Assembly: GCF_014635905.1 (NCBI RefSeq)
Contig: NZ_BMDS01000005.1
Coordinates: 1-64,000 of the forward strand
Reading direction: 5' to 3'
From: Limosilactobacillus caviae
GTDB taxonomy: Bacteria > Bacillota > Bacilli > Lactobacillales > Lactobacillaceae
DNA: 64,000 nucleotides
Made by a program: the position numbers and the translations under genes. The notes below the pieces were generated by a model. That model was not told the DNA's origin. It did no database searches and worked only from the letters and a program-made list of their open reading frames with translations. Shown here in pieces: positions 1-64,000 of this stretch (the stretch's first letter is position 1; the number at the start of each line of letters is the position of its first letter).

Positions 1-2334
1 GGGAAAATAGATATATCTAATCTAAAACTGGAGTATGGTTCCGTTGCTACACCTTACTCGCCTAATCCCGCCGATTTAGCAACTCAATCAGCTTTTTCGG
101 AATTATCACAATCATTAGAGGGATTGCGTTCAACAGTTGGGAGCAATTATGGAGACTTGCAATCACGGATTAGTCAAAGTTCATCCACTGTTCGTACTGA
201 TTTGACTAATAAAATTAATGGCGTCCAGAACCAGGTAACTACGACTGCTGATGGTCTGAATGCTAAGATCGGTGCTATTCAGATTGGTGGACGCAATTAC
301 TTAAGAAATTCTGATAAATCCATTACTGGTTGGGCACAAGATTTAGGAGCAATTCCTAATGAAGTATTAAACGAACTAGCGGGTAAGACGATAACTGTCT
401 CATGTGATGTTGAATGGTCAGGATATGCACATGATAATAGCAAACAAAACCGATTAGGATTTGAGGCGTCTGTTACTGGAAGCGATGGACATAGCTATTG
501 GCTCGGAGCTTGGAAGAATCCGACAATTCTTAGTGGCAAGGAACGAATTTCAACACAATATACATTACCAGCTGGAGTTACATTTACCGTTAATAACAAC
601 GGTCAAAATGGGTATGTCAGCATTAATGGTTCTGGAAAAGTAAGTCACGCAAAAATAGAAATTGGTAACAGAATGACTGATTGGTCACCTGCGCCCGAAG
701 ATGCTGAGCAGGCTTTTGCCGAAGTCAATGCAACCATTAACGGCTTGAAGTCTACTGTTTCTGGTAACTACGGAACGCTTACTAATCAGATTACGCAAAC
801 TACTCAAACTACTCGCAATGAAATTACTAATAAAATTTCTGGGTTGCAAACACAGCTCACTCAGCAAGCTAACAGTTTTAATGTGTCACTTAATTCTCTA
901 CGCAAAGAAACAGTCTGGCAAAAAGTTACATCTGCAATTGATGCTAATAATTACAGAACAACTGGTAATTATTGGGTTCAATCTACGCCCAGTACTAACA
1001 CTCCCGATAGTTCAGCATGGGCATATCTTCAAGTAGTTGCATATCCAGATGTAAAAAGGGTTAAACAAACTTGGCAAAGGGATAATGATGAAAATCAAGC
1101 TTATACACGACTGTTGGTTGGTGATAGATGGACTGCTTGGCAGCGGACAGTAACTGGTGGTAATATCATGGCCCAAATCAACATGTCCGCCGGCACAACC
1201 TTAATTCAAAACGATAAAATCTACATGGACGCTTCTTCAACGGTATTTTCGGGTAATGCATTTATTCCTAGTGCAGCGATTACTTCACTAAATGCGGATA
1301 AGATTACCACAGGAACGTTGAATGCGGCGAATGTAAATATTATTAATCTGAATGCGAATAATATTACTACTGGGACAATTAATGGTCAGAATTTGAAGAT
1401 TAATTTAAATACCGGTGAAATTCTATTTCAACATGGAAAAATCACATCAACTTTAGGAACGTTAAATATTAATGTTGATACTGGAATTATGAGTGTAACT
1501 GACATGAATGGAGCTGGTGTTTATTATAGCAATGGCGAAATGTTCTTGAATGATGGGCCAATTAATGGTTGGTTTAATAATCCAGCTTTTGGAGGAATAC
1601 GCCGATCTCCATTTGGATGGAAAAACGGTTCAACCGGTATTCAAATGTATTCTAAAAATGGGGTATCGTTAGAAACGTCAAATTACAATGGTGGCTTTGC
1701 TAATGGTTCAATCATCGATAGTACTTCAACTGGAGCTGCTGTGGAAGTTGATAGTAGTGGTAGTACGACTATCAATGGTGCTAATGTAACATCTGTTGTT
1801 GGTGGATCTCAATTTGAAACTGGATCAATGGGCTTTAAGAACCGTGCACATATTTGGGTAGGCTCAAATATAACCGGAGAAAGTGGTAATCGGATTGTAA
1901 TGGACGGAGATTTTGTTCATATAATATCTGCATATCGTCATACTACTGGTGATGCTCCTAATCTATTTGTTGCTAACGATGGAGCCTTAGTCCGTTCAAC
2001 ATCAGCTTCTAAATATAAGACAAATATTAAGCGAAGCCATTCTACCGATTATGGGGAACGGCTTTTAAATTTGCCTGTAGCAACTTGGATTGATAAGGGA
2101 CAAAAAGAGCGGTATGAAGCTGGCAAACGGCATATTAAACCAAATAAATATTTTGGTATGATTGCCGAAGACTTGGCTGATGCAGGATTAGACTTACTGG
2201 TTTCTCGTAATGTTGATGGTGAAATTGAAGGTATCCAATATGAACGAATTGCACCGGCATTAATTCCAGTAATTAAGAAATTAAAAGATAAAGTAGAAAA
2301 ATTGGAGGAAAAATTAAATGAACAATCAAAATAA
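1..2334 (+). CDS. Prophage tail/receptor-binding protein with C-terminal S74-type chaperone (5' end cut)
   Basis: The reading frame is open from base 1, so this is the C-terminal part of a longer phage tail or fibre protein whose start lies outside the window. The visible 777 residues are rich in Asn, Thr, Ser and Gly. They contain repeated coiled-coil-like segments (alternating NGL, TTxxLTN and NxITN patterns) and a segment around IGGRNYLRNSDKSITGW, typical of carbohydrate-binding-like modules in lactobacillus and lactococcal tail proteins. The last ~110 residues begin at STSASKYKTNIKRS and end in a leucine/lysine coiled coil. This matches the peptidase S74 (endosialidase-type intramolecular chaperone) domain, which trimerises fibres and then cleaves itself. 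Holin and lysin genes follow directly, as expected at a tail/lysis boundary. The host-binding role is inferred from family and position. Confidence 0.85.
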   Translation, partial: GKIDISNLKLEYGSVATPYSPNPADLATQSAFSELSQSLEGLRSTVGSNYGDLQSRISQSSSTVRTDLTNKINGVQNQVTTTADGLNAKIGAIQIGGRNYLRNSDKSITGWAQDLGAIPNEVLNELAGKTITVSCDVEWSGYAHDNSKQNRLGFEASVTGSDGHSYWLGAWKNPTILSGKERISTQYTLPAGVTFTVNNNGQNGYVSINGSGKVSHAKIEIGNRMTDWSPAPEDAEQAFAEVNATINGLKSTVSGNYGTLTNQITQTTQTTRNEITNKISGLQTQLTQQANSFNVSLNSLRKETVWQKVTSAIDANNYRTTGNYWVQSTPSTNTPDSSAWAYLQVVAYPDVKRVKQTWQRDNDENQAYTRLLVGDRWTAWQRTVTGGNIMAQINMSAGTTLIQNDKIYMDASSTVFSGNAFIPSAAITSLNADKITTGTLNAANVNIINLNANNITTGTINGQNLKINLNTGEILFQHGKITSTLGTLNINVDTGIMSVTDMNGAGVYYSNGEMFLNDGPINGWFNNPAFGGIRRSPFGWKNGSTGIQMYSKNGVSLETSNYNGGFANGSIIDSTSTGAAVEVDSSGSTTINGANVTSVVGGSQFETGSMGFKNRAHIWVGSNITGESGNRIVMDGDFVHIISAYRHTTGDAPNLFVANDGALVRSTSASKYKTNIKRSHSTDYGERLLNLPVATWIDKGQKERYEAGKRHIKPNKYFGMIAEDLADAGLDLLVSRNVDGEIEGIQYERIAPALIPVIKKLKDKVEKLEEKLNEQSK

Positions 2335-2503
2335 TATTGATATGAACTTAGTTGCAAATAGTCTTAATCAGAAACTTATGGTAGCTAACTATACAGCTGC
2401 ATCATGGGAAGCTAAGGCTACACAATTAGAAAATGAGAATAACCAGCTTCAAGCCCAATTAGATCAATTGAAACAACAAAACAACAAGAAAGGCGGTAAA
2501 TAA
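2318..2503 (+). CDS. Small prophage coiled-coil protein
   Basis: This 61-residue protein starts inside the last codons of the tail gene (17-nt overlap), behind a GGAGG ribosome site, so it is translationally coupled to it. The C-terminal half (ATQLENENNQLQAQLDQLKQ) is a clear heptad coiled coil ending in a KKGGK tail. Small proteins of this kind are common between tail and holin genes in lactobacillus phages. I do not recognise a function. Confidence 0.7.
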   Translation: MNNQNNIDMNLVANSLNQKLMVANYTAASWEAKATQLENENNQLQAQLDQLKQQNNKKGGK

Positions 2504-2505
2504 TT

Positions 2506-2760
2506 ATGGCTTTAACCAAAGAAAAACAAATTACATTAGTAGGGCATTCAACAATCAACGGAACGGAAGTGGCACGATTCAATGCTCAAATTGCTACTGA
2601 TTTAACTGCACAGACCACTATTAATACTTACATCTATAATCAGGAACTATATCGAAAGAATTTAAAGCAAGTTCGTGATGATTCTGATGAATTCCGGACA
2701 TACATCCGTAAACAAGAAGATGAAGCATTTAGCGAAGTGGCAACTGAAACGGAAGAATAG
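2506..2760 (+). CDS. Small prophage protein of unknown function
   Basis: The 84-residue protein starts 2 bp after the previous stop and uses the GGCGG just upstream as its ribosome site. The sequence is soluble, with an N-terminal beta-like portion (ITLVGHSTINGTEVARFNAQI) and a charged acidic tail (DEAFSEVATETEE). It sits in the tail-to-lysis operon. No catalytic motif is visible. Confidence 0.7.
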   Translation: MALTKEKQITLVGHSTINGTEVARFNAQIATDLTAQTTINTYIYNQELYRKNLKQVRDDSDEFRTYIRKQEDEAFSEVATETEE

Positions 2761-2785
2761 ATTGATATAGAAACGGGGGATAATC

Positions 2786-3220
2786 GTGCCATACCATTTA
2801 TTTATGCTTCATCAAATGCAAACGCTGATTGATGATAAACTGATGTGGGCATTCACAATTGTTATGATTGTGGATTTAGTTACCGGTATGGTAAAACCAT
2901 ATTATGCGAAGAAAACAGCACGAAAGACTAATAGTTCTGTAGGAATACCAGGACTGATTAAGCACACAGTAATTTATTTAGTAGTAGTAATTGCTTATCC
3001 ATATCTGTTTACGATTGGTGCAAGCACAATGGCTACTACTTTTTTAATTGCATGGATTTATCAATATTTAATTTCAATTATTGAGAATTGGACGGAGATG
3101 GGTTGGTGGTTGCCTAAACCAATCATGGATTTCTTTGAAGCCAAATTGGCTAAGGATCAAGAAGATTATGATCCGTCTAAGTACAATTTCCTTGGAAAAT
3201 ATAAAGGAGGTAAGAAGTAA
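2786..3220 (+). CDS. Phage holin
   Basis: This 144-residue protein has three hydrophobic segments: ~22-36 (MWAFTIVMIVDLVTGMV), ~58-76 (HTVIYLVVVIAYPYLFTI) and ~80-98 (MATTFLIAWIYQYLISII). A charged C-terminal tail follows (DPSKYNFLGKYKGGKK). The size, the membrane segments and the position immediately before an endolysin gene (start codon overlaps this stop) support a phage holin, probably of the toxin-secretion/phage-lysis holin group. Holins permeabilise the membrane so that the lysin reaches the wall. The start is GTG behind GGGGGA. Confidence 0.85.
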   Translation: MPYHLFMLHQMQTLIDDKLMWAFTIVMIVDLVTGMVKPYYAKKTARKTNSSVGIPGLIKHTVIYLVVVIAYPYLFTIGASTMATTFLIAWIYQYLISIIENWTEMGWWLPKPIMDFFEAKLAKDQEDYDPSKYNFLGKYKGGKK

Positions 3221-4131
3221 TGCTAAAAATGGTTGATGTGTTTTCTGGAAGTCCACGTTCTTTTGCAACGCTACCAGAGACAGATATTACAATGGTTAAG
3301 GCAACGCAAGGTACAGGCTATGTCAATCCAGCTTGTAACACAGACTATGCTAATGCAAAGGCTGCTGGGAAATTATTAGGTCTGTATCACTATTGTGCTG
3401 GTGGTAATCCCATTGCAGAAGCAGATTATTTCATTAATAATATTAAGAATTACGTAGGTGAGGCAGTATTAGCTGTTGATTGGGAAGAATATCAGAATTC
3501 TAGCTGGGGTAATTATGGTTATGTACGGTAATTTGTTAATCGTGTACACGAGTTAACAGGTGCTTGGTGTATGATCTATGTATCACAATCTGAAATTCGG
3601 CAAGTTGCTAACTGTGTAAATGATTGCCCGCTGTGGGTTGCTTATTACAAGTATTCTCAACCTCTTAAATGGAATTATCAGGGTGCTGGTTTTAGCATTG
3701 CTCCTTGGGATGTATTTACTGTCCACCAATTCACTGGTTCTGACATGGACCGTAACATGGTCAACACTACCAAAGAAGGCTGGTTAAAGATGGCTAACCC
3801 GAATAATAATGTATCTATTCCAGAACCATCACCAGTTCAACCGGTGGAAGAACATAAGGAACTCAAGGAAATTTCTTTTGTTGATGATTTAGGAGATACT
3901 TGGTTTAAGGAAGACGGTAAGTTTACTCTTGATGTTGCAGTTAACCTGCGTTATGGTGCTAGAATCACATCAGATATTATTGCAACTTTACCAGCTGGTT
4001 CTACTATTAAGTATGATGCCTTTAGTCGTCACGCTGGATATGTTTGGATTCGCCAACCACGAGAGAACGGCTATGGTTACATGGCTGTCCGTGATGCTCA
4101 GACTAACCAGCCATTTGGAAAATTTGAATAA
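3220..4131 (+). pseudogene. GH25 phage endolysin with SH3-type wall-binding domain, interrupted by an in-frame TAA
   Basis: Reading through gives a 303-residue lysozyme. A GH25 catalytic domain starts at MVDVFSGSP and carries the family's VDWEE active-site pair near residue 89. It continues after the break with WVAYYKYSQP and FTVHQFTGSDMDRN, and ends in a C-terminal SH3_5-like repeat (NLRYGARITSDIIATL...GYVWIRQ). Codon 104 (3529-3531) is TAA. The frame stays open on both sides and homology-like sequence continues in the same frame, so this is a nonsense mutation (one base from CAA, GAA or AAA) and not a frameshift. The products would be a 103-residue N-terminal piece and, from an internal ATG at 3571, a 186-residue piece. 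A two-part lysin is possible but unlikely, because the cut falls within the catalytic barrel. A sequencing error cannot be excluded. Confidence 0.8.
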
Positions 4132-4167
4132 ATATAAAGAGGTGAAGGACCTCTCGTATTTAACACT

Positions 4168-4210
4168 AATCCTGATTGTTGCATTGATATGCAATGGTCG
4201 GGATTTTTTT
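4168..4210 (+). terminator. Terminator after prophage lysis genes
   Basis: A stem of 8 bp (AATCCTGA with TCGGGATT, one G-U) encloses a second stem TTGCAT/ATGCAA and is followed by seven T residues. It would end the tail-lysis transcript about 40 bp after the lysin stop. Confidence 0.85.
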
Positions 4211-4354
4211 CGTATTATATATGAGTGCTATATAATAGTAGAAAAAGGACACAAATGGGACACAAATTCTAGTTAAAAGTTGTTATATCAATAAATTTAG
4301 CCCCCACCGGAGGCATATTATTGCTTTCGTACAAAAGTGTCAGCTAAGCTAATG

Positions 4355-4397
4355 AAATAGGAGAAAGCTTGTTAAATCAGGCTTTCTCCTATTTTTC
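4355..4397 (+). terminator. Hairpin terminator at prophage edge
   Basis: AAATAGGAGAAAGC pairs with GCTTTCTCCTATTT across a 12-nt loop. The right arm is T-rich on the plus strand and the left arm gives T residues on the minus strand, so it may work in both directions. Confidence 0.75.
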
Positions 4398-4423
4398 GTT
4401 TAAATTGTTAAGCCTTTGAAATG

Positions 4424-4458
4424 GTACGAATTTGTGCATCCGGTGCACGAATTCGTAC
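4424..4458. repeat. 15-bp inverted repeat (possible operator)
   Basis: GTACGAATTTGTGCA and TGCACGAATTCGTAC are separated by five bases (TCCGG); 14 of 15 positions pair and the odd one would be G-U in RNA. No T tract follows, so it is not a normal terminator. A TATAAT-like box lies just downstream (about 4464), which suggests an operator or a dimer-binding site. No regulator can be named. Confidence 0.6.
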
Positions 4459-4671
4459 GGTTTATAATAATAGATTTAGCACTTTATCAAACCTATAACC
4501 CTTATATGCAAAGTTAATCCACGTTTTTCCTAGTAATTGTTAGTTATGTCGATTCTACTTATAAAAGTATAACATGACCATAACATAAGCCACTGACAGA
4601 CACCTTTGATAATAATAATTGCCGTTATCTTTTATTTCCGATATTATTACCTATAATTGGAGGGATTTTAG

Positions 4672-5220
4672 ATGGTTGAGATTCAGAAAATATCGACTAA
4701 GTCATCAGATTTTAGGAATATTAAACAGGTTTATAATACAGTCTTTCCGCAAAATGAACGGTTACCGTTATCTTTCTTAAAAATGCGGGCAAGGGCTGGT
4801 AAAGCTGAATTTTGTAGTATTTATGACCATCAAACATGGGTTGGCTTTTTCTATACTGTATATGATCAACGAATAGCTTATATTTTCTTTTTAGCGATTG
4901 ATCCTCAGTACCACGGGAAAGGATATGGAAGTGCTGCTTTAGCGGAAGCAAAGAAACGTTATGCTGATAAGATACTTTCATTAAGTACTGAACGTCCTAA
5001 TACCCATGCTACTAATAATGAACAGCGAATAAGACGGCACCGGTTTTACGCAAAGAATGGTTTCGTTAAGACCGGTTTCTATACCGTTGAAAAAGATAAT
5101 GAGGAATTTGATTTTATGAGTACCCAAGCTGATGTTAATCCGCAACTTTATCAGCAATTAATGAATCGTTACTTAAGGCATCACCGTCGTTACATGCCAT
5201 TTAAGATCATTAGAGAATAG
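4672..5220 (+). CDS. GNAT family N-acetyltransferase
   Basis: This 182-residue protein has a GNAT core. Strand 4 is followed by FLAIDPQYHGKGYGSAAL (residues ~72-89), whose Q/H-x-G-x-G-S/A loop is the acetyl-CoA pyrophosphate-binding motif A. The preceding VGFFYTVYDQRIAYIFF strands and the later YAKNGFVKTG segment are also typical. It transfers an acetyl group from acetyl-CoA to an amine; the substrate is not evident. It is a single-gene unit with GGAGGGA 9 bp before the ATG and a bidirectional terminator after it. Confidence 0.85.
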   Translation: MVEIQKISTKSSDFRNIKQVYNTVFPQNERLPLSFLKMRARAGKAEFCSIYDHQTWVGFFYTVYDQRIAYIFFLAIDPQYHGKGYGSAALAEAKKRYADKILSLSTERPNTHATNNEQRIRRHRFYAKNGFVKTGFYTVEKDNEEFDFMSTQADVNPQLYQQLMNRYLRHHRRYMPFKIIRE

Positions 5221-5226
5221 CACGAA

Positions 5227-5277
5227 AAAAGGTCTTTAATATTCGGACTAGAACAAGCCCGATACTAAAGACCTTTT
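5227..5277. terminator. Bidirectional terminator
   Basis: AAAAGGTCTTTA pairs with TAAAGACCTTTT around a GC-containing inner stem. It lies between the converging GNAT and MFS genes and has T/A runs on both sides. Confidence 0.85.
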
Positions 5278-5279
5278 GA

Positions 5280-6689
5280 TTATCTACGTTGGTCGTGTAT
5301 TTTAAATGATAATAAAATAGCGACAACAATAAGTGCAATAGCAAAATAGATTCCATAGTGGAAACCATTAGTAAAACGGAGAGCAGTTGAACCAGTTGCT
5401 GTGACACTTCCCAATGCTAAGAAACTAGTAGCCAAAGCAGTAGCGAGGGCACCAATAACCTGCTGCATGGTATTCATAATCGTGCTGCCGTCACCCGATT
5501 CCATTCCTGACAAGGCATTTAAAGCACTGGTTTGTGAAGGCGACATAGCAAGGGGACAACCGATCATTAAAATGATATGAGCTACTATCATGTAAGCAAT
5601 TGAAGTACTTGGCGTGGTAAATGCTAACATCACCGTCCCAATCAAAGCAATAATAAAACCAATAATGACTGGTTTTTTAGCACCGATATTATCGTAAAGG
5701 CGGCCGGCAAATGCTGAGGTTAAAGCATTGATAACGCCACCTGGAAGCATGACGATTCCGGTTAATGCTACTGGCAGCAAGAGACCGTTTTGGTAGAACA
5801 TTGGTAAGAGGTACATCGTTGAAAGGATAATTCCAAAATCGAGCATTACTAATGATGAACCAATTGCAAATTCTGGAATCTTGAAAATTCGTAAATTTAA
5901 GATCGGATTTTCTAAATGTACTTGTCGATGAGCATATAATCCTAAAACAATAATTCCAATGATTAAGGATCCTAAGACAGGAAGTGATAACCAACCATCC
6001 CGGCTTGCAAGGCTTGCTCCGATTACGATTCCTGAACATCCAACCGCAGACTCGAGGATTGATAGGACATCAACATGTGGCTTTGTTAATTTGCCAACAT
6101 TTTCGAGGGAGGTAATTGCAAAGATTAAAGCAACTAATAGGAACGGGATGAATAACCAAAAGATCCACTGCCAGGACAACTTGGCGAGAATTAGTCCAGT
6201 TAGTGTTGGACCAATTGCAGGCGCAAACATAATTACGAGGGCACACATTCCCATTACAGCACCGATTTCTTTCGGGGGAAAAATCTGCATAGCAACAGCA
6301 AACATTAATGGCAGAATTAATCCTGTTCCAATCCCTTGAATCATTCGTCCAATTAATAAAATTGAGAAGTTATTGGCTAATGCCGAGATACAGGCACCAA
6401 TAATAAAATCAACCAAAGCAAATATGATAACTTGGCGGGTAGTAAACCACTTAGTAATAATACTTGATAACGGTAAAATGATACCGATAATTAGCATGTA
6501 GCCAGTTACTAACCACTGAATCGTTGCGGTACTAACCTGAAAAACCGCTATTAGTTTTGGCAAAGCGATATTTAATGATGTTTCGCTAAACATTCCTACA
6601 AAAGCGCCAAGTAGCATACTAACCATCGCAAGTTTTGGATGTGATACCTGTTGGCGGGCTTGTAATGCATTTTCCATAAATGAAAACAC
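5280..6689 (-). CDS. MFS drug transporter, DHA2 (EmrB/QacA-like, 14 TM)
   Basis: This 469-residue integral membrane protein has about 14 hydrophobic segments. The DHA2 hallmarks are QWLVTGYMLIIGIILPLSS in TM2, LIGRMIQGIGTGLILPLM (motif A/B region) and GAVMGMCALVIMFAPAIGPTLTGLI, the motif C antiporter signature in TM5. Such proteins export drugs or other amphipaths in exchange for protons. The gene is monocistronic, transcribed away from nrdD. A perfect 12-bp inverted repeat sits in the shared upstream region and could be an operator. The substrate is unknown. Confidence 0.85.
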   Translation of the reverse strand: MFSFMENALQARQQVSHPKLAMVSMLLGAFVGMFSETSLNIALPKLIAVFQVSTATIQWLVTGYMLIIGIILPLSSIITKWFTTRQVIIFALVDFIIGACISALANNFSILLIGRMIQGIGTGLILPLMFAVAMQIFPPKEIGAVMGMCALVIMFAPAIGPTLTGLILAKLSWQWIFWLFIPFLLVALIFAITSLENVGKLTKPHVDVLSILESAVGCSGIVIGASLASRDGWLSLPVLGSLIIGIIVLGLYAHRQVHLENPILNLRIFKIPEFAIGSSLVMLDFGIILSTMYLLPMFYQNGLLLPVALTGIVMLPGGVINALTSAFAGRLYDNIGAKKPVIIGFIIALIGTVMLAFTTPSTSIAYMIVAHIILMIGCPLAMSPSQTSALNALSGMESGDGSTIMNTMQQVIGALATALATSFLALGSVTATGSTALRFTNGFHYGIYFAIALIVVAILLSFKIHDQRR

Positions 6690-6768
6690 TCCTTCTTTCG
6701 TCTAAAATTCACACAAGGATTAGTCTAACAAAATGATTAGATGGCTCGTAAGTTCTTTTTTTAATAAC

Positions 6769-6801
6769 TAATAATCTTAATCTATTAACTTAAGATTATT
6801 A
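6769..6801. promoter_or_regulatory. Perfect 12-bp inverted repeat between MFS and nrdD (candidate operator)
   Basis: TAATAATCTTAA and TTAAGATTATTA are exact reverse complements with a 9-bp spacer. The repeat lies 80 bp upstream of the MFS start and 300 bp upstream of nrdD, in a 408-bp gap with no gene. The lack of a T run and the AT-rich perfect dyad suggest a regulator site, most simply for the MFS gene. No known box is matched with confidence. Confidence 0.5.
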
Positions 6802-7097
6802 AGTGAGATTAAAAAAGAAACTTTTTGGAGAGAAATAGTTATTCTTCAATTCTATTCAGTGATAATGAAATTTTTAAAATAGATAATTTAAAACTCAAAT
6901 CCTAAAACTAAAAAGAGCGTCAGAACTAATAATTTCATTTTATTCGTGCTATGTCAGAATAGAAATTTAATAAATATTATGCCAGTGATTGATCTTTTAA
7001 TCAGACCACAACATATAGTATTTTTAAAGTCAACACTTTCTATAAGTTGTATTTTGAGCTATTATAGGTAACGTTAAATACGAGAGGGGAATTTAAA

Positions 7098-9332
7098 ATG
7101 AAAGTGCAAGTAATTAATGAAAAGGATCTTAATAGTTTGACGAGTGTGCAGGTTGTCAAACGCGATGGCAATGTTACGCCATTTTATTCTTATAAGATCA
7201 ACCTTATTTTAACTGCACTCGATGCGGACGCAAAAACAAAGCAAAGTGTTTATATGACATTGTTAGAAGCATTAATTAACCAAACAACGGTTAGTACTGA
7301 AAAAATTGCTGACCTCTTTGTTGAAGGACTAATTAATGCTGATCATGAAGAACTTGCAAAGATTTACCGCGATTATCGAAAGCACGATGAAGAAGCGTTT
7401 GCGGAAGCGACAAATCCCCAAAATAAATTAGAACAGCTATTTGACCGCAATTCTCGTGTGGTTCACGAAAATGCCAACAAGGATAGTCATGTTTTTAATA
7501 CTCAACGTGACCTTGAAGCCGGTGTTGTAAGTCGGGCACTGGGATTGCGAATGCTTCCTGGTATTGTTGCAAAGGCTCATTTACGGGGAGATATTCACTG
7601 GCATGACCTTGATTATTCACCGGTAACTCCGGAGACTAACTGCTGTTTAATCGACTTTGATGAAATGTTTAAGCATGGTTTTAAGATTGGTAATGCCTGG
7701 GTATCTTCACCACGATCGATTCAAACTGCGACTGCGCAAATGTCGCAGATTATTGCTAATGTTGCCTCCTTACAATATGGGGGATGTTCAGCTAATCGGA
7801 TTGACCAGTTGCTAGAACCCTATGCTAAGTTAAACTATGAAAAGCACATGAAAGATGCTGAAAAATGGATTGTCCCAGAAAAACGGGAGGCATTTGCACG
7901 TGAAAAAACGAAGAAAGATATTTATGATGCGATGCAGGCTTTAGAATATGAGATTAATACACTTTATTCCAGTCAGGGACAAACACCGTTTACAACGATT
8001 AATTTTGGCTTAGGTACTAGCTGGATCTCACGTGAAATTCAAAAGGCTATTTTAAGGATTCGGATTAAGGGATTAGGAAAGGAGCATCGAACGGCAATCT
8101 TTCCTAAGTTAATTTTTACAGTTAAACGGGGATTAAATCTTAATCCAGAAGATCCTAATTATGATATTAAGCAGTTAGCCTTAGAATGCTCAACTAAGCG
8201 GATGTACCCTGATCTATTGATGTATGATAAGATCAAGGAACTTACAGGCAGCTTTAAAACACCAATGGGCTGCCGGTCATTTTTGCAGGGGTGGACGGAT
8301 CCTGAAACAGGGAAAGAAGTAAATTCTGGTCGGATGAACCTAGGTGTTGTCACTGTTAACCTTCCTCGAATTGCATTAGAAGCTCATGGAGATAAGCAAT
8401 TATTCTGGGAAATTTTCCAGGAGAAGATGAACATTTGTAAGATTGCCCTTGATTATCGGATTAAACGGACTAAGGAGGCTAAGCCAGAAAATGCACCGCT
8501 TCTTTATATGTATGGCGCGTTTGGCAAACGGTTAAAGAAAACCGATAGCGTCGATGAGGTCTTCAAGAATAGCCGGGCCACCGTTTCTCTTGGCTATATT
8601 GGATTATATGAAGTATGCACGACTTTCTACGGGTCGAACTGGGAACATAATAAAGAGGCGCATGATTTTGCGGTTGCAATTACCAAAGCTATGCATGACC
8701 TTTGTGCTCAATGGGAAGCAGAAGAAGGATATCACTTTAGCCTCTATTCCACTCCTGCAGAGTCTCTGACTGATACTTTCTGTCAGGACGACTTAAAGAA
8801 GTTTGGTCGGATTGAAGACGTAACGGATAAGGAATACTATACGAATAGTTTTCATTATGATGTTCGTAAACATCCAACACCATTTGAGAAGTTGACGTTT
8901 GAAGAAGACTTTCCGAAGTATGCTGCTGGCGGTTTTATTCATTATTGCGAATATCCCAACTTACGGCAAAATCCTAAAGCACTAGAGGCAGTATGGGATT
9001 GGGCATATGATCATGTTGGTTATTTAGGGACTAACACATCAATCGATCAATGTTTTAAGTGTGGGTTCAAAGGTGAATTTGAAGCTACTGCACGTGGCTT
9101 TAAGTGTCCTCAATGCGGTAATCATGATCCGGCAACTTGTGATGTGGTTAAGCGGACATGTGGATATCTGGGAAATCCGCAACAACGGCCAATGGTCCAT
9201 GGTCGGCATGAAGAAATTATTCACCGGGTTAAGCATATGAACGCGGGGATGATTAAGAATGCCGCTGAATTTGAACAGCACCGTCAAATGGATACTAAAG
9301 CTCATGCGCATATTACTGGAGATCAGATTTAA
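7098..9332 (+). CDS. nrdD: Anaerobic ribonucleoside-triphosphate reductase
   Basis: This 744-residue class III ribonucleotide reductase makes dNTPs from NTPs without oxygen, using a glycyl radical. An N-terminal ATP-cone covers roughly residues 15-110 (VVKRDGNVTPFYSYKINLIL). The catalytic barrel follows. Near the C-terminus is a zinc site with two CxxC pairs (CFKC at ~652 and CPQC at ~670) and then RTCGYLGNP, with the radical glycine at about 689. The activating enzyme gene nrdG follows after a hairpin. The ATG has GAGGGGAA 7 bp upstream. Two weak NrdR-box-like stretches precede it, but neither fits well. Confidence 0.97.
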   Translation: MKVQVINEKDLNSLTSVQVVKRDGNVTPFYSYKINLILTALDADAKTKQSVYMTLLEALINQTTVSTEKIADLFVEGLINADHEELAKIYRDYRKHDEEAFAEATNPQNKLEQLFDRNSRVVHENANKDSHVFNTQRDLEAGVVSRALGLRMLPGIVAKAHLRGDIHWHDLDYSPVTPETNCCLIDFDEMFKHGFKIGNAWVSSPRSIQTATAQMSQIIANVASLQYGGCSANRIDQLLEPYAKLNYEKHMKDAEKWIVPEKREAFAREKTKKDIYDAMQALEYEINTLYSSQGQTPFTTINFGLGTSWISREIQKAILRIRIKGLGKEHRTAIFPKLIFTVKRGLNLNPEDPNYDIKQLALECSTKRMYPDLLMYDKIKELTGSFKTPMGCRSFLQGWTDPETGKEVNSGRMNLGVVTVNLPRIALEAHGDKQLFWEIFQEKMNICKIALDYRIKRTKEAKPENAPLLYMYGAFGKRLKKTDSVDEVFKNSRATVSLGYIGLYEVCTTFYGSNWEHNKEAHDFAVAITKAMHDLCAQWEAEEGYHFSLYSTPAESLTDTFCQDDLKKFGRIEDVTDKEYYTNSFHYDVRKHPTPFEKLTFEEDFPKYAAGGFIHYCEYPNLRQNPKALEAVWDWAYDHVGYLGTNTSIDQCFKCGFKGEFEATARGFKCPQCGNHDPATCDVVKRTCGYLGNPQQRPMVHGRHEEIIHRVKHMNAGMIKNAAEFEQHRQMDTKAHAHITGDQI

Positions 9333-9342
9333 TTTAGTAAGT

Positions 9343-9378
9343 AAAGACCTGTTGCAATGAAAACTCCAGGTCTTTTAT
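9343..9378 (+). terminator. Attenuating hairpin between nrdD and nrdG
   Basis: AAAGACCTG pairs with CAGGTCTTT over a 15-nt loop, with TTTT following. The weak T run suggests partial termination that would lower nrdG relative to nrdD. Confidence 0.65.
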
Positions 9379-9396
9379 TATCGGAGGGAAAATATA

Positions 9397-9975
9397 ATGG
9401 TAGAAACACGTTTGCCTCGTAATCCACAGCCTAAAGAATGGTTAGCAAAGGACCATTCTTTGCAATATATTGCTGATTACAAGCCTTTTAATTTTGTTGA
9501 TGGAGAAGGGGTCCGTTGTAGCCTTTATGTCAGTGGCTGCCTTTTTAACTGTCCTGGCTGTTACAATAAGGCCGCTCAGAATTTCCACTATGGTCAGCCT
9601 TATACGCAAGAATTAGAAGATCAAATAATTGCCGATCTGTCGCAAAGTTATGTTCAAGGCTTGACTTTATTAGGCGGAGAACCATTCTTAAATACCCAGG
9701 TTTGTCTTAAACTAGTCAAACGAGTGCGCAAAGAATTTGGCCACGAAAAAGACATTTGGTCGTGGTCTGGTTATACTTGGGAAGAATTAATGAAGGAGTC
9801 CGATGATAAACTGGAATTACTCCATTATTTAGACATTTTAGTTGATGGTCGTTTTCTTCTCGCCAAAAAAGACCTTACCCTCCAATTCAGAGGAAGTTCC
9901 AACCAGCGAATTATTGATGTTCCAAAATCTTTGCAGCAAGGAAAAGTTGTCATCTGGGACAAGCTAGTTCACTAG
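9397..9975 (+). CDS. nrdG: Anaerobic RNR activating enzyme (radical SAM)
   Basis: This 192-residue radical-SAM activase cleaves S-adenosylmethionine with a 4Fe-4S cluster to place the glycyl radical on NrdD. The cluster motif is C48-x3-C52-x2-C55 (SGCLFNCPGC). LLGGEPFLN (~90) and VWSWSGYTWEE further on match the SAM-binding GGEP strand and later barrel strands. The protein is somewhat longer than E. coli NrdG through an N-terminal extension. It follows nrdD and has GGAGGG 8 bp before the ATG. Confidence 0.96.
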   Translation: MVETRLPRNPQPKEWLAKDHSLQYIADYKPFNFVDGEGVRCSLYVSGCLFNCPGCYNKAAQNFHYGQPYTQELEDQIIADLSQSYVQGLTLLGGEPFLNTQVCLKLVKRVRKEFGHEKDIWSWSGYTWEELMKESDDKLELLHYLDILVDGRFLLAKKDLTLQFRGSSNQRIIDVPKSLQQGKVVIWDKLVH

Positions 9976-9986
9976 GAGTAATTAAA

Positions 9987-10844
9987 TTGGAAAAAATATG
10001 GCAAATTGAGCCTGCATGGTTAACAAAGAAAAGACAATTAGCTGTTCTGCTACAGTCACGTTTTCCATCTTTCCCACATCAAGACATTTGGAACAAGCAG
10101 GCGTCCAGACAAGATCGAGAACCTTTAGACAATAACTATCTCTTCATTAATAAAAAATATCTTACGGCATTATTACAAGAGAATTTGATGGAAAAGGCTG
10201 TTTTTTGGCAAGATAATCAATTAAACGCCAACCACCTAGCTAATATTGATAGTGGGCAGTTCATGTACCTGCACTCACAAGGAGAGACAGAAAAGCCAGT
10301 GGTGTTTAGTCCACACCTTAAATCCACTGATTCTCATAATGTCATAATCATAAGTGCCGGCGTTAATGCGGTTATTGAAGAGAGAATGATCAATAGTACC
10401 TTATTACCATCATATGAAGCAACTGAAATCTTAGTCGGAGCTAATGCACATGTTACGTATCGCCAGGCAAACCAATCGACCAGCAAAAACGTTTACCGTG
10501 CAATTCATGCATATCAGGCACATGGCTCAACGCTTAATTTTGAGGTTGCGAGTCAGGCACACGGCGCAGCAACTGTTGACCTTTATAGTTTTCTTGATGG
10601 TCAAAAAAGCCAGTGGAATACGACGATTGCCTTAACAGGGGGTCAACGTTTAATTGCGCTGGTTGATGGCTTTGGTCAAGGAACTTCTGCGACTCTTACC
10701 CAGTATCGAAACGAAAAAACAATTGTGGGAGCGCCGTTTAAAGTAAAAGCAGGGGAGCCACTTGCAATTAGTGAAGATATATATCAATTGAAAGAATTAG
10801 CTAATAAGGATAGCTGGTTAAACCGCGTAATGACAGCTAAATAA
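9987..10844 (+). CDS. SufB/SufD-like Fe-S assembly protein, short and solitary
   Basis: This 285-residue protein begins at TTG (AGGAG 11 bp upstream) only 11 bp after nrdG. Residues ~110-280 show the repetitive beta-helix pattern of the SufB/SufD core (NVIIISAGVNAVIEER, ATEILVGANAHVTYRQ, STLNFEVASQAHGAATVDLYSFLDG). SufB and SufD form the scaffold of the SUF system with SufC, and are usually 420-460 residues. This copy is shorter and no sufC, sufS or sufU is nearby. Its place behind nrdD-nrdG suggests a service role for the Fe-S radical enzyme, but that is inference. No catalytic cysteine is visible in the piece that matches the family, which is closer to SufD than SufB. Confidence 0.7.
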   Translation: MEKIWQIEPAWLTKKRQLAVLLQSRFPSFPHQDIWNKQASRQDREPLDNNYLFINKKYLTALLQENLMEKAVFWQDNQLNANHLANIDSGQFMYLHSQGETEKPVVFSPHLKSTDSHNVIIISAGVNAVIEERMINSTLLPSYEATEILVGANAHVTYRQANQSTSKNVYRAIHAYQAHGSTLNFEVASQAHGAATVDLYSFLDGQKSQWNTTIALTGGQRLIALVDGFGQGTSATLTQYRNEKTIVGAPFKVKAGEPLAISEDIYQLKELANKDSWLNRVMTAK

Positions 10845-10890
10845 AGCTAAGATTAGTTACAGCAATGTTACAAGAATTCATTATTAACAG

Positions 10891-10944
10891 AAAATAAGCC
10901 GCTAAAATTTCTTTTTTTAGAAAATTTCAGTGGCTTATTTTTTA
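10891..10944 (+). terminator. Terminator after nrdDG-sufD unit
   Basis: A long imperfect stem pairs AAAATAAGCCGCTAAAATTTC with GAAAATTTCAGTGGCTTATTTT and is followed by T residues. The A-rich left arm also allows use from the other strand. Confidence 0.85.
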
Positions 10945-11226
10945 TAATGTTACAGTTTTTGGTAAATTTTGGTGAAAAGTTAGCCAATCCTAACTCACTA
11001 TCAGGACGTGTGTGAGGATAATTTGCTTGACATGGTATTAAATTTTTTATTACAGAGTATTACGAAAATCAATTGAATTGATATTTAGGGGTAACCCGCA
11101 TGTAATTTTGCGGGAGTATAGTAATAGGTGTTGAGAGATATGAGAACTCAACAAATCATAACTAAATTAAACTAACAAATAATTAATTAATAAAAGAATT
11201 TTATGAAAAGGATGGGATTTTTCTTT
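10945..11226 (+). promoter_or_regulatory. apf1 upstream region
   Basis: No gene is visible in these 280 bp. There is a small hairpin CCCGCA/TGCGGG at about 11096-11115 and a TTGAGA/TCTCAA-like stretch near 11132-11150. The GTAACCCGC segment before the first hairpin recurs upstream of apf2 (14091-14099), so the two paralogues probably share a promoter element. WalR-like TGTTAC half sites are present but spaced imperfectly. Confidence 0.4.
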
Positions 11227-11988
11227 ATGAAGTTAACTAAGAACATCGCGAAGATCACTGCTGCCGTAGCAGGTGCCGTTGCTTTGGGAACATTCGCTAC
11301 TGCAACTACTGCTAATGCTGATTCTGTTTACACGGTGCAAAGTGGTGATACCTTATCAAGTATTTCCTATAAGTTAGGTCATGACTTAACTTATGTTGAT
11401 TCATTAGCTTCAACTAATCAAATCGCTAACAAGAACTTAATTTATGTTGGCCAAAAGTTAGTAATTAAAGATGATGGCGAAGTAGCTCAAGCAACTCCGC
11501 AACAAGCAGCAACATTACCTGAAGCATCTCAAGCTCCAGCATCTGCTAGTGTTGAAAGTCAACAGCCTAGTCAAGCTCCTGTAGCTGCTAATCAAGTACA
11601 ATCACCAGCTGCTCCTGTTCAATCACAGACGCCAGTGCAATCTCAAGCACCGGTTCAATCCGTAGCTCCACAACAATCAGCTGTTTCAACTACGGCTCAA
11701 CAAAGCTACAGTGCACCAGTACAATCACAGGCTGCTAGTGCTAATTACAGCTCAAATGTTAGTGGCAACGACGCCTCAGCTAAGGCTTGGATTGCGGCCC
11801 GCGAATCTGGTGGTAATTACGGTGCCCGTAATGGTCAATATGTTGGTAAATACCAATTATCAGCATCATACTTAAATGGTGACTACTCAGAAGCAAACCA
11901 GGAACGTGTAGCTGACCAATATGTAACAAGCCGTTATGGTTCATGGAGTGCTGCTCAATCATTCTGGCAATCACATGGTTGGTACTAA
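11227..11988 (+). CDS. apf1: LysM/aggregation-promoting factor-like secreted protein, copy 1
   Basis: I take the start at ATG 11227 (MKLTKNIAKI), because AAAAGGATGG stands before it in the same arrangement as in the second copy. Residues 1-~28 are a Sec signal peptide ending [11 protein letters not shown] LysM domain follows (SVYTVQSGDTLSSISYKLG...LIYVGQKLVI), which binds peptidoglycan. A ~100-residue Gln/Pro/Ser/Ala linker leads to a C-terminal ~75-residue domain ([10 protein letters not shown]...[15 protein letters not shown]), typical of Apf proteins and lysozyme/Rpf-like folds. Apf proteins are abundant non-covalent surface proteins linked to aggregation and cell shape. A near-identical C-terminus is found in the copy at 14175. 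Confidence 0.88.
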   Translation: MKLTKNIAKITAAVAGAVALGTFATATTANADSVYTVQSGDTLSSISYKLGHDLTYVDSLASTNQIANKNLIYVGQKLVIKDDGEVAQATPQQAATLPEASQAPASASVESQQPSQAPVAANQVQSPAAPVQSQTPVQSQAPVQSVAPQQSAVSTTAQQSYSAPVQSQAASANYSSNVSGNDASAKAWIAARESGGNYGARNGQYVGKYQLSASYLNGDYSEANQERVADQYVTSRYGSWSAAQSFWQSHGWY

Positions 11989-12009
11989 AATTTAATAACT
12001 AGTTTTCAC

Positions 12010-12053
12010 GGTGGGATATCGTCTCGAAAAGGGATGCGTATCTCACCTTTTTT
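12010..12053 (+). terminator. Terminator after apf1
   Basis: GGTGGGATA pairs with TATCTCACC (one G-U) over a 20-nt loop, followed by TTTTTT. Confidence 0.8.
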
Positions 12054-12144
12054 GTATAAATGAAAAAAAGTTAATATTATTTTCATTCAAATCTTAAAAA
12101 GTATACTATAATAGAATTATTCGAATGATGAAAGGATGAGATCC

Positions 12145-13845
12145 ATGTCAAAAGAGAGTCAGATTATTGATACAAAGTCATTATATGTAAATCCTGATCG
12201 CGGGGTAGCAACATTAAATTATAGTCAAAACTACTTCACTGATATCCCAACATTAATCAACAGTGATGAATTAAAAGCGATTGTTAAGCTTTACCTTGCA
12301 TCTCGGAACCCTGATCATGACGACGATGCTTTTGATAATGCTAGTGCTAACAAGTTCATCGATATCTTAAAGAAAGTTCTATTTAATGATGATAGTGCTT
12401 TTGATGAATATGATCCTAAAGACATTCTTGAAAGCGTTGAAGAATTATATTCATACTACCGGTCATTTTTACGAGTATCGGTAATTAACTTTAACGATAA
12501 CAAGATTTTAGGTAATGAGTTTCGGACGATCGATACCCAGTTTAACGACTTAGTTCGGAAAGCATACCGGATTCTTGAAGAAAAGCTCCAAGGTTTTGAA
12601 AACCGGACATATCGGCAGGTTAATGCGGCTACTAATGCGACCGTCCTAGTTCAACAACATAACTGGAAGATTCCAGAAGGCTATGATGAATTACAAGATA
12701 TTGACTTCATTAATACTGTGATGCTTCGTCCGCCAATGATGATGCACACTAAGAGTAATAAGCGGGAAGGGGTATTTTCAGAAGTTGAAGAAAACCCAAT
12801 CAAACGTTTCCATGGTCAACGTGGCAAGTGGTATTGCTATCCTGCTAAGATTGGGGAAAGCTTGGCATTTATTTACTTTAATGTTGATTATTTAGTAAAT
12901 GGAATTGCTCTTTCTAACCTCTTTGAATTAGCTTCTCCAGATGAAGTTGAAGGTCAAAAGCCTGACATGATTCTCCTCTTTGGTTTGGAAAAGACTGAAG
13001 GCATGGTTTCTCACTACTACCGTGACGAAAAGAATAATATGTGGATTGGTGAAGTACCATATACGGATAAGACGACTTACTTTGGCTATATGAAGAAGAT
13101 GTGCTTAACATTGCATAACCTTCACCAAATCTACAATGGCCGTCTACCAATCCATGGTTCAATGCTGAAGATTAAGTTTACTAACGGTAAGGAAAAGAAC
13201 GTGGTCTTCTTCGGTGATTCTGGAGCCGGTAAGTCAGAATCAATTGAAGCATTACAAGAATTAGCTGATGATAAGATCGTTAGCATGGAAACAATCTTTG
13301 ATGACATGGGAAGCTTTACCTTGACTGATGGTGAACCTGGCGTATATGCTCAAGGAACTGAAACCGGTGCTTTTGTCCGTCTTGATGATTTAAGCAGCGC
13401 GGTTGCATTTAACAACATGGACCGTGGTGTCTACCTTAACCCTGAGCAAAAGAACGCACGGGTAATTATCCCTGCAGATACTTACCAAAATGTTATTAAG
13501 CATCACCATATCGATATGTGGCTATATGCTAATAACTATAGTGATGAAGTCGGGATTCACCGCTTTGATACTAAGGAAGAAGCTGAAAAGGTATTCATTG
13601 CGGGTCAGCGGAAGGCATTGGGAACTACCGATGAAGTTGGCATGAGTAAGACATTCTTTGCTAACCCATTTGGTCCAGTCCAGGAACCAGAATTAACTAA
13701 GCCAATTATTGATAAGGTCTTTACTAAGCTCTTTGATAAGGATGTTTACGTTGGTGAAATCTTTACCCACCTTGGTAATGACAAGTCAAAGGATGCTCTT
13801 AAGGAATCCGCTCAAGAATTACTTGATGTTTTAATGAACAACTAA
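12145..13845 (+). CDS. PEPCK/HprK-like P-loop protein
   Basis: The start is ATG 12145 (MSKESQ), because the AAAGGATGAG ribosome site overlaps the alternative ATG at 12136. The 566-residue protein carries a P-loop GDSGAGKSE at ~356. This is one residue away from the HPr kinase loop GDSGIGKSE, and it also resembles the phosphoenolpyruvate carboxykinase kinase-1 motif. MYLNPEQKNARVIIP and HHHIDMWLYANNY follow, in the region where PEPCK binds metal and nucleotide. Lactobacillus genomes often annotate this family as ATP-dependent PEPCK. The N-terminal ~300 residues do not look like any motif I know. Whether it decarboxylates oxaloacetate or phosphorylates something else cannot be read from the sequence. 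It is a single-gene unit between the two apf genes. Confidence 0.7.
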   Translation: MSKESQIIDTKSLYVNPDRGVATLNYSQNYFTDIPTLINSDELKAIVKLYLASRNPDHDDDAFDNASANKFIDILKKVLFNDDSAFDEYDPKDILESVEELYSYYRSFLRVSVINFNDNKILGNEFRTIDTQFNDLVRKAYRILEEKLQGFENRTYRQVNAATNATVLVQQHNWKIPEGYDELQDIDFINTVMLRPPMMMHTKSNKREGVFSEVEENPIKRFHGQRGKWYCYPAKIGESLAFIYFNVDYLVNGIALSNLFELASPDEVEGQKPDMILLFGLEKTEGMVSHYYRDEKNNMWIGEVPYTDKTTYFGYMKKMCLTLHNLHQIYNGRLPIHGSMLKIKFTNGKEKNVVFFGDSGAGKSESIEALQELADDKIVSMETIFDDMGSFTLTDGEPGVYAQGTETGAFVRLDDLSSAVAFNNMDRGVYLNPEQKNARVIIPADTYQNVIKHHHIDMWLYANNYSDEVGIHRFDTKEEAEKVFIAGQRKALGTTDEVGMSKTFFANPFGPVQEPELTKPIIDKVFTKLFDKDVYVGEIFTHLGNDKSKDALKESAQELLDVLMNN

Positions 13846-13868
13846 CATTACGATTAATACAATATTGT

Positions 13869-13911
13869 CATCGCCCTGTAACAAACACCTTGTTACGGGG
13901 TGATTTTTTTG
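13869..13911 (+). terminator. Terminator after PEPCK-like gene
   Basis: CATCGCCCTGTAACA pairs with TGTTACGGGGTGA around a short loop and is followed by seven T residues. Confidence 0.9.
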
Positions 13912-14174
13912 TCGTCAAGCTAAAATCGTAAAAAAATTATGAAATTAAAAAATACTTTTCTCCTAAGCAGGTAGCTGTCAATAGTAAAAGAAGCTTGGTA
14001 TAACAATGATTTTGAGGTGTTAGTGAAACGGGCGAACATTTGTTACAAAAAATTACATAAGTAACGAAAATTGATAAGCGCTGGTAACCCGCCCGTAACG
14101 CTAATCCTGTATAGTAGATATCGTTGAAATGAGTTATTTGATTAATTAAGAGAAAAGGATGGATTGAATTTATA
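13912..14174 (+). promoter_or_regulatory. apf2 upstream region
   Basis: No gene is seen. TGTTAC-N5-ATTACA at about 14040 and the GTAACCCGC segment at 14091 repeat elements seen before apf1. A TATAGT-like -10 lies near 14112. These are candidate promoter/WalR elements only. Confidence 0.4.
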
Positions 14175-14873
14175 ATGAAGTTATCTAAGAAAGTAGCCAA
14201 GATTACAGCAGCGATTACTGGTGCAGTTGCATTGGGTACAGTTGCTACTGCAACAACTGCAAATGCCGACAGTATTTACACGGTACAAGCAGGTGACACC
14301 CTTTCTGGGATTTCTTACAAATTAGGTCACGATCTAACTTTTGTAGACACTTTAGCAAGTCACAACAATATTGCTGACAAGAACTTGATTTACGTTGGTC
14401 AACAATTAGTAATTAAAGACGATGGTGAAGTAGCACCTGCAACTCAAGAAGAAGTTGCTACATTACCAGCTGCAACTGTAGCACCACAAGCTGAAAATCA
14501 AGGACAACAAAATCAACAAGTACAGTCAAATCAAGAAGCACCAGTTGCTCAACAACAAGTACAGGCTGCTCAAACACAAACTGTACAACAACCTGTTACT
14601 ACTAACCAAGCATCAGCATCATCAACTAACTACAGCTCTAATGTAGCTGGAAGCGATGCAGCTGCTAAAGCATGGATTGCCGCACGTGAATCAGGTGGCA
14701 GTTACTCTGCACGAAACGGTCAATATATTGGTAAGTACCAATTATCAGCATCATACTTAAATGGTGACTACTCAGAAGCAAACCAAGAACGTGTAGCTGA
14801 CCAATATGTAACAAGCCGTTATGGTTCATGGAGTGCTGCTCAATCATTCTGGCAATCACATGGTTGGTACTAA
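14175..14873 (+). CDS. apf2: LysM/aggregation-promoting factor-like secreted protein, copy 2
   Basis: This 232-residue paralogue of the protein at 11227 has the same order: Sec signal peptide (cut at ATANA/DS), one LysM domain ([19 protein letters not shown]), a Gln-rich low-complexity linker and the C-terminal Apf domain ([19 protein letters not shown]...HGWY). The linker is unrelated in detail and shorter. The last ~135 nt and the stop codon differ from copy 1 at about one base, while synonymous differences are frequent upstream. This points to gene conversion of the 3' end. Its own promoter region and terminator make it an independent unit. Confidence 0.88.
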
Positions 14874-14923
14874 AATAAATTTAACAAATAGATAATCAAC
14901 AAAATTTCAAACATACATGTAAA

Positions 14924-14964
14924 GATCTCCATTATTCGGTTAACCGCGTAATGGAGATTTTTTG
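14924..14964 (+). terminator. Terminator after apf2
   Basis: ATCTCCATTA pairs exactly with TAATGGAGAT across a 14-nt loop that can itself form GGTTAACC, followed by six T residues. Confidence 0.9.
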
Positions 14965-15260
14965 ATTAGAAAGTAGGATTATTCATTTAGTATATAACCT
15001 TTTTTAACTACTATTTCATGCCAGCTTATCTTTAAATGATATTATTTAGATTGTGCTTTTAAATACAAATGCGGTTCTTTATCGCTAATAAAAATATTCA
15101 TATTTTATATATAGAAATATGAAGAATGATAATAAAAGGTCGCTTTGAAGTAGGGGATTGCCTAATTATGATGAAACCGTTTAAATTGTATTATTTATAT
15201 ATAGAAAGTTACGTTTATCACAAAAGTGTGAAAAAAGCTTAACTTAGAGGAGGGTGTCTA
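14965..15260. other. Gap before preT
   Basis: About 300 AT-rich bases carry no gene, repeat or recognised riboswitch. The repeated TATATATAGAAA stretches near 15108 and 15195 are possible -10 regions, nothing more. A GAGGAGGG ribosome site ends the gap. Confidence 0.5.
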
Positions 15261-16502
15261 ATGACTTCAAAGTATGAAACAGAGTCTAAAGGTTACACAA
15301 TGACAACGGTAATGCAAGAAGCAGCCCGTTGTTTGCTATGTCACGATGCGCCATGTTCTCAAGCATGTCCAGCGCATACTAACCCAGCAAAATTTATTCG
15401 CAGCGTTCGTTTCCGCAATGTAAAAGGTGCTGCAGAAACTATTCGTGAAAACAATGCATTGGGTTCGATCTGTGCCCGCGTTTGTCCTACTGAACGATAT
15501 TGTGAAAAAGCTTGTACACGGGCAAAGATTGACGGGCCAATTGATATTTCCGGGATTCAACGGTATGTTACTGACATGGAACGGAAACTTAACATGAAGA
15601 TCCTTAAGGCAGGAAAGCCAAATGGGATGAGTATTGCGATTATCGGAAGCGGTCCATCTGCCCTTCAAGCAGCAACTACCCTTTTGGAAAAGGGATATGC
15701 TGTGGATATTTATGAAAAGAATGCCAAGGCCGGTGGATACCTTACTTATGGGATTCCAGAATACCGTTTGCCTGAAGAAATTGTGGACTATGAAGTTCAA
15801 CGGATTGTTGATTTAGGAGCACATATTATTTATAACACGACTGTTGGTGAGGATATTTCAATTGATCAGCTAAAGAATAATCATGATGCTGTTATCGTCG
15901 CTATTGGAACTAGCAAGGCCAAAATGCTCCCAATGTTTGAGCATAACATTTGTACAGAATCTGCTATTTCATTCCTTGCCCGGGCAAAGGAAAATAAGGG
16001 AAAGCTTGATGACTTGCCAAAAAACGTTTTAGTTATTGGTGGTGGGGATGTTGCAATGGATGTTGTAACTACCCTAAAGAAGCTTGATGTACCATACGTT
16101 ACTGACGTTGTTTACGAACAATTTAGCGAATTTAAGGCTTCCAAGAAAGAATTAGCAGGAGCTCAGGCCGCTGGAGTAACGATTATTGACGGTTATGTTC
16201 CAAAGGAAGTTCATCAAAATCGGGCAACCTTTACGCATCGTAAAATTGATAGTGAAATAACCATCACCGCTGATAAGATTATTCTTGCGGTTGGTCAAAA
16301 AGCTGATGCCACGGGCTTAAACATTGATTTGCAACATAACGAAATTCCATTTAGGGAAGCACGTTACCGGACAAAAGACCCTAAAGTATTTGCAACTGGT
16401 GATATTGTCGAAGGTGACAAGACCGTTGTTGTTGCTGTCCAAAAAGGTAAAGAAGTTGCCGAAGAGATTGATCGGTTGTTAGGAGGACAAGAAAATGATT
16501 AA
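15261..16502 (+). CDS. preT: NAD-dependent dihydropyrimidine dehydrogenase subunit PreT
   Basis: This 413-residue flavoprotein resembles the small subunit of glutamate synthase. It has an N-terminal cysteine-rich Fe-S region ([23 protein letters not shown], then [17 protein letters not shown]). A first dinucleotide fold follows at ~125 ([13 protein letters not shown]) and a second at ~255 ([12 protein letters not shown]), with the C-terminal [19 protein letters not shown] motif. PreT takes electrons from NADH and passes them to PreA, which reduces uracil and thymine. The stop overlaps the preA start by 8 nt, so the pair is coupled. The ribosome site is GAGGAGGG. Confidence 0.9.
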
Positions 16503-17793
16503 AAAAGATTTATCAGTTGACTTTTTAGGAGTTCATTTTGAAAATCCATTCTGCTTGTCATCTTCACCGGTTGGCAACTGTTATGAGATGTGTAAAAATG
16601 CTTACGATGCTGGCTGGGGCGGAATTGTTTACAAGACACTTTCACCAACACACTTTAAGATTGATGAAGTATCTCCACGGTTTGATGAATTAACTAAGGA
16701 AGACACCCCGTTTGTTGCCTTCAAGAACATGGAACAATTGTCAGAACACCCGTTGGACCAAGATTTAGCAGATATGCGCCGGTTAAAAGAAGAATATCCT
16801 AACAAGGTCTTGATTGCTTCAATCATGGGTGAAACGCCAGAAGACTGGACTAACCTTGCTAAGCTAGTAACTGAAGCAGGTGCAGATATGATTGAGCTTA
16901 ACTTCTCATGTCCGCAAATGACTTCGCACACAATGGGGTCTGATGTTGGTACTAATCCTGAATTATGTAAGTCAAATTGTGAGGCAGTAAAACGCGGGAC
17001 TAGTTTACCAGTTCTTGCCAAGATGACGCCGAATATTACAACAATGGTTCCAGTTGTTAAAGCCTGCCTTGAAGGTGGCGCTGATGGATTCTCGTCAATT
17101 AACACGGTGAAGTCAATTACTGACGTTGATCTTAAAAAGAAGGTCGGCTTACCAAATATTGATGGTAAATCATCGGTATCAGGCCTTTCTGGTAAAGCAG
17201 TTAAGCCAATTGCCTTACGTTTCTTACAACAGTTACGTTCAGCATCCGGACTTGAACAATTGCCAATTTCAGGTATCGGTGGAATTGAAACTTGGGAAGA
17301 TGCTGCTGAGTTTATCTTGCTTGGGGCAACGACTCTTCAAGTTACTACTGCAATTATGCAATATGGGTATCGGATTATCGATGACTTGACTAACGGTTTA
17401 ATGCATTACATGGAAGAACAGCATGTTGACCACTTGCAAGATCTTGTTGGTCTAGCAAATAAGAATATCGTTCCAACTAATCAACTCGATCGTAATTACA
17501 AAGTTTATCCTAAGATCGACTGGGATAAATGTATTGGTTGTGGTAGATGTTTTGTATCTTGCCAAGATGGTGCTCACCAAGCCTTAACTTGGGATGACGA
17601 CAAACGGCTACCGGTCTTCGATAAGAGTAAGTGTGTTGGCTGCCAGCTTTGTGCATTAGTATGTCCAGTTGGTGCAATTAAACTCGGTGTTGTTGAAATG
17701 AAGCCTGGTCGAGAAGGTAATCCAGATGAGATTGATGTTGGGTCACAACGTCTTCACCGATATCATCCAGTACAGGCAAACCAAGAAAATTAA
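16495..17793 (+). CDS. preA: NAD-dependent dihydropyrimidine dehydrogenase subunit PreA
   Basis: This 432-residue protein has an N-terminal FMN barrel of the dihydroorotate dehydrogenase family ([62 protein letters not shown]). A C-terminal ferredoxin domain carries two 4Fe-4S motifs ([11 protein letters not shown] at ~347 and [12 protein letters not shown] at ~381). Together with PreT it reduces uracil or thymine to the dihydro form, the first step of reductive pyrimidine breakdown. Downstream enzymes (dihydropyrimidinase, ureidopropionase) are not in this window, so the physiological direction is open. Confidence 0.92.
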
Positions 17794-17802
17794 TTAAAAA
17801 TA

Positions 17803-17853
17803 AATGTCCTCCAATTGTTAGGTGAGTGTCTAGCAATTGGGGGACAATTTTAT
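17803..17853. terminator. Bidirectional terminator between preA and aldo/keto reductase
   Basis: TGTCCTCCAATTG pairs with CAATTGGGGGACA; an A-rich run precedes and a T-rich run follows. It serves two converging genes. Confidence 0.88.
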
Positions 17854-17871
17854 ATAAGCAACTTTAAGGTA

Positions 17872-18720
17872 TTAGATTACTGCTAATGGTTCTTTTTTTG
17901 TTGGTGATGGGAACTCTTTTTGAAGTGCCAGCAACTCATCATCACTCAGCTCAATACTGCCAGCTGCCACATTTTCTTCAGCGTGTTTTGGACTGCTGCT
18001 TTTTGGAATTGCTAAGACATTTCCGATTCTTAAGGTCCATGCTAACATAATTTGGCTAATTGTTGCGTGATGCTTTGCGGCGATTTCCTTTAGTAGGGGG
18101 TTATTGGTTAGTTTTCCAGATAAGCGGTCGCCTTGCGCAAGGGGAGAATAAGCAATTAACGGAAGCTGGTGTTTTTTCATTAATGGGAGAAGGTCAAACT
18201 CGATTCCGCGACTATCAAGATTATAAAGATCTTCATTTGCAGCACAATCTTTACCGTTTTTTAGCCGCCAAAGTTCTTCTAAATCAGCAACATCAAAATT
18301 TGAGACGCCCCATGCCTTAATTTTACCTGCTTTTTTAACCCGTTCTAATTCGTTAATTGTTTCGGCTAACGGTACTCCGCCACGCCAATGCAAAAGATAA
18401 AGATCAAAATAATCGGTTCCAACAGTAGCTAAGCTTTGGTCGAGGCTATGCTCAAGCTTTGTTTTACTGGCATTTGAAGGGAGAACTTTATCGATTAAGA
18501 AAAGCCCATCACGTTTGTAGGGTTTAATTGCTTCACCAACGAGATTTTCTGACCGTCCATCACCATACATTTCTGCAGTATCAATTACTGTTGCACCTGC
18601 ATTAATAGCGGCTTGAATTGCTTGAATTTCTGTTGAACGATTTATAAGAGAATCTCCCATATGCCAAGTACCAATACCGACTGCTGGTAATGTAACATCA
18701 TTAATTGTAACCTTTTTCAT
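17872..18720 (-). CDS. Aldo/keto reductase
   Basis: This 282-residue NAD(P)H-dependent aldehyde/ketone reductase has the AKR catalytic set: Asp and Tyr in DTAEMYGDG (~47-55), Lys in LIDKVLPS (~78) and His in LYLLHWRG (~112). WGVSNFDVADL and the C-terminal IPKSSSPKHAEENVAAGSIEL are the nucleotide-binding signatures. The natural substrate is not evident. It is monocistronic, with GGAGTCG before the ATG. Confidence 0.92.
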   Translation of the reverse strand: MKKVTINDVTLPAVGIGTWHMGDSLINRSTEIQAIQAAINAGATVIDTAEMYGDGRSENLVGEAIKPYKRDGLFLIDKVLPSNASKTKLEHSLDQSLATVGTDYFDLYLLHWRGGVPLAETINELERVKKAGKIKAWGVSNFDVADLEELWRLKNGKDCAANEDLYNLDSRGIEFDLLPLMKKHQLPLIAYSPLAQGDRLSGKLTNNPLLKEIAAKHHATISQIMLAWTLRIGNVLAIPKSSSPKHAEENVAAGSIELSDDELLALQKEFPSPTKKEPLAVI

Positions 18721-18849
18721 TTTCTACGACTCCTTTCTTCAATTTTATTATATTCTTTTTGGGAATTAGACCCTAGCATATTATTTGCTTTTTACGGGAA
18801 AGTGATTAGTATAAAAGTTGAATCATAAGACAGGAAGGAAGCATTCTTT

Positions 18850-19281
18850 ATGGCTAATGAATTACAAAACCGTAATAACTTTTTTGATAATCTGATGAAC
18901 ATGCGTAATTGGATGAATGATGATTTCTTTTCAAATTTGACGCCAGTTGCTGACCACATGAAGACTGATGTTACAGAGGATGACAAGGGTTATACCGTAA
19001 AGATTGATATGCCTGGGTTTGATAAGAAGGATATTCATATTAGTTATGCTAATAATATTCTGACTGTTACCGGTCACCGCGATACTTTCGATGATGATGC
19101 CGATAAGGAAGGCAATGTTTTACATAGTGAACGTCGCTATGGACAAATGAGCCGTCAATATCGGTTGCCAGATGTTAACCGCAAAGATGTTAAGGCCCAA
19201 TACAATGATGGGGTATTAACTATCAGCCTTCCAAAATTAAATGAAAAAGATGACGATGAAAACCGCATTGATATCGATTAA
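18850..19281 (+). CDS. Small heat-shock protein Hsp20
   Basis: This 143-residue protein has an alpha-crystallin domain from ~38 to 135 (MKTDVTEDDKGYTVKIDMPGFDKKDIHISYANNIL). The conserved region near the end reads YNDGVLTISLPKLNE. An N-terminal Asn/Met/Trp-rich arm precedes it and an acidic tail follows (DDDENRIDID). Such proteins bind unfolding clients without ATP. I see no CIRCE or CtsR box upstream. The ribosome site is GGAAGGA. Confidence 0.93.
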   Translation: MANELQNRNNFFDNLMNMRNWMNDDFFSNLTPVADHMKTDVTEDDKGYTVKIDMPGFDKKDIHISYANNILTVTGHRDTFDDDADKEGNVLHSERRYGQMSRQYRLPDVNRKDVKAQYNDGVLTISLPKLNEKDDDENRIDID

Positions 19282-19296
19282 TTAAACGTTATAATG

Positions 19297-19330
19297 AAGA
19301 GACCGAATTTTCGATCTCTTTATTTTTTTG
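19297..19330 (+). terminator. Terminator after hsp20
   Basis: AAGAGACCGAA pairs with TTCGATCTCTT (one mismatch) over a very short loop, then a T run. Confidence 0.85.
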
Positions 19331-19336
19331 CTATTC

Positions 19337-19365
19337 TTGAACATACGTTTGATTGACGATATAAT
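19337..19365 (+). promoter_or_regulatory. SOS-type promoter of the Y-family polymerase
   Basis: TTGAAC (19337-19342), a 17-bp spacer and TATAAT (19360-19365) form a near-ideal promoter. GAACATACGTTT (19339-19350) overlaps the -35 and the spacer and matches the Gram-positive LexA box GAAC-N4-GTTC at all but the last position. This fits repression by LexA or an HdiR-type repressor and induction by DNA damage. Confidence 0.75.
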
Positions 19366-19398
19366 TAATAGTACTTAATGAGAATGGGGAGGAAGATT

Positions 19399-20913
19399 AT
19401 GTCGATGACACGAACGTATATGGCGATTGATCTAAAATCATTTTATGCCTCAGTTGAGTGTGCAGAATATGGTTTAGATCCCTTAAACGCTAATCTTGTT
19501 GTGGCAGATCAGTCACGGACGCATAAGACAATCTGTTTGGCTGTATCACCTGCATTGAAAAAGTTCGGTGTTCCGGGACGGCCGCGATTATATGAAGTTG
19601 AACAGCGGGTCAGCCAGTTAAATAACCTTCGTGCTAACAAGATGCCATATCACCGTCTTTCTCCAGTCACCTCAATTTATCGTCAGGAATTATTAAAAAC
19701 TCCAGAACTAAAGATCGGCTACCGAATTGCAAAACCGCGGATGAATTTTTATCTCAAGAAGAGTGCCAGTATATATGAGATATATTTACGGTATTTACCA
19801 CCTGAAAAGATTCATGTTTACTCGATCGATGAAGTGATGATGGACGTAACGGATTATTTAAGGGAACACCATACGACAGCTCGAGCTTTAGCAAAAGAAA
19901 TTATCCAAACAATAAAGAACGAGACAAGAATTACTGCAACAGCGGGAATTGGAACAAACTTATTTTTGGCTAAGGTTGCAATGGATATTGTTGCTAAACG
20001 GATTCCAGGGGATGCAGATGGAGTCCGAATCGCCTCCATGACAGAACATTCATTTCGCAAATATCTTTGGGCGCACCAGCCGCTTACTGATTTTTGGCGA
20101 GTTGGCCCAGGGTATGCGCGGCGACTAAAAAAATTAGGGCTAAACACAATGGGTGATATTGCCCGCTGTTCATTAGGAAAGTTATCAGATTCAATGAACG
20201 AGGAGATATTATATCGGGAATTTGGCAAAAATGCTGAAATTCTTATCGACCATGCCTGGGGCTATGAGTCCGCGACAATCGAAGACATCAAAGGGTACCA
20301 TTCATCTGACCATGGTATTTATTCTGGTCAGGTATTACCACGGCCTTATAATTTTTCTGAAACACGATTGGTTATCCAAGAAATGGTTAATTCTCTAGCA
20401 CTCCAGTTAACAAAGCACGAGTTAGTGACTGACCAAGTGGCATTAAGAATTGCCTATGATGTTTCAAATCTGAGTGGTGAATATCAAGGAACCGTTGTTA
20501 ATGACTTCTATGGACGTCCCAGTCCGAAGCCCGCGCATGGAAGTATTAATTTACGACTGCCAACTTCATCATCAACTGAATTGATGCGTGCATTTATGAT
20601 ATTGTGCGATACAAAACTTGATCGGCGGCTAACCGCTCGTAAAATTACTGTGATTGCCAATCATCTCCTTTCGCCAGTAACTGCTCATCAAGCAAATTGC
20701 AATGAGCAATTAGATTTATTTGCGGATACAAATAATCAAGAGAAGCGGCGCCTTAAAATTAATGCGACTCGGCAAAGGGATGCAAAGCTCCAGAAGCTTG
20801 TCCTTAACTTACAAAATGAATTTGGCAAAAATGCTATTATCAGGGCTGCTGACTTGAAAAAGGGGGCTACCCTGTTAGAAAGAAATAATCAAATTGGGGG
20901 TCACCAGGCATGA
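19399..20913 (+). CDS. Y-family DNA polymerase (UmuC/UvrX-like)
   Basis: The start chosen is ATG 19399, 6 bp after GGGGAGGA. The 504-residue translesion polymerase has its first catalytic aspartate in AIDLKSFYASVEC near residue 10 and the second acidic pair in VYSIDEVMMDVT (~140). A helix-hairpin-helix-like thumb follows (FWRVGPGYARRLKKLGLNTMGDIA). The C-terminal little-finger region includes a QLDLFADTN-like stretch, which resembles a beta-clamp-binding QLxLF motif. It bypasses DNA lesions with low fidelity. The upstream promoter has a LexA-type box and the yolD-like gene overlaps its end by 4 bp, a common pairing in Firmicutes. Confidence 0.93.
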   Translation: MSMTRTYMAIDLKSFYASVECAEYGLDPLNANLVVADQSRTHKTICLAVSPALKKFGVPGRPRLYEVEQRVSQLNNLRANKMPYHRLSPVTSIYRQELLKTPELKIGYRIAKPRMNFYLKKSASIYEIYLRYLPPEKIHVYSIDEVMMDVTDYLREHHTTARALAKEIIQTIKNETRITATAGIGTNLFLAKVAMDIVAKRIPGDADGVRIASMTEHSFRKYLWAHQPLTDFWRVGPGYARRLKKLGLNTMGDIARCSLGKLSDSMNEEILYREFGKNAEILIDHAWGYESATIEDIKGYHSSDHGIYSGQVLPRPYNFSETRLVIQEMVNSLALQLTKHELVTDQVALRIAYDVSNLSGEYQGTVVNDFYGRPSPKPAHGSINLRLPTSSSTELMRAFMILCDTKLDRRLTARKITVIANHLLSPVTAHQANCNEQLDLFADTNNQEKRRLKINATRQRDAKLQKLVLNLQNEFGKNAIIRAADLKKGATLLERNNQIGGHQA

Positions 20914-21344
20914 CGGAAGATAAGGAGACAATAGAAAAAAGTTTATTTAGCGATACATCTGCATATCTTGATATTATGAACCGGCCTCGTCATGTTTCTA
21001 AGGCCCATACGCCAATGACTCAAGAAGACCGTGCAGCTCAGTTCTCTCCCTTTGCCGCTTTAACAGGATATCATCGATTATTAGCAGAAATAGGGAAACG
21101 CTATCAACACAAAAAATACTTAACTGCCGATGAATTGCAACAAATAAAAGCTGAATTAACAAAAATCGAGAATGAGAAAGGAATGCCAAGGTTAAGAATT
21201 GAATACTTTAATGCTAAGGATGGTTTTTATGAAGAATACTGTGGGCAATTAAAGCGGATAAATCAGCAGAGTCACCGGCTGGTCTTTAAAGATACAACGG
21301 AAATTCCAATTCAAAATATTCGTAAAATAAAAAGAGACCAGTGA
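20910..21344 (+). CDS. YolD-like protein
   Basis: This 144-residue protein starts in the last codons of the polymerase gene (ATGA overlap). MNRPRHVSKAHTPMTQEDRAAQFSPFAAL matches the conserved N-terminal block of YolD-like proteins, which are encoded with UmuC-type polymerases and thought to play a UmuD-like accessory role. The C-terminal half is a predicted beta-rich part (RIEYFNAKDGFYEEYCGQL). Confidence 0.88.
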   Translation: MTEDKETIEKSLFSDTSAYLDIMNRPRHVSKAHTPMTQEDRAAQFSPFAALTGYHRLLAEIGKRYQHKKYLTADELQQIKAELTKIENEKGMPRLRIEYFNAKDGFYEEYCGQLKRINQQSHRLVFKDTTEIPIQNIRKIKRDQ

Positions 21345-21364
21345 AAATTTCTGATCTCTTTATA
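21331..21364. terminator. Terminator overlapping yolD stop
   Basis: AAAGAGACCAG and CTGATCTCTTT pair around a 9-nt loop that contains the YolD stop codon. T and A runs on either side suggest use by both converging genes. Confidence 0.75.
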
Positions 21365-21376
21365 TATTCTTATTTA

Positions 21377-21901
21377 CTAGAATGCTTGGATAATCTTCAT
21401 AATTCCGAAAACAATTAAGAATGTTGAAACTAGCCAAACAACTGTAATCGCAGAAATTAATGGGCTGAATAATAGAATAACCCCTAATACTAGACTTACA
21501 ATTGCCAAGATTATGATAAACCAGTAGTATCCCCGATGGAATTCCTTAAAAAATTTAGCGCTGAGCAATTCAGTGATTGAATCAAGGATAAACCAGATTG
21601 CAAAAATAATGGCAATGAAAAGAACACCGAAGTCTGGTTGAAATAAGAAAATAATACCTAAAATAATGTCTAAAATTGCAGAGAAAATCAACCAACCTGA
21701 CGATTCCGCTAATAGCCGTCCAATTTGCTGGCGGAACCATAATTCATAAATACCACGGAAAATAAATGCAACACCGGCAACAATTACTAAGAAATGCAAG
21801 GTTTTATCAGGACGATTAAATGAAGCTATCCCAGCAATTAAAAATAGGATTCCAACAATTAAACTGAACCAATCAAAACCTTTTTTTGTGTCTTCAAACA
21901 T
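21377..21901 (-). CDS. HdeD family membrane protein
   Basis: This 174-residue protein has six hydrophobic helices in three pairs, e.g. WFSLIVGILFLIAGIASF, HFLVIVAGVAFIFRGIYEL, SAILDIILGIIFLFQP and FIIILAIVSLVLGVILLFSP. The repeated G-x-x-x-L/F pattern is that of DUF308/HdeD proteins, which are linked to acid resistance in enterobacteria. The role in lactobacilli is not established. The ribosome site is AAGGAGGG. Confidence 0.85.
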   Translation of the reverse strand: MFEDTKKGFDWFSLIVGILFLIAGIASFNRPDKTLHFLVIVAGVAFIFRGIYELWFRQQIGRLLAESSGWLIFSAILDIILGIIFLFQPDFGVLFIAIIFAIWFILDSITELLSAKFFKEFHRGYYWFIIILAIVSLVLGVILLFSPLISAITVVWLVSTFLIVFGIMKIIQAF

Positions 21902-22013
21902 TGAAAACCCTCCTTAAAAAGCACGATCACTAATTATGATAGTTCACTTAAGATGATAACACAAGAATTAAGGCAATTAAGGAATCTTAGCTTATGGCCT
22001 AAATAACAAGCAT

Positions 22014-22060
22014 AAATGGGAGCTATAGAAAAGCGATCCTTTTCCATAACTCCCATTTTG
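22014..22060. terminator. Bidirectional hairpin
   Basis: AAATGGGAG-CTAT-GAAAAG pairs with CTTTTC-ATA-CTCCCATTT. It lies downstream of the small minus-strand gene at 22077 and could end its transcript. Confidence 0.65.
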
Positions 22061-22076
22061 TTAATTTCCCGGGAAA

Positions 22077-22244
22077 TTAAAGATGTTCTTTGATTCCATT
22101 TGGGAAATCCTTATCAATCTCTTTTAAAATCGGCAATAATGAATTAACGTATTCATGATATGCCTCAATTGGCTTTAGATCTTTTGCCCGTGATTGTAGC
22201 AAAGCAAGCGCAATATCATGTGCTCTTTGTTCATTTGTAATCAT
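22077..22244 (-). CDS. Small conserved-looking protein (55 aa), unknown function
   Basis: A short gene on the minus strand begins MITNEQRAHDIALALLQSRA and ends DFPNGIKEHL. It has a good ribosome site (GAGGTGG, 6 bp before ATG), normal codon use and its own terminator, and it lies 11 bp after the VanZ-like gene, so it is likely co-transcribed with it. The protein is a charged alpha-helical one without a membrane segment. I do not recognise its function. Confidence 0.65.
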   Translation of the reverse strand: MITNEQRAHDIALALLQSRAKDLKPIEAYHEYVNSLLPILKEIDKDFPNGIKEHL

Positions 22245-22255
22245 CTTCTACCACC

Positions 22256-22822
22256 TCAGTTATTCAGTTTATCAGATTTTCCGCCTACCAGCATAAATTG
22301 TTTGATGGCATGATGGAAAATCGTCTGATCAAGCATGATCATTACCGCAAAACCAATTGTAGTTCCTAACGTATTGCTAATCAAATCATCAATATCAGCC
22401 ACGCGACCAATGTGAAAAATAAGGTCACAAATAAATTGGTTTGTCTCAATGAATAGGCTGAAAAGGAAACCATAAATAATTGCACGCGCTAGGGGCATTC
22501 GGTGGTTGATTAGGTAAAGATATACACCTAGCGGAATCGTCATAATAATATTTAAGAAAAATTCCTGGCTAAGTCCCTGTAGCGGAATAACGTTAAAGGG
22601 AACCCCGTGAAAGTAAAACATTAACTTGTTGGCGGAAGCAAAATTAAACATTGACGGGGTAAGGCATAGCCAGTCAATTGCCGTTAAGTAAACAAATAAT
22701 GTAGCAATCGTAATATGCTGTCCAGTATGTGAAAATCGTACCCAAAGATGGTTATGGGTAATAAGTGTTGTTCCTGCAAAAAAGTAAATAAAAAATGGAA
22801 TCCAATGAACTAATGCTCGCAA
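22256..22822 (-). CDS. VanZ family membrane protein
   Basis: This 188-residue protein has about five membrane segments. The NIIMTIPLGVYLYLI and FLFSLFIETNQFICDLI...RVADIDDLISNTLGTTIGF blocks are characteristic of VanZ-like proteins. VanZ itself gives low-level teicoplanin resistance. Chromosomal members in lactobacilli have no proven substrate. Confidence 0.87.
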   Translation of the reverse strand: MRALVHWIPFFIYFFAGTTLITHNHLWVRFSHTGQHITIATLFVYLTAIDWLCLTPSMFNFASANKLMFYFHGVPFNVIPLQGLSQEFFLNIIMTIPLGVYLYLINHRMPLARAIIYGFLFSLFIETNQFICDLIFHIGRVADIDDLISNTLGTTIGFAVMIMLDQTIFHHAIKQFMLVGGKSDKLNN

Positions 22823-22956
22823 TACTATTTCTCCTTATTAGAAAAAGTTATACAATAAGTTTTCAATGATATCTATCATAGTTGATTTTTTAATGGATGA
22901 CTAGTAGAGCACGCTAGTATTAATAAATCCTCAACTATTAGAAAAGAGAGGGTATA

Positions 22957-24300
22957 ATGGCAGAACAACAATTTACGCGTAAATTAAAGAGTCGGCATAT
23001 TCAACTGATGGCCCTTGGCGGAACTATTGGAACGGGTCTATTTCTTGGCTCAGGTAAGGCAATTCGGGCAGCGGGCCCGGCAATCCTGCTTGCTTATTTG
23101 ATTACAGGAATTATTTGCTTCGGGATTATGAGGGCCCTTGGTGAGCTGCTTTTGTCTGACTTGAAGTATCATTCGTTTATGGACGCAATTCGTGATTATC
23201 TGGGGAATCGTGTCAGCTTTGTAATGGGCTGGGCTTATTGGGTATGCTGGCTCGCTTTAGCAATGGCAGAAATAACGGCAATTGGCTTATATTTTCAGCT
23301 ATGGTTTCCGACAGTACCGCAATGGGTGCCAGGATTAGTGACGCTAGTAATACTACTGGGCTTGAATTTGATGACTGTTAGCACATTTGGTGAACTTGAA
23401 TTTTGGTTTGCTTTAATTAAAATTTTGGCAATTATTATTTTGATTGTCATTGGGGCAATCCTTGTCGGCGTTCATTTTCATTCTGCAAGCGGTTATGTGG
23501 CAACTCCTGCTAATCTTATTAATAACGGCGGATTTTTTGCAACGGGAACCAAAGGATTTATGCTTTCGTTTCAGATGGTAGTATTCGCTTTTGTCGGTAT
23601 TGAGATGGTTGGAGTTACAGCAGCTGAGGCAGAAAAGCCTAAAATTGTTATTCCTAAGGCGATTAACGGCATTCCAGTAAGAATTATGCTTTTTTACATT
23701 GGGGCACTTGCGGTGATTATGTGTATATATCCTTGGAGCAAGCTCTCGCCAAATAATAGTCCCTTTGTCCTTGTTTTTCGTGACATCGGGCTACCTGGTG
23801 CGGCAAGTATTGTCAATTTTGTTGTAATTACCGCGGCGGCATCTGCATGTAATAGTTCCTTATATACGACTGGGCGAATGCTTGCGGAATTAACGTCGAC
23901 GGCTCATCGTCCAGAGATTCGGAAAATTGGAAGATTATCAAAACGATCAGTGCCAGCAACAGCAATACTTATTTCAGCTGTCGTTATTGGAATCGCTGCA
24001 ATTTTGAATTTGGTAATGCCAGAGGGTGTCTTTACGTTCGTATCAAGTATTGCGACAACAAGTTTTCTATTTATTTGGGGTGCAATAATTCTTGCGCATA
24101 TTAGGTATATTCGGCAGCATTCGGATAAACGCACTTTTAAGATGCCGGGCGCACCATTTACTGACTATGTTATTTTGATTTTTCTTTTGGTGGTTTTGGG
24201 TGTGCTATGTATGGAAAAGCAGACGTTAATTGCTTTGTTATTAACTTTGGGTTGGTTTGCCATCCTTACAGTTGCTTCATTTACCCAAAAGAAAGAGTAA
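22957..24300 (+). CDS. Amino acid permease (APC superfamily, AAT type)
   Basis: This 447-residue, 12-TM permease begins with the family signature RKLKSRHIQLMALGGTIGTGLFLGSG (TM1 with the GTIGTG substrate loop). It continues with AAGPAILLAYLITGI, EFWFALIKILAIIILI and FVGIEMVGVTAAEAEKP, the TM6 region of AAT-family members. It is closest in style to GabP/CycA/ProY-type transporters that import amino acids with protons. Specificity cannot be set. It is monocistronic and ends at a strong shared terminator. Confidence 0.9.
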   Translation: MAEQQFTRKLKSRHIQLMALGGTIGTGLFLGSGKAIRAAGPAILLAYLITGIICFGIMRALGELLLSDLKYHSFMDAIRDYLGNRVSFVMGWAYWVCWLALAMAEITAIGLYFQLWFPTVPQWVPGLVTLVILLGLNLMTVSTFGELEFWFALIKILAIIILIVIGAILVGVHFHSASGYVATPANLINNGGFFATGTKGFMLSFQMVVFAFVGIEMVGVTAAEAEKPKIVIPKAINGIPVRIMLFYIGALAVIMCIYPWSKLSPNNSPFVLVFRDIGLPGAASIVNFVVITAAASACNSSLYTTGRMLAELTSTAHRPEIRKIGRLSKRSVPATAILISAVVIGIAAILNLVMPEGVFTFVSSIATTSFLFIWGAIILAHIRYIRQHSDKRTFKMPGAPFTDYVILIFLLVVLGVLCMEKQTLIALLLTLGWFAILTVASFTQKKE

Positions 24301-24303
24301 TTT

Positions 24304-24354
24304 AAAAGTGTGTGGCTAGGAGAAAATATAAATTTCTCTCAACCACACACTTTT
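24304..24354. terminator. Bidirectional terminator
   Basis: AAAAGTGTGTGG and CCACACACTTTT pair exactly, with an inner AGAAA/TTTCT stem. It separates the converging permease and perR genes. Confidence 0.92.
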
Positions 24355-24355
24355 G

Positions 24356-24811
24356 CTATCGATTTAAATGTAATTTACGCTGACAATCAGGACATAAGCC
24401 ATGAACTTCAATATTATTTCCTGTAACTAAGTAACCAGTTTTTTCTCGAGTCATAACTGTTAGGTCTTTAGTAATTTCTGTAAAGTGACTATCAAAAACA
24501 TCAGAAATTTTACCGCAGTTATCGCAGACGACATGATAATGAGGATGGCCGAAATAATCAAAATGGGTACTTCCATCACCATTTTTTAGTTCAATAACAA
24601 GATTGTAATCAACTAAAAGCTTAAGTGTATTATATACGGTCGCCATACTAATATTGTCAACGCTATCCTTAAGGTCGTCATAGATCATTTCGACACTGGG
24701 ATGAGTATGGTGATTGATTAAGTAGTTAAGGATTATTTTTCGTTGTGGTGTAAGGCGGACCTTATTTTCCCGTAAGTGATCAAGGGCACGATCAAACTCT
24801 GCTTCTGCCAT
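24356..24811 (-). CDS. perR: Fur family regulator (PerR-like)
   Basis: I use the start at 24811 (MAEAEFDRAL; AAAGGAGACG upstream) and not the longer frame. The 151-residue protein has a winged helix at ~15-80 (RLTPQRKIILNYLINHHTHPSVEMIYDDL...SMATVYNTLKLL). A dimerisation/metal domain follows with HPHYHVVCDNCGK and CPDC, i.e. the two CxxC pairs of the structural zinc site. PerR-type members sense peroxide through Fe/Mn; lactobacillar Fur-family proteins are commonly PerR, but the split from Fur or Zur is not certain. An inverted repeat resembling a Per box lies in its own promoter. Confidence 0.85.
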   Translation of the reverse strand: MAEAEFDRALDHLRENKVRLTPQRKIILNYLINHHTHPSVEMIYDDLKDSVDNISMATVYNTLKLLVDYNLVIELKNGDGSTHFDYFGHPHYHVVCDNCGKISDVFDSHFTEITKDLTVMTREKTGYLVTGNNIEVHGLCPDCQRKLHLNR

Positions 24812-24836
24812 AATGTCGTCTCCTTTCTTAAAACTA

Positions 24837-24858
24837 TTATAATCTAATGTAATTATAA
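24837..24858. promoter_or_regulatory. Per/Fur-box-like inverted repeat
   Basis: TTATAAT and ATTATAA are exact reverse complements with an 8-bp spacer. The half sites equal those of the Per box TTATAAT-N-ATTATAA, but the spacing is longer. The site lies 26-47 bp upstream of the perR-like start, in the divergent region shared with an MFS gene, so autoregulation is plausible. Confidence 0.55.
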
Positions 24859-24932
24859 CATTTACATTCACTAATTCAAAACATATAATAGATAACTGTT
24901 AGATAATAATAATTCTAAAGAGGGAGAGTGTA

Positions 24933-26372
24933 ATGATGGATCAAAATATGACCCAAAACGGGAAAACATATAGTCGTTTTTGGTTTATTTTTACTTTATT
25001 AGTTGGTACATTTACGATGTCGATTAGTCAATCGTCATTATCGACAGCTTATCCAACGTTAATGAATGCATTCGGTATTTCTGCGTCGACTGTTCAATGG
25101 CTAACGACTGGATTTATGCTGGTAATGTGTGTCAGTATGCCGATAAGTCCATGGATGTTGAATAATATGAGCTTTAAAACCATGTTCATTGGTGCCTTGG
25201 CCTTATTCGATATTGGCTCATTAATGATTGTTTTGACGCCTGCTGCATGGGGAATCAATGGCTTCTGGTTTATGATGGTTGGTCGAGCAATGGAAGCTTT
25301 TGCTGTAGGGGTATTGTTCCCATCTTACCAGACAGTTTTACTAGAGATTACTCCTAAAGAACAGCGGGGAACCACGATGGGGATTGCTGGTTTAGTAATG
25401 GGTTCTGCCTTAGCTTGTGGACCAATTGTCTCAGGAATTGTTTTAAAGTTTTTTAGCTGGAAAAGTCTTTTTATCCTGTTTATGCTTGTTATTTCCATAA
25501 TTATTTTGATGGCAGCCAGCGGACTAATTCAGGATGTAATGGAACGTCATGAAACAAATCTTGACTGGCTATCAGTAATTCTGCTGGTTGGGTTAATTGG
25601 CATTATGTATGTCGTTGACCAAACTGGAAAAAAGAATCCGGCATGGGGAACAAATGCAGTAATATTTATTGTAAGTCTCATTGCTATTATTTGGTTCTGC
25701 ATTCGTCAATTTCATCTTGAGCATCCATTGTTGGAATTGCGGGTGTTAAAGACATTTAATTATGATTTGGCAATTCTTTTAACATCAATTTCATATATTG
25801 CCCTCATTGTTACTACAATCATTTTTCCGCTATATTATCAAGGGGTTTTGAAAGTAAGCCCCTTTGTTTCGGGAATGTCATTAGTACCGGGAGCAGTTTT
25901 CCTTAGTATTTTGAATCCGTTATCTGGAAAATTAGCGGATAAGATTGGTTTTAAGCCGACAATGCTTGTAGGAATGTTTATGATTATTATTGGGTGGACA
26001 GCTGGGTTATTGGTTCTTAATCACCTTAGTTTAGCAGGAATGATTTTGTGTGCAATGGTTATTGAGGGTGGCAATGCATTCGTTATGATGCCAGCTGTTA
26101 CGCTCGGTGCCAATGCCCTGCCGGATAAATTAGTCCCCCATGGAACGGCGGTAATTACCACTGTTCGCCAAGTGCTTGGGTCAGCTGGTGTTACGATCTC
26201 AACACTTATCTTAACTGTTACAACTACTAATGCACTCCAGCAGGGAAATTCAGCGCAAATTGCCTCTCTTTATGGTTACCACTTGGTATTTATTGGAATG
26301 GTTATTACCGAATTAGTTGGGCTAGTGTTAGCGTTCATGCTTAAAAACACTAAAAAACAAAGTGCAAATTAA
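24933..26372 (+). CDS. MFS transporter, DHA2 family
   Basis: This 479-residue protein has ~14 TM segments. QWLTTGFMLVMCVSMPISP in TM2, MVGRAMEAFAVGVLFPSYQTVLLEITPKEQRGTTMG (motif A area) and GLVMGSALACGPIVSGIVL (motif C) identify a drug:H+ antiporter of the DHA2 group. It is divergent from the perR-like gene and shares its operator region, so peroxide- or metal-linked control is possible. The substrate is unknown. A second ATG one codon in (24936) is an equal start. Confidence 0.87.
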   Translation: MMDQNMTQNGKTYSRFWFIFTLLVGTFTMSISQSSLSTAYPTLMNAFGISASTVQWLTTGFMLVMCVSMPISPWMLNNMSFKTMFIGALALFDIGSLMIVLTPAAWGINGFWFMMVGRAMEAFAVGVLFPSYQTVLLEITPKEQRGTTMGIAGLVMGSALACGPIVSGIVLKFFSWKSLFILFMLVISIIILMAASGLIQDVMERHETNLDWLSVILLVGLIGIMYVVDQTGKKNPAWGTNAVIFIVSLIAIIWFCIRQFHLEHPLLELRVLKTFNYDLAILLTSISYIALIVTTIIFPLYYQGVLKVSPFVSGMSLVPGAVFLSILNPLSGKLADKIGFKPTMLVGMFMIIIGWTAGLLVLNHLSLAGMILCAMVIEGGNAFVMMPAVTLGANALPDKLVPHGTAVITTVRQVLGSAGVTISTLILTVTTTNALQQGNSAQIASLYGYHLVFIGMVITELVGLVLAFMLKNTKKQSAN

Positions 26373-26397
26373 AATAAAATACGTATATATTTTAAAG

Positions 26398-26430
26398 AAA
26401 GACTGTGAAAAATTTTTCGCAGCCTTTTTC
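26398..26430 (+). terminator. Terminator after MFS gene
   Basis: GACTGTGAAAAA pairs with TTTTTCGCAGCC through a near-blunt palindrome, followed by TTTTT. Confidence 0.75.
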
Positions 26431-26458
26431 AATAACAATAAAGAGGACGGCGAAAATA

Positions 26459-26998
26459 ATGGCAATTAAACGACCGAATTGGGCTAATAAAACAGCCGAC
26501 ATGCAAGATTACTATGATCATTATTGGGGATTTCCGGTTCATGACGACCAGAAATTATTTATGATGCTTTCCTTAGAGCTATTTCAGGCTGGATTGACAT
26601 GGCAAACGATTTGGCAGCGACGAAGAGCGTTTGAGCGCGTTTTTGATAATTTTGACATTAAAACAGTTGCCAATTTTAGTGGTGAAGATATCAATCGCTT
26701 ATGTAAAGATGAGACAATTATTCGTAATCGTCGAAAAATATTAGCTGTAGTTAACAATGCCCGGATTATTCTAGAGATGCATAAAGCGGGCAAAACTTTT
26801 GATAGCTATGTTTGGCATTTTGTCAATGACCAGCCTGAACAATTAAGTTTGACTACTGATGACCAATTACCAGCGAAAACCCCTGCTTCAGAAGCAATGG
26901 CAAAACAAATGCGGAAAGATGGTTTTAAATTTGTTGGTCCTACGATTATCTATTCGTTTATGACGGCAGTAGGGATGGTCAATGCGCGGTTAGAATAA
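26459..26998 (+). CDS. tag: DNA-3-methyladenine glycosylase I
   Basis: The start is ATG 26459 (MAIKRPNWANK), behind GAGGACGG. The 179-residue protein removes 3-methyladenine from alkylated DNA. The family signature is clear: YYDHYWGFPVHDDQKLFMMLSLELFQAGLTWQTIW, with the Glu of the LELFQAGL helix, and later KFVGPTIIYSFMTAVGMVN. The N-terminal Cys and C-terminal HxxxC that bind zinc in E. coli Tag are both absent here, so this copy lacks the zinc snap, as in some Firmicutes members. Confidence 0.92.
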   Translation: MAIKRPNWANKTADMQDYYDHYWGFPVHDDQKLFMMLSLELFQAGLTWQTIWQRRRAFERVFDNFDIKTVANFSGEDINRLCKDETIIRNRRKILAVVNNARIILEMHKAGKTFDSYVWHFVNDQPEQLSLTTDDQLPAKTPASEAMAKQMRKDGFKFVGPTIIYSFMTAVGMVNARLE

Positions 26999-27061
26999 GA
27001 ATGTTGGGATTATCATTGATTGTTGGTTGGAAACTATGCTAAGATTATTCTCGTTATGAAG

Positions 27062-27157
27062 CAATTCCCGATAGGATTCACGTCTGAACGTGAAGATGCC
27101 TTGTAACCGCAACTACAAACTGTTGAAAGTTTCAATAGAATATGGGGGAATTAGAAA
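27062..27157 (+). promoter_or_regulatory. S(MK) box (SAM-III) riboswitch
   Basis: The leader of metK contains the S(MK) core: AATTCCCGATAGGA, a hairpin TTCACG/CGTGAA (27077-27094), then GATGCCTTGTAACCG. The anti-Shine-Dalgarno strand AATTCCC (27063-27069) can pair with GGGAATT (27146-27152), which contains the metK ribosome site GGGGGAA. In this family SAM binding stabilises that pairing and blocks translation of SAM synthetase. A ~35-nt insert with a small AAACTG...AGTTT hairpin lies between the conserved CCG and the ribosome site. Confidence 0.95.
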
Positions 27158-28345
27158 ATGGCAGAACGACATTTATTTACATCCGAATCAGTATCTGAAG
27201 GACATCCAGATAAGATTGCTGACCAAATTAGTGACGCAATTTTGGATGCGTTACTCGAAAAGGACCCAGACTCACGGGTCGCTGTCGAGACATCAGTTAC
27301 TACCGGATTAGTATTGGTCTTTGGTGAAGTCTCAACAAAGGCCTACGTTAACATTCAAAAGATTGTGCGTGATACAATCAGAAAAATTGGCTACACCGAT
27401 GGTAAATACGGTTTTGATGCTGACAATTGTGCAGTTATTACGGCGATTGATGAACAATCACCCGATATTGCTCAAGGGGTTGATGACTCCCTAGAGACAC
27501 GTGAAGGAGATGCTGACCCGCTTGACCAGATTGGTGCTGGTGACCAGGGGCTAATGTTTGGTTATGCAACTGATGAGACACCTGAATATATGCCGCTTAC
27601 ATTAGTGCTGAGCCACAAATTAATGCGCAAGATTGCTCAATTACGTAAAGACGGTGTTATTCCTTATCTTCGGCCAGATGCTAAGGCTGAGGTAACAGTT
27701 GAATATGATGAAAATGATAAACCGCTTCGTGTTGATACGGTTGTTTTGAGTACACAACATGACCCAGAAGCTTCCCTTGACCAAATCAAGAAGGACGTTA
27801 AGGAACAGGTTATTAAAGCTGTAATTCCTGCTAAGTACCTTGATGATAAGACCAAGTACTTCATTAATCCGACGGGCCGGTTCGTAATCGGTGGTCCGCA
27901 AGGCGATGCTGGTTTAACCGGTCGTAAGATTATTGTTGATACCTATGGCGGAGCTGCCCATCATGGTGGTGGAGCATTTTCAGGAAAGGACGCTACAAAG
28001 GTTGACCGGTCTGCTAGTTATGCTGCTCGTTATATTGCTAAAAATATTGTGGCAGCCGGCTATGCTAAAAAAGCAGAGATTCAAGTGGCTTATGCAATTG
28101 GGGTAGCGGAACCAGTATCGATTATGATTAATACTTATGGTACAGGTACACGCTCAGAAGAAGAATTAATTGCAGCAGTTCGTAAGGTATTTGACTTACG
28201 GCCAGCTGGTATTATTGAAATGCTCGACTTAAAACGGCCAATTTACAAACAAACAGCTGCTTATGGTCATTTTGGTCGGACTGACGTTGATTTACCATGG
28301 GAGCACTTAGACAAAGTAGACGATTTAAAAGCAATTTTAGGCTAA
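27158..28345 (+). CDS. metK: S-adenosylmethionine synthetase
   Basis: This 395-residue enzyme joins methionine and ATP to make SAM. The signatures are [18 protein letters not shown] at the N-terminus (ATP/Mg), [12 protein letters not shown] at ~121 and [16 protein letters not shown] at ~270. The ATG lies 7 bp after a GGGGGAA ribosome site that belongs to the S(MK) riboswitch, so expression falls when SAM is abundant. Confidence 0.98.
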
Positions 28346-28361
28346 TAATTAAATCTTATAC

Positions 28362-28390
28362 TTGCAATCACTGATGGTGGTTGTTACAAT
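28362..28390 (+). promoter_or_regulatory. leuS leader promoter
   Basis: TTGCAA (28362-28367), 17 bp, then TACAAT (28385-28390), about 10 bp before the T-box leader begins. Confidence 0.75.
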
Positions 28391-28396
28391 AAGCGT

Positions 28397-28632
28397 TAAA
28401 TATTTGATTGTAATAGAAATAGTAGTTTTTGATTTGGACACCAGAGATCCTGTGGTGGTGCGAACAGGAGGCAGGTCATTAATGAACTCATCTAGTGTGA
28501 TTGTTACTGAACTTTATAGTAGGTAATGACGTATACCGCGTTAAGGTACTAAGCGCCATGATTTTCATGGAAAACGGGTGGTACCGCGGATTGATTTCGT
28601 CTCGTAGATATTTTCTACGGGACTTTTTTATT
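28397..28632 (+). promoter_or_regulatory. T-box leader of leuS
   Basis: The leader starts with an AGTAG motif, has AGAGA and GGTG stem-I motifs, and carries the T-box sequence TGGTACCGCGG at 28579-28589. The terminator GTCTCGTAGA/TCTACGGGAC plus a T run follows at 28599-28629. The likely specifier is CUC (Leu) in GAACUCA at 28487-28489. Uncharged tRNA-Leu would stabilise the antiterminator and allow leuS transcription. Placement of the specifier is by pattern only. Confidence 0.94.
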
Positions 28633-28669
28633 ACGATAATTAGAATTTAACAGTAAGGAGTAGACAAAA

Positions 28670-31090
28670 ATGGCTTACGATCATAAGACGATTGAAAAAA
28701 AGTGGCAAAAGTTTTGGAAAAAGAACAAGACTTTTAAAGCTGACCTTAATAAAGATAAGAAAAAATACTATGCATTAGACATGTTCCCTTATCCATCTGG
28801 TCAGGGATTACACGTTGGACACCCAGAAGGTTATACTGCGACCGATGTAATGTCACGGATGAAGCGGATGCAGGGCTTTAATGTTTTACATCCAATGGGG
28901 TGGGATGCATTTGGCTTACCAGCTGAACAATATGCATTAAAGACTGGTCACAATCCTAAAGACTTTACGAATAAGAATATTGACCACTTCCGCGACCAAA
29001 TTCAATCACTTGGTTTTTCTTATGACTGGGATCGGGAAGTAAATACGACTGATCCTAAGTTCTATAAGTGGACCCAATGGATTTTTGAACAGCTCTACAA
29101 GAAAGGTCTTGCCTACGAAAGTGAAATTATGGTTAACTGGGCCCCTGACTTTATGGGCGGAACAGTTGTTGCCAATGAAGAAGTAGAAGATGGTAAGACT
29201 AAACGGGGCGGCTACCCGGTATACCGAAAGCCAATGCGGCAATGGGTTTTAAAGATTACTGCTTATGCTGACCGCTTAATTGATGACCTAGACCTTGTTG
29301 ACTGGCCAGAGAGTGTTAAGGAAATGCAACGTAACTGGATTGGCCGTTCTGAAGGTGCTTCCGTTTACTTCCCAGTTGTTGGGGATGAAGATACGAAGAT
29401 TGAAGTCTTTACTACTCGTGCAGATACGTTGTTTGGTGCTTCCTATGTTGTTCTTGCGCCAGAACAAGAATTAGTTGACCAATTAACAACGCCAGAGCAC
29501 AAAGCGGAAGTTGAAAAGTACAAGGAAGAGGCTTCACGGCGGTCAGATCTTGAACGGACTGACTTAAATAAGGATAAGACTGGGGTATTTACTGGTTCGT
29601 ATGTTACTAATCCGGTAAATGGCGAAAAATTACCAATCTGGATTAGTGACTATGTTCTTGCATCATATGGAACCGGGGCTGTCATGGCTGTCCCATCAGG
29701 TGATCAACGAGATTATGACTTTGCTACCAAGTTTGACTTACCAATCAAGCCAATCATTGAAGGCGCAGATATTTCAGCGGGTGCCTTTGATGGTGATGGT
29801 AAACATATTAACTCTGGCTTCCTCGATGGATTAAATAATGCTGAGGCTAAGCAAAAGATGATTGACTGGCTAGAAAAACATGATGCTGGTCATAAGAAAG
29901 TTAATTACCGTCTTCGGGACTGGATTTTCAGTCGGCAACGTTACTGGGGTGAACCAATTCCGGTTATTCATTGGGATGACGGCACAACTTCACTAGTTCC
30001 TGAAGATGAACTTCCGCTTGAATTACCAAAGACTGATAACATTGAACCATCAGGAACCGGTGAGAGTCCGCTTGCAAATGTAGAAGATTGGGTTAACGTT
30101 TACGATGAAAATGGTCGTCATGGTTTGCGTGAAACTAATACAATGCCACAATGGGCTGGTTCATCATGGTACTGGCTCCGGTACACTGATCCACATAACG
30201 ACAAGGAATTTGCCTCAAAAGAAGCACTTGATTACTGGTCACCAGTAGATCTTTATGTTGGTGGTGCTGAACATGCTGTTCTTCACTTGCTCTATGCACG
30301 ATTCTGGCACAAAGTTCTCTATGACCTTGGCCTTGTCCCAACTAAGGAACCATTCATGAAGCTCGTTAACCAGGGAATGATCCTAGGTTCTAACCATGAA
30401 AAGATGTCCAAGTCAAAGGGAAATGTTGTTAACCCTGATGATATTGTTGACCAATATGGTGCTGATACTCTGCGGCTTTATGAAATGTTCATGGGACCGC
30501 TTGAAGAATCTGTACCTTGGGATGAAAAAGGATTACACGGTGCTAACAAATGGGCTCAACGTGTATGGCGGTTATTGATGGATGATAATAACCATCTTCG
30601 TGACCGAGTATCAACATTCAATGATGGTAAGCTAACCAAGGTTTATAACCAAACAGTTAAAAAGGTTACCGAAGATTATGAACGGATGCACTTTAATACC
30701 GCTATTTCCCAATTAATGGTCTTCGTTAATGAAGCTTACAAGGCTGATGACTTACCAGTAGAATACATGAAGGGCTTTGTTAAAATGATTGCCCCAATAA
30801 TGCCTCACATGGCTGAAGAACTTTGGAGCCAATTTGGTGAGAGTGATACAATTACTTACCAGCCATGGCCAACTTACGATCCAAAAGCATTAGTTGAAGA
30901 TGAAGTTGAAATGATTGTTCAAGTTAACGGCAAGGTTCGCGCAAAGATTAAAATGGCCAAGGATACTGACCGGGATGAAGCCCAACAACTTGCATTGGCA
31001 AACGAACATGTTAAGAAGTTTACTGACGGCAAGGATATTAAAAAGGTTATTGTTGTGCCAAATAAGATTGTTAACATTGTTGCTAAATAA
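28670..31090 (+). CDS. leuS: Leucyl-tRNA synthetase
   Basis: This 806-residue class I synthetase has the HIGH motif as HVGHPEG (~46) and KMSKSKGN at ~575. The editing (CP1) domain lies between, including [15 protein letters not shown] and the [19 protein letters not shown] loop. A C-terminal anticodon-binding region precedes VNGKVRAKI. It charges tRNA-Leu in the cytoplasm. It is controlled by the T-box upstream; ribosome site AAGGAG. Confidence 0.99.
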
Positions 31091-31098
31091 TTATGTTA

Positions 31099-31130
31099 AA
31101 GAGGCTGTGACATTTTGTCAGGCCTTTTTT
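31099..31130 (+). terminator. Terminator after leuS
   Basis: AGGC-TGACA pairs with TGTCA-GCCT over a small loop and is followed by six T residues. Confidence 0.85.
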
Positions 31131-31146
31131 ATTAAAGGAGAAGTCA

Positions 31147-31410
31147 ATGGAAATAGTAAAATATCCTGCTTTTTTTACTCCGGTAGAAAATGAAGTTCAA
31201 GTTAATTTTCCCGATTTACCAGAAGCATTTACACAGGGAAAATCAATGGATGAGGCAATGGAATTTGCTAAACTGGGGCTTGCAATTACGATTAATGATA
31301 AACTTGGTCATTTTGAAAAAGCACCGCAGCCGAGCAATATGGCGATCCTTCAAGCAAAGAATCCACAGAAAATTATCAAGATGGTTACAGTTGATTTAGA
31401 CCAGTACTAA
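31147..31410 (+). CDS. HicB-like orphan protein
   Basis: The 87-residue protein shows the HicB N-terminal pattern: YPAFFTPVENEVQVNFPDLPEAFTQGKSMDEAMEFAKLGLAI, the partially degraded RNase H-like fold of HicB antitoxins. It has no C-terminal DNA-binding domain of the longer type and no hicA toxin gene beside it. It may be a stand-alone regulator. The ribosome site is AAAGGAGAAG. Confidence 0.8.
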   Translation: MEIVKYPAFFTPVENEVQVNFPDLPEAFTQGKSMDEAMEFAKLGLAITINDKLGHFEKAPQPSNMAILQAKNPQKIIKMVTVDLDQY

Positions 31411-31523
31411 ATTAAAGAAGTATTAAAAACCGTAAATCGAATTGCGTCAGTCTTATATTCACGATAAAATAATTAAGATTGTTTTTATTCGATTAAAATA
31501 AAAAGGTAGGATTGCAACAAATC

Positions 31524-33173
31524 ATGGAGGAAAATAAAGTAAATGATTTGAGCGGCACCCCAGTTAAAAAAGATGCGCGCGAAAAAATGTTGAGCGGATC
31601 TGCGTGGATGACTGCGGGGAGCATTACTTCACGAATACTAGGAGCGATCTATATTATTCCATGGGTAACATGGTTTGGAACCTATAGTAATGAAGCTAAT
31701 GCGTTATTTGCTCAAGGTTATAATATCTATTCATATTTCTTAGTAATTGCTACAGCGGGAATTCCGTCAGCAATTTCAAAATTAGTTGCACACTATAATG
31801 GAATTAATGAATATGGTGTTAGTAGACGCCTATATCACTCAGGAATGTATGTTTCGATGGCGATGGGGATGATTTGTGCCATCATTATGCTCTTTGGTGC
31901 TTCGCTAATGGATAACGGTGACCCCAATGTTATTCCCGTTATCCAATCCTTGGCGTGGGCCGTTCTGATTATTCCAGCAATGTCGATTACGCGGGGGTTC
32001 TTACAAGGTTATAATTGGATGGCCCCGTCAGCAATGTCGCAGTTTGTTGAACAGTTTTTTCGGGTTGTTTATATGCTGCTGGCGACATACTATATTATGA
32101 AAATTAAGCATGGAAGCTGGGTTAGCGCTGTTACTCAGTCAACGTTCGCTGCGTTTGTTGGTGCAATTGGCGCAATCATTGTGCTAGCAATTGCGTGGAT
32201 GCGTCACCTAAATGAAATGAATGACCTTGTCCAGCACAGCGTCTCTAATACTGAAGTTTCGACTACTAGCTTAATTTTTAAGATTGTTTATCAATCGATC
32301 CCCTTCATTATTATTGAAGGTGGGATTAACCTTTACCAATTAATCGACCAGTATACATTTCCCCGAATGATGTCAATGGTCGGTCATTTCTCACATTATC
32401 AGGTTACGGTGCTATATGCTCTTTTCTCATTTAATGCTAATAAGCTATATATGATCGTAATCTCATTAGCATCAGCAATGGCGGCAACAGTTATCCCGCT
32501 TTTAGCAACTGCACGAGCGCAAAATGATCATGAGGGGATGCGGAAACAAATACAAAATGTTCTCTTGTTATTTTATTTTGTAATGATTCCGGCTGCCCTG
32601 GGATTGTCTGCAGTTTCACAACAAATATATACTGTCTTTTACCGTTATGATGCTGCGGGGGTAGTTGTTCTTCAAGTGTCAGCTTATATCTCGATTTTGC
32701 TTGGCCTCTATACTGTGGGGGCAGCAATGATGCAGGGGATTTCAGAAAATAAACGAATGATGACCTTCCTGGGTATTGGCGTAATCGTCAAATTTATTGT
32801 TCAGTTCCCATGTATCTGGATTTTTGAAGGGGTCGGACCATTAGTAGCGACTGGTATTTCAATGTTCGTTGTGAACTACTTGATTCTTCATTCGTTCAAT
32901 ATGGAATTTACTCTTCGTTTCGATAAGATGGCGGTACCGACTAATCAAATTTTATCTTATTCACTGGTGATGTTTGCTGGTACAAAGATTGTAATGTTAA
33001 TCATTGGCCATTTTGTTAGTCCATATGGGCGCTACACTGCTTTCTTCTCCTTAATTCCAGGAGTAATAGTAGGAGCAGGCATTTATCTTTATCTCTGCTT
33101 GAAGTCCCGGTTAGCAGATCAGTTACTAGGACCACGGGTAGAAAGATTACGAACAATTTTGCATATTAAATAA
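31524..33173 (+). CDS. MurJ/SpoVB-type polysaccharide or lipid flippase
   Basis: I prefer ATG 31524, at a usable distance from AAGGTAGG; TTG 31512 is too close to that site. The ~549-residue membrane protein has about 14 TM helices of the MOP (MATE/Wzx/MurJ) superfamily. The family start is clear (GSAWMTAGSITSRILGAIYIIPW), as are QGYNIYSYFLVIATAGIPSAISKLV and ITRGFLQGYNWMAPSAMSQFVEQFFRVVYML. YtgP/MurJ-type members in Firmicutes flip lipid II; others move polysaccharide units. A precise choice is not possible. Confidence 0.85.
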   Translation: MEENKVNDLSGTPVKKDAREKMLSGSAWMTAGSITSRILGAIYIIPWVTWFGTYSNEANALFAQGYNIYSYFLVIATAGIPSAISKLVAHYNGINEYGVSRRLYHSGMYVSMAMGMICAIIMLFGASLMDNGDPNVIPVIQSLAWAVLIIPAMSITRGFLQGYNWMAPSAMSQFVEQFFRVVYMLLATYYIMKIKHGSWVSAVTQSTFAAFVGAIGAIIVLAIAWMRHLNEMNDLVQHSVSNTEVSTTSLIFKIVYQSIPFIIIEGGINLYQLIDQYTFPRMMSMVGHFSHYQVTVLYALFSFNANKLYMIVISLASAMAATVIPLLATARAQNDHEGMRKQIQNVLLLFYFVMIPAALGLSAVSQQIYTVFYRYDAAGVVVLQVSAYISILLGLYTVGAAMMQGISENKRMMTFLGIGVIVKFIVQFPCIWIFEGVGPLVATGISMFVVNYLILHSFNMEFTLRFDKMAVPTNQILSYSLVMFAGTKIVMLIIGHFVSPYGRYTAFFSLIPGVIVGAGIYLYLCLKSRLADQLLGPRVERLRTILHIK

Positions 33174-33181
33174 CAATGCAT

Positions 33182-33225
33182 AAAAAGAGGTTCAGGACGA
33201 AAGATTATCGTTCTGAACCTCTTTT
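33182..33225. terminator. Bidirectional terminator
   Basis: AAAAAGAGGTTCAG-ACGA pairs with TCGT-CTGAACCTCTTTT between the converging flippase and nnrD genes. Confidence 0.92.
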
Positions 33226-33249
33226 AATAAGAATTTTAATTTAAGGCTT

Positions 33250-34110
33250 TTAACCTAAAAAACCAATATGATGATCATCTTCAAGTTTTTCCATTTTCTT
33301 CATAAAAGTTGGTAAAGCACGACTGATTTGGTGGGGAAGGACAATATACTGACTTTCCGCAATCTTTTCGGCAATCGCACTGTGCGCATAAACGGCAGCA
33401 AGGACAGCTTTTTCAGGCTTGTCATTAAATTCGGCAGTAAAGCCCCCAACCATTCCAGCGAGAGTATCACCCATTCCGCCGACAGCTTGGGCAGGCGTAC
33501 CGATCGGCAATTGATAAACGTGGTCATTTGTGTAGATTTCAGTATGGTGTTTCTTTAAGACAACGGTGGCACCGAGCTTTTCTTGTGCGGCCTTGTTCTT
33601 ATCTTCAGTTTGGTCGCCAATTTTGATTCCGGAAAGTCGTTGCCATTCCATTTCGTGAGGGGTATAAATGATGTTTCCCTGTGGTTGCTCAAGCTTTTCC
33701 ATCGCCATGAGGGTAATTGCGGACCCATCAATAATCACATTTTGCTTTTCATTTGTGTTTGCAAAGACGTTTTTTAAAATTTGTAAACTGGTATCGTCAT
33801 TTCCGAGCCCAGGACCGACTACGACACTGGTAGCTGCTTCGGTAAGATTAGCGACAAGGCGGTCATCAGTAAAATCGGCAAACATTGCTTCTGGCAGCTG
33901 CGCGTGGAGGGCACCAGAATTACTCTCATCAGTGGCAGTTGTTACTAATCCCGCACCAGCACATACCGCAGCAGTTGAAGCCATAATAATCGCTCCGCCA
34001 AAATTACGGTTTCCGCCAATTAAGGTTACTTTACCAAAAGTACCTTTAAAACTGTTCTCAAGACGCGGGGTAATAACGTCCTTTAATATTTGGTCAGTAA
34101 GTTTTTTCAC
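33250..34110 (-). CDS. nnrD: ADP-dependent NAD(P)H-hydrate dehydratase
   Basis: This 286-residue ribokinase-like enzyme repairs hydrated NAD(P)H. GKVTLIGGNRNFGGAIIMAS at the N-terminus, VVVGPGLGNDDTS, IIYTPHEMEWQRLSG and AVGGMGDTLAGMVGGF (substrate/phosphate loop with the catalytic Asp, ~225) are all family signatures. There is no fused epimerase (NnrE) domain, so this is the stand-alone dehydratase. Confidence 0.93.
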   Translation of the reverse strand: MKKLTDQILKDVITPRLENSFKGTFGKVTLIGGNRNFGGAIIMASTAAVCAGAGLVTTATDESNSGALHAQLPEAMFADFTDDRLVANLTEAATSVVVGPGLGNDDTSLQILKNVFANTNEKQNVIIDGSAITLMAMEKLEQPQGNIIYTPHEMEWQRLSGIKIGDQTEDKNKAAQEKLGATVVLKKHHTEIYTNDHVYQLPIGTPAQAVGGMGDTLAGMVGGFTAEFNDKPEKAVLAAVYAHSAIAEKIAESQYIVLPHQISRALPTFMKKMEKLEDDHHIGFLG

Positions 34111-34198
34111 AGCTAAGACTCCTTATTATTTTATTTAATAGACAATTTAATGGTATCATTAAAATTAGTCAAAGTAGAATATTTTGGAGGGATTAATC

Positions 34199-35602
34199 TT
34201 GACCGATTGGATGAAAGCCGCAGAGGCACAAAAAGAAAATTATTTAAATGACCTAGTATCATTAATGAAGATTCCAAGTGTACGGGACGATTCAGCCGCA
34301 ACTGATGAGTATCCGCTTGGTCCCCGTCCAGCCCAAGCTTTGAAAGCATTTTTAGAGATGGCGGAACAAGATGGATTTAAAGTGAAAAATATTGATAACC
34401 TTGTTGGATATGCTGAATGGGGTGAAGGTGACGAAACTCTTGCAATTTTAGCTCACCTCGACGTGATGCCGGCAGGTAAAGGATGGGACACGGATCCATT
34501 TGACCCAGTTATTAAGGACGGTAATTTATACGGACGAGGAGCTTCAGATGATAAAGGGCCTGGAATGGCTGCTTACTATGCCTTGAAATATTTGAAAGAT
34601 CAAGGTGTAAAGTTTAATAAGAAAGTGCGCTTTATTGTTGGTACTGATGAGGAAAGCAACTGGACAGGAATGCACCGTTACTTTGAAGTCGAACCAGCAC
34701 CTACGCTCGGCTTTTCGCCAGATGCTGAATTTCCGGTGATTAATGGTGAAAAGGGTCAAGTATCACTTCTGCTTGATGTGCCAGCCGGAAATAGCGATGC
34801 TTCCACACAGTTGGTCAGCTTTGAGTCTGGCTTGCGATTTAACATGGTGCCGCGAGAAGCAGTAGCCCTTATTCGGACAGATAGCCCACAAGAAGTTACT
34901 AATGATTTTGGTCACTTTATTGAAGAAAACCCGGTTGACGGTAATATTGAATCAACGGACAAAGGACTTAAAATCACTGTTATTGGTAAGGCTGCTCATG
35001 GGATGGAACCGGAAAAGGGAATCAATGCTGGTACTTACCTTGCTAAGTTCTTGAATCGGTATGACTTTGCGGGTGGTGCGAAGAGTTTTATCGAATTTCT
35101 TGCCGATTATCTTCATTTAGATACGCGAATGGACGGGTTTAATGGTGCTTTCGCCGATCCGGTAATGGGTGAATTAACAATGAATGCCGGTATTTTAAAC
35201 TTTGATGCGGATAAAGGCGGACATATTGATATGAACTTCCGCTTCCCTAAAGGTATGACTCCAGATAAGCTTGAAAAAACAGTTAAAGCAATTGCTGATA
35301 AGCTCCAGATAACAGTTACCCAAGGGCCATCACAAGAACCCCACTATGTTGATCCAGACGATCCGATTGTTAAAACATTAATGCAAGCTTACATTAATCA
35401 AACTGGTGATGCCAATGCTAAGCCAGAAGTTGTCGGGGGCGGTACTTATGGCCGTCTTATGAAGCGTGGCGTTGCATTTGGAGCGTTGATGCCACATACA
35501 CCAAATACGATGCATCAAGCAAATGAATATCAGCCGGTTAATGACCTAATCACGTCAATGGCTATTTACATGGAAGCGATTAATAACCTCGTTACAGACT
35601 AA
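34199..35602 (+). CDS. pepV: Dipeptidase PepV (M20 family)
   Basis: The start is TTG 34199 (protein MTDWMKAAEAQ), 6 bp after GGAGGGA. The alternative TTG at 34184 lies inside that ribosome site. The 467-residue metallopeptidase has the M20 zinc ligands in ILAHLDVMPAG (~85), YGRGASDDKGP (~115), GTDEESNW (~150) and FSPDAEFP, and the last His in MPHTPNTMHQANEY. PepV cleaves dipeptides in the cytoplasm and completes casein- or peptide-derived nutrition. Divergent from nnrD. Confidence 0.95.
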   Translation: MTDWMKAAEAQKENYLNDLVSLMKIPSVRDDSAATDEYPLGPRPAQALKAFLEMAEQDGFKVKNIDNLVGYAEWGEGDETLAILAHLDVMPAGKGWDTDPFDPVIKDGNLYGRGASDDKGPGMAAYYALKYLKDQGVKFNKKVRFIVGTDEESNWTGMHRYFEVEPAPTLGFSPDAEFPVINGEKGQVSLLLDVPAGNSDASTQLVSFESGLRFNMVPREAVALIRTDSPQEVTNDFGHFIEENPVDGNIESTDKGLKITVIGKAAHGMEPEKGINAGTYLAKFLNRYDFAGGAKSFIEFLADYLHLDTRMDGFNGAFADPVMGELTMNAGILNFDADKGGHIDMNFRFPKGMTPDKLEKTVKAIADKLQITVTQGPSQEPHYVDPDDPIVKTLMQAYINQTGDANAKPEVVGGGTYGRLMKRGVAFGALMPHTPNTMHQANEYQPVNDLITSMAIYMEAINNLVTD

Positions 35603-35642
35603 GAATGTGCTAAAATAAAGGTAAAAGATGGAGGTGTCAAGA

Positions 35643-36140
35643 ATGAGTTATCAAAAAATTCTTGTTGGTGTCGACGGCTCTAAGCAAGCTGACATGGCCT
35701 TTGAAAAAGCTGTTGATATTGCTAAAACAAATGATGCTAAACTATATTTATTGAGTATTATCAATGGTGAACGCTATCCAGCAACTGGTCCTAGTGGTTA
35801 TAGTTTTGTTAGTCACAGTATTTATGATTCTGCAATTGAAACGATGCAAAAAAAGCTGGCTGACTACAAGAAGCGTGCTGTAGCAGAAGGCATAAAGGAA
35901 GTTGAAACTAACGTCGAAGTTGGTAATGCAAAGGTTGAGCTTGCTGAACGGTATCCAAAAGAAAATGATATTGATTTAATCATTATTGGCGCAACCGGAT
36001 TAAACGTTGTTGGTCGTCTGCTTGTCGGTTCAACAGCGGCATATACTATTCGTGAAGCACCATGTGACGTTACTGTTGTTAAAACAGACTTGAAAAACAA
36101 AAAATTGGCCATAAAGGAATCAACATATCCAGAAATGTAA
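35643..36140 (+). CDS. Universal stress protein UspA family
   Basis: The start is ATG 35643 (MSYQKILVGVDGSKQAD), 7 bp after GGAGGTG. The 165-residue protein has the UspA ATP-binding core: VDGSKQAD near the N-terminus and IIIGATGLNVVGRLLVGSTAAYTIREAPCDVTVV near the C-terminus, i.e. G-2x-G-9x-G-(S/T). It is probably a nucleotide-binding stress protein. It stands 40 bp after pepV and could be co-transcribed. Confidence 0.92.
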   Translation: MSYQKILVGVDGSKQADMAFEKAVDIAKTNDAKLYLLSIINGERYPATGPSGYSFVSHSIYDSAIETMQKKLADYKKRAVAEGIKEVETNVEVGNAKVELAERYPKENDIDLIIIGATGLNVVGRLLVGSTAAYTIREAPCDVTVVKTDLKNKKLAIKESTYPEM

Positions 36141-36210
36141 TTAAAAATAAGAATGAGGATTCTAGGGCTGCTGCAAGACAGTTTATCGAACTTTTCATTT
36201 GTCGAACATA

Positions 36211-36245
36211 AAGGTTGAGGAAAAATTTTCTCAATCTTTTTTTAT
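36211..36245 (+). terminator. Terminator after usp
   Basis: AGGTTGAGGAAAA pairs with TTTTCTCAATCTT, followed by a T run. Confidence 0.85.
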
Positions 36246-36312
36246 TTTAAAAATGCAAATTCAAAATTTCCTCGTATATATATTATAGGACGTTATGAAG
36301 GAGTGTTTTATT

Positions 36313-37281
36313 GTGTTAAAGCGACGTGTTATCACTAGCACATTAATAATATTAACGGGTCTTAGCGGGACTGCTCATGCTGATAGTATTCAGCAGGCTC
36401 ACTATGATGCATGTGAAGATGTTAAAAATTTAAAACCGATTGATGAAGGGCAACTAGCCAGCCATGATGAGGAATATATCAATGCATATTTAGCCGAATA
36501 TGAAAGTGCGATTGACAATCTTAATAGGGAGCCTAATTCATCAGAAAACAAAGAAGAAGCACAATCAATTTCTGAACCAGATTTGCACACTTATTTACCC
36601 CAGCTTCCTTCCGCAATTCAAGCAAAATTTATTAATCGGATTGCGCCAGTTACCCAGCAAATCGGTAAAGAGTATGATTTATACCCTTCAGTTATTATTG
36701 CCCAGGCGGCTTTAGAAAGTGATTGGGGCTGTAGTATGCTAGGAAAATCGCCATATAATAACTTATTTGGTGTTAAGGGTTATTTTGATCAGCAGACTGT
36801 GTCACAGTTAACAACCGAATATGATCCGCAAGGGCAGAAGCTGCAGGTTTTTAGTAATTTTCGTCGATATCCTAATGAGTATGAAGCATTAAAGGATTAT
36901 GCCAAAACATTAGATGATCCGCTTTACCATGATGTTCATCGGCAGAATACCAGTAGCTATCGTGACGCCACTCGTGCATTACGAGGACGTTATGCTACAG
37001 ATCCGCAATATGACCAGAAACTAAATCGTTTAATCGACACCTACCAACTTACTAAGTATGATGATCAGGTTCGTAGTGGAAACGAAAATATGAAGCCGCT
37101 TCCACTTGCTAAGAAGGAAATGGCAAGTAATTCTACACCTGCAGTAATTGATAAGCATCCTGTTCAAGCAAGTAAAACTGACCTCGATATTCCTCAATAT
37201 ATCCCGTTACTTGGTGGGATTGGGACGGTGGGATTAATTAAAGTCATACGGCAACGTTGGAAGAAAAAGAAAAAAGCATAA
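36313..37281 (+). CDS. Secreted GH73 N-acetylglucosaminidase with C-terminal membrane segment
   Basis: The start is GTG 36313; the AAGGAG ribosome site overlaps the ATG at 36295, which rules that one out. The 322-residue protein has a signal peptide (LKRRVITSTLIILTGLSGTAHA/DS). The glucosaminidase domain (~95-235) has the catalytic Glu in YPSVIIAQAALESDWGCSMLG and the typical NNLFGVKG and FRRYPNEYEALKDYAKTL blocks. It cuts the peptidoglycan glycan chain. Unusually, it ends with YIPLLGGIGTVGLIKVI followed by RQRWKKKKKA, a membrane segment and basic tail without an LPxTG motif, so it may be membrane-tethered. Confidence 0.9.
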   Translation: MLKRRVITSTLIILTGLSGTAHADSIQQAHYDACEDVKNLKPIDEGQLASHDEEYINAYLAEYESAIDNLNREPNSSENKEEAQSISEPDLHTYLPQLPSAIQAKFINRIAPVTQQIGKEYDLYPSVIIAQAALESDWGCSMLGKSPYNNLFGVKGYFDQQTVSQLTTEYDPQGQKLQVFSNFRRYPNEYEALKDYAKTLDDPLYHDVHRQNTSSYRDATRALRGRYATDPQYDQKLNRLIDTYQLTKYDDQVRSGNENMKPLPLAKKEMASNSTPAVIDKHPVQASKTDLDIPQYIPLLGGIGTVGLIKVIRQRWKKKKKA

Positions 37282-37315
37282 ATGTGTTGAAAATAGGTTT
37301 CAACACATTTATGCT
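37275..37315. terminator. Bidirectional terminator with 18-bp perfect stem
   Basis: AGCATAAATGTGTTGAAA pairs exactly with TTTCAACACATTTATGCT around five bases. It overlaps the last codons of the glucosaminidase gene and serves the converging kinase gene. Confidence 0.85.
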
Positions 37316-37325
37316 CCTTCATTAC

Positions 37326-37958
37326 TTATCTTAATGATTTTAGACGTTCGTCGATCATTGCTAAAACTGCATCAACATTCTTAGGATCTTCAAGGTCGTA
37401 ACGCTCTAAATCAATTTTCATTTTTGGACTAGCATCGTAATCTTTATACCATTGCTTATAGGCGCTCCACATTTTGTAATAGTAATCCTTTAATTCTGGA
37501 TTAGTATCAATTTGTTCATAATCGCGCCCACGTTTCTTGATTCGATATAGAATTGTTTCAAAGTCAGTCTCAGAATAAACCATTAAATCTGGTGCGCGCT
37601 TTGGTAGTTGCTGGAGATCATTCATCATATTATCGAGAAGTTTTAGATATACTTCAAGTTCAGTATCTGTAATGTTGCCTTCAGCGTTATTTTCTCGCGT
37701 AAACAATGCATCTTCATAGATTGAGCGGTCAAGCACGTTATTGTCGTCAGCGAGTGCTTGCTTAATCATTGAAAATCGTTTGTTTAAAAAATAAATTTGG
37801 AGTAAAAAGCCGTATTGTTTTGGATTTTTATAATACAGTGGTAAAACTGGATTTTCTCCGACTGGTTCAAAAAATGCTTTTGTATGTAAGTGTTCGGCAA
37901 TCTTTCCAGTTAAAGTTGTTTTACCGACACCAATCATCCCTGCTGTAATAATCACCAT
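37326..37958 (-). CDS. Deoxynucleoside kinase
   Basis: This 210-residue salvage kinase has the P-loop GMIGVGKTTLTGKIA at ~8, the ERS/DRS-type motif in VLDRSIYEDALF (~78) and the lid region YRIKKRGRDYEQ. It belongs to the dCK/dGK (deoxyadenosine/deoxyguanosine kinase) family of Firmicutes, which phosphorylates deoxynucleosides with ATP. Lactobacilli often depend on this salvage. The exact base preference is not readable. Confidence 0.9.
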   Translation of the reverse strand: MVIITAGMIGVGKTTLTGKIAEHLHTKAFFEPVGENPVLPLYYKNPKQYGFLLQIYFLNKRFSMIKQALADDNNVLDRSIYEDALFTRENNAEGNITDTELEVYLKLLDNMMNDLQQLPKRAPDLMVYSETDFETILYRIKKRGRDYEQIDTNPELKDYYYKMWSAYKQWYKDYDASPKMKIDLERYDLEDPKNVDAVLAMIDERLKSLR

Positions 37959-38173
37959 AATGGCCCCTCTTTACTTTTTTGTCACAGAAAACATCTTACT
38001 ACAAAATATTGTGGAATGACACACCTAATTTTACAATATTTGGTGGCTATTGAATTTAGCTTATCGTAGTAAAAGTTATTACATCTACATTGTTAGCGAT
38101 TATAATAGAAATTGGAATGTGATCAAATTTTTTTAATTTAATTATTTGAAAAATCAATTTTAAGGAAGTAAAG

Positions 38174-38782
38174 ATGAGAAAAGAAAATGAAAACGAAAAC
38201 CGGGTTCAATTAACGCTTGCTAAGCAGCAGGGGACGCTGATTGAGGTTCATAACCTGCCCAATGATGAATATTTTAATGTGGGGTTTGTCATTGCCTTAG
38301 ACCCAGTATTTTGTTTAATGATTAGTATTGACTGGGACGGCAAAATTAACGGATTGATTGCTATTCGGATTAAAAGTATTTTTTATACAGAACGCCATAG
38401 CGATTACTTAGTGAATATTTCTGAAAAAACAAAAGTAGCACATACACATAATTATTTTGATATTTGGCAAGTACAAAAATTTATTGATGAGCATCCAGCA
38501 ATCACGCGAGGAGATTTATTATCAAATCTCTTAAATGATTCGTATGTAAATCGCCTTCCTGTTGTTATTGGGACAGAAAAGTATAAGGGGAGCGATGACT
38601 TTACGGGAATAATTACTGCGTTAAATCCGATTAATCTTACGCTTCGTTATTTTAACGATCATGATTTATCTTCATTATGGGAATATGATATTTTACGAGC
38701 CCAAATTGATTATATTCGTGTTCGCGGGACCCAAATGGCAACAGGGAAACAAATCCTTAAAGATATTTTTAATGAAATGTGA
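38174..38782 (+). CDS. Uncharacterised protein with two similar beta-rich halves
   Basis: I do not recognise this 202-residue protein. Two stretches look alike in pattern: ~33-68 (FNVGFVIALDPVFCLMISIDWDGKINGLIAIRIKSIFY) and ~140-180 (FTGIITALNPINLTLRYFNDHD...EYDILRAQIDYIRV). Both read as a beta-sheet module with G-x-I-x-AL-x-P, resembling Sm-like or SH3-like barrels. It has no signal peptide. It stands alone 80 bp before rbsR, with AAGGAAG as ribosome site. Confidence 0.7.
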   Translation: MRKENENENRVQLTLAKQQGTLIEVHNLPNDEYFNVGFVIALDPVFCLMISIDWDGKINGLIAIRIKSIFYTERHSDYLVNISEKTKVAHTHNYFDIWQVQKFIDEHPAITRGDLLSNLLNDSYVNRLPVVIGTEKYKGSDDFTGIITALNPINLTLRYFNDHDLSSLWEYDILRAQIDYIRVRGTQMATGKQILKDIFNEM

Positions 38783-38863
38783 TTGCAAAATAGGTCATTT
38801 TAGTTTAAATTAGTTAAATGCAATTTAGTTGATAAAACTGTTTACTAAAGAGGTTGGACAGCG

Positions 38864-39880
38864 ATGAAAAAGAAAATAACAATTCGGGATTTAGCAAGAG
38901 AAGCAGGAGTTTCTGTTACAACAGTTTCTCAAATTTTAAATAATAAGGGTGATCGTTTTAGCGCAGCAACACAGGAAAAAGTACTTGCGTTACGTGATAA
39001 ATATAAATATGTGCCTGATTTTAATGCACGGAACTTAATTTTGAAAAGTGCAAAAACTATTGGAGTACTTGTTCCTAATATTGCTAACCCGTTTTTTGGT
39101 ACGTTTATTGAAGGTGTTCAAAGTATCGCTCGGGAGGCGGAGTTTATTCCGCTGGTATTTAGTGCTAATCGTGATCCTAAACTTGAAAAGCACTATCTTT
39201 CGCAGATGATTGAACGATCAATTAGCGGATTAGTAATTGCTAGTGCTACCATGACAACTGAAACAATTAAAGAAGTCATCTCATTCAATGATATTCCATA
39301 CATTCTGTTTGACCAGAATCATACGCAAGAAGGCGACCGTGTTCAAACAAATGATTATCTTGGCGGTCAAATTGCAGCTAAACATTTAATTGAATTAGGT
39401 CATAACCATATTGCGGTTCTTACATCTGATAATCCGACGGAAAATTTAAATCATCGGATGAATGGCTTTGAGAATGTGATTAATGAAAATGGGTTAACAA
39501 TTGATGCTCACCATGATGTTATTCGGGCGCCCTTAACCAAAGATGGTGGCTATAGGGCGGCTAAAAAGGTCTATGAGACAGGAGCGTCTGCGGTTTTTGC
39601 AGCAAACGACGAGATGGCAATTGGACTATTACGGGGCCTGCATGAATTGGGAGTACAAGTTCCTGATGATATTTCTGTAATTGGCTATGATAATATTTAC
39701 TGGGATGATTATGTTTACCCACGACTTACAACTGTTCAGCAGCCAATATTTGATTTAGGCGCAGGTGCCACTAAAATGCTAATTGAACAGATAGACCATA
39801 ATAGTAATGGGGCACGTGTGCAAAACTTTCCAGTAAAATTAATTAAACGTAATAGTACAAGTTCCTATCGGCAAAAGTAA
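38864..39880 (+). CDS. rbsR: LacI family regulator, ribose type
   Basis: This 338-residue protein has an N-terminal LacI helix-turn-helix (TIRDLAREAGVSVTTVSQILNN) with hinge helix (PDFNARNLILKSAKTIGVLVPNIANPFF). A periplasmic-binding-like sugar domain follows (VFAANDEMAIGLLRGLHELG...ISVIGYDNIYWDDYVYPRLTTV). The adjacent ribokinase gene supports the RbsR call. A TAAAAC-T-GTTTAC dyad at about 38833-38845, near the ribosome site, is a candidate autoregulatory operator. Confidence 0.88.
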   Translation: MKKKITIRDLAREAGVSVTTVSQILNNKGDRFSAATQEKVLALRDKYKYVPDFNARNLILKSAKTIGVLVPNIANPFFGTFIEGVQSIAREAEFIPLVFSANRDPKLEKHYLSQMIERSISGLVIASATMTTETIKEVISFNDIPYILFDQNHTQEGDRVQTNDYLGGQIAAKHLIELGHNHIAVLTSDNPTENLNHRMNGFENVINENGLTIDAHHDVIRAPLTKDGGYRAAKKVYETGASAVFAANDEMAIGLLRGLHELGVQVPDDISVIGYDNIYWDDYVYPRLTTVQQPIFDLGAGATKMLIEQIDHNSNGARVQNFPVKLIKRNSTSSYRQK

Positions 39881-39935
39881 TATGGTATGATGGTATTATC
39901 AATTAGATGCCGATTGTTTAAGGAGGAAATAATTA

Positions 39936-40859
39936 ATGACAAACCATGTAACAATTGTAGGTAGTTTAAATGTTGATACGACAATGAAAGTTAAGCGGAT
40001 GCCATTACCTGGTGAAACAATTGCTGCTTTAGATAAGACTAATGCTGCTGGGGGTAAAGGGGCAAACCAAGCAGTTTCTGCTGCACGTTCTGGTGCCGAC
40101 ACAGCTTTCGTTGGTCAAGTTGGTGAAGATGCCGGTGGTAAGATGATGATCCAAGCTTTAAAGGATAATAATATCAATACAACCGGAATTCATGTTGATG
40201 AAAATGCTGGAACAGGTTCAGCAGCTATCTTGTTAGATGAGAGTGGTCAAAACAGTATTTTGGTATATGGTGGTGCCAACCAACAATTAAGTGTTAAAGA
40301 AGTTGAAGATGCACGTGATCAAATTGCTGGTGCAGATTTTGTTATTGCCCAATTTGAAACACCACAAGATGCAACATTACGGGCATTTGAAATTGCTAAG
40401 GAAAATGGTGTTAAAACAATTTTAAACCCGGCACCTGCTCATAAGATTAATCCCGACTTACTGAAACTTACTGACTTAATTATTCCAAATGAAACTGAAA
40501 GTGCTACTTTAACCGGTATTATTGTTACTGATGAAACCTCAATGTTAATGTCTGCTGCTAAGTTTGCACAAATGGGTGTTCGCAACTTAATTATTACTGT
40601 TGGGGCAAAGGGTGCTTTCTATTGTACTCAAGACGGTTATAACTTTATTCCGGCCTTTAAGGTAAATGCTGTTGATACAACGGCAGCTGGTGACACATTT
40701 ATCGGTGCACTTTCTTCCCAATTAAAGCCTGATATGAGTAATATTGAAAAGGCATTGGTATATGCTCAGCGTGCTAGTTCATTAGCTGTTCAAAAACTAG
40801 GAGCATTGCCATCAATTCCTACACATGAGGAAGTTATGGCTGCTTCAAAGAATAACTAA
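39936..40859 (+). CDS. rbsK: Ribokinase
   Basis: This 307-residue PfkB-family kinase phosphorylates ribose. GSLNVDTTMKVKRMPLPGETIAA, AAGGKGANQAVSAARSGA (~40) and DTTAAGDTFIGALSSQL (catalytic Asp in the anion hole, ~250) are diagnostic. It lies 55 bp after rbsR behind AAGGAGG. No rbsD or ribose permease gene is adjacent, so uptake must come from elsewhere. Confidence 0.95.
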   Translation: MTNHVTIVGSLNVDTTMKVKRMPLPGETIAALDKTNAAGGKGANQAVSAARSGADTAFVGQVGEDAGGKMMIQALKDNNINTTGIHVDENAGTGSAAILLDESGQNSILVYGGANQQLSVKEVEDARDQIAGADFVIAQFETPQDATLRAFEIAKENGVKTILNPAPAHKINPDLLKLTDLIIPNETESATLTGIIVTDETSMLMSAAKFAQMGVRNLIITVGAKGAFYCTQDGYNFIPAFKVNAVDTTAAGDTFIGALSSQLKPDMSNIEKALVYAQRASSLAVQKLGALPSIPTHEEVMAASKNN

Positions 40860-40882
40860 ATAAATTAATATAATTTAGTGAT

Positions 40883-40922
40883 AAAAGGAGGGTAAGGAAA
40901 CCGGATTTCCTTACCTTTTATT
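40883..40922 (+). terminator. Terminator after rbsK
   Basis: GGTAAGGAAA pairs exactly with TTTCCTTACC around CCGGA, followed by TTTT. Confidence 0.88.
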
Positions 40923-40996
40923 ATTTCAGACAATAACTTGCGATTTATTTTCTGATTTAGTAAACTGTGGATCAAATAATAATGGAGGTTTTACTT

Positions 40997-41227
40997 GTGA
41001 AAGCAGAATTTATCCTTAAGGTAGTTATTCCGCCATTTATCATTTTCGCGATTTTAGTGTGGCTAACAATTGAGCACTATATCTCGGGGTGGGTTATGTA
41101 CCTGTTGTGGGTAATCGGTTTTGTAGTGGCAAATATTATTGTGACTAAAATCTCAACCCGCTGGAGTATTCAACGTATGCGTGAAAAACGAGCAAAGGAA
41201 GAAAAACAAAAAAATGAAAAAAATTAA
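40997..41227 (+). CDS. Small membrane protein with basic tail
   Basis: The start is GTG 40997, 7 bp after GGAGG. The 76-residue protein has two membrane helices (VVIPPFIIFAILVWLTI and VMYLLWVIGFVVANIIV) and a strongly charged tail (SIQRMREKRAKEEKQKNEKN). It overlaps the CPBP gene by 14 nt, so the two are coupled. Function unknown. Confidence 0.75.
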   Translation: MKAEFILKVVIPPFIIFAILVWLTIEHYISGWVMYLLWVIGFVVANIIVTKISTRWSIQRMREKRAKEEKQKNEKN

Positions 41228-41891
41228 GCAATCTTGGATTTTTAAAGTGATTTTAATTGCCGTAATGTTAATTGCAATTGAAATTCCTCCTATTGCCGTA
41301 AGATTTGCATTGCATTATGCAAAAACAAATCAACTAGCTGTCTACGGTTTTATGGCCTTGTTTATTTGCCTCATGCTCGTAATTATTTGGTGGGCGCGAC
41401 GAACTTATGAGTCGTATAACCAATTAGGAAAACCAGCGGGTATTAAGGTTGGTCAGATTATTGGTAGTTATTTAGCTATTATCATCGGAATGGATATATT
41501 GAGCTATTTCAATCGCTTGCTTTATCATCAAACTGAAACTGCTAATAATGCAGCGCTTGGTAATATGCTCGGTCATAATGAAGTTATTACGGTTGTATTT
41601 GTATTTTCTGCCGTTATTCTAAGTCCTATTGCGGAAGAACTTATTTTTAGAGGGACGCTTACAAATATGTTCTTTAAGCGTGGAAATATTTGGCCGAAAA
41701 TGATTCTTTCAGGAATTGTTTTTTCAGCAGGGCATATGAGTAGCAATCCTATTAGTTTTTTGATGTATGCCTATATGGGAATGGTCCTTGCTTTTATTTA
41801 TTTACGAACAGCGGATATTCGTAATTCGATTGCGGTTCATATAATTAACAATGCAATCGCAATGTATATTCTCTTAATGCAAGTTAGTTAA
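41214..41891 (+). CDS. CPBP family intramembrane glutamic endopeptidase
   Basis: The start is ATG 41214 (MKKIKQSW). The 225-residue membrane protein carries the three CPBP (Abi/Rce1) motifs: EELIFRG (~143), FSAGHMS (~175) and HIINN (~210). In lactobacilli many CPBP genes sit in bacteriocin or stress loci, but here the partner is only a small membrane protein. Substrate unknown. Confidence 0.9.
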   Translation: MKKIKQSWIFKVILIAVMLIAIEIPPIAVRFALHYAKTNQLAVYGFMALFICLMLVIIWWARRTYESYNQLGKPAGIKVGQIIGSYLAIIIGMDILSYFNRLLYHQTETANNAALGNMLGHNEVITVVFVFSAVILSPIAEELIFRGTLTNMFFKRGNIWPKMILSGIVFSAGHMSSNPISFLMYAYMGMVLAFIYLRTADIRNSIAVHIINNAIAMYILLMQVS

Positions 41892-41900
41892 ATTTATCTA

Positions 41901-41929
41901 TTGTAATCGCTTTCAAAAGATGGTATATT
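41901..41929 (+). promoter_or_regulatory. Promoter with overlapping cre site
   Basis: TTGTAA (41901-41906), 17 bp, TATATT (41924-41929). TGTAATCGCTTTCA (41902-41915) matches the CcpA cre consensus TGWAANCGNTNWCA at every fixed position. Because the cre covers the -35, CcpA should repress this promoter when good sugars are present. Confidence 0.8.
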
Positions 41930-41935
41930 ATGGGT

Positions 41936-42221
41936 GTGGAAAGAACAGAAACAGAGATTAATATAAATTCTCGTTAATCAATTTAGCGCCGAAAGAAAAT
42001 TGAGGAGTAGGCTAGAAGCAACATAAGAGTGACACGAAACCTCGAATTAAATATTTATGTAATGAATTGTCACCAGGGTGCACTAGATTGATAATATAAT
42101 GCGACTTTGCGGAAGTTAGAATCAAAAGTGGATAAATAAAATTAGTTCCTTAGCAAAGTGGCAGATTCTTTCCGTAAAATAACAAAGAGACTGGAATATT
42201 TCCAGTCTCTTTGTTATTTTA
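41936..42221 (+). ncRNA. Structured RNA of ~285 nt, class not recognised
   Basis: The transcript predicted from the promoter at 41901 has no convincing ORF but folds well. GGAAAGAA at its 5' end (41938-41945) pairs with TTCTTTCC (42166-42173) to close the whole body. Inside are GTGACA/TGTCAC (42029-42073) and ACTTTGCGGAA/TTCC-GCAAAGT (42104-42159). The terminator at 42181-42220 has a 16-bp perfect stem and a T tract. It could be a trans-acting sRNA or a leader for the YbjQ-like gene 30 bp on. AGTAG resembles a T-box leader start, but no TGGNACCGCG is present. Confidence 0.6.
42181..42220 (+). terminator. Very strong terminator of the structured RNA
   Basis: AACAAAGAGACTGGAA pairs exactly with TTCCAGTCTCTTTGTT over four bases and is followed by ATTTT. 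Confidence 0.95.
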
Positions 42222-42250
42222 AAGTGGTAATGATTTTAGGAGGATGGCAG

Positions 42251-42529
42251 ATGTTTTTATCAACTGAGGGGTTTCCACAGGCACATCGAATTTTAGGGAT
42301 TGTTAATGCTACTAGTCATCTAGCAATGCCATCTGAAGCTATTGATTCCTTCGAGTCAATGGATCAGTTATTTAGTGATGTTCAAGAGAAATTAAGACAA
42401 CGTGCAAGTGAAAAAGGTGCAGATGGTGTTGTCGAAGTTCGCTTTACTACAAATGTGGCTAACATGCAAGTGGCACCTAAATTCTTAGTATTAACAGCAT
42501 ATGGCACTATGATTCAATTTATTAAATGA
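42251..42529 (+). CDS. YbjQ-like (DUF74) heavy-metal-binding-domain protein
   Basis: The start is ATG 42251 (MFLSTEGFPQAHRILGIVNATS), behind AGGAGG. The upstream in-frame part of the longer frame runs through the terminator and is not coding. The 92-residue protein has the YbjQ pattern: repeated beta-alpha elements, the RxxA-xx-GADGVVEVRF block near ~63 and a terminal hydrophobic strand (FLVLTAYGTMIQF). These proteins form pentamers; the metal-binding role is by annotation tradition only. Confidence 0.82.
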   Translation: MFLSTEGFPQAHRILGIVNATSHLAMPSEAIDSFESMDQLFSDVQEKLRQRASEKGADGVVEVRFTTNVANMQVAPKFLVLTAYGTMIQFIK

Positions 42530-42782
42530 TTGATGGAGAAATGTTTGATAAATTGGAGCGTAGTATTACTTAAGGTATTGTTCTGTGTATTAATACCAAA
42601 ATTAATTATAAGTTTAACGAAAATTCCGATTATTGCAGAAATGTACTGATCGGGATTTTTTGCGTGTGCTAAACATGTACCAAAGTGACCGATTCATGCT
42701 ATTTTAGGCTGCTTCTGTACATAAATAAAAAGCTTATAAATGTTGATTTAACAGCATTCATAAGCTTTTTACCTTTAAATAA
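42530..42782. other. Gap between YbjQ gene and integrated element
   Basis: There is no gene. It holds two hairpin terminators: 42621-42662 (AAATTCCGAT/ATCGGGATTT with T run) and 42727-42770 (AAAAAGCTTAT/ATAAGCTTTTT, bidirectional). Confidence 0.75.
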
Positions 42783-42794
42783 TGCCTCAGGCAG
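42783..42794. repeat. attL core of integrated element
   Basis: TGCCTCAGGCAG is repeated exactly at 53875-53886, where it forms the 3' end of a tRNA-Leu gene. The integrase gene begins 62 bp inside this copy. The two copies bound an 11.1-kb element. Confidence 0.88.
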
Positions 42795-42832
42795 AAATAC
42801 TAAACCTTGATATAACAGGCTTTGAGCTTTGT

Positions 42833-42853
42833 TTTGTCGTGAGTTTGTCGTGA
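42833..42853. repeat. Tandem arm-type repeats, left end
   Basis: TTTGTCGTGA occurs twice with an 11-bp period (42833 and 42844), just outside the int stop. The same tandem pair is found at the right end (53754-53774). Position and pairing suggest integrase arm-binding sites. Confidence 0.7.
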
Positions 42854-42856
42854 ACT

Positions 42857-43942
42857 CTATAATTGAGCCAGTTTATCAATGATTAGCGTGTCATTCTTAG
42901 CCTTGTACTCATCCACCAAATAAGAATAAGTATTTAAGGTTACAGTGATATTTGAATGTCCTAGACGTTTACTGATGGCGTATATATCGACACCTTGACT
43001 TAACAAATAGGCAACATGAACATGGCGCAAGGAATGAAAGTGAAACCCTTGCTTTTCAATACCACAGTCATTCATAATAGACCGTAAACACTTATTCAAT
43101 GCGTTACTTGTTGGAATAGTTTCTAACACGTTTTGAAACACCATAACACTGCTATTAGCTTTCAATTCAGCTAAATGATTGAGCAGTTGACGATTAACCT
43201 TAATCGTTCGCTTGCTAGATTCGGTTTTAGTTGGTTTGAAAGCTTTTTTCTTTTCATTCCACGACTTAGTGACAGAAATTGTAGCGTGTAAAAAATCTAT
43301 ATCTTTCCACGTGAGCGCCTGTATTTCGCTCTTTCTCATCCCCGTATAGATAGCCGTTAATATCATGTAACGGCTGGTATTGTAGTGATTGAGCTTCTTA
43401 TTGACTTCATTTTTCAGTGTTACTAACTCATCATGACTAAGGTATTCAACTTTGCGTTCTCGCTCTTTATTAGCTACTACTTTGACGTTATGCGTGAAGT
43501 CCTTGCTGATAATATCATCATCAATTGCATAACCAACACATGAACGGATAGCATTGTTGAGCTTGTTTACACTGTCTCTAGCATGATTAGCACCATACCA
43601 GTTAATAAAAGCTTGATAATCAGAGCGCTTGATGTCCCGTAGTCGTGTATCTTTCCAGTAGTTTTCAATGGCTTTCCGTATGACCTTATAACGGTTTTTC
43701 GTAACATCAGTAATACCATTTTCCTCATAGAGTTCATACCACCGCCAATAATACTTAGCTAGTGTCATATCTTTTAAATCAAGGTTCACTTGGTCTAACT
43801 CTGCTTCTAGTTTATTGGCTGCTTGTAGTGCTTCACGCTTTAAATTAAAACAGCCGGCTGATTTCTGGTGCCACTTTCCCTCGTTATCTTGGTAGCTTGC
43901 ATAACCGTAGTATCCTTTTTTCGCTTTTCTTACATAACTCAT
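42857..43942 (-). CDS. int: Tyrosine recombinase integrase of the satellite element
   Basis: The start is ATG 43942 (MSYVRKAKKGYYGYASYQ), with GAAAGAGGT before it; the longer frame reads through non-coding sequence. The 361-residue protein has an N-terminal AP2-like arm-binding domain (~1-50) and a SAM-like core-binding domain (~60-150). The catalytic domain has Arg in IYTGMRKSEIQAL, Lys in the beta hairpin, HxLRH in FHFHSLRHVHVAYLL, the H/W position in RLGHSNITVTL, and the nucleophile Tyr in NTYSYLVDEY. It mediates insertion at the tRNA-Leu end. Confidence 0.95.
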   Translation of the reverse strand: MSYVRKAKKGYYGYASYQDNEGKWHQKSAGCFNLKREALQAANKLEAELDQVNLDLKDMTLAKYYWRWYELYEENGITDVTKNRYKVIRKAIENYWKDTRLRDIKRSDYQAFINWYGANHARDSVNKLNNAIRSCVGYAIDDDIISKDFTHNVKVVANKERERKVEYLSHDELVTLKNEVNKKLNHYNTSRYMILTAIYTGMRKSEIQALTWKDIDFLHATISVTKSWNEKKKAFKPTKTESSKRTIKVNRQLLNHLAELKANSSVMVFQNVLETIPTSNALNKCLRSIMNDCGIEKQGFHFHSLRHVHVAYLLSQGVDIYAISKRLGHSNITVTLNTYSYLVDEYKAKNDTLIIDKLAQL

Positions 43943-43964
43943 AAAATTACCTCTTTCAATCGCA

Positions 43965-43991
43965 CAGCTTGCCAACGTGGAATATTGGAGG
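43965..43991 (+). repeat. 27-bp repeat, copy 1 (ribosome-site leader)
   Basis: CAGCTTGCCAACGTGG followed by AATATTGGAGG. A copy with one substitution and one indel is at 46766-46791, directly before a real gene, and CTTGCCAACGTGG alone recurs inverted at 53729-53741. Here the repeat is followed by a 17-codon reading frame of doubtful value (43993-44046), so its role is probably DNA-binding or a leftover leader. Confidence 0.6.
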
Positions 43992-44010
43992 TATGTATTT
44001 GAGTTTCGTA

Positions 44011-44349
44011 GCCGTATTTTCGGCCACCAAAAAGGGGATGTACTGAGCCAAGTTTTCGGCTGAGTGATATTCACTCCGTAATTTTGCTGAGCTCAATTTT
44101 GAGCCGAGTAAAGATGCGCGCAATTATGCGCAGATGTACTTACCCCAAAATTGAGGTGAGTAAGATGTCCTCAATTTTGAGGAGATATAATCAGCCGAAT
44201 TTTCGACCAGTTAAACATAGGCTCAGAATTTAGCAAATGTCCCCAAAACTGGGGAGATGTTAGCAAGGCAATTGCGTTAAAAATCAAACGCAATTTAACG
44301 CTTTTATACGCTTTGAGTGCAATTAATCATCCCCACCATTAAGGGGATG
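44011..44349. repeat. Cluster of about ten short hairpins with AATTTT-type centres
   Basis: Successive dyads lie at 44011-44024, 44046-44061, 44091-44104, 44115-44132, 44139-44164, 44168-44183, 44196-44205, 44241-44254, 44272-44293 and 44328-44349. Most have an A/T centre (AATTTT or AAAATT). The stems differ completely (e.g. GCTCA/TGAGC, TCCTCA/TGAGGA, CCCCA/TGGGG, TGCGC/GCGCA) yet stay paired. Many are followed by GAGATG, CAGATG or AAGATG. No ORF fits. The cluster fills the gap between int and the repressor gene. Confidence 0.75.
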
Positions 44350-44350
44350 A

Positions 44351-44566
44351 GATACTACATAAAACGATTAATAGTTAATGACCACTACCTCAGAAAACCT
44401 CAGATTAAACAGCTATACATTAGCTATATTCAGCTATCTATCAGCAGAAAGAAGCCAAGCACAGCAAAGGTTACAACGTAAAATGTGCAGAAAAACAGCA
44501 GATTAATTGCTACAAAATACTACATAGAACAATGACACTACCTCAGAAAACCTCAGATAAATTAGC
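44351..44566. repeat. Direct repeats with paired decamers before the repressor gene end
   Basis: A ~45-bp segment beginning ATACTACATA and ending in ACCTCAGAAAACCTCAGAT occurs twice (44352-44406 and 44516-44559). Within each copy the decamer ACCTCAGAAA/ACCTCAGAT is itself doubled with a 10-bp period (44387-44406 and 44540-44559). Between them AGCTAT repeats with an ~11-bp period (44411-44438). No gene is visible in this 280-bp stretch. Confidence 0.7.
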
Positions 44567-44629
44567 TCTCTAGTAACCCTATTTAAGTGTCTAATAACTT
44601 ATGGAAGTACGTTACACATGAAGACCCTG

Positions 44630-45058
44630 CTATAAATCCCCAGAAGGATCATAATAGTTTGGGTCAATATTATCAATTTGATTTTCTAAATCTGCCAACT
44701 TGTCTTCTGTACTATCTAAAACGATAGCAAAAGCTTCAAATAATTGTTCTCTTATTTTATCGTTTTTGGCTTTGTCATCATTAAAGTTAATCTTATTAAG
44801 AATTCTACCTATACTTTCGTAAGGATCAGTTCTTTCATAGCTCAATCCTTGAATATAGCTTGTACTTACATCGAAAAACTCTGCGAGTTTCTCCCAAATT
44901 TCATCATTAGGATTTCTCTTTTCATTTTCGTATTGGCTTAACGTATTATCCCGCATACCGACTTTTTCGCCTAGCTCTTTCAGAGTTAGGCCTTTTTCTT
45001 TTCTCAATTTTTTAATTCTGTTGTGATGTTTATAACGATAATAGGAATACTCACTCAT
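44630..45058 (-). CDS. CI/Stl-like XRE repressor without S24 domain
   Basis: This 142-residue protein has an XRE helix-turn-helix at ~12-66 (RIKKLRKEKGLTLKELGEKVGMRDNTLSQYENEKRNPNDEIWEKLAEFFDVSTSYIQGL). The acidic C-terminus has no Ala-Gly cleavage site or S24 Ser/Lys catalytic dyad. It should repress the divergent cro-like operon through three TTCACA-N4-TGTGAA operators. Lack of a self-cleavage domain fits satellites that are derepressed by a helper-phage protein and not by RecA; that step is inference. Confidence 0.88.
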   Translation of the reverse strand: MSEYSYYRYKHHNRIKKLRKEKGLTLKELGEKVGMRDNTLSQYENEKRNPNDEIWEKLAEFFDVSTSYIQGLSYERTDPYESIGRILNKINFNDDKAKNDKIREQLFEAFAIVLDSTEDKLADLENQIDNIDPNYYDPSGDL

Positions 45059-45098
45059 ATATTATCACCTTCTTTGCTCAATTAAATAATATCATTAT

Positions 45099-45170
45099 TT
45101 CACAAAACTGTGAACATTTTCATTGACATTCACATAATTGTGAATTAATATTTACTCACAGTTATGTGAA
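45099..45170. promoter_or_regulatory. Three repressor operators and the rightward promoter
   Basis: Three dyads share TTCACA-N4-TGTGAA: 45099-45114, 45129-45144 and 45155-45170 (CTCACA in the last), centred 30 and 26 bp apart. The rightward promoter is TTGACA (45123-45128), 17 bp, TAATAT (45146-45151). The middle operator fills its spacer almost exactly, so repressor binding would block polymerase. Confidence 0.88.
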
Positions 45171-45185
45171 TAGAGGTGGTATTAA

Positions 45186-45431
45186 ATGCCTATGTATTTA
45201 TCAGATAAACAAGTAACAGCTATCAAACGCAAACGTGGTGAACTTAATTTATCTACTGTAGCACTTGGGCGTGAACTCGGTTTAAGTCGATGGACGCTAG
45301 ACAACATCTTTAAGCGTAACCATCGCAAGGTAACGCCAGCAACTTATAAGAAGTTAAGTGATTGGCTTATTGACGAGTATGCAACGGCGGATATTGCAGA
45401 CAGTACAGCAGTAGCAACACAAGACAAGTAG
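45186..45431 (+). CDS. Cro-like small DNA-binding protein
   Basis: This 81-residue protein has a helix-turn-helix at ~10-60 (VTAIKRKRGELNLSTVALGRELGLSRWTLDNIFKRNHRKVTPATYKKLSDWL). It is first in the rightward operon behind GAGGTGG and so takes the Cro position opposite the repressor. Confidence 0.82.
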   Translation: MPMYLSDKQVTAIKRKRGELNLSTVALGRELGLSRWTLDNIFKRNHRKVTPATYKKLSDWLIDEYATADIADSTAVATQDK

Positions 45432-45443
45432 AGGTGACAAGGA

Positions 45444-45779
45444 ATGACAGAAGTTAAGCAAGATATGAAGACAGCCCCATTTGAGGAGCGAGAGACAATT
45501 ATTTCTTACGACCGCCAAACGGAGACGTGGCACATTTACACGGACGAACCCAAGCACGCTAGAAAGTATGAGAAATACATAACTCATCCCCAGCGCAAAG
45601 GTTATAGCCCATCAGGTCAATTAATCATGTTAGAGGGTGATATTGATAAAGGAACGGTTTCCATTAGCAAGAAAGTACGCCTTACGGAAAAACAAAAAGA
45701 AAAACAGAGGAAAGTGTTACAAAAAGCCCGCATTTCTCACAGAGTTAATTTGCAAACAGAGAAAACAGGCATCAACTAG
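45444..45779 (+). CDS. Unknown protein of the element (111 aa)
   Basis: The gene starts 12 bp after the cro-like gene. The protein has a beta-rich first half (IISYDRQTETWHIYTDEPKHARKYEKYI) and a very basic helical end (KVRLTEKQKEKQRKVLQKARISHRVN), which could bind nucleic acid. It is not recognised. The ribosome site is AGGTGACAAGGA. Confidence 0.65.
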   Translation: MTEVKQDMKTAPFEERETIISYDRQTETWHIYTDEPKHARKYEKYITHPQRKGYSPSGQLIMLEGDIDKGTVSISKKVRLTEKQKEKQRKVLQKARISHRVNLQTEKTGIN

Positions 45780-45850
45780 TTAATTCGATAAATTATCCAC
45801 ATCGATAAAAGAACTCTCAAAAATACAAGACAAGTAAGGGGATGGATTGA

Positions 45851-46465
45851 ATGAACGATTTAGTTTTCATGCACGGTCTAAATGAAGAACCATATACCAC
45901 AGATAAAATCATTGCTGAATGTAGTAATAATCAATTGAAAGTAGTTAAAAACCTAATTCGCAATCACAAACAAGATTTAGAAGAGTTCGGATTTTTGCAC
46001 TTTGAAAATGCTAAATTACCTGGACGAGGACGACCGCAAAAGACCTACCACCTTAACGAGCAACAAGCTACTTTACTAATTACCTACTTGGATAACACAC
46101 CAGAGGTCAATCAGTTTAAGAAAAATCTAGTCCGTGAGTTCTACCGTATGAGAAAAGAGCTTAATCAACGACAGATTAACCGAGCTATTGAAAAGCCACA
46201 GCGAAAATCATTAATGGACGCCGTAAAGGATTGGCCACACGTTACTCAATGGAGTTATCGCAATATGACACAGCTTTTATTGAAGCGTGCAACTGGTGGA
46301 ATGACAGCACAGCAAATTAAGAAACAAAGACACGTCAAAGTTGCGTTAGATGGTCTAACACTCAAAGAACAAGAACGATATAAGCAATTAGAAAATATCG
46401 CAATCGGTCTTGTGGGTCTCAACAAGACGTGGGACGAAGTAAAAGGCGTTTTGCTATTGGCTTAA
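45851..46465 (+). CDS. Rha-family phage regulatory protein
   Basis: This 204-residue protein matches the pRha layout: LVFMHGLNEEPYTTDKIIAECSNNQLKVVKNLIRNHKQDLEEFGFL, then GRPQKTYHLNEQQATLLITYLDNTPEVNQFKKNLVREFYRMRKEL. Rha proteins are phage regulators of the antirepressor type; the C-terminal part here is unassigned. GGGGATGG precedes the ATG. Confidence 0.85.
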   Translation: MNDLVFMHGLNEEPYTTDKIIAECSNNQLKVVKNLIRNHKQDLEEFGFLHFENAKLPGRGRPQKTYHLNEQQATLLITYLDNTPEVNQFKKNLVREFYRMRKELNQRQINRAIEKPQRKSLMDAVKDWPHVTQWSYRNMTQLLLKRATGGMTAQQIKKQRHVKVALDGLTLKEQERYKQLENIAIGLVGLNKTWDEVKGVLLLA

Positions 46466-46482
46466 TGATTGGAGTTGAGAAG

Positions 46483-46758
46483 ATGGAAAGTTTACAAGTG
46501 CAGTTGCCAGATGATTTACAGGAAGCGACTAAAGCAATGATTGGGGATGCACTCAATAAAGCGATTAAGGATGTTCAAACTAAAAACAGCTTCCCACCTT
46601 ATCTAAACAAGGGAGAAGCTAGCGCCTATTGTGGTGTATCACGGGGTATCTTCAATGCTTGGCTTAAAAAGTATGACATCCCCACAATCCAGATTGAGGG
46701 TGTTAGTCGTTTCAGACGAGAAGCCTTAGATGGTTTTATGCAACAACACGAAAAATAA
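46483..46758 (+). CDS. Excisionase-like helix-turn-helix protein
   Basis: The start is ATG 46483 (MESLQVQLPDD), behind GGAG. The 91-residue protein has an N-terminal helix pair and a MerR/Xis-type winged helix at ~37-85 (YLNKGEASAYCGVSRGIFNAWLKKYDIPTIQIEGVSRFRREALDGFM). Such proteins bend att DNA and favour excision by the integrase. Confidence 0.82.
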   Translation: MESLQVQLPDDLQEATKAMIGDALNKAIKDVQTKNSFPPYLNKGEASAYCGVSRGIFNAWLKKYDIPTIQIEGVSRFRREALDGFMQQHEK

Positions 46759-46765
46759 ATAATAT

Positions 46766-46791
46766 CAGCTTGCCAGCGTGGATATTGGAGG
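46766..46791 (+). repeat. 27-bp repeat, copy 2
   Basis: CAGCTTGCCAGCGTGG plus ATATTGGAGG copies the segment at 43965-43991 with one substitution and a missing A. Here GGAGG is the ribosome site of the next gene, 10 bp before its ATG. Confidence 0.65.
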
Positions 46792-46801
46792 ATTTATTAT
46801 C

Positions 46802-46939
46802 ATGAAGCTTTTAACAACTATTGATAAACACATATTAAGCTACTGGGACACAGCACCAAGTGAACGGCTATGGGCTTACCTTGCTACCTTGCCTGTTGTA
46901 CTCGTAGCAATGAATTTAATCGCTCAGTTAATCAAGTAA
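46802..46939 (+). CDS. Small single-TM protein (45 aa)
   Basis: A short gene with GGAGG 10 bp before ATG encodes MKLLTTIDKHILSYWDTAPS followed by a membrane helix (LWAYLATLPVVLVAMNLIAQLIK). Good signals and a tight fit between its neighbours (13 bp to the next start) support it. Function unknown; small membrane proteins are common in satellites. Confidence 0.7.
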   Translation: MKLLTTIDKHILSYWDTAPSERLWAYLATLPVVLVAMNLIAQLIK

Positions 46940-46952
46940 AGGAATGAAGCCG

Positions 46953-47264
46953 ATGAAGCAACTAGACAAAGAAGAGCAACAACTATTGGACTTGTTGCCT
47001 AAAGGGATTGAACGCCCTCGACCACTCAAAGAATTAGTGAAACTCACTGGATGGAGCAATCGCAGAGTTAGAGGAATTATCTATCGCTTAATCGTGCTTC
47101 ACCATGTACCAATTGGAGCGCAGTATAACCGCCCAAACGGCTATTACATCATTACCAATAACGAGGAGCGACAACAAGCCTTAGCACCGCTCACCTCGCA
47201 AATAGCAATGATGAGTAAAAGAGCAGAAGCACTTAGTAACGTAGAATTAGAAAGTGAAGAATAA
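46953..47264 (+). CDS. Winged-helix-like protein of the element
   Basis: I prefer ATG 46953 (MKQLDKEEQQLLDLL) over 46944, because AAAGGA touches the first ATG. The ~103-residue protein has a likely winged helix (LLPKGIERPRPLKELVKLTGWSNRRVRGIIYRLIVLHHVPIGAQ...GYYIITNNEERQQAL). This pattern is common in small phage regulators beside replication genes. Confidence 0.72.
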   Translation: MKQLDKEEQQLLDLLPKGIERPRPLKELVKLTGWSNRRVRGIIYRLIVLHHVPIGAQYNRPNGYYIITNNEERQQALAPLTSQIAMMSKRAEALSNVELESEE

Positions 47265-47336
47265 TGTTTAGACCAAATAAAAAAGCCGTCAAATGCTACT
47301 CACCGACCAAAGTAGTTAGCATTTAACAGCAACAAA

Positions 47337-47378
47337 AGAATAAGAACAACGGATAAAGCCCGTTGCTTTGCTTATTCT
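47337..47378 (+). terminator. Nested hairpin in the early operon
   Basis: AGAATAAG pairs with CTTATTCT and, inside, CAACGG pairs with CCGTTG. Just before, AAATGCTA/TAGCATTT also pair (47291-47322). There is no T run, so it may be an RNA-processing or regulatory structure more than a terminator. Confidence 0.5.
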
Positions 47379-47435
47379 AACATATTTCAGTATTTAAGAC
47401 GGGAAACATCCCCAACAAATGGAGGAATAAGATAA

Positions 47436-47711
47436 ATGGATAGAACTACTATTAATCAAATAGAAGGCGTTAATGTCACTCTTGAAACTGTTTTAGGACT
47501 AGCACAGACAATCAGTGACTTAATAGAGAATGATATTTCGCTTTTTAATATCTACCCTAGCAATGATGAAGGCGAAAAATGGCGGATGAAGCGATTAGGC
47601 AGCAAATTAAATGCGTTATCTAGCGCTACTATTACCGCAACAGAAAAAGCCCAACAGCAAATTGATCTAGTTGTTAATGAGTTACTAAAAGGCGGTGTCA
47701 ACAATGACTAA
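47436..47711 (+). CDS. Unknown protein of the element (91 aa)
   Basis: An alpha-helical soluble protein (ISDLIENDISLFNIYPSND..., KLNALSSATITATEKAQQQIDLVVNEL) with GGAGG before the ATG. It overlaps the next gene by 8 nt. Not recognised. Confidence 0.68.
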   Translation: MDRTTINQIEGVNVTLETVLGLAQTISDLIENDISLFNIYPSNDEGEKWRMKRLGSKLNALSSATITATEKAQQQIDLVVNELLKGGVNND

Positions 47712-47988
47712 AAGCATAGATAAGCTGATAGCAGACCATAAAACCATGAACGGATTAATTTCATCCCTAATCGATTATCACGAAAGGCTCAATGATTATT
47801 TAGCTCCATGCTTAAAGGATGATTACACTCACAATGATTTAATTAGCCTAGTCTTAACGGTCAAGTATCAGCAAGATATTATCAGCGCTTTACATGAGTG
47901 TTTAGAGTGTCTAAATGATAATGATTTAGAAGTACTGCAACGATTAGCGACCCTTGAACTCAAATGCGGTGACACAGAATGCAACTAG
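47704..47988 (+). CDS. Unknown protein of the element (94 aa)
   Basis: I use ATG 47704 (MTKSIDKLIAD), since GGCGG lies suitably upstream. The helical protein (NGLISSLIDYHERLNDYLAPCL, VKYQQDIISALHECLECLNDNDLEVLQRLATLEL) has four cysteines that form no clear metal motif. It overlaps both neighbours, so the genes are coupled. Confidence 0.66.
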   Translation: MTKSIDKLIADHKTMNGLISSLIDYHERLNDYLAPCLKDDYTHNDLISLVLTVKYQQDIISALHECLECLNDNDLEVLQRLATLELKCGDTECN

Positions 47989-48449
47989 TTACTCTTACGG
48001 CCCCAGACGGACACCGTGAACGTTGGGACATGAAAACTACTTACCTCGCCCTGCTCTCGTGGTATTCATATCTTAAAGACACCGAGAACAGCAAAAAACC
48101 AACGGAACTCGCCACCCGTATTAGTAAGTTCGTTGGGGATGATATTAAGCAAGTTCACACCTTTTTAGTTTACTTAGACGGCTTCAATGGTGACTTATAT
48201 TCTAAGTTGTCCTTGCTAACGAACAACGATGATAAAAACACCACTCGCCTTTATTTCATTATGAAGTCGCTTAACAATCCAAATTACTTAGCGCACAACA
48301 AGCGAGAAGAGCGAGAACGCCAAAAGATTGTTGAACGCATTGAACAAGTCACAAATAACGATGTTGAAATGCTTAAACGACTTATCGCTTTAACAAAGCT
48401 ATTTATTGACGGGCAATTAAGTTATAAGAACATGGAGGCGTATAAGTAA
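47979..48449 (+). CDS. Unknown protein of the element (156 aa)
   Basis: The gene overlaps the one before by 10 nt and the one after by 1 nt (ATGA-type). It is mostly helical and charged, with TYLALLSWYSYLKDTENSKKPTELATRISKFVGDDIKQVHTFLVYLDGF in the first half. No known motif; it sits just before the replication initiator. Confidence 0.68.
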   Translation: MQLVTLTAPDGHRERWDMKTTYLALLSWYSYLKDTENSKKPTELATRISKFVGDDIKQVHTFLVYLDGFNGDLYSKLSLLTNNDDKNTTRLYFIMKSLNNPNYLAHNKREERERQKIVERIEQVTNNDVEMLKRLIALTKLFIDGQLSYKNMEAYK

Positions 48450-48634
48450 TGAAATTGCTTCAAGCAACTAATCAAGATGGAAATTTGATATTAAATGACT
48501 TTGCGACAGGAAACGAAATTAGTAAACGAATATATTGGCGTGATAGCACCCCTTATTATCTAAGTAAAGGCGATGACTTGCTAATTCCTTTTAAGGCTAT
48601 CCGTGTAACTAATGTTTACCAAGAGGAGGATTAA
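48449..48634 (+). CDS. Unknown small protein of the element (61 aa)
   Basis: Its start codon shares a base with the previous stop. The short beta-rich protein (LLQATNQDGNLILNDFATGNEISKRIYWRD...LLIPFKAIRVTNVYQEED) precedes the initiator gene by 4 bp. Not recognised. Confidence 0.62.
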   Translation: MKLLQATNQDGNLILNDFATGNEISKRIYWRDSTPYYLSKGDDLLIPFKAIRVTNVYQEED

Positions 48635-48638
48635 AGTA

Positions 48639-49677
48639 ATGGCACAAAGAAGAATGATTAGTAAGTCAATACACCAAGACGGACGCTTTTTGACTTTATC
48701 GCCTGTAAGTAAAATTCTTTACGATGATTTAGTGCTATATGCTGATGATGATGGCTTTTGTTCTGATGTTTCTTTAATTAATTTGATGGATAAAGCAACC
48801 GCTGAAAACTATAGCGAATTGGAACAGGCGGGGCTTATTGTTAATGTTGAGGGAGTTTACTTGATTGTTGACTGGCTAAATACTCAATTATTAAATCACT
48901 ATTCTAGAACTTCTTTTCTCGATTTATCCAGTAAGGTATTTATCAGAATTGATTTTAAATACACAATAAACGCAGAAGATAGAAATATTGCCTTGCCATT
49001 AGATGATTGGGTAGAGAGAAAAAATCGCAACAGACAGATAAATCTTAAAGCCTTGCAACAACAGCGTTTGAAAGGTGTGGTAACCCAAAAGGTAACGAAC
49101 GGTAAACCTAACGTAAACAAAAAGATTACTAAAGGGTCACCTAGTATAGATAAGAATAGTATAGATAAGAGTAGACTAGAACAGTACAGTACAGCTCAGA
49201 ATAGCAAAGAAAAGATCAATAAAGAAAATAACTACAAGTATATAAATAGTTCTTCTAATGGGGGTATGGGGGAAATTCTTCTTAACGACGGCAGTTCTAC
49301 TTCCTCTATAGAGAATAATGCTACTACAGAGAATGGAGGAAACAGTGGAGAAAGAGGTGAAGTAGATAATAGAGTTAATAATCAATTAGATACTAACAAC
49401 AACCAAGATAACATTAACAGTCTATTCAACTACTTAAACGGTATATCACCTACTGACATCCCCAAAGATAATAAAAGGCTTGCTGATGTTTTTGATATGT
49501 TAATCCATCCATAACGGCTATGAAATTGAGGACATCCAATTAGGAATTGATAACATTATGAACGTTGCTAATCAAATGCCACAATATCAAAATGAACAAT
49601 CATTAGCCAAGCTATTAATACAGCACCTACCCGAGTACACCAAGCAAACATTGGAACAATCCTCTAGTAATGACTAA
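48639..49677 (+). pseudogene. Replication initiator (DnaD/phage replisome organiser-like), frameshifted near its end
   Basis: The start is ATG 48639 behind GAGGAGG. The N-terminal winged helix (ISKSIHQDGRFLTLSPVSKILYDDLVLYADDDGFC...LEQAGLIVNVEGVYLIVDW) is that of phage/plasmid replisome organisers. A long Asn/Ser linker follows, then a DnaD-like tail. At 49505-49512 the bases CCATCCAT are a 4-bp tandem duplication. The frame as it stands stops at 49514 after 292 residues. Removing one CCAT continues as LIHNGYEIEDIQLGIDNIMNVANQM and on to a stop at 49677, adding about 53 residues that look like the lost C-terminus. The truncated product may still bind the origin. Confidence 0.8.
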
Positions 49678-49697
49678 GACACAGAGGTGATGCATTC

Positions 49698-50099
49698 ATG
49701 AACCTAAAAGAATTTGAGAGAAGTCTTTCTAACTTTAGCGCTGGATATGAGACCTATACTAAATTGATGAGTGATATTAAACGATTAGACAACCTAATCC
49801 AAGCCAACGAAAAGCAATTAAACGATAGCTTAATCAAGATACCATTTACCCACTTGTATTTTGTTGATGGTCTAGGTATTTTCAAACATCAAACGCCTAC
49901 TCTGCTCAAACAAAACAGGCAATTAATAATTAAATACAATCGAAAGCTAATAAAAGCCAAGAAGCTTTCTAACTCCCTTCTTGAACAACTGGGCAGGATA
50001 AGAAACGATTATCTAACTAGCAATGGTGAGGAAAGCGAAGCAAAAGATAAATTAGCTAATAAATATTTGAAGCAGTGTGGGCAGATTAGACACCCTTAA
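49698..50099 (+). CDS. Unknown coiled-coil protein of the element (133 aa)
   Basis: A basic, largely helical protein (MSDIKRLDNLIQANEKQLNDSLIK, LLKQNRQLIIKYNRKLIKAKKLSNSLLEQLGRI) with heptad-like repeats. AGAGGTGATG lies upstream. It follows the initiator gene. Not recognised; it could be a replication- or packaging-interference protein, but nothing in the sequence shows this. Confidence 0.65.
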   Translation: MNLKEFERSLSNFSAGYETYTKLMSDIKRLDNLIQANEKQLNDSLIKIPFTHLYFVDGLGIFKHQTPTLLKQNRQLIIKYNRKLIKAKKLSNSLLEQLGRIRNDYLTSNGEESEAKDKLANKYLKQCGQIRHP

Positions 50100-50119
50100 A
50101 AAGAAAGGACAAATAAACA

Positions 50120-50521
50120 ATGAATTTTAACATCAAATACCCACCGTTAGTTGAGCAAGCCTACAGTCATTTTCTTTCTATTGGCTTGCATCCTAACAAG
50201 GACAAACTCTATAAAATGCTAGTTGATGAGGGAATGATTGACGAGCTAGGCAATCCTACTCAACAAGCAATTGACGAGGGTTTAGTAGAAGTAGCTGGGA
50301 ACAATCCAATTGAACGCTTTAAGGCTGAAAATCCTCTTGTGGCTCATATTCCAGATGAACATTTCAAAGTACAAGGTAATCAAGTACTCATGGACTGTTA
50401 CGCTGTAAGTGTGGCAGCCACTACAATACTAAATGATCCTACAGCACCACAGGAGCAGAAAGAAAACGCTCAAAGTCTATTGGATAAAGTGAACAGCCTA
50501 GACCATAACGAATGGCATTAA
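50120..50521 (+). CDS. Unknown protein at the end of the early operon (133 aa)
   Basis: The last gene of the rightward operon is 20 bp after the previous one. The acidic soluble protein includes YPPLVEQAYSHFLSIGLHPNKDKLYKMLVDEGMIDELGNPTQQAIDEGLV, which looks like a small helical domain seen in phage antirepressor-like proteins. This is a weak impression only. Confidence 0.62.
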   Translation: MNFNIKYPPLVEQAYSHFLSIGLHPNKDKLYKMLVDEGMIDELGNPTQQAIDEGLVEVAGNNPIERFKAENPLVAHIPDEHFKVQGNQVLMDCYAVSVAATTILNDPTAPQEQKENAQSLLDKVNSLDHNEWH

Positions 50522-50578
50522 TTAACAAATATTTCCGGCACTTTCGGCGGTCTTAAAAAAGTATGACCTACGAAAAAT

Positions 50579-50627
50579 AACATCCCCTCTTTGCCGTTAA
50601 TACAGCGATATAGAGGGGATGTTGTCA
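50579..50627 (+). terminator. Terminator after the element's early operon
   Basis: AACATCCCCTCT pairs exactly with AGAGGGGATGTT over a 21-nt loop. The T run is poor, so termination strength is uncertain. Confidence 0.65.
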
Positions 50628-50951
50628 TTTACTCGGAGGAAAAGGAAGCAAAAAGCGTGCAATGCTTTACTAGCCCAAATGCTGATATACCAATAACTTA
50701 ACTGTAATTTTTCGTTATCAATTGCACGGAAAAGGAACTTGTATAAAGTTTGACTGCTGAAAATTCAGCCACGAAAACTCGACAGTGAAAAATATATAAC
50801 GTATTAAATTAGAACCTTGCTTATTTAAAAATAATCAGCAGTTTTAAAGCCGATAGCGTCTGTTTAATATAATTATTCATTTATGAGTTAAAACTGCTCA
50901 GACGGCTTTAAAATGGAAATTAGCATATATAGAAAAATGGAGTTGATTTAA
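50628..50951. other. Non-coding stretch with overlapping inverted repeats
   Basis: There is no gene. At 50837-50913 two dyads share the bases TTTTAA: AGCAGTTTTAA/TTAAAACTGCT and TTTTAAAGCCG/CGGCTTTAAAA. They cannot form at once, so an RNA from here could switch between two folds, just before the small ORF at 50952. Confidence 0.55.
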
Positions 50952-51098
50952 ATGTTCGCTGTATCGTGTTTATTGATTGTTGTTATTGCTTATGAGTGAT
51001 TAGCTGTAATCATTGATATAATCACATTTAACACCAAAACTAAAAGCAAGAAAGAGCAATATTCGCCCCTCTTTTGCTATCAAAATAGACCATACTAA
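50952..51098 (+). pseudogene. Small hydrophobic toxin-like ORF interrupted by TGA
   Basis: The reading MFAVSCLLIVVIAYE is stopped by TGA at 50997-50999. The same frame then continues LAVIIDIITFNTKTKSKKEQ to a TAA at 51096. A single membrane helix followed by a basic tail is the pattern of type I toxins. TGA is one base from TGG (Trp), so it looks like a nonsense mutation. GGAG lies 10 bp upstream. A strong terminator follows. Evidence is pattern only. Confidence 0.45.
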
Positions 51099-51134
51099 AA
51101 AGCCCCCGTTATCTTTCAACGGGGGTTAGTTTAT
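51097..51134. terminator. Bidirectional terminator
   Basis: CCCCCGTT and AACGGGGG pair around a short loop, with A-rich and T-rich sides. Confidence 0.88.
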
Positions 51135-51183
51135 TGATACTTTGGGAACGCACATCGACTTTTTTGTACGACAAATTCCAACA

Positions 51184-51234
51184 AAAAAAGACGCTCTACT
51201 GTGAGTGCGCCCCTTAGATACAAACTTAAAGCAA
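51184..51234 (-). ncRNA. Short minus-strand RNA gene, copy 1
   Basis: Read on the minus strand, a TGTGATATAAT extended -10 (about 51239-51249) is followed by ~50 nt ending in GGCGCACTCACAGTAGAGCG and a T run. The same block, with most bases conserved, is found at 53384-53434, exactly 2200 bp away. A short RNA with its own terminator is the shape of an antisense antitoxin RNA. Confidence 0.55.
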
Positions 51235-51322
51235 TTCATTATATCACATGATTTTATTTACCCTAAAAAGGGTATGAATTTATTCTATCAGTTAGCATTC
51301 AATATTAGAAGCTCACCTGTTA

Positions 51323-51352
51323 TTGAATATGCTTATGATAGTTATATATAAT
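51323..51352 (+). promoter_or_regulatory. Promoter of small transcription unit
   Basis: TTGAAT, 18 bp, TATAAT. Confidence 0.65.
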
Positions 51353-51467
51353 ATAAGCATGGCAAACGAGAGGGAGTAGCTACCCTTGAATTTACCTAGA
51401 TGGAATACAGGCAACGGCCAAGCGTTACCAATTACATGGTAGACCACAGGAGGCGTTGGCCTATGTT

Positions 51468-51587
51468 TTGTTATCTACCAAGCAGGAGAATATAACGGCG
51501 TTTGCTATTTCAGCGTTAATACTCTCGCAAGCTTTTTATTGGGTTTGTCGTGGAATTGCGCTAATAATAAAAGCACTCAAGCAATAG
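51468..51587 (+). CDS. Candidate type I toxin-like membrane peptide (39 aa)
   Basis: From TTG 51468 the frame reads LLSTKQENITAFAISALILS, then QAFYWVCRGIALIIKALKQ: one membrane helix and a basic end. AGGAGG (51448-51453) is 14 bp upstream and lies in a loop closed by GGCCAA-CG/CG-TTGGCC (51416-51461), which would hide it. A competing ATG (51463) has better spacing but gives only ten codons. The unit has its own promoter and two terminators. This is a candidate, not a recognised family. Confidence 0.4.
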   Translation: MLSTKQENITAFAISALILSQAFYWVCRGIALIIKALKQ

Positions 51588-51663
51588 CCTAAGTGCTTTT
51601 ATTAACGTTCTTCTGTTTGTAGACCATCGGGCGTTAGGTTCTAGCACAACCTAGCGCCTTTTT
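51568..51663 (+). terminator. Two successive terminators
   Basis: AAAAGCACT/AGTGCTTTT at 51569-51600 overlaps the peptide's stop. GGCGTTAGGTT/AACCTAGCGCC plus TTTTT at 51630-51663 is a strong second hairpin (one mismatch). Confidence 0.85.
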
Positions 51664-51762
51664 ACATAAACAATTATAACATGTGCATATAACTATACAA
51701 GATATAACTTTACGCTATAAGACACTATATTACACTATATGCAATTTAAGGGGATGTTTTTC

Positions 51763-51942
51763 ATGGTTACACAAGCACAAATGCGAGCTACAAGACGATA
51801 CAAGAAACGACACCCAGAAAAGAATAGACTTTATCAATATCGCTCAAATGCTAAAACGTTTATTAAACACTATGCAGATAAGGACGACCTAGACAAATTA
51901 ATATCACTAGCACAAGAGCAAAAAGCTAAGCTAAGCGATTAA
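51763..51942 (+). CDS. Small basic protein, paralogue 1 (59 aa)
   Basis: I use ATG 51763 (MVTQAQMRATRRYKKRHPEK), 10 bp after AGGGGATG. The protein is basic in its first half and ends DLDKLISLAQEQKAKLSD. It aligns along its length with the protein at 53137 (AK-x-FI, D-x-D-x-L, Q-x3-LSD). Similar short proteins occur in lactobacillus plasmids and islands. Function unknown; it may bind nucleic acid. Confidence 0.7.
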   Translation: MVTQAQMRATRRYKKRHPEKNRLYQYRSNAKTFIKHYADKDDLDKLISLAQEQKAKLSD

Positions 51943-52128
51943 GTGACGAGGGCGCAAAATTGCGCTTACCCGTAAAAAAACAAGTTAACTAACTAAAGGA
52001 CGACCTAGACAACTAGACCGCCCCTTTATTTTGCACCACTCAATTATTTAATATCGTACCTTATCGAATGCACGTAAAGCAAGAAAGGTATGCATATAAA
52101 ATGCCATACTAAAAAGGCGCTTTTTTTA

Positions 52129-52643
52129 ATGCTCAGATTAAAAATGATGGCAAATGATGGCACGATGGTAGGAAATGGTAGGATAAAACATCAATATCAA
52201 AATAGCTAAATCATTTGAGATTGCATTTAATGGATGGTTGCAAATGGTAGCATAAAAAAAGAGTAGCCATCATAAGCTACCCTTGATATTGTCGAAAAAT
52301 TAACAACTTTACTTTTCACGCCCCATAGGTATTTTAGCATATTATCTTGAGTATAATTTAGTGCGCACCCTCATTAAAAAGTGTGCACACAAAAGAAAAA
52401 AGTATGCATACAAAAACGAGAAAGGTTGCACCCTATTTTGATAGCCCTTGAAAGCCTCTAGCTTTACGGTTAAAACCTAGTAAATCCTAGGATTTTATTA
52501 GTGTTAAAATGCTCAGAAATGCTCGGATTTTATAGGTATCTAATGCTTGCAAATGCTAACATTTTCTACTAGCGGATGTTGGGAAATGTTGGAGTTAAAT
52601 CGTTGAGAAATGTTAAGGTTTTAATGCTTGCAAATGCTAGCAT
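52129..52643. repeat. Array of paired decamers (about nine units)
   Basis: Each unit is two near-identical 9-mers spaced by one A, i.e. a 10-bp period: 52144 (ATGATGGCA twice), 52165 (ATGGTAGGA twice), 52234, 52474, 52509, 52543, 52576, 52600 and 52624, plus a half unit at 52129. The shared frame is A-T-n-n-T-n-G-n-A. The variable bases differ between units but are mostly the same in both halves of a unit. Units are 21 to 240 bp apart, in sequence without genes. Confidence 0.8.
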
Positions 52644-52670
52644 ATTTTTCAAATATTTTAGTATTCCTTA

Positions 52671-52699
52671 TTGCCACCGTTGATACATATGTATATAAT
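52671..52699 (+). promoter_or_regulatory. Promoter of second small transcription unit
   Basis: TTGCCA (52671-52676), 17 bp, TATAAT (52694-52699). Confidence 0.8.
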
Positions 52700-52732
52700 A
52701 TAGTTAGCCCCTAAGGAAAGGGGGTGATTAAA

Positions 52733-52831
52733 TTGCGCTTAAAAGTAAATAAAAAGCCCCGCAAATTAAAGATAAGACTTACACTCAATATCTTTATAAT
52801 GCTGGACTTCAAATTAACTATTAAGTGGTGA
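52733..52831 (+). CDS. Candidate type I toxin-like peptide (32 aa)
   Basis: TTG 52733 follows GGAAAGGGGGTG by 7 bp. The peptide begins LRLKVNKKPRKLKIRLTLNI and ends FIMLDFKLTIKW. It is strongly basic first and amphipathic later. After the stop, TTAATCACC (52832-52840) is complementary to GGTGATTAA at the ribosome site (52723-52731), so the mRNA ends can pair and hide the start. That long-range pairing is typical of type I toxin mRNAs. The family is not recognised. Confidence 0.5.
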   Translation: MRLKVNKKPRKLKIRLTLNIFIMLDFKLTIKW

Positions 52832-52840
52832 TTAATCACC

Positions 52841-52885
52841 GCCCTAAGAGTTGCAAGTTGGTAGCTCAACTCTTAGGGGCTTTTC
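52841..52885 (+). terminator. Terminator of second small unit
   Basis: GCCCTAAGAGTTG pairs with CAACTCTTAGGGGC (G-C rich base) and is followed by TTTT. Confidence 0.9.
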
Positions 52886-52955
52886 ATATGTATATTATAG
52901 CATGACTTAGATGTTCTTTAAATCAAGAATAATTAGTAAAAGCGAGGGATGAAAT

Positions 52956-53135
52956 ATGAAGCGCCTTAAATACCAATCAAAGAATAAACACGTTACTATT
53001 TCCCTAGACGTATACTCTCCTCGAGAAACGGTGGCAATGTGGAAACAAGATATTAAGAAGTTCAAGAAGTGGCTTCATACACCAAAGGATAAACGTAAAA
53101 AGCTATTTGAATTTAAGATTGAAAGGGAAAAATAA
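52956..53135 (+). CDS. Small basic protein (59 aa), unknown
   Basis: ATG 52956 has GCGAGGGATG upstream. The protein begins MKRLKYQSKNKHVTISLDVY and ends KKLFEFKIEREK; it is rich in Lys and Trp. It is followed by the next gene after 1 bp, so the two form a small operon. Not recognised. Confidence 0.65.
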   Translation: MKRLKYQSKNKHVTISLDVYSPRETVAMWKQDIKKFKKWLHTPKDKRKKLFEFKIEREK

Positions 53136-53136
53136 C

Positions 53137-53319
53137 ATGGCACTTACTGAATCACAGCACAAGGCAATTAACAAATACCGTAGTAAAAATAAAGCACAAG
53201 TACAGTACATTAACCGCCGTTCAGTTGCTAAGAATTTCATCTTAAAGAGTGCAACGCAAGAAGACATTGATATGCTACTAGGCTGTATCAAACAACGGCA
53301 AGAAGAATTGAGCGACTAA
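53137..53319 (+). CDS. Small basic protein, paralogue 2 (60 aa)
   Basis: ATG 53137 (MALTESQHKAINKYRSKNKA) comes 1 bp after the previous stop; AAAGGGA precedes. It is a paralogue of the protein at 51763 with the same ending (QEELSD versus KAKLSD). Function unknown. Confidence 0.7.
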   Translation: MALTESQHKAINKYRSKNKAQVQYINRRSVAKNFILKSATQEDIDMLLGCIKQRQEELSD

Positions 53320-53353
53320 GGACAGCTAACGAAATATGTTAGTTGTCTTTTTA
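53320..53353 (+). terminator. Terminator after paralogue 2
   Basis: GACAGCTAAC pairs with GTTAGTTGTC (one G-U) and is followed by TTTTT. Confidence 0.88.
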
Positions 53354-53383
53354 TTTACGCTGTAAAAACTGCTTAAATTGCAC

Positions 53384-53434
53384 TAAAAAGACGCTCTACT
53401 GTGAGAGCGCCCTTGAGATATAAAAAAATAGCAA
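53384..53434 (-). ncRNA. Short minus-strand RNA gene, copy 2
   Basis: A minus-strand TGTTATAAT -10 (about 53440-53448) precedes ~50 nt ending in GGGCGCTCTCACAGTAGAGCG and a T run. It is homologous to 51184-51234. The stem is perfect here (CGCTCT/AGAGCG) and has one mismatch in copy 1. Confidence 0.55.
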
Positions 53435-53728
53435 ATCTATTATAACATCCCCCGCCCTGCATTGTTGAGAAGAGAGAGGCACACATTACCGTATTTTTAT
53501 TTGCGAGGGCTGTTTTGAAACTTTTTAGGTAGGGGGGCTGTCCTTCCCTAGCCTTTGATATATCAACAATCATAAAAATTAAATTATCTAAAACATCCCC
53601 TTTTTAGCAATTAATCGGGGATACTTTATCAATAATTCCGACAATTCAGACACCCTAAAAGGAAAATGGCTGAATTTTCCGCAGATATTTCCACAAGCAA
53701 AATAAAAAACCACCTAAAAACAGGTGGC
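53435..53728. other. Right-end non-coding stretch of the element
   Basis: I see no convincing gene. The 66-codon minus-strand frame at 53373-53573 lacks a ribosome site. ATCCCC/GGGGAT (around 53595-53620) pairs as in the left hairpin cluster. Confidence 0.5.
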
Positions 53729-53774
53729 CCACGTTGGCAAGAAGATATATTATTTTGTCGTGAAATTGTCGTGG
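53729..53774. repeat. Right-end arm-type repeats
   Basis: CCACGTTGGCAAG (53729-53741) is the inverse of the block at 43968-43980. TTTGTCGTGA (53754) and ATTGTCGTGG (53765) repeat with an 11-bp period and match the tandem pair near attL, in the same orientation. A further TTTGTCGTGG is at 51543. Confidence 0.65.
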
Positions 53775-53874
53775 ATTTGATTAAAAATAGTGTTCTATAG
53801 TGTAAACCTAAAATTAAAAATACTGATATATCAACGATTTAGACACTATCGAAAAGTATTTAAAATATAAAAAT

Positions 53875-53886
53875 TGCCTCAGGCAG
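53875..53886. repeat. attR core
   Basis: TGCCTCAGGCAG, identical to 42783-42794, forms the acceptor-stem end and part of the T arm of tRNA-Leu. The gene stays intact after insertion. Confidence 0.88.
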
Positions 53887-53958
53887 GATTCGAACCTGTA
53901 CATGGATAACCATACAACGACCTGAACGTTGCGCGTCTGCCAGTTCCGCCACTGAGGC
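53875..53958 (-). tRNA. tRNA-Leu (anticodon CAG)
   Basis: On the minus strand, acceptor GCCTCAG pairs with CTGAGGC, with discriminator A. The D arm is TGGCGGAACTGGCAGACGC. The anticodon stem CAACG/CGTTG encloses TTCAGGT, giving anticodon CAG for CUG codons. A long variable arm and the GGTTCGAATCC T arm are those of class II tRNA-Leu. CCA is not encoded. Its 3' end is the attachment site of the 11.1-kb element. Confidence 0.95.
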
Positions 53959-54080
53959 ACTAAACTATTTTGTAACACTACTAAGTATACCGAACTCAAT
54001 AAAAATTACAAGTGTTTTTTGCCGCGGCATGATAACTAAGCTACAATAAATAGTATTTATAACCTTAAAAGGAGAATTTC

Positions 54081-54476
54081 ATGAAAGCTTTATCAATTCA
54101 TCCCGAATACGCAATGGAAATACTTAATGGCAATAAAACAGAAGAATACCGAACTTGGACAACCGCTTACCGTGGAGATCTATTAATTTGTAATACGGCT
54201 AAGAAAACACGTGGAGCAGTTGCTGGATATGCCTTATGTGTTGCAAAAATAGTCGATATAGAAAAACGTTACGATGGAGATCAGATTTGCTATGCTTGGA
54301 AAATCGCACCATTTGAAACCGGTGGATCGTATTGGATTGAACCCTTAAAAGTAAAAGGGCAACGTAGATTATTCAATGTTGATGATGTTTTAATAAAGCC
54401 GGCACCTTTTTCCAATCCATTCTCAGCAGTGGGGGAAGCCTGGTATCAAGAAAAGATTATTCCTTTAATCCATTAG
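54081..54476 (+). CDS. ASCH domain protein
   Basis: This 131-residue protein starts MKALSIHPEYAMEILNGNKTEEYRTWTTAYRGDLLICNTAKK, the ASCH/PUA-like pattern with the G-x-K-x-E-x-R strand and loop. It probably binds RNA or modified nucleotides. It is monocistronic, outside the element, with AAAAGGAG before the ATG. Confidence 0.85.
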   Translation: MKALSIHPEYAMEILNGNKTEEYRTWTTAYRGDLLICNTAKKTRGAVAGYALCVAKIVDIEKRYDGDQICYAWKIAPFETGGSYWIEPLKVKGQRRLFNVDDVLIKPAPFSNPFSAVGEAWYQEKIIPLIH

Positions 54477-54539
54477 TATATTTTCACAAAGAAACTTATG
54501 CGTTATGATAGAAAATAAAACGTGAAGGGGCAGTAGCTT

Positions 54540-54908
54540 ATCGGAAAAATTAGAATTAATAACATGTCATTTAATACATATAATGGCGTGTTTGCGGAAG
54601 AAAAAAAGCTCGGTCAAAAAATAGAAGTTGATTGTGAAATGACTTATCCAATTGAAGCCAAAGTAAGGACTGATAACTTAGAAGAAACGGTTAGCTATGC
54701 AGATGTCTATGACACAATTGCACAATTTGTGGCCCATCACAACTATAACTTAATTGAAAGTCTTGCGAATAATTTGCTTCATGAAATTTTACGGACTTAT
54801 CCTATGCTAGATGAGGTGCGGTTACGGATTCGTAAATATAGTGTGCCAATTGCCGGAATCTTTGACAACATTGAAATTGAGGTGCAGGGAGCAAACGACC
54901 ATGAATAA
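54540..54908 (+). CDS. folB: Dihydroneopterin aldolase, with no standard start for its first strand
   Basis: FolB cleaves dihydroneopterin to 6-hydroxymethyl-dihydropterin and glycolaldehyde. SFNTYNGVFAEEKKLGQKIEVDCEM, VSYADVYDTIAQFV and SLANNLLHEI are family blocks, with the catalytic Glu in GVFAEE and a Lys-like position near the end (RIRKYSVPIAGIFDNIEIEV). The first ATG, at 54564, would remove the usual first strand (GKIRINNM). That strand is present in frame from 54540, 9 bp after AAGGGG, but its codon is ATC. I give 54540 as the likely true start; a conservative annotation would use 54564. Confidence 0.8.
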   Translation: MGKIRINNMSFNTYNGVFAEEKKLGQKIEVDCEMTYPIEAKVRTDNLEETVSYADVYDTIAQFVAHHNYNLIESLANNLLHEILRTYPMLDEVRLRIRKYSVPIAGIFDNIEIEVQGANDHE

Positions 54909-55413
54909 AGCATATTTAAGTATTGGTAGTAATATTGGTGATCGGTTAGCAAATTTGCAAAAAGCGGTTCAGCTATTGGCTGATTCATCTCAAATTGAAC
55001 TTTTAGCGGTTTCATCCGTTTATGAAACAGAACCGGTTGGCGGTGTAAAGCAGGACTCTTTTTATAATATTGCTGTAAAAATAAGAACAGATTTAACTGC
55101 CCCAAAGCTCCTTGATTTCTTGCATTGGATTGAACAAAGTCTTCACCGTAAGCGGCTTATCCACTGGGGTCCGCGGACAATTGATTTAGATATCATTGAC
55201 TTTAACCACCAGCAAATTAAAACCCCGACTTTAATAATCCCGCATTCAGAAATGGCGAACAGGCGCTTTGTATTAGTTCCAATGCTTGAGATTTCAACTT
55301 TGGATGAACCTTATCACCAACGATTGACTGCTTTATTGAAAGCAACTTCAGACCACAGCTGGCTAAAAAAGATATATGGACAAGAGGTGTTTTTATGGAC
55401 CAACAAAAAATAG
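54901..55413 (+). CDS. folK: HPPK, 6-hydroxymethyl-7,8-dihydropterin pyrophosphokinase
   Basis: The start is ATG 54901, inside the last codons of folB (8-nt overlap). The 170-residue enzyme transfers pyrophosphate from ATP to the pterin. Signatures are YLSIGSNIGDRLANLQ at the start, YETEPVGGVKQDSFYNIAV, and WGPRTIDLDIIDF, which carries the Mg-binding aspartates. Confidence 0.95.
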   Translation: MNKAYLSIGSNIGDRLANLQKAVQLLADSSQIELLAVSSVYETEPVGGVKQDSFYNIAVKIRTDLTAPKLLDFLHWIEQSLHRKRLIHWGPRTIDLDIIDFNHQQIKTPTLIIPHSEMANRRFVLVPMLEISTLDEPYHQRLTALLKATSDHSWLKKIYGQEVFLWTNKK

Positions 55414-55973
55414 AAAAAGCTGTTAGGGATTTATTAATTGCTATCGGTGAGAACCCGCATCGTGAGGGACTACTAGAAACGCCGCAACGGGTTGCTAAAA
55501 TGTATCAAGAAGTTTTTTCATCTTTGAAACGTCAACCTGAAGATGTGGCTAATTATAAAGTGTTTCATGTTAGTGATGTTCCAGAGATGGTCTTAGTTCA
55601 GCACATTCCGTTTTATTCAATGTGTGAACATCACTTGTTGCCGTTTTTTGGTTACGCTAACGTCGCGTACGTTCCTAAAGATGGCCGGGTAATTGGTTTA
55701 AGCAAAATCCCACGTTTAATTGATTTCGTGACTAAAAAGCCAGGAATGCAGGAGCGAGTAACAACAGATTTAGCGGCAGAATTACAGCGTATTCTTGATC
55801 CTGCCGGAATTGCGGTAACAATTAGCGCGCGTCACCTTTGTATGGAAATGCGTGGTGTTAATAAAGCAGGGCAGTACACCTATACTGATAAATTTACTGG
55901 TCGGTTTAAGGAGGATAAAGACTTAAAACGAGAATTTTTAATGCAAACGAGGAATAACCGTGCTGACTTATGA
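55395..55973 (+). CDS. folE: GTP cyclohydrolase I
   Basis: This 192-residue enzyme makes dihydroneopterin triphosphate from GTP, the entry to folate. Zinc ligands are in FYSMCEHHLLPFFG (~78) and ARHLCMEMRGV (~147). It overlaps folK by 19 nt. Confidence 0.97.
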   Translation: MDQQKIEKAVRDLLIAIGENPHREGLLETPQRVAKMYQEVFSSLKRQPEDVANYKVFHVSDVPEMVLVQHIPFYSMCEHHLLPFFGYANVAYVPKDGRVIGLSKIPRLIDFVTKKPGMQERVTTDLAAELQRILDPAGIAVTISARHLCMEMRGVNKAGQYTYTDKFTGRFKEDKDLKREFLMQTRNNRADL

Positions 55974-57219
55974 ACAAATTATTGCGGGCTTTAATCGGCG
56001 AATGCTCGGTGGTGTAAAAGATCGTATTAAATTTTTAAGACCAATTCTTACTAATTTGGGAAATCCAGATCGTCAATTTAAGATTATTCACATCGCGGGT
56101 ACTAATGGAAAAGGCTCAACCGGAATGATGTTGGAACAAACCTTACAATATGCAGGATATAAGGTAGGGTATTTTAGCAGTCCAGCACTTGTTGATGATC
56201 GTGAACAGGTTAAAATTAATGATAAGTTAATAAGCAGGCAATCATTTGTAGACACCTACCAAAAAATTGCTAGTCGATTACCGGCTGATATTACACCAGC
56301 TGATATCACGGTATTCGAATGGTGGACGTTAATAATGATTCAATATTTTGCCGATCAAAAAGTAGATTGGGCAGTGATTGAGTGTGGACTAGGCGGACGT
56401 GATGATGCGACTAATATAATTAATGCCCCATTAATTGCAGTGATCACTCATATTGCCCTCGACCATACCCGCATTTTAGGACCTAAAATCACCAACATTG
56501 CGTATGCAAAAGCTGGCATTATCAAGACGGGTACTCACCAGGTCTTTCTTGGACCGTGCCAGCAAGAAGAAGCAATTGATGTTATTCATGACTATGCTCA
56601 GAGTCAAAATGTGGAGCTGACTCTTGCTAAAGAGCAGGAAATTATTGATGGAAAAGCAGCCATTTTCTTTAATGATACATTACATTGGGTCCCCTTTAAC
56701 TTGCTTGGAGCGTTTCAAAGCCAGAATCTCGGGACTGTTATCAGTGTATTTCAATATTTAATCCAAGAAGGCTTTATAAATTCATGGCAACCGTTATTAA
56801 CGATGATGAAGACAATTTCTATTCCCGGACGAATGCAGGTGATTGCTCATCATCCAACGGTGGTTCTTGATGGGGCTCATAATCCTGATGCTGCTCATCA
56901 GCTTTATCATACTTTGCAATCTTACCCTGGCACTAAAATTATTATGGTCTTAGGGTTCCTTGCTGATAAAAACATTATAGAGATGTGCAAAACCTATCAA
57001 CGATTAACGGATAAATTAATTATTACTACTCCAAATCACCCATCTCGGGCCTTTCCAGTTGCTGAATTGGCAGCAATTCTTCCACAGGCAGTAGTTGCTA
57101 AAACATCGAACGAGGGACTAGCAAAAGCACGAGAACTTGCAAAGCGTGATGATCTAATCATTGTTACCGGCTCTTTTTACACCATTAAAGATATCGAGGC
57201 CAAGCTAAATGAAAAATAA
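55960..57219 (+). CDS. folC: Folylpolyglutamate/dihydrofolate synthase
   Basis: This 419-residue Mur-ligase-like enzyme adds glutamate to folates. HIAGTNGKGSTGMMLEQTL is the P-loop, FSSPALVDDREQVKIN the folate region, and THIALDHTRILG the metal-binding loop. It overlaps folE by 14 nt and rdgB by 11 nt. The placement matches the folC2 gene of other lactobacillar folate clusters. Confidence 0.94.
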   Translation: MLTYEQIIAGFNRRMLGGVKDRIKFLRPILTNLGNPDRQFKIIHIAGTNGKGSTGMMLEQTLQYAGYKVGYFSSPALVDDREQVKINDKLISRQSFVDTYQKIASRLPADITPADITVFEWWTLIMIQYFADQKVDWAVIECGLGGRDDATNIINAPLIAVITHIALDHTRILGPKITNIAYAKAGIIKTGTHQVFLGPCQQEEAIDVIHDYAQSQNVELTLAKEQEIIDGKAAIFFNDTLHWVPFNLLGAFQSQNLGTVISVFQYLIQEGFINSWQPLLTMMKTISIPGRMQVIAHHPTVVLDGAHNPDAAHQLYHTLQSYPGTKIIMVLGFLADKNIIEMCKTYQRLTDKLIITTPNHPSRAFPVAELAAILPQAVVAKTSNEGLAKARELAKRDDLIIVTGSFYTIKDIEAKLNEK

Positions 57220-57802
57220 TTTTGTTATTGCAACCCATAATACTTTTAAGGCGGATGAAATCCAAAATATTTTGCGGTTTTACCACCAGTGGGGCGAGAT
57301 ATATACGGACAAACTACCGCGTCAACATTTTCCCTCAGAATCAACGACGAGCTACCAAGCAAATGCGACTAAAAAAGCAATCTTTATCAGCCAGCAATTA
57401 CCAGGAGCTAATGTTATTGCTGACGATTCTGGATTAGAACTAGCCGCGTTTCCCGCAAAGTATGGCGTTCAAACAGCACGTGAATTAGCAGTTGAAGTTC
57501 CCGACGGTCAGCTTAATCGGTATTTGATCCAATTAGTTAATGGAAAATCACGTAAATTTACGATGAAGACGACAATTGCTTTAGCAGTTAATGGCCACAT
57601 CAGTAATATTGCTCGCGGTGAATTAACTGGAGTAATTGCACCTGAAGAACGCGGAACTAATTCAACTGGGTTTGACCGAATCTTAATACCAGATGGCGAA
57701 GATCAGACTCTTGCCGAAATGAGTCGTCCTAAACGTATTTCATACCTTCATCGAGCACGTGCTGTGAAAAATTTATTAGATCAGTTGGGAGAAGTAAAAT
57801 GA
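57209..57802 (+). CDS. rdgB: Non-canonical purine NTP pyrophosphatase (RdgB/HAM1)
   Basis: This 197-residue protein opens FVIATHNTFKADEIQNIL and has IADDSGLELAAFPAKYGVQTAREL and TGFDRILIPDGEDQTLAEMS, the HAM1 signatures with the catalytic acidic residues. It normally removes ITP/XTP. In lactobacillar fol operons this gene has been proposed to dephosphorylate dihydroneopterin triphosphate, the missing step between FolE and FolB. The operon position supports that idea. Confidence 0.9.
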   Translation: MKNNFVIATHNTFKADEIQNILRFYHQWGEIYTDKLPRQHFPSESTTSYQANATKKAIFISQQLPGANVIADDSGLELAAFPAKYGVQTARELAVEVPDGQLNRYLIQLVNGKSRKFTMKTTIALAVNGHISNIARGELTGVIAPEERGTNSTGFDRILIPDGEDQTLAEMSRPKRISYLHRARAVKNLLDQLGEVK

Positions 57803-58947
57803 AAATTACTGAAAAAACAATTACCAACAATACTTCTAAGTTAGAAACTGCTATTTTGGCTGATCAAATCAATCGGCATCAACAGTTATTATTAACTTGG
57901 GAATGTGAGAAAGTTGAAACTGCGGCGATGGTTGAACAGTTCGTTTGTCATTTTGACGTGCCAGTAGTCTGTATTGGTAGCCGTGTTGAATTTTTATTTC
58001 CATTGCAATCACTTAAAGCGTTGATGATTCATGTTCAAGAACGTTGGAATAATGACCGGGAGTTGCTTGCTTCTCTTGAACAAATTCAGGAACACCATCA
58101 AATCTTGTGGCGGGCTGGACGCTTTACATTTAAGCTTAACGAGCAGCCGATTATTTATGGAATCCTTAATGTGACGCCGGACTCATTTTATGATGGTGGA
58201 AAATATCAATCGATTGCTGAAATTACTCGCCAAATTGATAAAATGGTCAAGGCAGGAGCAAATGTAATCGAAGTAGGCGGACAAACTACTAAACCAGGTG
58301 GCTTTACTGAAGTTGACCCACAAGAAGAAATTCATCGGATTATGCCCGCTATTAATATCCTTAAACATGATTATCAGCAAATAGCAATCGCTGTTGATAC
58401 ATATAAATTGCCGGTTATGGAAGCGGCAATAAAAGCAGGCGTTGATATTATTAATGATGTTCAAGCATTTGATACAAATCAAAAACTAGCTTTAATGGCT
58501 AAAAGTGAAGTGGGGATGGTTACGATGCATAGCAGCCGGACCCACGATTACGATAATTTAACAGTCGCAATTCAAAAGTTCTTTGAACATAATTTAGGAA
58601 CAATCGCTGCTGCGGGTATTAATCTTGAACGAGTGGTTCTTGATCAGGGCATCGGTTATGCCAAAATTGCGGATGGATACCAGGATTATGCGATGATGCG
58701 TAATATTGACCAGCTTAATTACCTGCATCGGCCAATTATGGTTGCAATTTCACGAAAGGGCTTTGGGCAAAAATTATTTAATTTAGCCAAAGAAGACCGC
58801 CTAGACGTAACATTAATTGCAGAAACGGCAATGTATTTACGCGGCGGTCGTGTCTTACGTGTTCATGATGTCGAAGAAACTAGTCAGCTAGTAAAAATGA
58901 TTGATACAATTAATAATAGTTATTGGTTCAGATCCACCAACAACTAA
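57799..58947 (+). CDS. folP: Dihydropteroate synthase with N-terminal extension
   Basis: The DHPS barrel begins near residue 118 (IIYGILNVTPDSFYDGGKY). It joins the pterin pyrophosphate to p-aminobenzoate. Unlike the ~280-residue norm this protein has 382, because ~115 residues precede the barrel (LETAILADQINRHQQLLLTW...). The second signature reads VIEVGGQTTKPGG, where most enzymes have DIGGESTRPG, and the HMR-like loop is MVTMHSSR. ATG overlaps rdgB by 4 nt. No pab genes are in the window, so pABA may come from outside. Confidence 0.92.
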   Translation: MKITEKTITNNTSKLETAILADQINRHQQLLLTWECEKVETAAMVEQFVCHFDVPVVCIGSRVEFLFPLQSLKALMIHVQERWNNDRELLASLEQIQEHHQILWRAGRFTFKLNEQPIIYGILNVTPDSFYDGGKYQSIAEITRQIDKMVKAGANVIEVGGQTTKPGGFTEVDPQEEIHRIMPAINILKHDYQQIAIAVDTYKLPVMEAAIKAGVDIINDVQAFDTNQKLALMAKSEVGMVTMHSSRTHDYDNLTVAIQKFFEHNLGTIAAAGINLERVVLDQGIGYAKIADGYQDYAMMRNIDQLNYLHRPIMVAISRKGFGQKLFNLAKEDRLDVTLIAETAMYLRGGRVLRVHDVEETSQLVKMIDTINNSYWFRSTNN

Positions 58948-59263
58948 TTCCTAACGCTAAAACTAAGAAAATAAAGAGCAGGATTGTTAAATGCGGATTG
59001 CCAAATGTCTCACGTTTTAGGCGAAAAGCAGTTTCCATTAGCATATAGATAATAATCAAAAAAATAATCCATAATATATCGCTAAAGAATTGTGTTTTGA
59101 AATGCAAAAAGGCATGGACAATCGAAGCGGTTAATAAAAGAAAATAAAATAGGCGACTTAATTCAAGCCAATTAGTTACTTTTCGCTCAATTTTAGCGTG
59201 TAACCCGATGGTAGTGGTGATTAGTAATATCACGATCAGGATCGCCACTATTATTTTTAACAT
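58928..59263 (-). CDS. DUF1516 membrane protein (YisL-like)
   Basis: This 111-residue protein has four membrane helices (IIVAILIVILLITTTIGLHA, LFYFLLLTASIVHAFL, ILWIIFLIIIYMLMETAF, LTILLFIFLVLALGISCWW). The size and layout fit YisL/DUF1516. It overlaps the folP 3' end by 20 bp tail to tail. Function unknown. Confidence 0.8.
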   Translation of the reverse strand: MLKIIVAILIVILLITTTIGLHAKIERKVTNWLELSRLFYFLLLTASIVHAFLHFKTQFFSDILWIIFLIIIYMLMETAFRLKRETFGNPHLTILLFIFLVLALGISCWWI

Positions 59264-59405
59264 ATGGGTAGGCTCCTTTCGGCTTTGATTTTAGCATTCT
59301 TGAAAGCAACTGACCACATACTTTTGGCTTGAAAATGTATAAAAAAAAGTGTAAGGTACGTATATTACTTCCATATATAATAAATAATATTTGAGGTGAA
59401 ATTAA

Positions 59406-59705
59406 GTGGCAGATTTTGAAATTGGCGATATTGTAAAAGGTAAAAAGTTTGGTCCCCTAGAACATGATTTTTCTGGGGTTGTTGAAAAGGTTTATACCAA
59501 TTCGATTATGGTATCAATCCAAGATTTTGATCCGTCTGACAAGAGCGGGGTTAATGAATTAAATAGCCGTGCTGTCATTCGCCAAAAAGATGCTAAGATG
59601 ATTAAGGCAGTTCCTCGTGAAGAAAAAGCTGATGATGAAGAGGAAGCCGATGACTCTAAGGCATCTAAGAAAGCAAAAAAATCTTCAAAAAAAGATGACA
59701 AATAA
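59406..59705 (+). CDS. DUF2187 (KOW-like) protein
   Basis: The first ~65 residues (EIGDIVKGKKFGPLEHDFSGVVEKVYTNSIMVSIQDFD) are a small beta barrel of the DUF2187 type. The tail is an acidic then basic low-complexity stretch (EEKADDEEEADDSKASKKAK). GAGGTG precedes the ATG. It may bind RNA, by analogy to KOW domains. Confidence 0.8.
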   Translation: MADFEIGDIVKGKKFGPLEHDFSGVVEKVYTNSIMVSIQDFDPSDKSGVNELNSRAVIRQKDAKMIKAVPREEKADDEEEADDSKASKKAKKSSKKDDK

Positions 59706-59751
59706 TTAGAAGAGGTATATACTAACTAAGTGTTGAGCTTAGTTAGCAAAT

Positions 59752-59822
59752 GCGGGTATAGTTTAGTGGTAAAACTCAACCTTCCCAAGGTTGCGTCGCG
59801 AGTTCGATTCTCGTTACCCGCT
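59752..59822 (+). tRNA. tRNA-Gly (anticodon CCC)
   Basis: Acceptor GCGGGTA pairs with TACCCGC, discriminator T. The anticodon stem CAACC/GGTTG encloses TTCCCAA, giving CCC for GGG codons. The T arm is CGAGTTCGATTCTCG. CCA is not encoded. 71 nt long. Confidence 0.95.
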
Positions 59823-59828
59823 TAGTTA

Positions 59829-59876
59829 AAAATAAAGGCTGAGAAAATTTTATGTTTTTCTCAGCCTTTATTTTTC
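59829..59876. terminator. Terminator after tRNA-Gly
   Basis: AAATAAAGGCTGAGAAAA pairs exactly with TTTTCTCAGCCTTTATTT and is followed by T residues. Confidence 0.92.
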
Positions 59877-59987
59877 TATTACCAAAATCGCGGTATTCCT
59901 AGCAACTTCTGCCTTCATTAATTGATTGTAATAATGAAAATGATGATTCAATCGCCTTATCATTGATTAGTCAAGGACCAAAAATTC

Positions 59988-60803
59988 TTAATTTAACTCT
60001 TTTTGTGCATCCCAGTGATTGATTGGGCCAAATTTATGACCAACTGTTAATGGATTTGCAATGGCAGCGTAGACGGCATCTTTAGCCTTTGTTACTGCTG
60101 CGCTAACATTATTTCCCTTAGCAAGTTCAGCAGCAATGATTGCCGAAAAACTATCTCCGGTTCCATTCAAACGGTCTGTCTTAACAAAGGGCTTTTTAAG
60201 CCAGAAGCTATCACCGTTTTCAAGAAGGATAAAGTCATCGACCGTTGTTTGTGTATCATCGTTATGGGCACCCTTGATTACAACATTTTTGGCCCCTAAA
60301 TCTTGAAGGTAGCGGGCAGCTTTGACCCGTTCTTCATTTGTTGTCATTTCAATTCCGGTTAGTTTTTGCGCTTCATAGAAATTAGGGGTAATGACGGTTG
60401 CGAGAGGAATGATTCGTTCGCGGAATAATTCATAGGCTGATTGTTCGAGTAACATTGCCCCGTGCTTAGTAATAATTACCGGGTCAACAACTAATGGGCC
60501 AAAATGTTTGGAAGAATAATTATCGGCAACAACATTGATGACATCATCATTAGCAAGCATTCCCGTTTTAGCTGCTCTTATATCGAAGTCTTCGCTTAAT
60601 ACCTTAAATTGTTCGGCAATGAACTCTTTGGGCATTACTTGGGAAGCAGTAATACCATAAGAATTTCCAGAAACAGCTGCAGTTAAGATACCGTGACCAT
60701 ATACGCCATCCGCAAAAAAAGCATGGAGATCGGCGGGCATTCCAGCACTTCCATCTGAATCATGTCCAGCAATCGTTACGGCTTGGATAGTAGGATTTGT
60801 CAT
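59988..60803 (-). CDS. Pyridoxal/hydroxymethylpyrimidine kinase
   Basis: This 271-residue ribokinase-fold protein starts AVTIAGHDSDGSAGMPADLHAFFADGVYG, the ThiD/PdxK entry motif. It has AAKTGMLANDDVI, VDPVIITKHGAMLL and, near 235, LNGTGDSFSAII. The GTGD form with Asp is typical of pyridoxal kinases, whereas ThiD usually has GTGC. A PdxK role (vitamin B6 salvage) is therefore favoured. Confidence 0.85.
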   Translation of the reverse strand: MTNPTIQAVTIAGHDSDGSAGMPADLHAFFADGVYGHGILTAAVSGNSYGITASQVMPKEFIAEQFKVLSEDFDIRAAKTGMLANDDVINVVADNYSSKHFGPLVVDPVIITKHGAMLLEQSAYELFRERIIPLATVITPNFYEAQKLTGIEMTTNEERVKAARYLQDLGAKNVVIKGAHNDDTQTTVDDFILLENGDSFWLKKPFVKTDRLNGTGDSFSAIIAAELAKGNNVSAAVTKAKDAVYAAIANPLTVGHKFGPINHWDAQKELN

Positions 60804-60899
60804 AAATAACTCATCAACCTTTCATTATTATTTAATGATTATCATTGTAACATATAATAAGTAAGAGAGAAGGGGAAACTCATATCTACAGATTGGTCC

Positions 60900-60927
60900 T
60901 TGTTTTTAAAGCTATATTTGTTATAAT
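60900..60927 (+). promoter_or_regulatory. argS leader promoter
   Basis: TTGTTT (60900-60905), 16 bp, TATAAT (60922-60927). Confidence 0.7.
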
Positions 60928-60944
60928 GATTGAGTATGAAAATA

Positions 60945-61140
60945 GGATTTGAGGAGTAGTAGCATTTTGAAATCTACAGCGACCCTTTGTTGATGAGAGT
61001 TAGGGGCTTTTTGATTTGTGAAAGCGTGCCTCAGATATTTTAATTAAATCAATAAATGAGTGGAATTCTAATTCAATTAGAGTGGTACCGCGGGTAAATC
61101 TCGTCTCTAGTAAGTTTAATACTTATTAGAGGCGTTTTTT
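60945..61140 (+). promoter_or_regulatory. T-box leader of argS
   Basis: GAGGAGTAGTAG opens stem I and AGCGAC is the distal bulge. TGGTACCGCGGG stands at 61083-61094, and the terminator CGTCTCTAGTAAG/CTTATTAGAGGCG plus a T run is at 61102-61140. The likely specifier is CGU (Arg) at 61025-61027 in AAAGCGUGCC. Uncharged tRNA-Arg would switch argS on. Confidence 0.93.
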
Positions 61141-61161
61141 ATTAATTAAGGAGGAATATAT

Positions 61162-62850
61162 ATGAGTGATAAGAAACAAGTTGCGGCTGCATTGGCACAA
61201 GCATTACCTGAGATGGATGTTAAAGAAATTGAAGCTAAGATTGAACGTCCAAAAGATTCTAGTAATGGGGACTATGCCTTCCCAACATTCTTTTTAGCTA
61301 AGACCTTACACAAGGCTCCGCAAATGATTGCAAGTGAATTAGTTGAAAAAGTTAACCAAGATGGTTTTGAAAAGGTTGTTGTTGCTGGACCATATATCAA
61401 CTTCTTCCTTGATAAGGCCCAAGTTGGTGCTAAGATTTTGCAAACAATCTTGACTGACCCTGAACATTACGGTGAACTAGACCTTGGTCACCAAGCTAAT
61501 GTTACAATCGATTATTCATCTCCTAACATTGCTAAGCCAATGGGGATGGGACACCTTCGTTCAACGATGATTGGTGAGGCTGTTGCCCGGATTCTTGAAA
61601 AGGTTAACTATAACCTAATTCGGATTGACTACCTTGGTGATTGGGGTACCCAGTTTGGTAAACTGATGGCGGCTTACGAGATGTGGGGTGACGAAGCTGA
61701 AGTTAAGAAGGATCCGATTAATACACTGCTTAAATACTATGTGCGGATTAATAATGAAGCTGATGAACATCCAGAATATACAGAGGCTGGTCGTAATTGG
61801 TTTGCTAAACTTGAACATGGTGATGAAGAAGCATGGCGGTTATGGCACTGGTTCCGTGAAGTTTCCCTTGAACGGTTCCAACGTGTCTACAAGATGTTAG
61901 ACGTTAATTTCGATTCATTTAATGGTGAAGCCTTCTCTGCACAAAAGATGGAAGAACCGATCCAATTGTTGCGTGATAAGAACCTCTTAAAGTCTAGCCG
62001 GGGTGCAGAAATTGTTGACCTAGACGAATACAACTTACCACCATTGTTAATTATCAAGAGTAACGGAACCACTACTTACATTACCCGTGATTTGGCAACT
62101 GCCCTTTTCCGGAAGCGGATGTATGGTCATGCTAAGTCCCTTTACGTTGTCGGTGCTGAACAAGAAACTTACTTCAAACAATTGCGGGCAGCATTAAAAG
62201 AAATGGGCTTCAACTGGTGGAACCAAATTGAACACATCTCCTTTGGCCTCATGAACTTAAACGGTAAGAAGATGTCAACACGGAAGGGAAATGTTGTTTC
62301 TCTTGAAGACGTATTGAATGATTCAATTGATTTAGCACGGAAGCAAATTGAGGAAAAGAACCCTGACCTTAAGAATGCCGATGAAGTTGCTAAAGAAGTT
62401 GGTGTTGGTGCCGTTATCTTCCATGACTTAAAGAACTACCGGCGGAATGCAGTTAACTTCAAACTTGAAGATGTCGTTAAGTTTGAAGGTGAAACTGGTC
62501 CTTACGTTCAATATGCCCGTGCTCGTGCTGAGAGTATCTTACGGAAAGGCGGTATTCGGGACTTTAGCAATGTTGATTTGACTATGGCTGGTGCTGAAGC
62601 TTGGGAATTGATTAGTTTCCTTGGTCAATACAGCGAAGCAATTAAGCGGGCTGCGGTAAATTATGACCCATCAGTAATTGCTAAATATGCTCTTGAAGTA
62701 GCTAAGAAGTTCAACCAATACTATGCTCACACGCGGATTCTTGAGGATAACGAAGCTCAACCAGCACGGTTAGCTCTTACTCAAGCAGTTAGTGATGTGC
62801 TTAAGTCTGCTCTTGATTTACTTGATATCAAGGCTCCTGATGAAATGTAG
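61162..62850 (+). CDS. argS: Arginyl-tRNA synthetase
   Basis: This 562-residue class I synthetase has the HIGH-type motif in [19 protein letters not shown] (~120), [17 protein letters not shown] at ~370 and the C-terminal DALR anticodon domain ([10 protein letters not shown]...). The N-terminal Add-1 domain has the [12 protein letters not shown] block. AAGGAGG precedes the ATG. Confidence 0.98.
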
Positions 62851-62868
62851 AATAGCTAAATATGTTAC

Positions 62869-62906
62869 CAAAGAGACTTGGGAAAATTTCTTAAGCCTCT
62901 TTTTTT
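62869..62906 (+). terminator. Terminator after argS
   Basis: AAAGAG-CTT-GAAA pairs with TTTC-AAG-CTCTTT and is followed by a T run. Confidence 0.8.
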
Positions 62907-63002
62907 AACTTATGGTAAAGGTAACTGTGAAACTATCTTCTCGTTTATCAAAATGTGATAAAATAATTGTCAGCTTTTTGAAATGAAAATGGAGATTTGT
63001 TA

Positions 63003-64000
63003 ATGAATCGTGAACCACAATCTAATCCAGATTTGAAAGAGCGAATCTTGCAGTGGTTAAAAAAGGCTTGGTCATCATTCCGAGTTTGGTTTAAACACTA
63101 TTGGCAGCTCTTTATTGCGATGCTGAAAAAGTTTTGGCACCGTTATCAATTAACGCGATGGATTATTGTTATTTTCCTGGGAATCTTCTTGATTGCCAGT
63201 ATCCATCTGACATTTGTTGCTAAAACAGCAGATGTTAAAAACCTTAAGAACCGGTTGCAACGGCCAACAATGATTTATGACCGTAGTAATCAATCAGCCG
63301 GGAGCCTGTATGCCCAAAAAGGAACTTACGTAGAATTAAAAAATATTTCGACAAATGTTCCTGCAGCGGTTCTTTCAACCGAAGACCGTAACTTTTATCA
63401 CGAACATGGCTTTTCTGTCAAAGGCTTGGGGCGGGCTGGTTTCTTATTAGTGAAAAATAAGCTCTTACATCGTGATTATATTTCTGGTGGGGGTAGTACT
63501 TTGACCCAGCAGTTAGTTAAGAATGCCTTCCTAACCCAGCAGCAGACTTTTTCGCGAAAAGCACGGGAAATCTTTATTGCTGTTGAGGTTGAAAACCAAT
63601 ATAGCAAGAATGAGATCTTAACGATGTACCTCAATAATGCCTACTTCGGACACGGGGTATGGGGGGTTCAAGACGCGGCTAAACGCTACTTTAATGAAAA
63701 TGCTAGTCAGTTGACAGTCCCACAAGCAGCAACGTTAGCGGGGATGCTGACCTCGCCAGGAATATATGATCCAATTGAACACCCTAGCGCAACAAAACAG
63801 CGTCGAAATATGGTTCTTCAGCTGATGGTTGAAAATCATAAAATAAGCCAAAGTGCGGCGGACCAGTATAAGCAAACACCGTTGAATGTTACTAACGGTT
63901 ACGTACCAAATGATAGTTATAAATACCCGTACTTCTTTGATGCGGTAATTGCGGAAGCAGAGAGTCGGTACCATATTTCTGAAAAAGATATTATGAATAA
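63003..64000 (+). CDS. Class A penicillin-binding protein (3' end cut)
   Basis: The gene runs off the window after 332 codons. An N-terminal cytoplasmic arm of ~55 residues rich in Trp and Lys precedes one TM helix (WIIVIFLGIFLIASIHLTFVA). The GT51 transglycosylase domain has the catalytic Glu in AAVLSTEDRNFYHEHGFSVKG, then GGGSTLTQQLVKNAFL, KAREIFIAVEVENQYSKNEILTMYLNNAYFGHGVWGV and YPYFFDAVI at the start of the linker. It polymerises lipid II and should continue with a transpeptidase domain. PBP2A-type by length of the arm. GGAG lies 7 bp upstream. Confidence 0.93.
   Translation, partial: MNREPQSNPDLKERILQWLKKAWSSFRVWFKHYWQLFIAMLKKFWHRYQLTRWIIVIFLGIFLIASIHLTFVAKTADVKNLKNRLQRPTMIYDRSNQSAGSLYAQKGTYVELKNISTNVPAAVLSTEDRNFYHEHGFSVKGLGRAGFLLVKNKLLHRDYISGGGSTLTQQLVKNAFLTQQQTFSRKAREIFIAVEVENQYSKNEILTMYLNNAYFGHGVWGVQDAAKRYFNENASQLTVPQAATLAGMLTSPGIYDPIEHPSATKQRRNMVLQLMVENHKISQSAADQYKQTPLNVTNGYVPNDSYKYPYFFDAVIAEAESRYHISEKDIMN

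Follow-up and report, generated by a model that had tools for sequence, protein, structure and literature searches.

What is a string of short palindromes, whose arms differ from unit to unit while their pairing is kept, doing between the integrase gene and the repressor gene of a Limosilactobacillus caviae element? The string lies at 44011-44349 of the window (the whole stretch of DNA analysed, 64,000 nucleotides), and a first-pass annotation had described it as ten dyads in 340 bp with a constant A/T centre, whose kept pairing would be expected if structure, whether of DNA or of RNA, were what matters. From comparisons made on sequence, we put at about 0.9 the probability that the units are Rha operators, that is, predicted double-stranded DNA binding sites for phage regulators of the Rha family.

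A dense array of A/T-centred dyads

Dyad density in 44011-44349 was compared with that of dinucleotide shuffles. Perfect 4-6-4 dyads with at least five A/T in the centre numbered five, against a mean of 0.41 in the shuffles, none of 1000 of which reached five, and 5-6-5 dyads with at most one mismatch numbered eight, against a mean of 1.45 (0/1000). When any centre was accepted, five perfect 4-6-4 dyads stood against a mean of 1.63 (32 of 1000 shuffles reach five) and two perfect 5-6-5 dyads against 0.42 (80 of 1000 reach two). The density of dyads, on which the first-pass annotation had let its reading depend, was thus higher than in the shuffles. Only one other place in the 64 kb, at 14.9-15.4 kb, holds five perfect A/T-centred dyads; A/T predominates in their arms (AAAT, ATAT, TCAC), among which there is no word of rha genes.

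The number and uniformity of the dyads held up in part. Within 44011-44255 lie nine dyads and one degenerate slot, each unit built from an arm of 4-5 bp, a 6-bp A/T centre and a second arm, but 44256-44349 holds two dyads of a different kind, one near 44275 and CATCCCC...GGGGATG at 44328-44349. The centres, described as constant, are A/T-rich but vary in sequence, reading in order TATTTT, AGTTTT, AATTTT, AATTAT, AAAATT, AATTTT, AATTTT, AGAATT and AAAACT. The flanks of the CATCCCC...GGGGATG dyad matched rha context at 7/12 bases, no better than shuffles, and the whole at 16/26; similar dyads, not of the Rha kind, stand upstream of int in several relatives too (L013, L015, L051; L numbers denote collected loci). 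Repeats of the GCGTTAAA type at 44268-44300 recur in L005, L006, L056-L058, L011 and L015; in the genus they stand close to int and in further intergenic places.

Palindromes like those of the array lie inside phage rha genes

A BLAST search of the array against phages gave no match at E<=0.001. At E<=10 it gave eight records, six of them annotated as antirepressor or regulatory, the other two being an unannotated place that coincides with that record's Rha hit and a hypothetical protein, and some BLAST matches outside arrays fell inside antirepressor (rha) genes. The pattern GATGTNNNCAATTTTGNNNAGATG was then scanned in viral contigs, where it matched at least 120 stretches; 119 loci (L160-L278) were read, and among these listed matches 106 of 119 lay inside rha genes as read by profile, with 13 elsewhere. 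Complementary NNN words were present in 58 of the 65 distinct word/protein pairs tabulated (L160-L239). The palindromes sit at a like place in the rha genes, with the same words and flanks as in the array, and the Phage_pRha (PF09669) antirepressor-like family includes the proteins whose genes carry them.

For 136 distinct, profile-read Rha proteins we asked for an A/T-centred dyad with at least 4/5 pairs within 165 bases of the helix codons. Such a dyad was present in 132 of the 136 genes, perfect in 90, and perfect with the centre AATTTT or AAAATT in 77, whereas 20 rounds of dinucleotide shuffling of the same segments gave means of 59, 5 and 0 and maxima of 69, 9 and 0. As perfect dyads, 14 four-base words occur in rha genes.

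Four phage genomes (LBR48, TMW 1.1381 P1, phiFL1A and TMW 1.46 P1) were searched for the word of their own Rha, allowing at most one mismatch, and in all four the rha gene holds a site of its own word. In LBR48 and TMW 1.46 P1 the rha site is the only mismatch-free match in the genome; in TMW 1.1381 P1 it shares its rank with two other places, and in phiFL1A it is surpassed by a place at 5374 that matches without mismatch. The centre AATTTT or AAAATT is confined, among these own-word matches, to the rha sites. A separate contig, L170, carries two Rha genes (809-1576 and 3003-3776) with the words GCTC and CCCC in opposite orientation.

Half-site words follow residues of a putative recognition helix

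One Rha (240 aa) was modelled with AlphaFold2 (mean pLDDT 79.6, pTM 0.43); the model has helices at 16-23 and 27-38 followed by strands at 47-53 and 59-65. In the model His27 starts the second helix of the N-terminal domain (27-38), on which y28, z29 and w32 are predicted to lie, in a notation where the helix reads x-H-y-z-..-w and the half-site N0-N4. Foldseek with this model gave no PDB match at E<=0.001, the ranks shown including PadR and MarR proteins, and a PDB sequence search gave one weak match, 3gcg_B (E 0.0073), over positions 120-214 only. The C-terminal domains of four phage Rha proteins scanned were ORF6C in three and ANT/KilAC in one. In Rha proteins one C-terminal sequence can stand behind different N-terminal domains, so that the N-terminal domain and its operator seem to be exchanged jointly.

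Residue z goes with base N3 (H with C in 108/114 half-sites, N with T in 63/70, D with G in 67/68, R with C in 4/4, V with A in 2/2) and residue w with N4 (R with C in 167/174, E with G in 39/44, Q with G in 20/20, K with C in 13/16, A with T in 8/8, D with G in 2/2). At N1, y residues K (96/96), R (76/78) and Q (19/20) go with G and D with C (27/30), N1 being mixed when y is A, G or F, and x shows no more than a weak trend with N2. Thus the four-base half-site of the rha palindrome appears to follow residues of the putative recognition helix of Rha. The pairs of z with the opposite strand (Asp-C, His-G, Asn-A, Arg-G, Val-T) would fit ordinary major-groove chemistry.

The code was fixed on earlier loci and tried on genomes fetched later. 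In this held-out set, 36 distinct profile-read proteins with a site, among them homologues of the training set, 63 of 68 half-sites were correct at N3 (20,000 permutations: mean 29.4, maximum 49) and 67 of 72 at N4 (mean 37.3, maximum 61; 20,000). Because relatives inflate such counts, residues were also permuted within 24 sequence clusters, and the rule gave 226/238 at N3 against a mean of 96 and a maximum of 130, and 231/242 at N4 against a mean of 164 and a maximum of 189 (5000 permutations). A regex reader read 9 of 47 loci, with N3 correct in both arms for 6/8, and a second regex reading covered 20 loci with 30/34 half-sites correct. There are exceptions: at 8 of the 132 sites one arm or both depart from the N3 rule, 4 of the 136 Rha proteins are without a site, and in 3 proteins z is a residue that the code does not cover.

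The same kind of palindrome occurs in other reading frames in other rha subfamilies, GTCC being encoded in different frames by the unrelated peptides DVSNFGQ, GVQNWTD and GPNLDP. The same word goes with the same z and w across frames and peptides, with the exception of one GCTC site of a two-site protein; thus DNA rather than protein seems to be what is kept.

Array units resemble captured rha segments and exchange their words

The window array uses five words of this vocabulary, GCCG, GCTC, GCGC, CCCC and CCTC, in the following units, given with their best matches to rha genes.

44011..44024, minus strand: unit 1, GCCG-TATTTT-CGGC; best rha match 22/25 to L101
44046..44061, minus strand: unit 2, AGCCA-AGTTTT-CGGCT, GCCG type with one mismatch; 23/26 to L129 rha, flanks 12/12
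44075..44090: slot 3, degenerate TCCGT-AATTTT-GCTGA, an aligned slot in relatives, uncounted as a site
44090..44105, minus strand: unit 4, AGCTC-AATTTT-GAGCC (GCTC); 23/26 to rha gene L144
44117..44132, plus strand: unit 5, CGCGC-AATTAT-GCGCA (GCGC); 24/26 to L073 rha, helix NHRD..R/K
44142..44157, minus strand: unit 6, ACCCC-AAAATT-GAGGT (mixed CCCC/CCTC); 21/26 to L143 rha, helix RHDR..R
44168..44183, plus strand: unit 7, TCCTC-AATTTT-GAGGA (CCTC); 25/26 to L232 rha (RHDN..R)
44193..44208, minus strand: unit 8, AGCCG-AATTTT-CGACC (GCCG/GTCG); 21/26 to L139 rha
44220..44235, minus strand: unit 9, GGCTC-AGAATT-TAGCA (GCTC, decayed); best 20/26 (L228, anti)
44240..44255, plus strand: unit 10, TCCCC-AAAACT-GGGGA (CCCC); 22/26 to L076 rha (RHDH..R)
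50756..50769: lone candidate dyad, dictionary word GCTG, centre AAAATT, same element
51952..51965: lone candidate dyad, dictionary word GCGC, centre AAAATT, same element

Five of the units are perfect dyads by the 4-6-4, A/T-centre and rha-word definitions and the other four are imperfect, units 2, 8 and 9 having one mismatched arm each and unit 6 a mixed word, beside the one degenerate slot. The word of unit 1, GCCG, is the one that goes with a Rha helix of z=H and w=E/D. The two lone dyads, GCTG at 50756 and GCGC at 51952, may likewise be real Rha-type sites. The other three Rha proteins of the window's genome have the predicted words GCGC, GCTG and ATCC, of which GCGC is in the window array, GCTG occurs as the lone dyad at 50756 only, and ATCC is nowhere in the window a perfect dyad; that only GCGC of these three is in the array argues against a simple fit to resident phages.

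Of 50 genomes of the genus, three, counting that of the window, matched the array region strongly (E<=1e-57), and seven more gave short matches only. Six elements were aligned, those of the window, L061, L002, L035, L036 and L003, the L003 array being a remnant whose integrase (L031) matches over residues 9-73 only. Across them the spacers are largely conserved and the stem words change with pairing kept, as the first-pass annotation had proposed from one element; stems kept in sequence and unpaired, the pattern that it had set against its own proposal, did not occur. Slot 7 reads CCTC in the window, L035 and L036, GTCC in L061 and L002, and GCGC in L003; slot 5 is GCGC or GTCC across the six; slot 4 is GCTC in the window and of GCGC type in L061, L002, L035 and L036; slot 8 is GCCG/GTCG in the window and GCTG in L061; and slot 1 is of GCCG or GCGC type, some arms in these exchanges at slots 1, 4, 5, 7 and 8 having one mismatch. 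What replaces a valid Rha word in another element is thus again a valid Rha word, and in this way pairing survives the change of sequence. All 27 perfect dyads of the six arrays (5/5 in the window) draw on the 14-word vocabulary of rha genes, compared with 4 of 93 in the window outside its array, or 27/27 against 2 of 10 for words with at least three G/C, although the six arrays are related and the 27 are not independent events.

Whole units match particular rha genes, codon context included, and hence look like captured rha segments. Slot 8 of L061 (GCTG) matches a rha gene of the window's own genome (L142, G000:C5:184339) at 26/26, slot 7 of L035 matches L232 rha at 26/26, slot 1 of L035 and L036 matches G000:C2:91877 at 25/26, and slot 9, decayed in the window, reads GGCTC-AATTTT-GAGCA in L035 and matches L074 at 24/26 in sense orientation. 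The weakest array units match at 18-20/26. Averaged over 36 distinct units, among them the CATCCCC dyad, 10.2 of the 12 flanking bases agree with rha flanks, against 7.5 for shuffled flanks, the flank match of a minority of units being unremarkable singly.

The element and its right arm

About 11.1 kb long, the element that carries the array is bounded by the 12-bp repeat TGCCTCAGGCAG at 42783-42794 and 53875-53886, which is found at 42783 and 53875 only, the right copy inside tRNA-Leu(CAG).

42783..42794: proposed attL core, 12-bp repeat TGCCTCAGGCAG
42857..43942, minus strand: tyrosine integrase, directly downstream of the array (Pfam PF00589, PF14657; phrog_1)
44630..45058, minus strand: Cro/CI-type repressor (PF01381)
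45851..46465, plus strand: the element's own diverged Rha-family protein (PF09669, 59 bits)
48612..49514, plus strand: DnaD-like helicase loader (phrog_8489)
52143..52188, plus strand: right-arm terS-site units AATGATGGCAAATGATGGCA and ATGGTAGGAAATGGTAGGATAAAA; 20/20 to L281 and L282 terS, 24/24 to L285 terS
52376..52432, plus strand: right-arm palindromes similar to the linker region of terS in several loci; alignments, mismatches included, of up to 44 bases (L318)
52510..52645, plus strand: further doubled words matching terS; 23/23 Lj965 (L279), and 17/17 L305 and 18/19 L300 and L283, these latter matches (16.5-17) lying within shuffle scores
53875..53886: proposed attR core, second copy of the 12-bp repeat, inside tRNA-Leu(CAG)

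The gene content comprises integrase, repressor, a Cro-like protein, the diverged Rha, the DnaD-like loader and small unknowns, and no structural family was found among the 15 window proteins scanned with PHROGs, some small ORFs lying outside that scan. A relative in L. reuteri (NZ_CP104439.1, L059; 90.6% identity over the 423-bp array query) is a separate circular record of 10,428 bp with 14 CDS, none with a structural annotation; this 10.4-kb 'plasmid' record resembles the circular form of a related satellite. An integrase with flanking attachment repeats (the proposed att cores), regulatory and replication genes in about 11.1 kb without a structural family in the 15 proteins scanned, and the circular relative together give the element the look of a PICI-like phage satellite by gene content, size and repeats. 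One account gives phage satellites a size of about 7-20 kb (PMC13376191).

A leader of the form CCACGCTGGCAAGCTGTGCGA stands at 43942-44010, just before the int ribosome site, and is kept with changes upstream of int in L002, L010-L017 and L033-L036, array-less relatives included. Sigma-70-like promoter predictions in 43900-45250 numbered 9, against 5.2 expected; none lies between the array and int, two, on the int strand, are upstream of the array where the repressor gene ends (44698-44648), and the remaining sites are all beyond 45060.

The first-pass annotation had also noted a parallel array of doubled words in the right arm, and this was borne out. In phage terS genes the counterparts of the doubled words at 52143-52645 fall at roughly one position, bases 334-356, and those of the palindromes at 52376-52432 come earlier in terS. 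In twenty block shuffles the best scores were 13.5-17, against 20-34 for the stronger right-arm units. A stretch of the window's own genome (G000:C5:193650-193863) also matches right-arm units. TerS sites inside terS are typical of pac-type packaging, and judging from these matches the right arm plausibly serves as a multi-helper array of packaging sites, for packaging by several phages. The relative L059 is without the right-arm doubled words, so that the left and right arrays are separable.

Arrays at other positions

The collected loci (2.47 Mb including overlapping pieces) were scanned for clusters of dictionary dyads, a search that used the rha-word dictionary and is thus no independent proof of it. 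In L172 and L221 an array separates the gene for the terminase small subunit from an HNH gene; others adjoin a capsid gene in L049, lie near an HTH gene in L014 (L. kribbianus), occur in L256 and stand beside the integrase end in L267, gene identities being by Pfam for L172, L049 and L256 and by eye from translations for L221, L014 and L267. The array thus has no fixed position. A single 24-kb contig comprises both L049 and L036, and words are repeated between its two arrays as well as within single arrays. L172, L221 and L049/L036 are contigs with terminase or capsid genes of their own and Rha-site arrays between such genes; they are possibly capsid-forming satellites.

What the array may do

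If the units are Rha operators, the following course of events can be envisaged. The operator for each phage's Rha would lie within that phage's own rha gene, where its role would be autoregulatory, and its half-site word would be dictated by residues of the second helix of the Rha N-terminal domain. The satellite would hold near-copies of such sites, mostly with rha codons around them, for about five words. When a phage of matching type is active, its Rha would bind the array unit of the same word, and multiplying satellite copies would titrate Rha off the intragenic operator, upsetting the phage's control of rha. The varied positions of the arrays and the redundancy of words suit such a decoy better than they suit a promoter operator, but an element carries each word one to three times, a poor basis for titration except at high copy number; we give a multi-specific decoy about even odds as the function of the array.

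Evenly balanced, too, is our judgement of the wider proposal that the Rha helix and its intragenic operator form one exchangeable cassette, and that satellites catalogue such operators, some also terS packaging-type sites, to engage many phages. If true, the string of hairpins becomes a decodable list of the phage kinds with which an element deals, the little-studied Rha family gains a sequence code that predicts which phages a given satellite should affect, and a single satellite can engage, disarm or ride phages of many kinds, satellites keeping lists of the regulator and packaging-type sites of several phages.

The array could alternatively be a docking place, where the Rha of a helper phage recruits a helper function or triggers excision or replication of the satellite, one unit per word widening the helper range. 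The diversity of words does look like 'some of each', and near-copies of several phages' terS sites in the right arm are plausibly there for exploitation. However, the position of the array is not conserved, no sigma-70-like promoter is predicted between it and int (the two on the int strand lie upstream of it), the absence of doubled words from L059 makes the two arrays separable, and words are repeated both within arrays and between the L036 and L049 arrays of one contig. We therefore regard docking as possible and rather unlikely.

A much less probable account is that the array belongs to the element's own int/repressor switch, as an operator region to which the element's regulators would bind. 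In the window, L061, L002, L035 and L036 it does lie just upstream of int, as such an account would have it, but one array holds several different words, similar arrays stand elsewhere in other contigs, and the element's own Rha gene (45851..46465) contains no perfect 5-6-5 dyad.

It is very improbable that the array acts as RNA, be it as a hairpin array, as transcription terminators or as antisense RNA against rha mRNAs. Its strand folds strongly (z -6.9), four of the five terminator-like sites of 43900-45250 lie within it (shuffle mean 0.4 for the region), and the matches do lie in rha genes; yet a string of palindromes would fold so in any case, which makes the fold uninformative. In rha sites with one mismatch (38 of 42, an offset filter having removed the others) the mismatch was as often of A.C type as of G.T type (11 each) and lay at N0 or N1 in 31 of 38, and among the 17 mismatches in arrays 8 were A.C and 4 G.T. 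No excess of G.T over A.C, together with the mixed orientation of units relative to rha within arrays, points to DNA and not RNA. No Rfam family matched in 43800-44800, and the code ties the stems to protein residues. Antisense RNAs of antirepressor genes are known, P22 sar and P1 c4 among them; an RNA of this type was considered and rejected, the orientation being mixed and not consistently antisense and Rfam giving no match. Of the earlier suggestion that structure is what matters, the kept pairing thus stands, but the evidence favours a double-stranded DNA site of exchangeable specificity over a hairpin.

Just as improbable is a mutational by-product, in which templated correction of quasi-palindromes keeps arms paired without selection: it would give paired arm changes, but the perfect dyads in arrays are all rha words (27/27), and words co-vary with Rha residues in rha genes.

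Relation to known systems

Among the open-access literature matches listed, we found no account of an operator or a recognition code for the Rha family, or of satellite operator arrays. A likeness is offered by HK022 Roi, likewise a phage regulator with a site in its own gene, which Roi reportedly binds. Roi reportedly blocks lytic growth in IHF mutants. It differs in that its site is IHF-linked and in that no perfect 5-6-5 dyad was found near the helix codons of roi. We know of no stem code or satellite array for Roi.

As a tandem set of short phage-like sequences the array is also reminiscent of a CRISPR array, but it has no repeat-spacer order and its unit cores are palindromic and resemble protein sites. 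A CRISPR array was rejected: the units themselves vary, the direct-repeat families there are non-identical rather than identical repeats with unique spacers, and no Cas gene was found among the element's proteins scanned.

Phage satellites and PICIs offer a close setting, being small integrase-bearing elements with helper-like cis sites. Such cis sites include those of the helper cos or pac kind, whereas the present array resembles sites of regulator genes and comprises several specificities. For a Streptococcus satellite, sequences that differ from a phage cos at one position are described as putative cos sites (PMC13376191).
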